DNA of 32,964 nt from Roseiarcus fermentans (GTDB lineage: Bacteria; Pseudomonadota; Alphaproteobacteria; Rhizobiales; Beijerinckiaceae): contig NZ_QNRK01000055.1 of assembly GCF_003315135.1 (NCBI RefSeq), positions 1 to 32,964 on the forward strand. The letters are read 5' to 3'. Of the stretch, positions 1 through 32,964 are shown one piece after another. Under the pieces are notes generated by a model. That model worked only from the letters and a program-made list of their open reading frames with translations, ran no database searches and was not told the origin of the DNA. How positions within the stretch are numbered: the stretch's first letter is position 1; the number at the start of each line of letters is the position of its first letter. A program made the translations under genes and the position numbers.

Positions 1-75
1 AAAGTCGTGCAGCGCCGCATTGCCCGTGCGCGGGTCGTCCAGACCGTCCCAGCATTCGATAAAGCGATCCAACAC
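1..75 (-). CDS. ISAs1-family transposase, N-terminal fragment (cut by window edge)
   Basis: Reading the minus strand from a GTG at 73-75 gives 25 open codons to the window edge. The peptide contains DRFIECWDGLDDPR followed by TGNAALHDF. The pattern of an aromatic-rich start, then LxDPRTGNAxxHD, is the hallmark N-terminus of ISAs1 (H-repeat-associated) transposases, DDE enzymes of about 370 residues. A GGGAG sits just upstream of the GTG; a TTG one codon later has better spacing and could be the true start. An in-frame stop at 91-93 prevents a longer reading. Only the first few percent of the protein is visible, so family assignment rests on one short motif. Confidence 0.6.
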   Translation of the reverse strand, partial: MLDRFIECWDGLDDPRTGNAALHDF

Positions 76-179
76 ATTCTCCCGAGCCGCGTATCATCCG
101 CCACCCGGTAGAATCCATCTCACTCAAAACGCAAAATCCGGCTCACAAGGGCCGCCGAATTCCAAGTGCGATTCCCCTG
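1..179 (-). mobile_element. Partial ISAs1-like insertion sequence, one terminus
   Basis: The transposase fragment is preceded on the minus strand by about 100 noncoding bases that end in CAGGGGAATC (reading leftwards from 179). ISAs1-family inverted repeats characteristically begin CAGGG, so the element boundary is placed at 179. The other end and the target duplication lie outside the window, so the boundary is an inference from the end motif alone. The element would sit directly against the terminator-like hairpin of the neighbouring metY gene. Confidence 0.45.
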
Positions 180-180
180 C

Positions 181-208
181 CCGGAGCGGCCGGCGGTCGC
201 CGCTCCGG
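181..208 (-). terminator. Hairpin downstream of metY
   Basis: CCGGAGCGGC at 181-190 and GCCGCTCCGG at 199-208 form a perfect 10-bp stem with an 8-nt loop, 11 bases past the metY stop codon. There is no clear U-run after the stem on the minus strand, so it is a terminator-like or transcript-stabilising hairpin rather than a canonical intrinsic terminator. Confidence 0.5.
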
Positions 209-219
209 GCGTGCTCCGA

Positions 220-1506
220 CTATGCCGACGCCTTCAGCGCCTGGTCGAGGTCGGCCAGGATGTCGTCGATGTGCTCGATGCCGATCGACAGCCGGACGTA
301 GCCCTCCGACACGCCGGTGGCGAGCTGGTCCTCGGCCGACAGCTGCGAATGCGTCGTGGTCGCCGGATGGATCGCGAGCGAGCGCGCGTCGCCGATGTTG
401 GCGACGTGGTAGAGCAGCTTCAAGGCGTCGATGAACGCCCGCCCCGCGTCCTTGCCGCCCTTGATCTCGAAGCCGACGAGACCGCCCTCGCCGCCTTTCA
501 GATACGCCTCCGCCCGGCGGCGCGCTTCGCCGACCTGCTGCGACGGATGAATGACCTTCTCCACTTCCGGGCGCTTGGCGAGCCAGGCCGCGACCTTGGC
601 GGCGTTGGCCGAGTGGCGCTCCATGCGCAACGGCAGCGTCTCGACGCCCTGCAGCGTCAGGAAGGCGTTGAACGGCGACATCGCGGCGCCGAGGTCGCGC
701 AGCAGGGTGACGCGCGCCTTGATGATGTAGGCGATGGGCCCGAGTGGCTTCACCGCCTCCGACCAGATCGCGCCGTGATAGCTGGGATCGGGCGTGTTCA
801 GCGCCGGCTGGCGCCCCTTGTGGTCCTCCCACGGGAAGGTCCCGCTGTCGACCAGCAGGCCGCCGATCGAGGTGCCGTGGCCGCCGAGGTATTTGGTCGA
901 GGAATAGACGATGATCGCCGCGCCGTGATCGAACGGGCGCGTCAGAATCGGCGCCGCGGTGTTGTCCATGATCAGCGGAATGCCGAAGCGCCGGCCGATC
1001 GCCGCCACTTCCGCGATCGGGAAGGCGATCAGCTTCGGGTTCGGCAGCGTCTCGGCGTAATAGGCGCGCGTCCGGTCGTCGGTGGCGCGGGCGAAGTTTT
1101 CCGGATCGTCCGGAGAGACGAAGCGGACCTCGATGCCCTGGTCCTTGAGGGTGTTGGCGAACAAATTCCAGGTGCCGCCGTAGAGGTCGGTCGAGGAGAC
1201 GACGTTGTCGCCGACCCTGGCGAGGTTCTGCAGCGCGAAGGCCGAGGCCGCCTGACCGCTCGCCAGCGCCAGCGCCGCGACGCCGCCCTCGAGCGCGGCG
1301 ATGCGCTTCTCGAGCACGTCGTTGGTCGGGTTCATGATGCGGGTGTAGATGTTGCCGAGTTCCTTGAGGGCGAACAGGTTCGCCGCGTGCTCGGCGCTCT
1401 GGAACTGGTACGAGGTCGTCTGGTAGATCGGAACCGCGACCGCGCCGGTGGTCGGGTCGGCGCGCCAGCCGGCGTGCAGGGCGAGCGTTTCGGGCTTCTG
1501 GGTCAT
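220..1506 (-). CDS. metY: O-acetylhomoserine aminocarboxypropyltransferase (O-acetylhomoserine sulfhydrylase)
   Basis: A 428-residue PLP enzyme of the Cys/Met metabolism family. It converts O-acetylhomoserine plus sulfide to homocysteine (direct sulfhydrylation) in the cytoplasm, feeding methionine synthesis. The PLP lysine is K205 in SSTKYLGGHG; the substrate and cofactor motifs SGQAASAF (about 83-90) and MDNTAAP (180-186) are present, and the C-terminus has SIGIEHIDDI. The length of about 430 residues, and the long insert with PDPSYHG, fit MetY rather than the roughly 390-residue cystathionine gamma-synthases. The ATG at 1506 is chosen over one 11 codons upstream because GGAGAGG lies just before it. 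It is a stand-alone gene with a hairpin after the stop. An O-succinylhomoserine-using relative (MetZ) cannot be fully excluded. Confidence 0.92.
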   Translation of the reverse strand: MTQKPETLALHAGWRADPTTGAVAVPIYQTTSYQFQSAEHAANLFALKELGNIYTRIMNPTNDVLEKRIAALEGGVAALALASGQAASAFALQNLARVGDNVVSSTDLYGGTWNLFANTLKDQGIEVRFVSPDDPENFARATDDRTRAYYAETLPNPKLIAFPIAEVAAIGRRFGIPLIMDNTAAPILTRPFDHGAAIIVYSSTKYLGGHGTSIGGLLVDSGTFPWEDHKGRQPALNTPDPSYHGAIWSEAVKPLGPIAYIIKARVTLLRDLGAAMSPFNAFLTLQGVETLPLRMERHSANAAKVAAWLAKRPEVEKVIHPSQQVGEARRRAEAYLKGGEGGLVGFEIKGGKDAGRAFIDALKLLYHVANIGDARSLAIHPATTTHSQLSAEDQLATGVSEGYVRLSIGIEHIDDILADLDQALKASA

Positions 1507-1683
1507 GGGTTCCTCTCCAAGGGACGCGCTCTGAATCACGCGTTTTCCACGCGGTTCAGAATTTAGTATATAAGCCGACTGGACTTTCGTCCTTATCGAT
1601 TTCCGGCGGGGGGCGCAAGCCGGCGGCGAGCAGGGAAGCCGTGCATCGGGCGCACGAGGCGGGCCCCGGCCGGCGAGCGGACG

Positions 1684-2034
1684 TCAATGTACGAATTTGA
1701 CGATCGCGAAGACCGCCCCGACGAGGGCGAGGATGAAGGTCAACACCCAGCGCAGCGTGTCGTTCTTGGCCTGGGCGATCTCGGTCCGGACGCCGGCGAT
1801 CTCGGTCCGGACGCTGGCGATCTCGGTCTTTACGCCGGCGATCTCCGCACGGAGCCTGGCTTCCGACGCGGCGATCTCGGCCCTGAGGTCCGCGACGTCG
1901 CTCTTCGTCGCGACGCCTTCGGCGAACGCGCCCTCCAGCGCTTCGGCCGAGGCGCGCGCCTGCTCGGGCGAGAAACCGCCCCGCGTCAAGCGGTCGATAT
2001 AGGTCAGCGGGTTGAACAATACCTGGGCGGTCAT
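1684..2034 (-). CDS. Small coiled-coil protein with C-terminal membrane anchor (DUF1640/CCDC90-like)
   Basis: A 116-residue protein. The N-terminal helix NPLTYIDRLTRGGFSPEQA matches the start of bacterial DUF1640-type proteins (relatives of mitochondrial MCUR1/CCDC90). TKSDVADLRAEI then leads into a long coiled coil and a single C-terminal transmembrane segment (LRWVLTFILALVGAVFAIV). The coiled coil contains near-identical 7-residue units (TEIAGVR, TEIASVR), encoded by 21-bp tandem repeats. The start at 2034 fits the family N-terminus; an in-frame ATG at 2085 and a TTG at 2142 would add residues unlike the family. No strong ribosome binding site is seen for any of them. The function of such proteins in bacteria is unknown. 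Confidence 0.7.
   Translation of the reverse strand: MTAQVLFNPLTYIDRLTRGGFSPEQARASAEALEGAFAEGVATKSDVADLRAEIAASEARLRAEIAGVKTEIASVRTEIAGVRTEIAQAKNDTLRWVLTFILALVGAVFAIVKFVH
1785..1855. repeat. 21-bp tandem repeat inside the coiled-coil gene
   Basis: About three and a half copies of a 21-bp unit (GATCTCGGTCCGGACGCCGG plus one base, with a few changes) lie head to tail. Each encodes one coiled-coil heptad, so copy-number change would lengthen or shorten the coil without breaking the frame or register. Confidence 0.75.
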
Positions 2035-2207
2035 GGCCGCATGAGATAGCACAAAGGCAGAGGCCGGCGCGAGAGGGACGCTCATGGCGCCGACGTTCGT
2101 CTTCCAAGCTTCACGCTTGCTGCTGTAGGAAAAACACGACAACCATCGATCGCGACATCGAGCCGCCGCGGCGAAACAGGGCCACGGCGAGCGCCCGGAG
2201 GAGAGCC

Positions 2208-2759
2208 ATGAGTTCAGAGCAGGGACACAATCACGCGCGCAGGTTTCATTTGCCCCACTCTCACCTGGAGTCGGTGTTCGGCGGCGACTGGTTCGGCGTG
2301 CGGGCCGAGGGGTTCGCGCGGTTCTTCGGCACGCCGACGTTTCTCATTGCCCAAACGGTCATCGTCGCGATCTGGATCTGGGCCAACGTCGCCGGGTTGA
2401 CGAATTTCGACGTCTATCCGTTCATTCTGCTGAACCTCGCGTTCTCGCTTCAGGCCGCCTACGCCGCGCCGCTGATCCTGCTCGCGCAGACGCGGCAGGC
2501 CGACCGCGACAAGGCCAACAGCCTCGCCGACGCCCAGCATCGCGAGGAACTGCATCAGGTCAACGAGGACCGGCAGGAGCAGATGCGCAAGCAGTCGGGG
2601 CTCATGCTCGATATGCTCGGGCAGAACACGGCGCTGACCGAGACGGTGGAGAAGCTGCTGCGCCAGAACACCGAACTCACCGAGACGGTGCGCGTGCTGG
2701 TCCAGCGCATCGAGACGATGACCGCCGAGGTCCACAGCCGGCTGGCGCGGCCGACCTGA
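2208..2759 (+). CDS. DUF1003 family membrane protein
   Basis: A 183-residue protein with the DUF1003 pattern. A hydrophilic N-terminus is followed by FFGTPTFLIAQTVIVAIWIWAN (first membrane helix, about 40-62), the short loop FDVYPFILLNLAFSLQAAYAAPLILLAQ (second helix, about 72-94) and a cytoplasmic tail with QTRQADRDK. The tail carries a heptad-like coiled coil with two near-identical 14-residue units (QNTALTETVEKLLR and QNTELTETVRVLVQ), suggesting oligomerisation. The ATG at 2208 follows GGAGGAGAG. The M23 peptidase gene starts 17 bases after the stop, so the two are probably cotranscribed. The family's molecular role is not established. Confidence 0.85.
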   Translation: MSSEQGHNHARRFHLPHSHLESVFGGDWFGVRAEGFARFFGTPTFLIAQTVIVAIWIWANVAGLTNFDVYPFILLNLAFSLQAAYAAPLILLAQTRQADRDKANSLADAQHREELHQVNEDRQEQMRKQSGLMLDMLGQNTALTETVEKLLRQNTELTETVRVLVQRIETMTAEVHSRLARPT

Positions 2760-2776
2760 GCCCGCAGGAGGGGTCC

Positions 2777-3925
2777 ATGAACGCCGTCCTGTCCGCTCTC
2801 GTCGTCGCCGCCTTCGCCCTCGCCCCGCCCGCGCTCGCCGCGGATCCGCATCCGCCGCAAGTGACCGTGTCGTTCCTCGCCGAGCCCGCCCCGATCGTGC
2901 AGGAGGGCGCGACGAAGCTCGTCTACGAAATGGCGCTGACCAACGTCGTCGCCGGCCGCTACGTCGTCGATTCGATCGAGGCGCGCGCCGGCGACACGGA
3001 CGCGATTTTCGACGCCAAGGCCCTCGCCGCGATGACGCAGCGCTTCGACCAGCGCGGCGCCGCCCCGGCGCCGGGCGATCCGCTGACGCTCGAGGGCGGC
3101 CGCGGCGCCGTCGTGTTCCTGATGCTCGACCTCGGCAAGGCGCAGGCGCCGGCGACGATTCTCCACCGGCTGCGCCTGATCGACGACAAGGGCGTGGCGC
3201 ATGTCGTCGAGCCTGCGCCGCTCGCGGTCGCGCAAGAGCGCCCGATCGTCGTCGGCCCGCCGCTCCGCGGCCAATGGATCGCCGGGGATTCGGTGCACAA
3301 CGGCCCGGACGCCGCCCACCGGCGGGCGATGATCGTCTTCGACGGGCGCGCCTTCATCGCCCAGCGCTACGCCATCGACTGGATGCAGGTCCGCGACGTC
3401 GACAGCAAGCTCACGACCTGGAAAGGCCCGGAGGACCAGAACGCGAGCTACTTCTGCTACGACCAGCCGATCCTGAGCGTCGCCGACGGCACGGTGGTGG
3501 CCGCGAGCGACGGCATGGCGGAGAACGTTCCGCACGCCGGGACCCGCGCCGAGCCGATCACGGCCGACAACGTCGGCGGCAATCACGTCGTGATCGAGAT
3601 CGCCCCGCATCGCTACGCCTTCTACGCCCACATCCGTCCCGGCACGGTGACGGCGAAGGTCGGCGAGCGCGTGCATCGGGGCGATGTGATCGGCCGCGTC
3701 GGCAACAGCGGCAACTCGACCGAGCCGCACCTGCATTTCCACATCGACGACCAGCCGTCGTTCCTCGCCGGCGACGGCGTTCCGTACGCGTTCGACAAGG
3801 GCCTCGCCAGCGGCGCGGTGCAGGGCGACGCCGCCGCCGAGGTGGCGACGTTCGGCGCGATCGGGCCGCAAAAACCGTTCGTCGACGACTATCCGGCCGA
3901 GAACGCGCTCGTCACCTTCGAATGA
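2777..3925 (+). CDS. Exported M23 family metallopeptidase
   Basis: A 382-residue protein with a signal peptide (about residues 1-21, cleavage after ALA). A roughly 150-residue N-terminal beta-rich region precedes a C-terminal LytM/M23 domain. The domain shows the zinc-binding HLHFH (H318, H320, H322), a histidine in YAFYAHIRPG (H285) and a VGNSGNSTEPH glycine-rich approach. The first zinc-ligand pair is less clear; H174 and D178 in HNGPD are candidates. M23 enzymes cut peptide cross-links of peptidoglycan or glycine-rich peptides in the periplasm. A strong AGGAGGGG precedes the ATG, and the gene follows the DUF1003 gene directly. It ends tail to tail, 18 bases from the convergent hydrolase gene. 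Confidence 0.88.
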   Translation: MNAVLSALVVAAFALAPPALAADPHPPQVTVSFLAEPAPIVQEGATKLVYEMALTNVVAGRYVVDSIEARAGDTDAIFDAKALAAMTQRFDQRGAAPAPGDPLTLEGGRGAVVFLMLDLGKAQAPATILHRLRLIDDKGVAHVVEPAPLAVAQERPIVVGPPLRGQWIAGDSVHNGPDAAHRRAMIVFDGRAFIAQRYAIDWMQVRDVDSKLTTWKGPEDQNASYFCYDQPILSVADGTVVAASDGMAENVPHAGTRAEPITADNVGGNHVVIEIAPHRYAFYAHIRPGTVTAKVGERVHRGDVIGRVGNSGNSTEPHLHFHIDDQPSFLAGDGVPYAFDKGLASGAVQGDAAAEVATFGAIGPQKPFVDDYPAENALVTFE

Positions 3926-3943
3926 GCGCCGGCGGCCGCGCGC

Positions 3944-4783
3944 TCATTCGTCGCCGAGAAAGTGCAGGATCGCGAAATTGAACAGTTTCGGGTCCTGCAG
4001 GAAGGCGAAGTGGCTGACGTTCGGCAGAATCAGCAGCCCGGCGTGGGGAACGGTCGCGGCGATATATTCGGTGTGCTCGCGCTTGATCGCCTCGTCGTGG
4101 TCGCCGTCGACCACCCAGACCGGCGTGTCGATGGTCTGAAGCTCGGCGTCGGTCCAGTTCGGCTGGTCCGCCCACATCTTGCTGATCTGCGCGACGAAGG
4201 CGTCGTAGTCTTTCGGCGTCGCCGACAGCTCGGAATATTCGTGGCCGGCCCGTTCGATATAGGCGGCGAAGGTCGGGTTTGTCTCCACGCCGTCCTTGAC
4301 GCCGGAGGTCTGGGTGTTGGCGGCGAAGGCGAACACCTTGCCGACCCGGTCCTTGTGGCGCAGCGCGAGGTCGAGGCCGAGGATCGCGCCGTCGCTCCAG
4401 CCGACGACGTCGGCCTTCGGGATCTTCAGCTCATCGAGCAGCGCCACGACGTCGTCGGCCATCAGGTCGTAGCCGTAGGGGCGGGCGTCGCGGGTGCTGC
4501 GGCCGTGGCCGCGGCTGTCCATCAGAATGACGGTGTGATGCGCCGCCACCGCCGGGACCTGATTGCCCCAATAGTCGGTGTTGGCGAGGCCGCCGTGCAG
4601 GAACACCACCGGCGACCCCTGGCCGTAGATCGCGTAGTGGACCCTTATGCCGTTGACGGCCGCCTCGCCCTGCCGGTCGGTCGGGATCGGCGCCGGCGTC
4701 GGCGGCAGCGTCTCCCACAATTCGGCTGCCGCCGCGGGCAGCGTGAGAACGACGAGCAGGGCGGCGAGGACAAGCTTGCGCAT
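3944..4783 (-). CDS. Exported alpha/beta-fold hydrolase
   Basis: A 279-residue protein with a signal peptide (about 1-20, ending AAA) and an alpha/beta-hydrolase fold. The oxyanion strand is VVFLHGG (59-65). The nucleophile elbow is GWSDG with S130, where the more common GxSxG has another residue before the last glycine. The acid is probably D228 or D230 in DGDHDE, and the base H258 in NVSHFAF. HGRSTRD at 93-99 is the usual loop. The substrate is unknown; relatives include esterases, lactonases and C-C hydrolases. The ATG at 4783 is favoured by AAGGAA and by the signal peptide; the reading frame stays open far upstream but is only a shadow of the MFS gene there. Confidence 0.85.
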   Translation of the reverse strand: MRKLVLAALLVVLTLPAAAAELWETLPPTPAPIPTDRQGEAAVNGIRVHYAIYGQGSPVVFLHGGLANTDYWGNQVPAVAAHHTVILMDSRGHGRSTRDARPYGYDLMADDVVALLDELKIPKADVVGWSDGAILGLDLALRHKDRVGKVFAFAANTQTSGVKDGVETNPTFAAYIERAGHEYSELSATPKDYDAFVAQISKMWADQPNWTDAELQTIDTPVWVVDGDHDEAIKREHTEYIAATVPHAGLLILPNVSHFAFLQDPKLFNFAILHFLGDE

Positions 4784-4824
4784 GGGCGAAATTCCTTTTC
4801 GTCTATCCACGCAGTCAGCATTCC

Positions 4825-6150
4825 TCATTCCGCGGCTGTGTTCAAGGGGCGAGGCGCCTCGGCCGGCCTTCCCCAGGACGGCGCCCCGGCCGCGTCTCGT
4901 TCCGGAGTGCGGCGGTTCGGTCCGGTCTCGGGCATCAGCAGGGCAAAGAACGCCAGGGCGCAGAGCGCGATCAGCGCCAGCGACAGGAAGCCGGCCGGAT
5001 AGCCGAAACTCTGCACGACGAACCCGGCCGCGAGGTTGGACAACGCGGCCCCGGCGCCCACGCACAGCGCCGTGAGCCCCTGGGCGAGGTTGAAGCGGCC
5101 GGTTCCCTGCATCAGGTCGGAGGCGATGACGACCGCGATCACGCCGAAGATTCCCGCCGCCACGCCGTCGAGAAGCTGGATCGCGATGACGCCCAGCGGA
5201 AAGTCGACGAACGAGAACAGCACGCCGCGCACCGGCAGGACCGCGAGCGCGACCAGGAAGATCGGCTTCCGGCCGACACCCCTGGCCATGGCGCGACCGA
5301 CCGCCCAGGCGACGCCGACCATGACGAGCTGGGCGGCGATGATGCAGGCGCTGAGCGAGATGGTGTCGGTTCCCGGATGCTTCAGCGCCAGCACCTGTCC
5401 CGCCATCGGCAGCATGGCGGCGTTGCCGAAGTGGAACAGGACGACGGAAGCGAGAAAGACCACGAGGTCGCGCCGCTTCAGGAGATCGCGATACGGAATG
5501 GGCTCGCAGGCGCGCTCGGGGCTCTCGCCGCCGCGGGCGAGCACATGGTCGATCTCGGCCGGCCGGATCAGCAACACGACAGCGGCGCTGGCGACCGCGA
5601 AGGCGCAGACGAGATAGAAGATCCAGTGATAGCCGAAACGCCCGCCGATTGCGCCGACGAGGGCCGCGGCGACGAAATTGCCGGCGTGATTGAAGCCTTC
5701 GTTGCGGCTGACCCGCGCATCGAGCTTGCGCCGCCCGACCAGTCCGAGCGACAGCGCCGCAAGGGCGGGCGGTATGATCGCCGACGCCGCCCCGAGCATG
5801 ATTTGCGCCGCGATCACCGGTCCGAACCTGGGGAAGAATGCGATCGCTAGCGAGCCGGCGGCGACGAGCAGGCCGGAGACCGCGACCAGCGTCCGCTTCC
5901 ACCTCAGGCTGTCCACCATCAGTCCGGCCGGAACCTGGAAGCAGGCGGCCGCGACGCTGCTCGCCGCCATGGCGACGCCGATCCCCGCTGGCTGCCAGCC
6001 CTCCCCTCCCTTGAGGAACACCGAAAGATAGGGACCCAATCCGTCGCGGACGTCGGCCATCAGGAAGTTGAGCCAGTCGAGACCGCGCAGGCTCTGCGCC
6101 GACGGCGACCGGTCGCCGCCGGCTCGATCTGTTTCGGGGTCTTGGGTCAC
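4825..6150 (-). CDS. MFS transporter
   Basis: A 441-residue integral membrane protein with about twelve hydrophobic segments and a central cytoplasmic loop (around RPAEIDHVLARGGESPE). The N-terminus has LDWLNFLMADVRDGLGPYL, typical of a proteobacterial MFS subgroup in which an aspartate-containing first helix precedes LSVFL. The loop after the second helix (DSLRWKRTL) replaces the classical motif A. The GTG at 6150 is chosen because GAGGGCG lies just upstream and the 25 hydrophilic residues that follow precede the first helix. The substrate cannot be told from sequence. The neighbouring hydrolase gene follows 41 bases after its stop, so cotranscription is possible, but that gene has its own ribosome binding site. 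Confidence 0.85.
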   Translation of the reverse strand: MTQDPETDRAGGDRSPSAQSLRGLDWLNFLMADVRDGLGPYLSVFLKGGEGWQPAGIGVAMAASSVAAACFQVPAGLMVDSLRWKRTLVAVSGLLVAAGSLAIAFFPRFGPVIAAQIMLGAASAIIPPALAALSLGLVGRRKLDARVSRNEGFNHAGNFVAAALVGAIGGRFGYHWIFYLVCAFAVASAAVVLLIRPAEIDHVLARGGESPERACEPIPYRDLLKRRDLVVFLASVVLFHFGNAAMLPMAGQVLALKHPGTDTISLSACIIAAQLVMVGVAWAVGRAMARGVGRKPIFLVALAVLPVRGVLFSFVDFPLGVIAIQLLDGVAAGIFGVIAVVIASDLMQGTGRFNLAQGLTALCVGAGAALSNLAAGFVVQSFGYPAGFLSLALIALCALAFFALLMPETGPNRRTPERDAAGAPSWGRPAEAPRPLNTAAE

Positions 6151-6570
6151 CGCGCCCTCGCGTTCAGGTTCGGGCCGAGACTCTTCGCCAGGGTCGCGCC
6201 CGCGATCGTCATGATGGATCGAGGGCAGCGCGGCGCCGTGCTCGCCGCGGCCGTCGCCGCAACCCCGAACCGCGCGAGTCTCCGCAAGCGCAACGTCGCT
6301 CGACCCCTTCTCGCCGCGGAACGCCCGCGGGCCGCCCCCTCAACGTTCGGGAGCTGCTTTCGGCGCACAAACGAGGCGGCCGAATGTGGAGTTGCGGCGC
6401 CTCCCAGGGTGGAGCCGGACGGTGCGCGCTCCGCGAGGGCGGCGTCCCGCCGCCCGGCCGCCCGGGACGGACGCCCTCCCGTCACCAGAGCTCTTCCTCG
6501 AGCCCGGTTGCGGCGCGGGCGGCCCCGGGCGCATGATCGAGGGCCCCGGAAGGTTGGAGGACGATCGGAC
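6151..6570. other. 420-bp intergenic region between divergent MFS and hydrolase genes
   Basis: Open frames run through this stretch on both strands, but their products are arginine/alanine/proline-rich with no family resemblance and look like GC-driven shadows. One imperfect inverted repeat is visible at 6435-6478 (GAGGGCGGCGTCCCG against CGGGACGGACGCCCTC). It could form a strong leader hairpin for the downstream hydrolase gene. No clear promoter hexamers were found. Confidence 0.5.
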
Positions 6571-7590
6571 ATGCATGGTCCTGGACGGGCGCTCGGCGCC
6601 GGACTCTTGGCCGCCCTGGCGCTCGCCGCTTCCGCTCGCGCCGGCGCGCCCTCGTACGGGCCGGAGTTGCAGGGCTTCGACTATCCCTTCCCGGTGCGCG
6701 ACTTCGCCTTCTCCTCGCAGGGCGAGGCGCTGACGATGCGCTCCATGGACGTCGCTCCCTCCGCGCCGGCGAACGGACGGACCGCCGTCCTTCTGCACGG
6801 CAAGAATTTTTGCGCGGCGACCTGGGAGGACACGATCCGGGCGCTCTCATCGGCCGGCTGGCGCGTCGTCGCGCCCGACCAGATCGGCTTCTGCAAGTCC
6901 ACAAAGCCCGAGCGCTATCAGTACAGCTTTCAGCAGCTCGCCGCGAACACCCACGCGTTGCTGGCCTCGCTCGGCGTCAAAAACCCCGTGCTCGTCGGCC
7001 ATTCGACCGGCGGCATGATCGCCGCGCGCTATGCGCTGATGTATCCGGGCGAAACCGGCGCGCTCGTCCTCGTCAACCCAATCGGCCTCGAGGACTGGAA
7101 GGCGCTCGGCGTTCCGCCGCTCTCCGTCGACCAGTGGATCGAACGGGAAAAGGCGACCACGGCCGACCGCATCAAGGCTTACGAGCAGGCGACCTATTAC
7201 GCCGGACAATGGCGCCCCGAATACGACCGCTGGGTCGCGATGCTCGCCGGACTGATGCAGGGTCCGGGCCAGGAGACCGTGGCCCGCAACCTCGGGCTGA
7301 TCGACGACATGATCTATACCCAGCCGGTCGTCTACGAGTTCCCGCTGATCAAGGTCCCGACGCTGCTGATGATCGGCGACAGGGACGTGACCGCGATCGG
7401 CAAGGACGTGGCGCCGCCCGCGGTTCGCGCCCGCCTCGGCCATTACCCGGAGCTCGCGCAAACGACGAAGGCGGCCATCCCCGGAGCGCAGCTGATCGAG
7501 TTTCCCGACGCCGGCCACGCGCCCCAGATCCAGGATCCTGCGCGCTTCAACGCCGCGCTGATCGACGCGCTCGCGCGGCTGGGACAATAG
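6571..7590 (+). CDS. Exported alpha/beta-fold hydrolase (proline iminopeptidase/haloalkane dehalogenase-like fold)
   Basis: A 339-residue protein starting with a signal peptide (about 1-24, ending ARA). Alpha/beta-hydrolase hallmarks are TAVLLHGKNF (71-80, oxyanion region), the nucleophile elbow GHSTGG with S145, the acid loop MIGDRDVTA, and H in PDAGHAPQIQDP near the C-terminus. A cap region rich in aromatic residues lies between about 180 and 250. Related proteins are annotated only as alpha/beta hydrolases, so the substrate is not known. The ATG at 6571 is preceded by GGAGG and begins the signal peptide; the upstream open frame is not protein-like. It is convergent with the CHAT partner gene. 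Confidence 0.87.
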   Translation: MHGPGRALGAGLLAALALAASARAGAPSYGPELQGFDYPFPVRDFAFSSQGEALTMRSMDVAPSAPANGRTAVLLHGKNFCAATWEDTIRALSSAGWRVVAPDQIGFCKSTKPERYQYSFQQLAANTHALLASLGVKNPVLVGHSTGGMIAARYALMYPGETGALVLVNPIGLEDWKALGVPPLSVDQWIEREKATTADRIKAYEQATYYAGQWRPEYDRWVAMLAGLMQGPGQETVARNLGLIDDMIYTQPVVYEFPLIKVPTLLMIGDRDVTAIGKDVAPPAVRARLGHYPELAQTTKAAIPGAQLIEFPDAGHAPQIQDPARFNAALIDALARLGQ

Positions 7591-7699
7591 TCGTCATATC
7601 AGGGGGCTGCCGAAGCCAAAGCGTGACCGCCGCCCTACAGCCTCTTTTCACTTCGGCGCACCTTCGCCTCATGGGGCCATCGCCGCCGGCCGATCGTTG

Positions 7700-8377
7700 C
7701 TAACCGGCTTTGTAGAGGGTGATGTCGCGCACACGCTCATCGCGGGTCCGGCCGAGCACCAGATCGCGCGCCGCGCCGAATAGTCCGTTCTTGGCCAAAG
7801 TCGCCTTGACCAGCAATTCCGCCCTCACCGTATCGCTCGCCGGCACCGTGACCGCCAGCGCCTGATGGGCTCCGATTCCCTGCTTCAGGATATTGTCTTC
7901 CGCAAAATCCCAGATCGCGCGCAAGGAACCGGCGCCCGAGCCTTTGACCCGGCACGTGAACGAATCATATTCGAGCTGCCGTTTTGCCGACACGGACGGC
8001 TCGATGGACAGCTTGCCCAGACCGAGCGAGATCTTTCCGCTCGGCTCGAGCGAATAGGTCACCTTCACCGGCTCCTTGATTTCCGTCGGCGCGATATCGA
8101 TGAACATCACGCCCTGCGGCTGAACGATCTGCACCGTGACGCGGCCGGAAACGAAGCGCGTCCCCTCCGCGGGCTGGAACGCGCAGTCGAGTTCCACCAT
8201 CGCGCCGCCGCCATCGCGCGGCTTCTGGAGCCCGCGATCGCGCTTGACGATCAGAATACGCGAGCCTGTGATGTCCTCGTCGGTCAGGAGCTCGAGAGGC
8301 GGCGCCGCGCCCAGTTCCCGGATCGCGTCGGGGTCGCCGACCAGCTCAGCGTCGAGCAAGATCTCGCCGTCGTTCAA
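7700..8377 (-). CDS. Unrecognised beta-rich protein linked to the CHAT protease
   Basis: A 225-residue soluble protein whose family I do not recognise. It has no signal peptide or obvious membrane helix. Alternating hydrophobic patterns (RILIVKRDRG, VELDCAFQ, GRVTVQIVQPQGVMFIDIA, VKVTYSLE) suggest a beta-sandwich. A conserved-looking IWDFAEDN precedes a short helix (residues 155-165), and a C-terminal amphipathic stretch KNGLFGAARDLVLGR (196-210) follows. The start is a TTG at 8377 with an excellent AGGAGGA seven bases upstream. The upstream continuation of the frame overlaps the CHAT gene and is not protein-like. The start lies 10 bases after the CHAT stop, so the two are almost certainly cotranslated. 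A role as substrate, effector or regulator of the protease is inferred from linkage only. Confidence 0.75.
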   Translation of the reverse strand: MNDGEILLDAELVGDPDAIRELGAAPPLELLTDEDITGSRILIVKRDRGLQKPRDGGGAMVELDCAFQPAEGTRFVSGRVTVQIVQPQGVMFIDIAPTEIKEPVKVTYSLEPSGKISLGLGKLSIEPSVSAKRQLEYDSFTCRVKGSGAGSLRAIWDFAEDNILKQGIGAHQALAVTVPASDTVRAELLVKATLAKNGLFGAARDLVLGRTRDERVRDITLYKAG

Positions 8378-8387
8378 TTGCTTCCTC

Positions 8388-11300
8388 CTATCGCCAATCG
8401 CCGTACAAAACGTAGGCGGCCCAATGATAGGGAGCCGCCATTGAACGATCTCCGTTGATGAGGTCGAGCGCGGCGGAGCGCACGGCGTCCGCCCTGGCCA
8501 TCGCCGCAGGCGGCAAAACCCGCTGGTAATAGGCCGACATGAAGGCGGCGCTGGCGTCGTCACTGACCGGCCACAGCGCGGCGATGATGCTGCTTGCGCC
8601 CGCCAGATGCAACGCGGGGACCAGTCCGAGCGGCTCGTCGCCGCTGCGTATGTCACTGGCCGCGCTTTCGCAGGCGCCGAGACTGATCTGCTCCGCCGCG
8701 ATCCCGCCCAAACCGATGATGTCGCGCGCGCTGAGGCGATTGTCCGCGCCGGCGAATTCGAGCCAGGATTCGAGGGCGGCCCCGGGCGTGAAGATCGCGT
8801 GGCCCTGGAAATGGACGTTGCGCGCCCGCGACAAGGCGGCGAGGAAGGCTGCTTTCGTCGCCGCGTCGCGCAAGAGCGGCGTCACGCCGAACCGCGCCGC
8901 CAACATTTCCGCCAGGGACGAGGCGGCGCCCCGGTCGCCGCGCGGATCGCCGAACACCGCCAGCGGCTCCGGCGCCGCGGGCTTCTCGCGCAAGGCGACG
9001 CAATGGCGCGTGACGCCGAGGCTATGCGTATAGACGACCGGATTCCGCGCGATCAGCGGTTTCCCCTCCAGCGTGAGGGCGTGCAAGGGCAGCGCATGCA
9101 GCGCGCTGGTGGGACAGAGGATGAGCAAGTCCTCAGGCGCCGTCAGCTCGGCCAACGGCGCGACCAATGCGTCGATGTCGTGCAGAAACGAGGGACTGTC
9201 GCGCAACGTCTCGCGGAAGTCACGCACGCCCATGTGATTTGCGATGAACGCCATGACCGCGCTCACGGAAATTGCCACAGGCGCAATCCGGGCCGTGGCT
9301 CCGGGCCGGGCGACCGCGACATGAAATCGATCGCCGATCCTGATCCAGTCGACACAGGCGCCGGCGCGGACGCCGCCTTCGCCATTGTCGAACAGCGCGG
9401 CCAGATCATCCGGCGCAAGCGGCGCGCCCTTCATGAGGGCGAGGTAACGCGCAAAGCGCGGATCGCTCCGCATCCTGGCGTCGATCGCCGCAAGCTGCGC
9501 CCTGAGCCCCGGCCGTTCGGCCGGCGCCGCTTCCCGCAGGCGCAGGCCGAGATCATGCGCGGCGGAAAGCAGGCCGGAGGCTCGCGCATCGCCGTCGATT
9601 TCCGTCAACAGGCTGCGCGGAGCCGTGACCGACAGGCCGAGCAAATCGGCGAGGGCGCGCGATTTTCCGTCCTGCGCCCAGTTCCAAAGGTCGATCTCGC
9701 GGCCCGGCTGCGAAACGAGAATTTCGAGCGCCAGTTCGACGATCCTGCCGCTGCGATCGGCGAAGGTCAGCTTGCCGGTCTGAACGTCCGTCGTGGCTCC
9801 GGAGGCGAATTCGCGCCGCGCGGCGTCGAGATCCCGAAAGCCGTCGCGCAGATGACGCAGCGCCTGTTCCCGCATTGTCCCGGCGAGCTCGGCCGGCGCG
9901 TCGCGCCGCGAGTTCTCGTAAAGGCGGGCGAGCATGAAACGCGCGTTCGCCGCCTCCTCGCGCATGGCGGCCGCGCAATAATAGGCGAGCGCCGCATTCA
10001 GATTTGTTTCGCTTTCGCCGAAATGCTCGAGAAAGCCGGCCCGATCGCCGCGTCGCTGCGCGTCGAAAGCCGTGTTGAGCCGGATGACGCCGATCATGTA
10101 GCGCGAGTTGGCGGCCTCCATCGCATAGCCGCCCGAGTCGTAATGGGCCGCCGCTATTCGAAGGCTCGCCTCCGGCTCATCCGCGACGGCTTGCGCGCTT
10201 CGCACGGAGCCGCGCAACTGCGCGAGACCGCCGAGCTCCTTGGCCGCCTGACGCTCCGGCAGTTTCCTGGCGAGGTCTTCGCCTTCCTTCAGCATGTCCC
10301 CGGCTTCGGTCAGAAGCCGCGCCGGATTCTCGCCCGGCGGCGCGAACAGGAAGGTCTGCCATCGGCACTGCACCGAGAGCCTGAGACTTTGCAAAGCGGC
10401 CGGAACATCGCCCCGCGCGCGGTCCTTCTCCAGCCAGTGGTCGGTGAGACGCCGCGCTTCCGCAAAGTCCGCCTCGGTGCGAGATCCCATCAGTTGATTG
10501 GCGAGCGCGGTCGCCGTGATCGAGCCGAGATCGTCGGCGCCCAATTCGTCGTACGCTTCTTCCGCCTCTCGCAGGCGCCCCAAAGCCTTCTCGGTGTCGC
10601 CGGCGAAGGCGTAGGCGCTGGCGAGAACCTGTCTGACCTGAGCCTGAACAACCCGCGGCGCGGGCCGGCCGAGCGCAGCGAGACAGACATCGATCGCGTC
10701 GGTCAGTTTTCGCCCCCGCATCAGAATATCGGCAAAGGCTATCTCTGAGGAGGTTCTGGAAAGCCACAGACCAGTCGTCGCGGCAATTTCCATAATCCGC
10801 AGGCGAAGCTGCTCCGCTTTTTCGATCTGGCCCTGCTCGTGCGCAAAGCCGGAAACGTCGATCAAGATCGAGAGCGCATCCCTCGGACGATCGGCGGCAA
10901 GGTACTTTTCGAACAGCGTCTCGAACGCCGAGAATTGCGCCTGTCCGTCGCGCTGGGCGCGCAGGATTTCGACCCGTTCGACGTCGAGCGCGCCGCCTTC
11001 ATCGTCCGCGCGGGCGAATGCCTGCCTCGCCGCGTCGAGCCGCCCCGCGACCGTGTCGACGTCACCGCCGCTCTGGACCAGGATTGTCGCGGCGGCGACC
11101 TCGGCCTGAGCGGCGCGATCCGGTCGGCCGAGGGCGCTGGCGCGTTTCGCGACGTCCGCGAGCAAGCCTATGCGCGCCTGCGCCGGTTCGCGTGGCCAAT
11201 CCGCATGATTGTGGCGAGCAACCAGCGCCTCGTACGCGCGACCGGCGCGTTCGAGTGTGTCCGCCGCCTCCCACAGCAGGCCACGCGCAACGGCCGCCCG

Positions 11301-11708
11301 CCGCACATCGATCTCGTAATAAACGAACGCCATCTGGACGATGCGGGCGGCCACACTCGTCGCCTCGGCGAAATCAGCCCCGTTGTCGCGTCCAGCCGTC
11401 GCTTCGGCGAGAAAGCTTTGCGCATGCCGCAAGGCCTCGGCAATATCGACGTGACGCAGCACGCCGATTGCGGTCCGCTCCAGCGCGAGCAACGCGGCGA
11501 GGTCCGCGTCGACTCCGTCGAGGGCGGCTTGGTCGAGCAGCGCCAGCGCATCGCTGACGTAGCCCTGGCGCACGCGAAAGCGAGCGCACTTCAGCGCGAC
11601 AGACGGGCGCCGGCGCGCGTCCTGCCCCAAGTTCGCGATGAACCGCGCCCCCGCCGCATAACCGCCGCGGCTCAGGAATTCTTCCAAAGGCGCCAGCGTG
11701 TCGCCCAT
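8388..11708 (-). CDS. TPR-CHAT caspase-like protease
   Basis: A protein of about 1106 residues. The N-terminal two thirds are alpha-helical repeats of TPR type (for example SVALKCARFRVRQGYVSDAL and VLASAYAFAGDTEKALGRLR). The C-terminal CHAT domain (peptidase clan CD) carries the catalytic pair: H970 in VHFQGHAIF and C1013 in SLGACESA, 43 residues apart, followed by the family signature AGASSIIAALWPVSD. TPR-CHAT proteases cleave partner proteins on sensing a trigger; examples are Craspase and gasdermin-linked proteases. The open frame begins at 11870, but its first 54 codons are poorer in G/C at third positions and include TTA and ATA. The ATG at 11708 with GAGGG upstream is therefore preferred. 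It lies downstream of the VOC gene on the same strand. Confidence 0.85.
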   Translation of the reverse strand: MGDTLAPLEEFLSRGGYAAGARFIANLGQDARRRPSVALKCARFRVRQGYVSDALALLDQAALDGVDADLAALLALERTAIGVLRHVDIAEALRHAQSFLAEATAGRDNGADFAEATSVAARIVQMAFVYYEIDVRRAAVARGLLWEAADTLERAGRAYEALVARHNHADWPREPAQARIGLLADVAKRASALGRPDRAAQAEVAAATILVQSGGDVDTVAGRLDAARQAFARADDEGGALDVERVEILRAQRDGQAQFSAFETLFEKYLAADRPRDALSILIDVSGFAHEQGQIEKAEQLRLRIMEIAATTGLWLSRTSSEIAFADILMRGRKLTDAIDVCLAALGRPAPRVVQAQVRQVLASAYAFAGDTEKALGRLREAEEAYDELGADDLGSITATALANQLMGSRTEADFAEARRLTDHWLEKDRARGDVPAALQSLRLSVQCRWQTFLFAPPGENPARLLTEAGDMLKEGEDLARKLPERQAAKELGGLAQLRGSVRSAQAVADEPEASLRIAAAHYDSGGYAMEAANSRYMIGVIRLNTAFDAQRRGDRAGFLEHFGESETNLNAALAYYCAAAMREEAANARFMLARLYENSRRDAPAELAGTMREQALRHLRDGFRDLDAARREFASGATTDVQTGKLTFADRSGRIVELALEILVSQPGREIDLWNWAQDGKSRALADLLGLSVTAPRSLLTEIDGDARASGLLSAAHDLGLRLREAAPAERPGLRAQLAAIDARMRSDPRFARYLALMKGAPLAPDDLAALFDNGEGGVRAGACVDWIRIGDRFHVAVARPGATARIAPVAISVSAVMAFIANHMGVRDFRETLRDSPSFLHDIDALVAPLAELTAPEDLLILCPTSALHALPLHALTLEGKPLIARNPVVYTHSLGVTRHCVALREKPAAPEPLAVFGDPRGDRGAASSLAEMLAARFGVTPLLRDAATKAAFLAALSRARNVHFQGHAIFTPGAALESWLEFAGADNRLSARDIIGLGGIAAEQISLGACESAASDIRSGDEPLGLVPALHLAGASSIIAALWPVSDDASAAFMSAYYQRVLPPAAMARADAVRSAALDLINGDRSMAAPYHWAAYVLYGDWR

Positions 11709-11931
11709 GTCGCCCTCGAGAATCGCGTAATCAGCGCCGCCTCGAATGTTCGGCCGGAGTTCCAGCGCGACCGTTTCAGTTTGCCGCAGCGATATCGATA
11801 AATCAGCCCAGACACCGACGCCAGTCAACGCCGATGCGGTGACGAGTCCGAATCGATGCGACGGCCGCATGCTCCTCGCGGCGCGCCGCGCCGCTCGCGC
11901 TCGCGCCGCCGGGAGCGTTCAGGGGCGTGCT

Positions 11932-12345
11932 TCACGGTCCCGCGCCGGCGTCGGCGATTTCGTCGTAGCCGCGGCCGAGGAACTGGATCAGGCAAAAACC
12001 GTGGCCGAACGGATCGGCCATCGCCGCGATCTTGCCCCACGCGTTGACGCGGATGTCCGCTTCGGCCCGCGCGCCGGCGGCGACCGCGCGCGCCGCCGCG
12101 GCGTCGATGTCGTCGACCACGACGTCGAAATGCACCGGCGTCCAGTGGCGGTCGTAGCGTCTGGGCGCGTCGGCGGCGCCGATCGAGCCGGCCGGATTCT
12201 GCAACAGGTACAGCCGGACCGGCAGACCGCCGAGTTCGACGACGTCCGCCCCGAGGCGGCGCGTCACCGTGAGGCCGAGCGCCCCGGCGTAAAAGGCGAC
12301 GCCCCGGTCGAGAGACGGGACGTCGATGTTGATGAGCAGATCCAC
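11932..12345 (-). CDS. VOC superfamily (glyoxalase/bleomycin resistance-like) protein
   Basis: A 137-residue single vicinal-oxygen-chelate unit. INIDVPSLDRGVAFYAGALG opens the first beta-alpha-beta-beta-beta module, and VHFDVVVDDIDAAAARAVAAGA and ADPFGHGFCLIQF close the second. Such proteins are metal-dependent lyases, dioxygenases or antibiotic-binding proteins; the substrate cannot be deduced. The start is taken as a GTG at 12345, immediately before the first strand; the ribosome binding site is weak. It lies 31 bases after the LysM gene and upstream of the CHAT gene, all on the minus strand. Confidence 0.8.
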   Translation of the reverse strand: MDLLINIDVPSLDRGVAFYAGALGLTVTRRLGADVVELGGLPVRLYLLQNPAGSIGAADAPRRYDRHWTPVHFDVVVDDIDAAAARAVAAGARAEADIRVNAWGKIAAMADPFGHGFCLIQFLGRGYDEIADAGAGP

Positions 12346-12376
12346 GTCCGCCAGCGGCCGGGCCGCTTCGACGTCG

Positions 12377-12823
12377 TCAGGGCAGCGCCGGGACGCGCAG
12401 CACCTGGCCCGGATAGATCAGGTCCGGATTCTTCAGCATCGGCTTGTTGGCCTCGAAGATCACATTGAACTTGTCGCCGTGGCCCTTGCCGTACTCCCGC
12501 TCGGCAATCGCCCACAGCGTGTCGCCGGCGACGACGGTGTAGAACCTGGACTCGACCGCGGCCGCGGCCGGCTTGATGTCGTTCTGCACCGTGCCGACGC
12601 CCTTGGTGTTGCCGAGCGCGATGGCGATCTTTTCAGCCTCTTCCTGCGTCTTGGCGGCGCCGGACACCTTCACTTTGTCGCCGTCGACCTCGATCTTGAT
12701 GTCGGACGAGTCGAGGCCGTGCTTTTCGAGTTCCTTCTTGAGCTCCTCGGCCGGCGCGGCCTTGGCTTCGCTGCCGCCGAACAAAGACGCTCCGGCGTTC
12801 TTGATGAAACTGATGAGACCCAT
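12377..12823 (-). CDS. lysM: BON-LysM protein (YgaU/Kbp-like)
   Basis: A 148-residue protein with the architecture of E. coli Kbp/YgaU: a short N-terminal region, a BON domain (about 25-84, with IKIEVDGDKVKVSGAA) and a LysM domain (about 94-145, YTVVAGDTLWAIAEREYG ending in YPGQVLRVP). The E. coli protein (149 residues) binds potassium and lacks a signal peptide, as does this one. A strong AGGAGGAGC precedes the ATG. It is divergent from cbpA, with 166 bases between them. The equal length and domain order make the family assignment firm; potassium binding is transferred from E. coli and not shown here. Confidence 0.88.
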   Translation of the reverse strand: MGLISFIKNAGASLFGGSEAKAAPAEELKKELEKHGLDSSDIKIEVDGDKVKVSGAAKTQEEAEKIAIALGNTKGVGTVQNDIKPAAAAVESRFYTVVAGDTLWAIAEREYGKGHGDKFNVIFEANKPMLKNPDLIYPGQVLRVPALP

Positions 12824-12875
12824 GGCTTGCTCCTCCTCTCAGCCGGCGTCTGGCCGGGCTCTTGCAGTCAGCAAA

Positions 12876-12889
12876 GGGGGGGCCCCCCC
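12876..12889. other. Seven-G/seven-C palindrome
   Basis: GGGGGGG at 12876-12882 is followed directly by CCCCCCC at 12883-12889, a perfect 14-bp palindrome in the divergent lysM/cbpA intergenic region. It may be structural or regulatory, and it is a place where sequencing errors are likely. Confidence 0.6.
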
Positions 12890-12989
12890 AGGCGAGCGCA
12901 CTATCTTCGAACAACGGCCGTCACACAAGTGTGGAGCCGGCGCCCGGAAACCTGCTAAGGCTCGCCATCCCGCTCAACCGGACGCCGCC

Positions 12990-13904
12990 ATGAAAGACCC
13001 CTACGAAATCCTCGGCGTGGCGAAGACCGCGACCCCCGAGGAGATCCGCAAGGCCTACCGCCAGCTCGCCAAGAAACTGCATCCGGACCTGAATCCGGGC
13101 GACAAGCGCGCCGAGGAGCGGTTCAAGGAGGTCGCCTCCGCCAACGACCTCCTGTCCGATCCCGACAAGCGCCGCCGCTTCGACGCCGGCGAGATCGACG
13201 CCGCCGGGGCAGAGAAGGCGCCGCCGCAGGGGCGCTATTATCGCGAATACGCGAGCGGCGCCGGCCATCATCCGTACGAGAGCGCGGAGGGCTACGCCGA
13301 CTTCGCCGAGGGCGACGACCTGTTCGCCGACCTGCTGCGCCGCTCGCGCGAGCAGCAGCGCGAGCAGATGCGGCGCGCGCCCGGCGCCGACCTGCGCTAC
13401 GAGCTGCATGTCCCGTTCCTCGACGCCGTCAACGGCGGGGTGAAGACGATCACCCTGCCCCAGGGCGGCACGCTGGACGTCACCATCCCCGCCGGCGTCG
13501 AGGACGGCCAGACGATGCGGCTCAAGGGCAAGGGCGCCCCCGCCCCGGCCGAGGGTCCGCCCGGCGACGCGCTGGTCCAGATCGTGGTCGAGCCGCACCG
13601 CTACTTCGTCCGGGAGGGCGACGACATCCTCGTCGAACTGCCGATCACCGTGAAGGAGGCGGCGCTGGGCGGCGAAGTGCGCGCGCCGACGACGACGGGC
13701 GGGGTCATGCTCAAGATCCCGCGCGGCTCGAACACCGGCGACACCCTGCGCCTCCGGGGCAAGGGGGTGAGAACGCGAAGAGGCGCCGGCGACGAGCTCG
13801 TCCGGCTCAAGGTCGTCATGCCGAAGGAGCCCGACGCCGAACTCGACAGCTTCCTCGCCGGCTGGACGCCGAAGGCCGGCTACGATCCCCGCAAGGAGAT
13901 GTGA
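12990..13904 (+). CDS. cbpA: DnaJ-family co-chaperone (CbpA-type)
   Basis: A 304-residue J-domain protein. The J domain is at residues 1-70 with DPYEILGV and the HPD motif H31-P32-D33. A linker rich in charged and aromatic residues follows. The C-terminal substrate-binding domains carry LRYELHVPFLDAVNGG, VTIPAGVEDGQTMRLKGKG and PRGSNTGDTLRLRGKG. The cysteine zinc-finger region of DnaJ is missing, as in CbpA. It stimulates DnaK ATPase and delivers substrates. The ATG at 12990 begins the J domain. The stop overlaps a possible GTG start of the next gene, a CbpM-type modulator, which supports the assignment. Confidence 0.9.
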   Translation: MKDPYEILGVAKTATPEEIRKAYRQLAKKLHPDLNPGDKRAEERFKEVASANDLLSDPDKRRRFDAGEIDAAGAEKAPPQGRYYREYASGAGHHPYESAEGYADFAEGDDLFADLLRRSREQQREQMRRAPGADLRYELHVPFLDAVNGGVKTITLPQGGTLDVTIPAGVEDGQTMRLKGKGAPAPAEGPPGDALVQIVVEPHRYFVREGDDILVELPITVKEAALGGEVRAPTTTGGVMLKIPRGSNTGDTLRLRGKGVRTRRGAGDELVRLKVVMPKEPDAELDSFLAGWTPKAGYDPRKEM

Positions 13905-13909
13905 CGCCC

Positions 13910-14200
13910 ATGATCACCGAGCGCGAGTTTCTCGAACGCACGCATCTCGATCGCGGCACGCTGGAGATCTGGATCCGCGAATCCTGGATCTGCCCCGCCA
14001 GCACGGCGCCCGAGCGGGCCTTCACCGAGATGGACCTCGCCCGCGCCAACATGATTCACGACCTGAAGCACAACATGGGGGTCAACGACGAGGGCCTCGA
14101 CGTCATCCTGCACCTGATCGACCAGATGCACGGGCTGCGCCGGGCGCTGGCCGAGGCGCTGGGGTCGCTCAGGACGGGCGGGGGCGGGTCAAAGGCGTAG
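13910..14200 (+). CDS. cbpM: CbpM-type chaperone modulator (MerR-like HTH)
   Basis: A protein of 96 residues (99 if the GTG at 13901, overlapping the cbpA stop, is used). It begins MITEREFLERTHLDRGTLEIWI and has WICPAS, FTEMDLARANMIHDLKHNMGVNDEGLDVILHLIDQMHGLR, the pattern of the CbpM/MerR_2 family. CbpM binds the J domain of CbpA and inhibits its activity. AAGGAG lies 11 bases before the ATG and only 2 before the GTG, so the ATG is preferred. Translational coupling with cbpA is expected. Confidence 0.85.
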   Translation: MITEREFLERTHLDRGTLEIWIRESWICPASTAPERAFTEMDLARANMIHDLKHNMGVNDEGLDVILHLIDQMHGLRRALAEALGSLRTGGGGSKA

Positions 14201-14210
14201 TGTCGACCTC

Positions 14211-14272
14211 ACAACGAAGGACATGAAGGATCACGAAGACTTGGTGTTCCTTCGTGTCCTTCGTGGTGATCT
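14211..14272. repeat. Long imperfect inverted repeat (CACGAAGGACACGAAGG type)
   Basis: The left arm ACGAAGGACATGAAGGATCA and the right arm, which contains CCTTCGTGTCCTTCGTGG, are about 30 bases each with few mismatches. Together they can fold into a hairpin of about 60 nt immediately after cbpM. It may act as a transcript end or stabiliser; its internal CGAAGGACA units look like those of dispersed repeats found in many GC-rich genomes. Confidence 0.6.
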
Positions 14273-14345
14273 TTCGGATTGACGGCGAGAAACGAAGGGC
14301 GGACTGTCATCGGGAAAATTCGGCGGCCCGTTGAGGAGACAGGAC

Positions 14346-14648
14346 ATGGCCGAAGCCGACAACAGTCTGATGCTGACGATCCTGCGGGAAATCCGCGCCG
14401 ACACCAACCAGCATCGGACGATGCTCCTGCAGGTGATCGAAATCCTGCGGCGTCACGACCGCCGGTTCGATGAAATCGAGCGGCGGTTCGGCGACGTCGA
14501 GCACCGGATCTCGGATACGCGCGCTGACCTCGAACTGATGTTGAAGGCGGAACTGCTCGGCCGTCTGACTCATTTCGAGACGCGGATGGACGAGCGGATC
14601 GCTGAACTCGAGGATCGCCTTTCGGCCGTCGAGCGCCCGGGCGGCTAG
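14346..14648 (+). CDS. Small coiled-coil hypothetical protein
   Basis: A 100-residue, highly charged protein that is almost entirely predicted helix: LTILREIRADTNQHRTMLLQ, then LRRHDRRFDEIERRFGDVEH, and a C-terminal ERIAELEDRLSAVE. No membrane segment or signal peptide is visible. The ATG at 14346 follows GAGGAGACAGGAC; a TTG five codons upstream is less likely. Similar unnamed proteins are frequent in alphaproteobacteria, often near DNA-modifying or mobile genes. The function is unknown and there is no operon partner. Confidence 0.7.
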   Translation: MAEADNSLMLTILREIRADTNQHRTMLLQVIEILRRHDRRFDEIERRFGDVEHRISDTRADLELMLKAELLGRLTHFETRMDERIAELEDRLSAVERPGG

Positions 14649-14713
14649 CGATCCGTTCGCCCACGGCGGGCGTAAGAATCGCCGACGTCGGGCTTCAAGA
14701 AGGAGACGGCCCC

Positions 14714-15205
14714 TTGCGAACTGTGACTGCGCTGATCCTTCTCGCAGCGGCCGCCGTGGCCTGCCCCGCCGCAGCCGCCGAGCCCTTGCCGAAATCCGGC
14801 TCGGCGAAACTCGCGGCCTATGCGGTCTGCCGCGCGCTCGCCAAGGTCGACATGGGGCCGGCCGGCTCGGCCTCCTCGGCCGAGTGCAACGGCGTCGTCA
14901 AGACCCGCGACGGCTCGAAGACGCTCGACAACCTCGCGATCCGCTGCCTCGAGGAGTCGAAGGCGCGTCCCGAGGGCTACGCCTTCACCGGAACCTGCAT
15001 CGAGACCGACGGCGACGGCGACAAGCTGTTCATGACTTACGAGGGCCCCGAGAGCGGCGACGTCGCGCTGCTCGGCGGGACCGGCAAGTACAGGGACGTG
15101 TCCGGCAAGGGAACCTGGTCCGTCGCCGACGCGCCCGCCAACACCGCCGACCTGTTCGCCTTCACGCTGAGCTACGACGTCGGCTGGACGACGAAGGAGA
15201 AGTAG
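14714..15205 (+). CDS. Small exported protein of unknown function
   Basis: A 163-residue protein with a signal peptide (about 1-22, ending AAAA) and a mature beta-rich domain. It has four cysteines in the mature part that could form two disulfides (in YAVCRA, AECNG, RCLEE and GTCIE). The segment GGTGKYRDVSGKGTW resembles a turn found in allene-oxide-cyclase/dirigent-like barrels, but the match is short and the fold is only a guess. The TTG start at 14714 has GGAG upstream and directly begins the signal peptide; no ATG fits. The gene is followed 98 bases later by a VOC gene on the same strand. Confidence 0.65.
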   Translation: MRTVTALILLAAAAVACPAAAAEPLPKSGSAKLAAYAVCRALAKVDMGPAGSASSAECNGVVKTRDGSKTLDNLAIRCLEESKARPEGYAFTGTCIETDGDGDKLFMTYEGPESGDVALLGGTGKYRDVSGKGTWSVADAPANTADLFAFTLSYDVGWTTKEK

Positions 15206-15303
15206 GCCCGGGGCCCCGCTCGCCGCGCCAGGCGGCGCCTGGGACCGAAGCAAGGAGGCGGCGCGTTCGGATCAACCCCATCGAGGGAAACGGAGCACGG
15301 CCG

Positions 15304-15705
15304 ATGTCCACGACCCCGCGACCGCCGCAGATCATCCCCTATCTCTTCTACCGCGACGTGTCCGCGGCCCTCGTCTTTCTCACCCGCGCCTTCGGCTTCG
15401 AGGAGGACATGCGCCACGGCACGGCGAGCGGCGGCCTGCATGCCCAGGCGTCGTTGCAAGGGCAGGTCGTCATGATGGGCCAGGGAGGCGGGGGCTACAG
15501 CGTCAAGTCGCCTTTGGACGCCGGCGCGGCGACGATGGGCGTGTTCGTCTATATCGACGACGTCGACAGGCATTACCAAGTCGCCAAGGCGGCGGGAGCG
15601 GAGATCGTCGAGCCGCCCAAGGACGTCGAATACGGCCGGACCTACTGGGCCAACGACCCGGAAGGGCATCCCTGGTTCTTCACGACGCCGCCGAAGGCGG
15701 AGTGA
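15304..15705 (+). CDS. VOC superfamily (glyoxalase-like) protein
   Basis: A 133-residue vicinal-oxygen-chelate protein of the PhnB/glyoxalase-like type. IIPYLFYRDVSAALVFLTRAFG is followed by GLHAQASLQGQVVMMGQ, then a second module VFVYIDDVDRHYQVAKAAGAEIV and a terminal DPEGHPWFFTTPP. These are usually small ligand-binding or lyase proteins; the substrate is unknown. The ATG at 15304 has GGAG 10 bases upstream. Its last 26 bases overlap the end of the convergent DUF2235 gene. Confidence 0.82.
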   Translation: MSTTPRPPQIIPYLFYRDVSAALVFLTRAFGFEEDMRHGTASGGLHAQASLQGQVVMMGQGGGGYSVKSPLDAGAATMGVFVYIDDVDRHYQVAKAAGAEIVEPPKDVEYGRTYWANDPEGHPWFFTTPPKAE

Positions 15706-16918
15706 CGGCCGGCCAGAGCGCCTGCTCCTCCGCAGTGACGGCCGCCGTCTCAGCCGGCGCGATCGAGGCCGGCAGGTTCGGCGGCTGATACGGCGTCGCC
15801 GGCTTGCCGAGGTCGAGGCACGGCCGGCCGCGCTTCTTCAAGGTCAGCCAGCCGACGCGCTCGCCGACGTTGGCGACCTCGGGATTGCTGACGTTGGTAA
15901 AAGCCCTGTGTTCGACCGCGGCGGGCGCGAGGATCGCCCGGAAATGCGGCGCGAACTGGTCGATGATCCACCCCTTGCTGGAATCGACGACCTCCCCGTC
16001 GACGTTGGCGCTCCTGGTCATCGCCCGCACCGCGTCGGCGTCGAATTCGAGGCCCGTCAGCGCCTCGATCCGGGCGACCATCCAGATCAGCGCCGCGTCG
16101 GACAATCCGGTCTCGGCGTAGCCGCCGCCGACATTGGAATGCGCGCCGGGGAACCACGTCTGCTCGACATGAGCGGTCGGCGGCTTTCCCCTGGGGGCCG
16201 TCCAGAAGGTCGGGACGAACGGACGCCGGTGTTCGTCGACCGCCACCGCGTGCAGCCCGACCTCGACCGTCCTGCCGATCTCGGTGTCGTGGAAGCCGAG
16301 CGCGAACAAAGCCCAGTAGCGCGCGATCGCGGCGAGGCCGAAGCCGGCCGGCACGCCGTAGGAGCCGACGGTATCGAAGACGGCGATGCACTTGATCGCC
16401 CGATCGTCGTGAAAGGCGCCGCGCGCGGCCGCGCCCCGGTACGCGTCGATCGCCGCCTTGTCGCTCCGGCTCGCGGGCGCGGCCGCGTTGCGCACGGCGG
16501 GGCGCACGCGATAGTTCGCCCAGGCGGCGTCGAAAGTCTGCGGATCGGCGCGCTTCTGGATGCCGGAAGCGCCGATCAGGCCGCCCAGCGCCCGCGCCGC
16601 ATAGGCGCCGCGCGAGAAGCCGACGAGATAAAGCTCGTCGCCGGGCGCGAAATTTTCGACGACGGTCTCGTAGGCGTCCTGCACGATCGCCTTGAGACCG
16701 ATGCCGATCGCGCCGCCGAGGATTTTCTTGAAGAGGTCGGATTCCGCGCCGACCCCCTTGTGATAGAAGACCTGCTGCGCCGTTCCGTCGGACGCGACGG
16801 GCTTGATCAGCGCCGCCTTCACCATCGGGTTCGCCGGGTCGAGCTTGGCGATGTTGGTGGGAAGCGGCGAGTCCTCGTCGCACCACGTCCCGTCGATTAG
16901 AATGACGATCCGCTTCAT
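15680..16918 (-). CDS. DUF2235 family alpha/beta hydrolase
   Basis: A 412-residue protein of the DUF2235 family, which includes Tle1-type phospholipase effectors and fungal homologues. The N-terminus has LIDGTWCDEDS (D9), YHKGVGAES, and the nucleophile elbow VGFSRGAYAARA with S102. The acid is probably in VFDTVGSYG, and the base in PGAHSNVGGGYAETGLSD. No signal peptide is seen and no type VI secretion genes are near, so an effector role is not supported. The ATG at 16918 begins the family N-terminus; 18 further codons upstream are open but unlike the family. It overlaps the convergent VOC gene by 26 bases. Confidence 0.85.
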   Translation of the reverse strand: MKRIVILIDGTWCDEDSPLPTNIAKLDPANPMVKAALIKPVASDGTAQQVFYHKGVGAESDLFKKILGGAIGIGLKAIVQDAYETVVENFAPGDELYLVGFSRGAYAARALGGLIGASGIQKRADPQTFDAAWANYRVRPAVRNAAAPASRSDKAAIDAYRGAAARGAFHDDRAIKCIAVFDTVGSYGVPAGFGLAAIARYWALFALGFHDTEIGRTVEVGLHAVAVDEHRRPFVPTFWTAPRGKPPTAHVEQTWFPGAHSNVGGGYAETGLSDAALIWMVARIEALTGLEFDADAVRAMTRSANVDGEVVDSSKGWIIDQFAPHFRAILAPAAVEHRAFTNVSNPEVANVGERVGWLTLKKRGRPCLDLGKPATPYQPPNLPASIAPAETAAVTAEEQALWPAVTPPSAAS

Positions 16919-17034
16919 GGCCGTCCCCCGCTGCGGCCCTCGGCCGTCAATGCGCGTCGCTCGGCCGGACAATACGCCGTTTCGCGGCGGCTGGCGAGCG
17001 GACGGGAGCGCGGCGGGGACCCGCGAGCGCGCGC

Positions 17035-17850
17035 CTAGAGGCGGCTGAGCAGCTCCGCCTTCTTCGCCGCGAATTCTTCCTCCGTCAGGATGTTCTTCTG
17101 GCGCAGCTCGGCGAGACGCTCGATCGTCTTGACGATGTCCTCCATCGCCGGCGTCGCGGCGCGCGCAGCCGTCGACGCGGCCGGGGTGGGCGTCGGCGCG
17201 GCGGGCGTCGGCGCGGGCGGAGTCGGCGACGGCGGCGGGGATTTTTGGCCGGCTTCGCTGCGCGGCGAAACCGGCGCGAGGTCAGACAGGCGCACGACGC
17301 CGAACTGGCTCGTGAAGGTCAGCGACCGGTCGCCTCCCTGCTGCTGCGAGAATCCGGAAATGCGGTGCTCGCCCGAATCGTAGACGCGGACCTCGCCGCC
17401 CGCCTCGATCGCGACCCGCCGGACCGCTGGAAACCAGGCGTATCGCATGTCGTTCTGCGCGCCGGTCGAGGCCGGGGCGCCGAGGTCCGCCGGCCACCAG
17501 GCGCCGCCCGCGCCGGTTCCCGAAACGAACAGGCTCGCGCCGTCGCCCTGGCTTTGCGACTGAGCGGGCGCCGCGGCGAAAGGCTGGCTGCGCAGCAGGC
17601 CGGCGAGCTCGTTGCAGAGCGCGTCGACCCGGTATTTCAGTCCGGAATTGAACATGTCGCCGATCATGATCATGCCGCCCTGCGACCATTGCCCCATGCC
17701 GCCGAGGTCGGGATGGTTGAACTGCGCCTGGGCGCCGTGTCCCTGAGCGAGCGCGCCGAGCAGGCCGAGCGCCGCATCGACGCCAACCCCGTGGCGGGCG
17801 GCGATTTCGGTCACGAGGCGAAGACCTTCGGGCGTGAGGTTCTGCTGCAT
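17035..17850 (-). CDS. SHOCT-domain protein
   Basis: A 271-residue protein. The N-terminal region begins TPEGLRLVTEIAARHGV and has a glycine/glutamine-rich stretch with HPDLGGMGQWSQGGMIMIGDM. A middle beta-rich region (RVAIEAGGEVRVYDSGEHRI) is followed by a proline/alanine linker (about 200-235). A C-terminal SHOCT domain (236-271) has IERLAELRQKNILTEEEFAAKKAELL. SHOCT domains mediate oligomerisation; the whole protein is a recurrent alphaproteobacterial type without known function. The ATG at 17850 follows GGGAAGATG. A MITE is inserted 53 bases upstream of the start and may affect its promoter. Confidence 0.8.
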   Translation of the reverse strand: MQQNLTPEGLRLVTEIAARHGVGVDAALGLLGALAQGHGAQAQFNHPDLGGMGQWSQGGMIMIGDMFNSGLKYRVDALCNELAGLLRSQPFAAAPAQSQSQGDGASLFVSGTGAGGAWWPADLGAPASTGAQNDMRYAWFPAVRRVAIEAGGEVRVYDSGEHRISGFSQQQGGDRSLTFTSQFGVVRLSDLAPVSPRSEAGQKSPPPSPTPPAPTPAAPTPTPAASTAARAATPAMEDIVKTIERLAELRQKNILTEEEFAAKKAELLSRL

Positions 17851-17902
17851 AATTCATCTTCCCTTGTCTATCAATGGCTTATCGTGGTTCCATGCTCGGC
17901 TC

Positions 17903-18107
17903 GTAACTCCCAAGCCGGCAGCGAACAGCGCCGTCATCGCGAGCGAAGCGAAGCGATCCAGGGCCGCTGGGCCACTGTCGCGCCCTCTGGTCGTCCCGCC
18001 GCCCTTCGTTGCGAGCAGAAGACGGGGCGATTTTTTCCGCAGGAAGCAAGCCGCTGCATGGATTGCTTCGTCGCTTTGCTCCTCGCAATGACGGGGTTGG
18101 GAGTTAC
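17903..18107 (+). mobile_element. MITE copy A (205 bp, IS66-type ends)
   Basis: It starts GTAACTCCCAAGCC and ends GGTTGGGAGTTAC, giving 11-bp terminal inverted repeats. It is flanked by perfect 8-bp direct repeats CTCGGCTC (17895-17902 and 18108-18115), the mark of transposition. No transposase is encoded. The subterminal sequences (CGTCATCGCGAGCGAAGC and the complement of GCTCCTCGCAATGACG) also pair imperfectly. GTAA ends plus 8-bp duplications match the known behaviour of the IS66 family, so an IS66 transposase is the likely mover. Confidence 0.88.
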
Positions 18108-18286
18108 CTCGGCTCCGGCTCACTGTGCGTCGCGAGTCGTGAGCGTCATGGAAACGCATCGGGTCCGAAGAACCGCCCCCATGACGACGAAGGGCAAGGC
18201 CGCAAGCACCGAGGCTCTTTCAACATTCTTGACAAGTAAGGCACAGGCATTTGCGGTGAGTGTAAACTTTAGACTCGCAGACCAAA

Positions 18287-18914
18287 ATGACATCCTCAAT
18301 CAGAGAATTCTGGCGAGGGCTCGACGACTCGGTTCACCCGGACGACGCACCCTATTTCAAAGCCGACCGGCACAGCTTCAATCTAGAGTTTCCGCCACCT
18401 GCATTTATTGGTGACATAGACAATGCGCCCGTTGTGATTCTCATGCTCAATGGCGGATACGACAGAACTCTGACGCCTGCCGAGTTTGCGAGGCCTGACG
18501 ACCGAGCGGAATATCTGGCCTGGATAAAAGGCGAGCGGAAGGCGTTCCCTCAAAACCTCTCGGCTTATTACACTCAGCACCCAGAATTCTCGTTAGTCCG
18601 AGACGGCAGCGCTGTGATCGTCAACGCCGTCGCATATCGCTCTGAAGGAATTACCCGCGAACCGCAGAACCAGAAGTTGGCAAAGCTTCCCTTCAGTTCA
18701 TTCGCACCAAAGGTGGCTTCGACAGGAGGTCGTGCCTGCCGCAAGAGCCGGAGACAGGCTCGTCGTTGCACACCGTTGCGGCCTTTGGAATTTCAAAGCC
18801 GCCGAATTTGGTGATGCGCCAAACGTGTACCACTCTACAAATCCGGTGTCGCCGTATCTCTCGAACGAAATGCGCGCGAGGATAGCCTCATGGCTCAGGA
18901 AACCCGGTCGGTAA
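18287..18914 (+). pseudogene. Frameshifted hypothetical gene, possibly uracil-DNA-glycosylase-like fold
   Basis: The first frame (18287 to about 18690) gives MTSSIREFWRGLDDSVHPDD, then PVVILMLNGGYD and AVIVNAVAYRSEG. The reading continues naturally one base out of register as LPSVHSHQRWLRQEVVPAAR, then HRCGLWNF and VYHSTNPVSPYLSNEMRARI. Removing a single C from CCC at 18689-18691 joins them into a protein of about 208 residues. The spacing of a hydrophobic strand with a small loop and a late H-S-T-P motif is reminiscent of the UDG superfamily, but this is weak. Base composition is less GC-rich than the neighbours, suggesting transfer. The stop codon is provided by the inserted MITE. The frameshift could be real or a sequencing error. 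Confidence 0.65.
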
Positions 18915-19115
18915 CTCCCAACCCCGTCATTGCGAGGAGCAAAGCGACGAAGCAATCCATGCCGCGGCTTGCTTCCTGCGGAAAAAATCGCCCCGTCTTC
19001 TGCTCGCAACGAAGGGCGGCGGGACGACCAGAGGGCGCGACAGCGGCCCAGCGGCCCTGGATCGCTTCGCTTCGCTCGCGATGACGGCGCTGTTCGCTGC
19101 CGGCTTGGGAGTTAC
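18911..19115 (-). mobile_element. MITE copy B (205 bp, inverted orientation)
   Basis: Same length and same 11-bp ends as copy A, but in the opposite orientation. It is flanked by perfect 8-bp direct repeats CCCGGTCG (18903-18910 and 19116-19123). It is inserted at the 3' end of the frameshifted gene: its first bases (GTAA) create the in-frame TAA, whereas without it the gene would read on three more codons to a TAA just past the insertion. Confidence 0.88.
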
Positions 19116-19152
19116 CCCGGTCGCCGCAGAAGCTAAAATTTCATTGAATTCA

Positions 19153-22755
<3,603 letters not shown>

Positions 22756-22955
22756 GATGGTTTGATCCCGCGCCCACGCTTTGCCGCGAGCCTACGAAAG
22801 GTCCGACGATCCGCGCAACCGTGGGCGGTAGAGGCCGGTCTTGGACAGCGCCGCGATCTTCGAGACGGCATGGGGTGTGTCGCCACGCCGCCAGATCCTC
22901 CGCTGACGCTGCGCTCCAGGCAACGACGTGGCGCAGGTCGGAGAGGCGATCTCAT

Positions 22956-23237
22956 TCAGGGGGAGCGTCGGTGAGCGTCGACATAGGCGCGCAAGACGGC
23001 GTTCATCCGCGTGAGATGCCCTCTGCCTTGCGCCTTGAACCAGTCGAGGATGTCTGTGTCGAGGCGCAGATGCACGGAGGTCTTGCCGCTCGGCACGACG
23101 ACGCGAGCCTGTTTCCAGAAGTCCTCCCCCAGCGGCTCCGCTTCGGGCGCGTCGGGGCGCGTTTGATCTTCCCCGCGGGCTCTCCTGGCTTGAATCTCGC
23201 TAAGGGAAAATCTCACGGTGGTCGGTTTCTCGCTCAT
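22956..23237 (-). CDS. brnA: BrnA antitoxin
   Basis: A 93-residue protein. The basic/charged N-terminus (SEKPTTVRFSLSEIQARR) is followed by the BrnA core: GKTSVHLRLDTDILDWFKAQGRGHLTRMNAVLRAYVDAH, a ribbon-helix-helix fold that binds DNA. BrnA binds and neutralises BrnT and represses the operon promoter. The ATG at 23237 lies inside the 3' end of brnT (overlap of 38 bases), the usual coupled arrangement. Downstream of its stop is a 200-bp gap to the oxoprolinase start, in which I see no gene. Confidence 0.9.
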   Translation of the reverse strand: MSEKPTTVRFSLSEIQARRARGEDQTRPDAPEAEPLGEDFWKQARVVVPSGKTSVHLRLDTDILDWFKAQGRGHLTRMNAVLRAYVDAHRRSP

Positions 23238-23487
23238 TCCTGTTCGCCTTCTGCGCGGTGATGATCCGAATGACCGCGTCGCCGCGCCAAGTGTACGCCA
23301 CGCGGTAAATCTCCGTTTCCACGCGGCCGAGGGCTATGAACCGCGACTCGCCGTAATCCTCGCGATCGTCGATCCTCTCGATGATCTCGTTGGCGAACAT
23401 CGCGGCGGCGGTGAGAAAGGACACGCCGTGCTTCGCGAGATTGTGCGCCGCCTTGTCCTCGTCCCACTCGAACTGCAAATCGCCCAT
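23200..23487 (-). CDS. brnT: BrnT toxin (RelE-like ribonuclease)
   Basis: A 95-residue protein with the complete BrnT pattern. FEWDEDKAAHNLAKHGVSF opens it, then FANEIIERIDDREDYGESRF, ALGRVETEIYRVAYTWRGDAVIRII and a terminal AQKANRNERETD. BrnT is a ribosome-independent RNase of the RelE fold; the active-site basic and aromatic residues are in the ITAQKAN-R-ER end and the R-VAYTWR strand. No truncation is visible, so it is probably functional. The ATG at 23485-23487 has GGAA upstream. A MITE separates this gene from its promoter. Confidence 0.92.
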   Translation of the reverse strand: MGDLQFEWDEDKAAHNLAKHGVSFLTAAAMFANEIIERIDDREDYGESRFIALGRVETEIYRVAYTWRGDAVIRIITAQKANRNERETDHREIFP

Positions 23488-23503
23488 TCAAATTCCGCAT
23501 GGC

Positions 23504-23708
23504 GTAACTCCCAAGCCGGTAGCCAACAGCGCCGTCATCGCGAGCGAAGCGAAGCGATCCAGGGCCGCTGGGCCGCTGTCGCGCCCTCTGGTCGTCCAGC
23601 CGCCCTTCGTTGCGAGCAGAAGACGGAGCGATTTTTTCCGCAGGAAGCAAGCGGCGGCATGGATTGCTTCGTCGCTTTGCTCCTCGCAATGACGGGGTTG
23701 GGAGTTAC
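23504..23708 (+). mobile_element. MITE copy C (205 bp) in the brnTA leader
   Basis: Same ends as copies A and B, and about 96 percent identical to A by eye. It is flanked by perfect 8-bp direct repeats CGCATGGC (23496-23503 and 23709-23716). It lies between the brnTA promoter and the brnT start codon, so the brnTA transcript carries the element as a structured leader. Confidence 0.9.
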
Positions 23709-23718
23709 CGCATGGCTA

Positions 23719-23747
23719 ATAATACACGATTGTGTACACAAGTTCAA
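23719..23747 (-). promoter_or_regulatory. Sigma70-type promoter of brnT-brnA
   Basis: On the minus strand TTGAAC (23742-23747) and TATTAT (23719-23724) are separated by exactly 17 bases, close to the consensus TTGACA/TATAAT. Transcription would start near 23712, inside the MITE target duplication, and run through the MITE into brnT. Before the insertion the leader would have been about 20 bases long. Confidence 0.7.
23730..23741. promoter_or_regulatory. Palindromic operator in the brnTA promoter spacer
   Basis: TTGTGTACACAA is a perfect 12-bp palindrome filling most of the spacer between the -35 and -10 boxes. BrnA-type antitoxins bind palindromes in their own promoter, so this is the probable autoregulatory site. 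Confidence 0.6.
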
Positions 23748-23830
23748 TGCCGTTCTGCAGGCGTTTCACGTTTCATCGCATGAAGATCTCGCAAGCGATG
23801 TGGATTGCGGTGGAACCGCAGCGCCCGATT

Positions 23831-23860
23831 TTGCCGTCACACTGCCAAAGGTCTTATCAT
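23831..23860 (+). promoter_or_regulatory. Possible promoter of the aldo/keto reductase gene
   Basis: TTGCCG (23831-23836) and TATCAT (23855-23860) are separated by 18 bases, ending 27 bases before the start codon. Both hexamers are moderate matches to the sigma70 consensus, and nothing else upstream looks better. Confidence 0.35.
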
Positions 23861-23887
23861 CGGCGCAACCGCAAGGAGATCGATCCC

Positions 23888-24868
23888 ATGGACACCGTGA
23901 AGTTCGGCAAGACCGGCATGCAGGTCTCGAAACTCTGTCTCGGCTGCATGACCTACGGCGCGCGCGCGTGGCGCGAGTGGGTGCTCGAGGAGGAGGCGTC
24001 GCGGCCCTTCCTCCGCGAGGCGCTGGAGAAGGGGATCACCTTCTTCGACACCGCCGACGTCTACTCGCAGGGCGTGAGCGAGGAGATTCTCGGCCGGGCG
24101 CTGAAGGACTACGCCAGGCGCGCCGAGGTCGTCATCGCCACCAAGGTCCACGGCGCGATGGGGCCGGGCGCCAACGCCAAGGGACTGTCGCGAAAACACA
24201 TCCTCGAGGGGATCGACGCCTCGCTGAAGCGGCTCGGGACCGACTACGTCGACCTCTACCAGATCCACCGCTTCGACCCGGCGACTCCGATGGAGGAGAC
24301 GATGGAGGCGCTGAACGACGTCGTGCGCGCCGGCAAGGCGCTCTACATCGGCGCTTCCTCGATGTACGCGTGGCAATTCGCCCGCATGATCGACATCGCC
24401 CGCTCGAGGGGCCACGCCGAGTTCGTGTCGATGCAGAATTTCTACAACCTCGTGTACCGCGAGGAGGAACGGGAAATGATGCCGTTCTGCACGTTTGAAA
24501 ACATCGCCGTCATCCCGTGGTCGCCGATGGCGCGCGGTTACCTCGCGGGCTCCGGAATCGGGCCGCAGGCCTCGACGGTGCGCGGCCGCACCGATCCGTT
24601 CAGCGTCACCCTCGGCCTCGGCTCGCCCCAGGACGAGACGATCCGCGAACGGGTGAACGAAGTCGCGCGCGACCTCGGCACCAAGCCCGCGATCGTGGCG
24701 CTCGCCTGGGTGCTGTCGAAGCCGTATGTGACGGCGCCGATCGTCGGCGCCTCGAAACCGCATCACCTCGCCGACGCGGTCGCGGCGACCGAACTGAAGC
24801 TCGACGCTCAAACAATCGCCAAACTCGAAGAGCCGTATCGGCCCAAGGCGGTGGCGGGGCACGGGTGA
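23888..24868 (+). CDS. Aldo/keto reductase
   Basis: A 326-residue NADPH-dependent oxidoreductase of the AKR superfamily. The catalytic tetrad is visible: D54 and Y59 in FFDTADVYSQG, K86 in VVIATKVHG and H127 in DLYQIHRFD. The cofactor loops include IGASSMYAW and GASKPHHLADA near the C-terminus. The WSPMARGYLAG segment places it with the YghZ/AKR14-like or general aldo/keto reductase group. It reduces carbonyls to alcohols; the physiological substrate is unknown. The ATG at 23888 is preceded by AAGGAG. A MITE and the divergent brnTA promoter lie upstream. Confidence 0.9.
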   Translation: MDTVKFGKTGMQVSKLCLGCMTYGARAWREWVLEEEASRPFLREALEKGITFFDTADVYSQGVSEEILGRALKDYARRAEVVIATKVHGAMGPGANAKGLSRKHILEGIDASLKRLGTDYVDLYQIHRFDPATPMEETMEALNDVVRAGKALYIGASSMYAWQFARMIDIARSRGHAEFVSMQNFYNLVYREEEREMMPFCTFENIAVIPWSPMARGYLAGSGIGPQASTVRGRTDPFSVTLGLGSPQDETIRERVNEVARDLGTKPAIVALAWVLSKPYVTAPIVGASKPHHLADAVAATELKLDAQTIAKLEEPYRPKAVAGHG

Positions 24869-24908
24869 GGGCCCCGCAGGCGCGTGGTGGAGCGCCGGCG
24901 CCCTTTAG

Positions 24909-24927
24909 GCGCGATCGCTGATCGCGC
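24909..24927. other. Perfect hairpin after the aldo/keto reductase gene
   Basis: GCGCGATC and GATCGCGC form an 8-bp stem around a GCT loop. The arrangement and flanking CCTTTAGG resemble a diverged single hairpin of the 71-bp repeat found at 31.2 kb. It could serve as a transcript end; there is no T-run. Confidence 0.5.
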
Positions 24928-24975
24928 TTGAGCGCGCGACGAGCGCGGCGACAGCCTGATTGCGAGGAGCATGTC

Positions 24976-25338
24976 ATGACCGAGGCCGGCACGAAGGACC
25001 ATCCGATCACGATCGAACCGATCGCCGGGCGCGTGCGCGTCGTCTGGCGCGGGCGGACGATCGGCGAGACGACGCGGGTGCTCGAACTGCGGGAGGCCGG
25101 CTACAAGCCGGTGGCCTACGTTCCGCGCGAGGACGTCGACATGCGGCGTCTCGAACGCACCGAGCGCGTGACGACCTGCCCGTTCAAGGGCGAGGCGAAC
25201 TACTATACGATCCACGACGAGGAGGCCCGCGCCGACAACGCCGTCTGGACCTACGAGCATCCCAAGGGCGACGTCGGCGCCATCGCGGGCCATCTCGCTT
25301 TCTACCCGAATCACGTCGAGGTCGTGCGAATCGACTGA
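24976..25338 (+). CDS. DUF427 domain protein
   Basis: A 120-residue protein that is one complete DUF427 domain. HPITIEPIAGRVRVVWRGRTIG and ETTRVLELREAGYKPVAYVP are followed by the strongly conserved TTCPFKGEANYYTI and AVWTYEHPKGDVGAIAGHLAFYP. The core is a small beta-rich fold with a possible ligand pocket at the CPFKG segment, but no activity is established for the family. The ATG at 24976 follows GAGGAG with ideal spacing. It is a stand-alone gene. Confidence 0.88.
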   Translation: MTEAGTKDHPITIEPIAGRVRVVWRGRTIGETTRVLELREAGYKPVAYVPREDVDMRRLERTERVTTCPFKGEANYYTIHDEEARADNAVWTYEHPKGDVGAIAGHLAFYPNHVEVVRID

Positions 25339-25385
25339 GGCGGTCGCGCGAGGCCCGAGGCGGACCTGCGGCCCCTCCGGACGGC

Positions 25386-26300
25386 TCAGGCGACCGTGGG
25401 CGGGCGGGTCCGGTCGCGCCGGCCCTGGGACCGACCCTCGGGCGGGTTCAAGAGCGCCGCGAGCTTTCGCTCCGTGTCCTCCTCGACGAGCGGCGCGAAC
25501 ACCGCGAGGCGCTGGCCGTCTGCATCGGCGACGACGAAGGTCGTGTATTCGAACGCCATCCGACCCGCTGTCGGATGCATGATCCGCTTGCAGCCGGGAA
25601 TCGGCGGAAGCACCTCGTGAACCGCCCAGCCTTGGCGAAACTCGGCGCTCGCGGCGCTCAGCGTGGCGATCAGACGCTCGAAGTCCGCGTCGCCCCGATA
25701 GCGGGCGTAGTCGGCCCTGAAGGTCGCGAGCGCGTTCGTCGCGACAGTCCGCCAGTCGACGAGCATCGCGCGGTGCGCGGCGTTGGCGAACATGAGGTGC
25801 ATCATGTTGCGCTCGTCGCCCTCGAGCCGCCGATAGTCGCCGAACACCGCCTCGGCGGCGCGGTTCCAGGCGAGAATGTCCCACCGCCTTCCCGTCACGA
25901 GCGCGGGCTGCAGGGTCAGCGAGTCGAGCATGCGGCGGATGGGCGCCGAGACCGCCTCGGGCCCCGCCTCGCGGATGAAGGATGGCGGACGGCCGGCGAG
26001 GACGAACAGGTGCCGCCGCTCCGCCGCGTCGAGGCGGAGCGTGTCGGCCAGCGCGTCGAGAGTCTCGACGGAAGGGTTCACCGCCCGCGCCTGCTCGAGC
26101 CACGTGTACCAGGTCACCCCGACGCCGGCGAGTTCGGCCACCTCCTCCCGGCGGAGCCCGGGCGTCCGCCGCCTCACGCCGTTCGACAGACCGACGCTCG
26201 CAGGGGTGACGCGCTCGCGACGGGAGCGAAGGAAGGCCGCGAATTCGCGACGGCGCGCTGCCGCCGCGGTGGAAGGCTCGATGCGCATGAGCGTCATCAT
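25386..26300 (-). CDS. XRE-family regulator with MmyB-like ligand-binding domain
   Basis: A protein of about 304 residues. The N-terminal helix-turn-helix has GLRREEVAELAGVGVTWYTWLEQARAVNPSVETLDALADTLRLD, and the C-terminal MmyB-like/PAS-type domain has WDILAWNRAAEAVFGDYRRL and PPIPGCKRIMHPTAGRMAFE. Such regulators sit next to, and usually repress, a divergent dehydrogenase gene, as here. Several start codons are clustered (ATG at 26300, 26297 and 26288); 26300 is given, but none has a good ribosome binding site. The tail is rich in arginine and may be disordered. The ligand is unknown. Confidence 0.85.
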   Translation of the reverse strand: MMTLMRIEPSTAAAARRREFAAFLRSRRERVTPASVGLSNGVRRRTPGLRREEVAELAGVGVTWYTWLEQARAVNPSVETLDALADTLRLDAAERRHLFVLAGRPPSFIREAGPEAVSAPIRRMLDSLTLQPALVTGRRWDILAWNRAAEAVFGDYRRLEGDERNMMHLMFANAAHRAMLVDWRTVATNALATFRADYARYRGDADFERLIATLSAASAEFRQGWAVHEVLPPIPGCKRIMHPTAGRMAFEYTTFVVADADGQRLAVFAPLVEEDTERKLAALLNPPEGRSQGRRDRTRPPTVA

Positions 26301-26307
26301 AGCAGGA

Positions 26308-26323
26308 TCGATACCCGTATCGA
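26308..26323. promoter_or_regulatory. Operator between the XRE regulator and the SDR gene
   Basis: TCGATAC-CC-GTATCGA is a perfect 7-bp inverted repeat with a 2-bp spacer. It lies 8 bases upstream of the regulator start and about 70 bases upstream of the divergent SDR gene, and is the natural binding site of the divergent XRE repressor. Confidence 0.65.
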
Positions 26324-26394
26324 CAGACGCCTTCTTCGCCTCGGCCGCCTTCGCTATCCCACTGCCGCAGCGCCGGGCGCGAAGGAGCAGGACC

Positions 26395-27114
26395 ATGGCT
26401 GAGCACGTGTTCATCGTCGGAGGAACCTCGGGGATCGGCCTCGCCGCGGCGGCGCGGCTGAAGGCGGCCGGCTACGCGGTCACGATCGCCGGACGCGACC
26501 CCGGCAAGCTCGACTCGGCGCGACGGCTCCTCGGCGAGGCCGGCGGCCTCGCAATGGACGCGTGCGACGACCGCGCGGTGACGGCCGCATTCGCCTCCGT
26601 CGGCCCGATCGACCACCTCGTGCTCGCGTTCGGAAGCCATCAGGGGGCCGGCCCCCTCGCGGCGGTCACGATGGACTCGGTGCGGGCGGGCTTCGCGGAA
26701 AAGACGTTGCCGCACATCGCCTGTCTCAAGGCTGCGCTCCCGACCCTGCGCCCGGACGGGAGCGTCACGATCCTCTCCGCCGTTTCGGCCTATGCAGGAA
26801 TGCCCGGAACCGCGGGGCTCGCCGCAGCCAACGCGGCCGTCGCCGCGCTCGTCCCGGCGCTCGCCGCCGAGTTGCGGCCGCTCCGGATCAACGGCGTCGC
26901 CCCCGGCGTCGTCGACACGCCGTGGTGGAACTTCATGCCCGCGGAGCAGAAGCAGGCGGCGTTCGCGAGCTATGCGGCCATGACGCCGGTCGGGCGCAAC
27001 GGCGCGCCGGAGGACATCGCCGACGCCATCGGGTTCCTGATCGGCAACGGCTTCATGAATGGCGAGACCATCGTCTGCGACGGCGGCGTCCGCTGGGGCG
27101 GCCGGCCGGCTTGA
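26395..27114 (+). CDS. SDR-family protein lacking the catalytic Tyr-Lys
   Basis: A 239-residue Rossmann-fold short-chain dehydrogenase-like protein. The cofactor loop is VGGTSGIG (8-15), GRDPGKL follows strand 2, and LAFGSHQGAG replaces the usual NNAG region. The serine region SAVSAYAG (128-135) is present, but the YxxxK position (about 142-146) reads LAAAN, so the classical tyrosine and lysine are absent. INGVAPGVVDTPWW and a C-terminal INGETIVCDGG-like end (MNGETIVCDGG) are normal. It may be an atypical reductase or a binding protein. AAGGAG precedes the ATG. It is divergent from its likely regulator, and the next SDR gene starts 53 bases downstream. Confidence 0.87.
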   Translation: MAEHVFIVGGTSGIGLAAAARLKAAGYAVTIAGRDPGKLDSARRLLGEAGGLAMDACDDRAVTAAFASVGPIDHLVLAFGSHQGAGPLAAVTMDSVRAGFAEKTLPHIACLKAALPTLRPDGSVTILSAVSAYAGMPGTAGLAAANAAVAALVPALAAELRPLRINGVAPGVVDTPWWNFMPAEQKQAAFASYAAMTPVGRNGAPEDIADAIGFLIGNGFMNGETIVCDGGVRWGGRPA

Positions 27115-27167
27115 TACTCGGGGTCGGCCCTCCGATCTCATTGCGGACAGGGCGCCAGGAGGCGGAG

Positions 27168-28010
27168 ATGGCGGAATTCGAAGGCGACGTCAGAGGCAAG
27201 ACGATCCTCATCACCGGCTCGACCGACGGCGTCGGCCGCTGGGTCGCCGAGCGCTGCGGAGCGGGAGGGGCGCGCGTGCTGGTTCACGGGCGCGATCGAA
27301 GCCGCGGCGAGGCGGTGGTCGAGACGATCGTCCGGGGGGGCGGCGAGGCGCGTTTCTTTGCCGCCGACCTCGCCTCGCTCGCCGACGTCCGCGCGCTCGC
27401 CGAGGCGGTGCAGAAGGAGACGGACGGCCTCGACGTCCTGGTCAACAACGCCGGGATCGGCGCGGCCGGCAACAGGCGCGAGACGAGCGCCGACGGCTTC
27501 GAGCTGCGCTTCGCGGTCAATTACCTCGCCGGCTTCCTGCTCACGCGACTGCTTTTGCCGCAACTCGAGCAGCGCGCGCCCTCGCGCGTCGTCAATGTCG
27601 CCTCCGCCGGACAGCAGGCGATCGACTTTTCCGACGTCATGCTGACCCGCGGCTACAGCGGCATGCGCGCCTACTGCCAGTCGAAGCTCGCGCAGATCCT
27701 GTTCACGATCGACCTCGCCGAGGAACTGCGGGACCGGGGCGTGACGGTCAATGCGCTGCATCCGGCGACCTACATGGACACGACCATGGTGCGTCAGAGC
27801 GGCGTGAGCCCGATGAGTACGGTCGAGGAAGGCGGCGAGGCGATTCTCCGGCTGGTCGCTTCGCCGGCCGTCGCGGGCGTGAGCGGCCGCTATTTCAGCG
27901 GCCTGCGCGAGGCGCGCGCCGATCGGCAGGCGTATGACGCGGCGGCGCGACAGCGGCTGCGGGCGCTGAGCTTCGAACTCGCCGGCATGGCCGATCCGGC
28001 CGGGCGCTAG
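27168..28010 (+). CDS. Short-chain dehydrogenase/reductase (retinol dehydrogenase-like)
   Basis: A 280-residue classical SDR. The cofactor loop is GSTDGVG (17-23), with NNAG at 93-96, N118, S146 in VASAG and YCQSK with Y169 and K173. HPATYMDTTMV follows the catalytic helix. The pattern FAVNYLAGFLLTRLLLP is typical of the retinol-dehydrogenase/oxidoreductase subgroup. It uses NAD(P)H; the substrate is unknown. AGGAGG precedes the ATG at 27168. It is likely cotranscribed with the SDR gene upstream. Confidence 0.9.
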   Translation: MAEFEGDVRGKTILITGSTDGVGRWVAERCGAGGARVLVHGRDRSRGEAVVETIVRGGGEARFFAADLASLADVRALAEAVQKETDGLDVLVNNAGIGAAGNRRETSADGFELRFAVNYLAGFLLTRLLLPQLEQRAPSRVVNVASAGQQAIDFSDVMLTRGYSGMRAYCQSKLAQILFTIDLAEELRDRGVTVNALHPATYMDTTMVRQSGVSPMSTVEEGGEAILRLVASPAVAGVSGRYFSGLREARADRQAYDAAARQRLRALSFELAGMADPAGR

Positions 28011-28019
28011 CAAAGCCCC

Positions 28020-29342
28020 TCAGCGCCCGCGCCACCTCACCCGCCAGATCGCGCCGCCCTCGTCGTCGGTCACCAGCAGCGCCCCGTCGCGGGTCGCCGC
28101 CACCCCGACCGGCCGGCCCCAGACGCCCGAATCGCTGGCGACGAAGCCCGTGAGAAAATCCTCGTACTCCCCGGTCGGCCGCCCGTCCTTCATGATCAGC
28201 CGCACGACCTTGTAGCCCGTCCGCCTGGCGCGGTTCCAGGAGCCGTGCAGCGCCACGAACGCGTCGCCCCGGTAGTCGGCGGGAAACTGGCCCCCCGGAT
28301 AGAAGGCGATCCCGAGCGGAGCGGAATGCGGCTGCAGCAGCACGTCGGGCATGGCGATGCGGCCCGCGAGATCCGGACGCGCGCCCGCGTGGCTCGGGTC
28401 CTCGTGGGCCCCGATGTAGAACCATGGCCAGCCGTAGAAGGCGCCGTCTTCGACGCGGGTCGCAAAGTCCGGCGGCAGGTTGTCGCCGAGCCCGTCGCGT
28501 TCGTTGACGACGCACCAGACGGCGCCGCCGTCCGGCTGGACCGCAAGGCCCGAGCAGTTGCGCAGGCCCGTCGCATAGACCCGCCTGCCCTTCCCGTCCG
28601 GATCGAACGCGAGCACGTCGGCGCGGTCGCGATCCTCGCCGAAGGACGCGCCCAATGGCGCCGCCGCGACCTCGGCCGCGGACGGACGCGCGGCCCCCTC
28701 GGCGTCGTTGGTCGCCGAACCGACCGACACGAACAGCGTCCGGCCGTCCGCGGAGAAGGCGAGGTCCCGGGTCCAGTGGAAGCCGCCGCGCGGCAGGTCG
28801 CGGACCACCGCCTCGGCGGGTCCCGACGCCGCGAGGTCGCCGCTTCGATAGGCAAACCGCACGACCGACCGTTCCGTCGCCACATAGACCCAGCGCGGAT
28901 CCGGGCCGGGAGGCGCGAAAGCGACGCCGAAAACCAGCGGCAGGCCCGCGGCGAAGACGTGCGGCGCGGCGGGCGCGGGAGTCGTTCCGTCGACGCGGAG
29001 GACGAGCACGCGCCCCGTGCCGCTTTCGGCGACGAACACATCGCCGTTCGGCGCCGTGCGGACGACGCGCGGCGCCGACAGGCCCGACGCCAGAAGGTCG
29101 ACCGCGAAGCCCAGCGGCGCCTTCGGCGTCGTGGCCGGGGAGCGCGCGACGCGGGCGGGCGGGTTGGCGGCGGAGGCGGTCGCGTCGGGCGGGGGAAGAT
29201 CGGCGGGCGTGATCAGGCGGCGGACGCCGGGCGCGTCCGAGCGCCAGTCGCCGAACGCCGCCGACCCGGTCCGCACCGGCTCCTGGGCCGTCGCGGCGGC
29301 CGCCGCCGCAACGGTGAGCGCCATCGTCGCCAGCATGCGCAT
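28020..29342 (-). CDS. PQQ-dependent sugar dehydrogenase (sorbosone/soluble glucose dehydrogenase family)
   Basis: A 440-residue exported beta-propeller. A signal peptide (about 1-19, ending ATAQ) is followed by a proline-rich stretch (about 45-75) and then the propeller, with FVAESGTGRVLVLR, DLAFSADGRTLFVSVGS, YATGLRNCSGLAVQPDG, and the conserved PLGIAFYPGGQFP and VALHGSWNRARRTGYKV. Such quinoproteins oxidise sugars, or sorbosone, in the periplasm, passing electrons to the respiratory chain. Whether it is catalytically active depends on PQQ supply; no PQQ synthesis genes are here. AAGGAGGGG precedes the ATG. It is convergent with the SDR gene. Confidence 0.85.
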   Translation of the reverse strand: MRMLATMALTVAAAAAATAQEPVRTGSAAFGDWRSDAPGVRRLITPADLPPPDATASAANPPARVARSPATTPKAPLGFAVDLLASGLSAPRVVRTAPNGDVFVAESGTGRVLVLRVDGTTPAPAAPHVFAAGLPLVFGVAFAPPGPDPRWVYVATERSVVRFAYRSGDLAASGPAEAVVRDLPRGGFHWTRDLAFSADGRTLFVSVGSATNDAEGAARPSAAEVAAAPLGASFGEDRDRADVLAFDPDGKGRRVYATGLRNCSGLAVQPDGGAVWCVVNERDGLGDNLPPDFATRVEDGAFYGWPWFYIGAHEDPSHAGARPDLAGRIAMPDVLLQPHSAPLGIAFYPGGQFPADYRGDAFVALHGSWNRARRTGYKVVRLIMKDGRPTGEYEDFLTGFVASDSGVWGRPVGVAATRDGALLVTDDEGGAIWRVRWRGR

Positions 29343-29390
29343 CGAGGTCCCCTCCTTTCGGCGCGTCCGGCTCCGTCCTGGCCGGCCCTC

Positions 29391-30401
29391 TCAGAGCCGT
29401 CCCGCGCCTGCCTGCCCGGTCGGCGAACCCATGGCGGCCGAGGTCCCGTCGCGCTCCAGCGCAACGGTCACGTCGTTGAGCCGGCCGTGCAGCTGCTCAG
29501 CGTCGGCGCGGTAAAGATACGGCGAAAGGCTGTCCTTGACGAGATAGGCGAGCGGCTTGCCGTCGCGGTCGTAGTCGGCGCCGTAGACCAGGAAGGCGTG
29601 ATCGACCGTGCCGACCACCACCGCTTCGCTCCGCTTCAGGGACGCGTGGATGAGATCGATCAGGGTCTCGCGCTTCACATAGCGCACGCGGGTCTCCGGT
29701 CGCGCCTCGGGATCGTGCGACGGCCCCCACCCCTCGACCCCGTCCTGCGCGAGGTCGTATTCCGTCCAGCCTTCGCCGCCGAGCGCGGCGCGCGCCAGAG
29801 CGTCCGGGCTGACGGGTTTTCCCTCCAGATGGGTCGTGCCCGGCTTGACGCCGAGCGCCGATCTCAAGGCGTCGTCGAGCAGGCTTTCCCTCTCCTCCGG
29901 CGCGGTCGTCACCGCGAACGCCTGTTTCAGCGATGCGAACACCGGGTCGTCGTTCACGATCTCGTGGAAGTCGCCCCGATCGAGAAGCCCATTGCGGCGG
30001 ATGAGTTCGACCGCCTCCACCGCGAGTCCGCCGTCGCTGAACTCTCCCGCCTCGCCGCGCGCGAGGCGACGGAAGCGATCGGCGAGCGAATCGAGTTGCA
30101 GCGCCGCGCGGGAGAACTCGACATGCGCGCCGGGATGGCGGGTCATGTAGTTGGTCTCCAGCATGCTCAGCGTCGCAAACACCCAGCACAGGCCCGTGTC
30201 GCCCTGATCCTGCGGCGCCGTGATCGGAAGGACGTAGCGTTCGGCCGCCGACGGCGGCGGCCCCGCGACGGGGAGCAGCGCGTTGACAGTCATCCACGCG
30301 GCCGCGCCGCACGCCAACGCGGCGGAAAGGCGAGTCACCGTCACGGCGTTCCGCCGGGCGTCTCCGGCTGCGGCGCGCGCGAAAGCGTTCAGGGACGACA
30401 T
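29391..30401 (-). CDS. Membrane-anchored or exported papain-like (C1 family) cysteine protease
   Basis: A 336-residue protein with an N-terminal hydrophobic stretch (about 24-48). The papain-type active-site region is QDQGDTGLCWVFATLSMLE, with Q66 and C72. The histidine is H268 in VDHAFLVYGADYD. The third catalytic residue, normally Asn, is in YLVKDS and is Asp (D290). The pattern QxQGxxGxCWxFA followed by DHAxxxxG is that of C1B (bleomycin hydrolase/PepC)-like peptidases, though this protein is shorter. Function is unknown; the membrane anchor suggests the periplasm. GGAGG lies about 10 bases before the ATG; the frame extends 21 codons further upstream, less likely to be translated. Confidence 0.75.
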   Translation of the reverse strand: MSSLNAFARAAAGDARRNAVTVTRLSAALACGAAAWMTVNALLPVAGPPPSAAERYVLPITAPQDQGDTGLCWVFATLSMLETNYMTRHPGAHVEFSRAALQLDSLADRFRRLARGEAGEFSDGGLAVEAVELIRRNGLLDRGDFHEIVNDDPVFASLKQAFAVTTAPEERESLLDDALRSALGVKPGTTHLEGKPVSPDALARAALGGEGWTEYDLAQDGVEGWGPSHDPEARPETRVRYVKRETLIDLIHASLKRSEAVVVGTVDHAFLVYGADYDRDGKPLAYLVKDSLSPYLYRADAEQLHGRLNDVTVALERDGTSAAMGSPTGQAGAGRL

Positions 30402-30566
30402 CCGATCGCAGTCCTCCGGGAAGCGACCCGGCGACGCGCCGGGCCCCGCGCTCCGGCCGGACAACCGAAACGGTTTGGCCGAAGCGTCCGCGACAGAACA
30501 GTGTCGGCGTGTTGCGAAGAGGGCGGCCCGATGACGCGACCATGGCCGGCGTCGGGAAAAGTCGGG

Positions 30567-31148
30567 TCAGCGGCGCGGTTCGCGCCCCATCGCGTAGAAT
30601 TCGTCGTTGGGGCGGATCGAAAGCGCGTTGGCGAGCCGGTTCGACATGGCGAACATCGCCGCGATGGCGACGATGTCCCAGGCCTCGTCGTCGCCGAGCC
30701 CATGCGCCTTCAGCGTCGCATAGTCGGACTCGTCGATGGCGTGCGAGCTCTCGGCCACCTTGACGGCGAAATCGAGCATCGCGCGCTCGCGCGGGGTGAG
30801 GTCGGCCTTCAGCGGGTTGATCGCGACCTGGTCGGCGATCAGCGGATTCTTCGCCCGGATGCGCAGGATCGCGCCGTGGGCCACGACGCAATACTGACAG
30901 CGGTTGAGCGCGGATGTCGCGACCACGATCATCTCGCGCTCGGCCTTGGTCAGGCCGCCGGGCTTCTCCATCAGCGCGTCATGGTAGGCGAAGAAGGCGC
31001 GAAACTCGTCGGGCCTGCGCGCGAGCGCCAGGAAGACGTTGGGCACGAAGCCGGATTTCTCCTGCACGGCGGCGATCCGCGCGGCGATGTCGGCGGGCAG
31101 GTCCTCGAGCTTCGGCGGTTCGAATCGGCTGATCTGCGCGTCGCTCAT
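30567..31148 (-). CDS. Carboxymuconolactone decarboxylase/AhpD-like peroxidase-related protein
   Basis: A 193-residue protein of the AhpD-like (CMD) superfamily. The redox motif is NRCQYCVVAHGA with C84, C87 and H91, followed by AINPLKADLTPRERAMLDFAVKVAES and a final helix WDIVAIAAMFAMSNRLANAL. The family includes alkylhydroperoxidases and carboxymuconolactone decarboxylases; a CxxC with a downstream histidine favours the peroxidase-type role. The ATG at 31148 starts the family N-terminus; 12 further open codons upstream are not supported by a ribosome binding site. Confidence 0.88.
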   Translation of the reverse strand: MSDAQISRFEPPKLEDLPADIAARIAAVQEKSGFVPNVFLALARRPDEFRAFFAYHDALMEKPGGLTKAEREMIVVATSALNRCQYCVVAHGAILRIRAKNPLIADQVAINPLKADLTPRERAMLDFAVKVAESSHAIDESDYATLKAHGLGDDEAWDIVAIAAMFAMSNRLANALSIRPNDEFYAMGREPRR

Positions 31149-31213
31149 GGCCTGCCTTCGCTTTGGGGCTCGCCATGCTACCATTGCGCGGCAGGACGGG
31201 AAATCCGCGCCTG

Positions 31214-31426
31214 TAGGGCGGGCTCGCCGAGCCCGCTGGCGCGGTCAGCGACCGCGCCCTACAGGGGCCCGCCGGCGCGGTCAGTAGGGCGGGCTCGCTG
31301 AGCCCGCCGGCGCGGTCAGCGACCGCGCCCTACAGGAGCCGGCCGGCGCGGTCAGTAGGGCGGGCTCGCTGAGCCCGCCGGCGCGGTCAGCGACCGCGCC
31401 CTACAGGGGCCCGCGGGCGCGGTCGA
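31214..31426. repeat. Three tandem 71-bp repeats with paired hairpins
   Basis: Copies begin at 31214, 31285 and 31356, a period of exactly 71 bases, nearly identical. Each holds two perfect 8-bp hairpins with 3-nt loops (GCGGGCTC-GCT-GAGCCCGC and GCGCGGTC-AGC-GACCGCGC). Both are enclosed by an outer stem TAGGGCG/CGCCCTA, so each unit can fold as a cloverleaf or cruciform. The array fills most of the gap between the CMD-family gene and the divergent LLM-class gene. Confidence 0.85.
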
Positions 31427-31464
31427 TGGCGGCCGCGCCCTGCAAATCGAGACGAGGTTCTTTC

Positions 31465-32535
31465 ATGGAATTCGGCGTCTACACCTTCGTCGAGACCCGG
31501 CTCGATCCCGCCACCGGCGAGCCGGTCGATCTCGACAAGACCTTCGCCGAATGTCTCGAGCAGATCGAACTCGCCGACCGCGTCGGCCTCGACGTGTTCG
31601 GCCTCGGCGAGCACCATCGCCCCGATTACGCGATCTCGGCCCCGGCGGTGACGCTCGCCGCCGGGGCGGCGCGCACCAGGCGCATCCGGCTCACAAGCGC
31701 GGTCACGGTGCTGTCGTCCGACGACCCCGTTCGGGTCTACCAGCAGTTCGCCACGCTCGACTGCCTTTCCGGCGGGCGGGCGGAGATCATGGCCGGGCGC
31801 GGCGCGTTCATCGAATCCTTCCCGCTGTTCGGCTACGATCTCGACGATTACGACACGCTGTTTTCGGAAAACCTCGAACTCTTGCTCGCGATCCGCGAGG
31901 ATGCACGGCCCGACTGGCGCGGCGGCCGGCGGCCGCCGCTCGGCGGCGGGGGCGTCTATCCGCGCGCGCTGCAGACCCCGCTGCCGGTCTGGATCGCCTC
32001 GGGCGGCACGCCGCAGTCCGTGGCGCGCGCGGGCGCGCTCGGCCTGCCGCTCGCCATCGCCATCATCGGCGGCGAGCCCGCGCGCTTCGCCCCCCTCGCC
32101 GCGCTCTATCGCGAGGCGGGCCGGCGCGCCGGCGTCGCGGAGGGCGCGCTGAAGCTCGGGATCAACGGCCACGGTTTCGTCGCCGACACCGCCGAAGCCG
32201 CCGCCGACGCCTATTTCGGCCCTTATGCCGAGGTGATGCGCCGCCTCGGCCGCGAGCGCGGCTGGCCGCCGCTGACCCGCGAGCAGTTCGACGCCGGCCG
32301 GTCCCCCCGCGGCCATCTCATGATCGGCTCGCCCGACGACGTGGCGGCGAAAATCCTGGCGCAGCGCGAGGTGTTCGGCCACGACCGCTATCTCATGCAG
32401 ATGAAGGTCGGCCAGCAGCCGCAGGCGGCGATCCTGCGCTCGATCGAGCTGTTCGGCACGGTGGTCGCGCCGAAGGTGCGGGCGGAGATCGCGCGGCGAC
32501 GGGCCCCTTCTCCGCAGCCGCAGGCGGGTTTCTGA
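31465..32535 (+). CDS. LLM-class flavin-dependent oxidoreductase
   Basis: A 356-residue (beta/alpha)8-barrel of the bacterial luciferase-like family. [13 protein letters not shown] is followed by [20 protein letters not shown], then [39 protein letters not shown] with the flavin-binding SxDP, and a C-terminal [13 protein letters not shown]. Members use reduced FMN or F420 for monooxygenation; the absence of a companion flavin reductase here leaves the partner open. The ATG at 31465 has GAGG eight bases upstream. It lies immediately downstream of the 71-bp repeat array. Confidence 0.88.
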
Positions 32536-32615
32536 CGCGCTCCGACCTGGCCAGCCCGGTACACACAGGGGTTGCCGCCCCGCGAAAGCGGAGGCTCCCC
32601 GACGGCGGCTTGTCC

Positions 32616-32780
32616 GTAACTCCCAAGCCGGCAGCGAACAGCGCCGTCATCGCGAGCGAAGCGAAGCGATCCAGGGCCGCTGGGCCGCTGTCGCGCCCTC
32701 TGATCGTCCCGCCGCCCTTCGTTGCGAGCAGAAGACGGAGCGATTCTTTCCGCAGGAAGCAAGCGGCGGCATGGATTGCT
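32616..32780 (+). mobile_element. MITE copy D, 3'-truncated
   Basis: It begins with the same GTAACTCCCAAGCCGGCAGC as the full copies and follows them for 165 bases. It stops abruptly at GGATTGCT (32773-32780), where the full copies continue for 40 more bases. The right inverted repeat and target duplication are therefore missing. Confidence 0.85.
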
Positions 32781-32964
32781 CTTATGTCCTTCGTCAAGAG
32801 GTCGGACACGCGATCTCGTCTCCGCTCCTTGTTGGGAGGAAGGATGGCCTCGGATGATTGCGCAGGGGTGGGGGCGAAGCCTGTTGGACGTCGGTGATCA
32901 AACTCTAATACGCGGGTTTGTTCCGCATGTCCGAGTTGCGTCCGGGGCTGCTCCGCGTCTTCGT
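32781..32964. other. Unassigned sequence to the right window edge
   Basis: No convincing gene is visible. On the minus strand a short frame starts GTG TCC GAC (MSDLLTKDIR) at 32809 and runs into the truncated MITE, so it is chimeric. On the plus strand an ATG at 32927 opens a frame (MSELRPGLLRVF) that reaches the window edge without a ribosome binding site. The sharp junction at 32780 suggests that another mobile or recombined segment begins here. Confidence 0.4.

What the first reader, a model, noticed from the sequence alone, without database searches (positions are those of the whole stretch)
17895..23716. A MITE family with IS66-type ends and three perfect 8-bp target duplications
Three full copies (17903-18107, 18911-19115, 23504-23708) are each exactly 205 bp, with the same 11-bp inverted ends GTAACTCCCAA. 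Each is flanked by a different perfect 8-bp direct repeat (CTCGGCTC, CCCGGTCG, CGCATGGC). This is strong direct evidence of transposition rather than of REP-type duplication. No coding capacity exists in the element. From known IS66-family behaviour (ends starting GTAA, 8-bp duplications), an IS66 transposase elsewhere in the genome is the likely mover. High identity between copies suggests recent movement.
Basis: partly seen in the sequence, partly recalled or inferred. Interest (0 to 1): 0.85.

Follow-up and report, generated by a model that had tools for sequence, protein, structure and literature searches.

The report
Jumping mini-elements stacked at IHF-like sites
A short non-coding jumping element has multiplied through this bacterial genome, apparently driven by an IS66-type transposon with the same ends, and more than half of the insertion sites examined lie at one fixed distance from a sequence resembling the binding site of the DNA-bending protein IHF, where copies can pile up in tandem.

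Summary
In detail: three 205-bp copies, 11-bp ends GTAACTCCCAA and three different perfect 8-bp duplications. The genome holds 156 exact ends against 0 for the pattern read backwards. Of 99 copies that I paired, 65 have 8/8 matching flanking 8-mers. The IS66 reading is supported: contigs end inside a longer element with the same ends, matching duplications and an IS66-like transposase C-terminus. Octadecabacter has a complete IS66 element with GTAACTCCCAAG ends.
Beyond the finding: an IHF-consensus core lies 24 bp outside the duplication on one side in 45 of 78 sites. After dereplication it remains in 15 of 46 sites (0.17 expected), 9 of them unrelated outside the core. Window copy 1 fits perfectly; copies 2 and 3 do not. 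Copies also stack in tandem with the same or nearly the same 8-mer. In 27 of 33 array members the best match lies elsewhere. The motif-proximal member looks younger in 6 of 8 arrays, or 10 of 12 with one base of slip. IHF's role is inferred; the transposase body is not assembled; no empty site was found.

The parts
17903..18107 (+). MITE copy 1, 205 bp, ends GTAACTCCCAA
17895..17902 (.). 8-bp target duplication CTCGGCTC, left of copy 1
18108..18115 (.). 8-bp target duplication CTCGGCTC, right of copy 1
17869..17881 (+). TATCAATGGCTTA, perfect match to the IHF consensus WATCARNNNNTTR at the standard distance (core 24 bp outside the duplication)
   Evidence: binding itself not tested
18911..19115 (-). 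MITE copy 2, 205 bp
18903..18910 (.). 8-bp target duplication CCCGGTCG, left of copy 2
19116..19123 (.). 8-bp target duplication CCCGGTCG, right of copy 2
19137..19149 (-). weak IHF-like sequence at the standard distance of copy 2 (ATTCAATGAAATT, 3 mismatches to the consensus); not counted as a motif
23504..23708 (+). MITE copy 3, 205 bp; no IHF-like motif at the standard distance (4 and 6 mismatches)
23496..23503 (.). 8-bp target duplication CGCATGGC, left of copy 3
23709..23716 (.). 8-bp target duplication CGCATGGC, right of copy 3
32616..32780 (+). Left 165 bp of a fourth copy (4 mismatches to copy 2)
32781..32964 (+). Start of an unidentified second mobile element interrupting copy 4 after GGATTGC; runs to the contig end; the same 184 bp occur complete at 6 further contig ends and in two pieces in C9

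Best explanation
The copies are non-autonomous elements (MITEs) moved in trans by an IS66-family transposase that recognises the short end GTAACTCCCAA and makes an 8-bp staggered cut. SHOWN: shared ends, 8-bp duplications, several subfamilies with different interiors, and a longer element with the same ends and an IS66-like C-terminus in the same genome. SHOWN STATISTICALLY: insertion prefers a point whose 8-bp target starts 24 bp from a TCARNNNNTTR core (IHF consensus) on one side. INFERRED: IHF, or another protein that reads this motif, bends the target and holds the transposase at that point. Because insertion does not destroy the motif, the same 8-bp target next to it can be used again. 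Each round puts a new copy on the motif side and pushes older copies outward, which gives motif - 8-mer - new copy - 8-mer - older copy - 8-mer.
For: Ends and duplications. IS66 partner. Target motif: the core with <=1 mismatch sits at -24 in 45 of 78 sites, on both sides in none; a random-offset control gave mean 0.37, maximum 3 in 1000 draws. After dereplication 15 of 46 sites keep it against 0.17 expected, nominal binomial P 5e-25; 9 of the 15 are at most 48% identical to any other motif flank outside the core, 6 are 67-88%. Element orientation towards the motif is 14 to 12. The motif also adjoins 6 of 18 fetched GTAACTCCCAA elements or ends from other genomes and 2 of the 4 local IS66 right ends. 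Arrays: 13 of 79 sites. Best match elsewhere for 27 of 33 members. Motif-proximal member closer to a copy elsewhere than the most distal one in 6 of 8 arrays without slip, 10 of 12 with one base of slip. Decayed ends (>=7/11) on the distal side in 19 of 50 motif sites, on the motif side in 4 of 50, at sites without motif in 7 of 56 flanks, background 1.4%. An IHF-alpha gene is above cut-off in 5 of 5 genus genomes tested.
Against: IHF binding is not tested. 28 of 78 sites lack the motif even with one base of slip; window copies 2 and 3 lack it at the standard distance. The one complete copy each examined of the Octadecabacter, Bradyrhizobium and C72 IS66 elements lacks it, so it may be lineage-specific. 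35 of the 45 motif flanks fall into two related sequence families of 25 and 10, so much of the raw count is not independent. One array (C17:44193) has the motif on one side without slip and on the other with slip; it counts against polarity and for it. C24 counts against it in both, C36 only. A few arrays contain near-identical neighbours. The full transposase gene is not in the assembly, and no empty site was found.
Confidence: 0.66

Rival explanations
1. The target motif is read by the transposase itself or by a host protein other than IHF; the resemblance to the IHF consensus is incidental. Fixed-distance targeting and polar arrays would still hold.
For: Conservation goes beyond the IHF core in the two large flank families (type I CCGgGCc.GttTtgaGc.TTTTCAa.g..TTGCG.cGGatTTTCC). 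Relatives of the element in other bacteria lack the motif.
Against: The core fits WATCARNNNNTTR in spacing and in the R after TCA. Nine sites share only the core. IHF-alpha is encoded. An IHF site at -9 to -35 of the leader also positions integration in E. coli CRISPR adaptation (PMC10011333, passages).
Confidence: 0.3
2. The tandem arrays arose by unequal recombination or slippage between duplications, not by repeated insertion.
For: Near-identical neighbours in C11 (two 226-bp copies) and C22 (466/467 bp). Mismatched flanking 8-mers in C14 and C36 suggest recombination between copies.
Against: 27 of 33 members match copies elsewhere better than their neighbours. Arrays mix unrelated subfamilies (142 next to 205 bp) with one spacer 8-mer.
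Confidence: 0.17
3. The roughly 44-bp flanking sequence is itself a mobile or REP-like repeat that spreads together with the arrays, so the association reflects nesting rather than target choice.
For: The type I pattern has 63 matches here, 17, 10 and 6 in three relatives and none in the other seven, reversed control 0 throughout; those four genomes all carry GTAACTCCCAA ends. In places it is part of a tandem unit (L162, 159-bp spacing).
Against: Nine of the 15 dereplicated motif sites share nothing but the core with other motif flanks. G027, one of the seven, carries the ends with the core next to three of them but has no type I match.
Confidence: 0.25
4. The mover belongs to another transposase family that makes 8-bp duplications.
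For: The local transposase gene is seen only as its last 50 aa, which match no Pfam family alone. The full-length local IS66 genes could not be tied to these ends.
Against: Among the 20 listed plasmid hits of the 50 aa, 10 are annotated as IS66 transposases, best 69% identity. The Octadecabacter relative with GTAACTCCCAAG ends is PF03050 and NF033517.
Confidence: 0.05

Closest known systems
IS66-family insertion sequences (single-transposase type, e.g. the 1605-bp Octadecabacter arcticus element on NC_020909)
   Same: GTAACTCCCAAG ends, 8-bp duplication, homologous transposase C-terminus. Paracoccus IS66 elements are also listed with 8-bp direct repeats (PMC3281130, passages).
   Different: The window copies encode nothing; the Octadecabacter copy examined lacks the IHF-like motif.
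Bacterial MITEs with a proposed parent IS: MITECca01 (IS982; PMC9769881, passages) and MITEPsy1 (probably ISPsy2; PMC3189936, passages)
   Same: Short, TIR-bounded, without transposase; presumed parent IS in the same genome; high copy number (MITECca01) or observed mobility (MITEPsy1).
   Different: IS66-type ends, 8-bp duplications, several interiors, fixed-distance target and tandem arrays.
IS1 and its IHF-binding insertion hot spot in E. coli (Prentki 1987, seen only as a reference title in PMC11043490; IHF effect on IS1/IS5 insertion from passages of that paper)
   Same: An IS whose insertion is linked to IHF, including a hot spot by the cited title.
   Different: The passages describe IHF sites in the ends of IS1 and IS5; here the motif is in the target, at one exact distance, at many sites, with arrays.
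IS427-group elements of Paracoccus with a partial IHF consensus inside their left end (PMC3281130, passage); Neisseria Correia elements with an internal IHF site (PMC2229807, passages)
   Same: Small mobile elements linked to an IHF-type site.
   Different: There the site lies inside the element; here it lies in the target.
E. coli CRISPR adaptation: IHF-bound leader and leader-proximal spacer addition with repeat duplication (PMC10011333, passages)
   Same: IHF site at -9 to -35 of the insertion point (here -26 to -14), duplication of the target, newest unit next to the leader.
   Different: The units here are transposons with 8-bp spacers; cas genes were not searched for.

Membership tests
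MITE (non-autonomous DNA transposon) | Short, no transposase, terminal inverted repeats | tested here: met
   205 bp, 11-bp TIR, no transposase-like ORF
MITE (non-autonomous DNA transposon) | Target-site duplications at dispersed copies | tested here: met
   65 of 99 with 8/8, 22 with 7/8, 12 with fewer
MITE (non-autonomous DNA transposon) | Autonomous element with the same ends | tested here: met
   Longer element with GTAACTCCCAAGCCG ends and matching 8-mers; only its termini are assembled
MITE (non-autonomous DNA transposon) | Empty sites in related strains | tested here: inconclusive
   In the listed matches from genus relatives, homology stops before the sites of copies 1 and 2 (list cut); copy 3 was not searched; no second strain of the species was available
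IS66 family (the mover) | DDE_Tnp_IS66 transposase | tested here: inconclusive
   Local copies show only the last 50 aa; tblastn hits are largely annotated IS66, no Pfam hit alone; the Octadecabacter relative meets PF03050 and NF033517
IS66 family (the mover) | Ends beginning GTAA and 8-bp duplications | tested here: met
   Left/right pairs C43/C11 AATGAGGG and C13/C25 AGCCGCCC; the family rule is recalled, 8-bp repeats of IS66 also seen
IS66 family (the mover) | Accessory tnpA/tnpB genes of the three-gene type (recalled) | not testable with these tools
   Interior of the local element not assembled; the Octadecabacter element has one annotated gene
IHF binding site (target motif) | Match to WATCARNNNNTTR | tested here: met
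   <=1 mismatch at -26 in 30 of 141 flanks, mean 0.11 and maximum 4 at the other 47 offsets; consensus as printed in PMC7962754
IHF binding site (target motif) | Binding and bending by IHF | not testable with these tools
   Needs purified protein
CRISPR array | Direct repeats with unique spacers and Cas1-Cas2 | not tested
   cas genes were not searched for; the units seen are TIR-bounded elements with about 8-bp spacers, so it is used as an analogy only

The most novel reading that the evidence does not exclude
An IS66-type transposase uses IHF-bent DNA as a molecular ruler: it inserts its own IS and several MITE families at a fixed distance from IHF sites and re-uses the same 8-bp target. This builds polar, chronologically ordered transposon arrays in the geometry of CRISPR leader-proximal adaptation, without Cas proteins.
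Probability: 0.47. Interest if true: 0.8.

Novelty: new variant of a known kind. Interest (0 to 1): 0.66.

Why it matters
I found no description of IS66-derived MITEs or of IHF-guided IS66 insertion in the listings or in the passages opened from them; this covers open-licence papers only, and most of the listed papers were not opened. If the reading holds, it gives a simple genetic system to test how IHF positions a DDE transposase. It would explain how tandem element arrays with identical short spacers form without tandem duplication, and it would be a transposon counterpart of IHF-guided CRISPR spacer addition. The arrays would also be ordered records of past insertions.

Tried and rejected
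1) The full-length IS66 genes in the genome as movers: C72 has ends GTAACCGGTACGA with duplication GTTCGAGT; for C12 no pair of ends was found and no GTAACTCCCAA within one mismatch in the fetched stretch, but its contig ends close to the gene, so its ends stay unknown. 2) An apparent 1.1-kb element with correct ends in C4: it is two separate MITEs, each with its own duplication. 3) Known RNA family in the window: no Rfam match at gathering score. 4) Common secondary structure of the 44-bp flank: alignment folding gave 0.0 for two sets and -0.96 for one. 5) Empty sites in genus genomes: flank homology ends at gene boundaries before the sites of copies 1 and 2. 7) Literature: the search for the inner repeat string listed 20 of 90 papers, by title unrelated to it; two searches found no paper.

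Limits on counts: the listings behind the catalogue were cut at 100 of 156 ends and 100 of 110, so some copies were not read. The pairing rule prefers matching 8-mers. 78 of 79 sites had long enough flanks, and 15 of 156 flanks were dropped because they are themselves element ends. 50 ends with at most one mismatch stayed unpaired, many at contig ends. The 44-nt consensus was derived from the same sites. The dereplication is greedy at 60% identity; 6 of its 15 motif sites still resemble other motif flanks. 'Youth' of an array member is only its best identity to a copy elsewhere. In one search one base of slip was allowed and then 1 site has the motif on both sides. Family genomes outside the genus that hold one or two ends were not read except G197.
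Full report
Observation. The three elements are as described: 205 bp each, 11-bp perfect inverted ends, and three different perfect 8-bp flanking repeats. Pairwise differences are 2, 7 and 5 bases. A fourth copy, 32616-32780, keeps the left 165 bp and is interrupted by another element up to the contig end. The window is the whole contig C55 of a 6.79-Mb, 90-contig draft genome.

Genome-wide. BLAST with copy 1 gave 48 matches in the genome. The 11-mer GTAACTCCCAA occurs 156 times, against 0 for the pattern read backwards. In a sample of 199 genomes of the family, own genome included, 22 hold the 11-mer; apart from the own genome, counts above two come only from the same genus (7, 7 and 5). The burst is therefore specific to this lineage within that sample. 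From 190,654 own-genome bases I paired 99 copies of 138-481 bp. The commonest spans are 205 bp (35) and 193 bp (13); others are 142, 216, 225-226 and 235-248 bp with different interiors. Flanking 8-mers agree 8/8 in 65, 7/8 in 22 and less in 12. The pairing rule favoured agreement, but a random 8/8 match has odds of about 1 in 65,536.

The mover. Contigs C43, C13, C16 and C64 end at the same point 172 bp inside an element with end GTAACTCCCAAGCCG, and C11 and C25 end 116 bp inside its other terminus, GTAACTCCCAAGCCGGGG. C43 and C11 share the flanking 8-mer AATGAGGG, C13 and C25 AGCCGCCC, as the two sides of inserted copies would whose common interior was collapsed or dropped by the assembler. 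The 172 bp encode the last 50 aa of a protein. Its best plasmid matches are IS66 transposases, 69% identity in Octadecabacter; of 20 listed records 10 name IS66, 1 a transposase, 9 have no feature. The Octadecabacter element is 1605 bp, has ends GTAACTCCCAAG and the duplication TTTATTTG, and its protein is PF03050 and NF033517. A Bradyrhizobium relative has ends GTAACTGCCCAG and the duplication CCGAACCG. A decayed relative lies in the genus genome G138. Of the full-length IS66 genes of this genome, C72 has different ends, and the ends of C12 could not be established.

Target. Aligning the flanks on the duplication showed a one-sided motif. TCA stands at -24 in 44 of 141 flanks; the mean over all offsets is 1.9. 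The IHF consensus WATCARNNNNTTR (as printed in PMC7962754) fits with at most one mismatch at exactly -26 in 30 of 141 flanks, against a mean of 0.11 and a maximum of 4 at the other 47 offsets. The core with at most one mismatch is found in 45 of 78 sites, on both sides in none. Many of these flanks belong to two related 44-bp families (25 and 10), so I dereplicated: 15 of 46 sites still carry the core, 0.17 expected. Six of the 15 are still 67-88% identical to another motif flank outside the core; the other nine are at most 48%. Window copy 1, one of the nine, has a perfect match; copies 2 and 3 do not. Two of four IS66 right ends have it. In other genomes 6 of 18 fetched GTAACTCCCAA elements or ends have it in the same register, three of them (G027) sharing one flank sequence. 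The Octadecabacter, Bradyrhizobium and C72 elements do not. IHF-alpha is encoded above cut-off in all five genus genomes searched. The direction of the MITE relative to the motif is 14 to 12 among single 192-206-bp copies.

Arrays. Thirteen of 79 sites hold 2-5 copies in a row separated by about 8 bp, usually the same or nearly the same 8-mer; C18 has 142, 205, 205 and 205 bp with AATTGGAC five times. At C25 two GTAACTCCCAA elements with AGCCGCCG/AGCCGTCC precede the IS66 terminus with AGCCGCCC, and at C13, the presumed other side, the motif adjoins the IS66 end. Members match copies elsewhere better than their neighbours in 27 of 33 cases, which argues against tandem duplication. Ordered from the motif outward, the first member is closer to a copy elsewhere than the last in 6 of 8 arrays with the motif at the exact distance, and in 10 of 12 when one base of slip is allowed. 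The array C17:44193 changes sides between these two counts; C24 is against in both; C36 is against with slip; C22 shows no motif on its contig. Decayed element ends lie beyond the distal side in 19 of 50 motif sites, beyond the motif side in 4 of 50, in 7 of 56 flanks without motif, and in 1.4% of background positions.

Mechanism. Shown: ends, duplications, partner element, fixed distance, mixed arrays. Inferred: IHF, or a protein reading the same motif, positions the IS66 transposase; the motif survives each insertion, so the adjacent 8-mer is used again and arrays grow on the motif side. In E. coli CRISPR adaptation an IHF site at -9 to -35 of the leader positions leader-proximal integration (PMC10011333, passages); the geometry here, -26 to -14, is alike. 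The proteins and the purpose need not be.

What remains open. Type I flank sequences occur in four genomes that carry these elements and in none of the other seven genus genomes searched; one of those seven, G027, also carries the ends, and one, G199, was not in the end search. Why is not explained; the flanks could be mobile themselves. No empty site was found. Part of the interior of the MITE, the CGTCATTGCGAG...GCAATCC module, is a separate dispersed repeat. It has many matches in G066, which has no GTAACTCCCAA end, and similar short pieces lie on plasmids of Methylosinus, Novosphingobium and Methylobacterium.

Novelty. MITEs driven by an IS, and IHF effects on transposition, are known kinds. 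The combination of IS66-driven MITEs, fixed-distance IHF-like targets and polar arrays with shared 8-mers was not found in my searches (open-licence papers only, most seen only as listings; passages opened).

Noticed in passing
32781-32964; also contig ends of C1, C22, C32, C42, C60, C66, and C9: An unidentified element interrupts the MITE after GGATTGC at the same point in all seven contig ends read; in C9 the same element follows a GGATTGC in another context. It looks like an IS that targets this dispersed repeat.
   Followed up: partly
L106 (G000:C9), about 96-1660: An IS110-family element (PF01548, NF033542, described there as RNA-guided) sits inside that unidentified element.
   Followed up: partly
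23200-23503: MITE copy 3 begins 16 bp upstream of the start codon of a brnT/brnA toxin-antitoxin pair (PF04365/PF14384), so it may alter its promoter.
   Followed up: no
18890-18914: The TAA of GTAA in copy 2 supplies a stop codon a few codons before the former stop of the frame read up to the insertion; the ORF at 18287-18814 appears frameshifted relative to it.
   Followed up: no
31213-31425: Three tandem 71-bp repeats, 94-100% identical to the reference copy, with inverted repeats visible by eye.
   Followed up: no
1753-1857: Repeats with 21-bp spacing where several ORFs overlap.
   Followed up: no
L031 (G000:C72) 95-3110: A different IS66 element with ends GTAACCGGTACGA and perfect 8-bp duplication GTTCGAGT.
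   Followed up: partly
L045/L160 (G000:C22) 139-1942: Array of five elements (142, 216, 481, 466, 467 bp) with GTCATTTT throughout; contig C66 ends inside an element with the same 8-mer next to an IHF-like flank, so the array may continue there.
   Followed up: partly
L162 (G000:C21), L175 and L179 (G167): The 44-bp IHF-like flank sequence recurs at 147- or 159-bp spacing as part of tandem units.
   Followed up: partly
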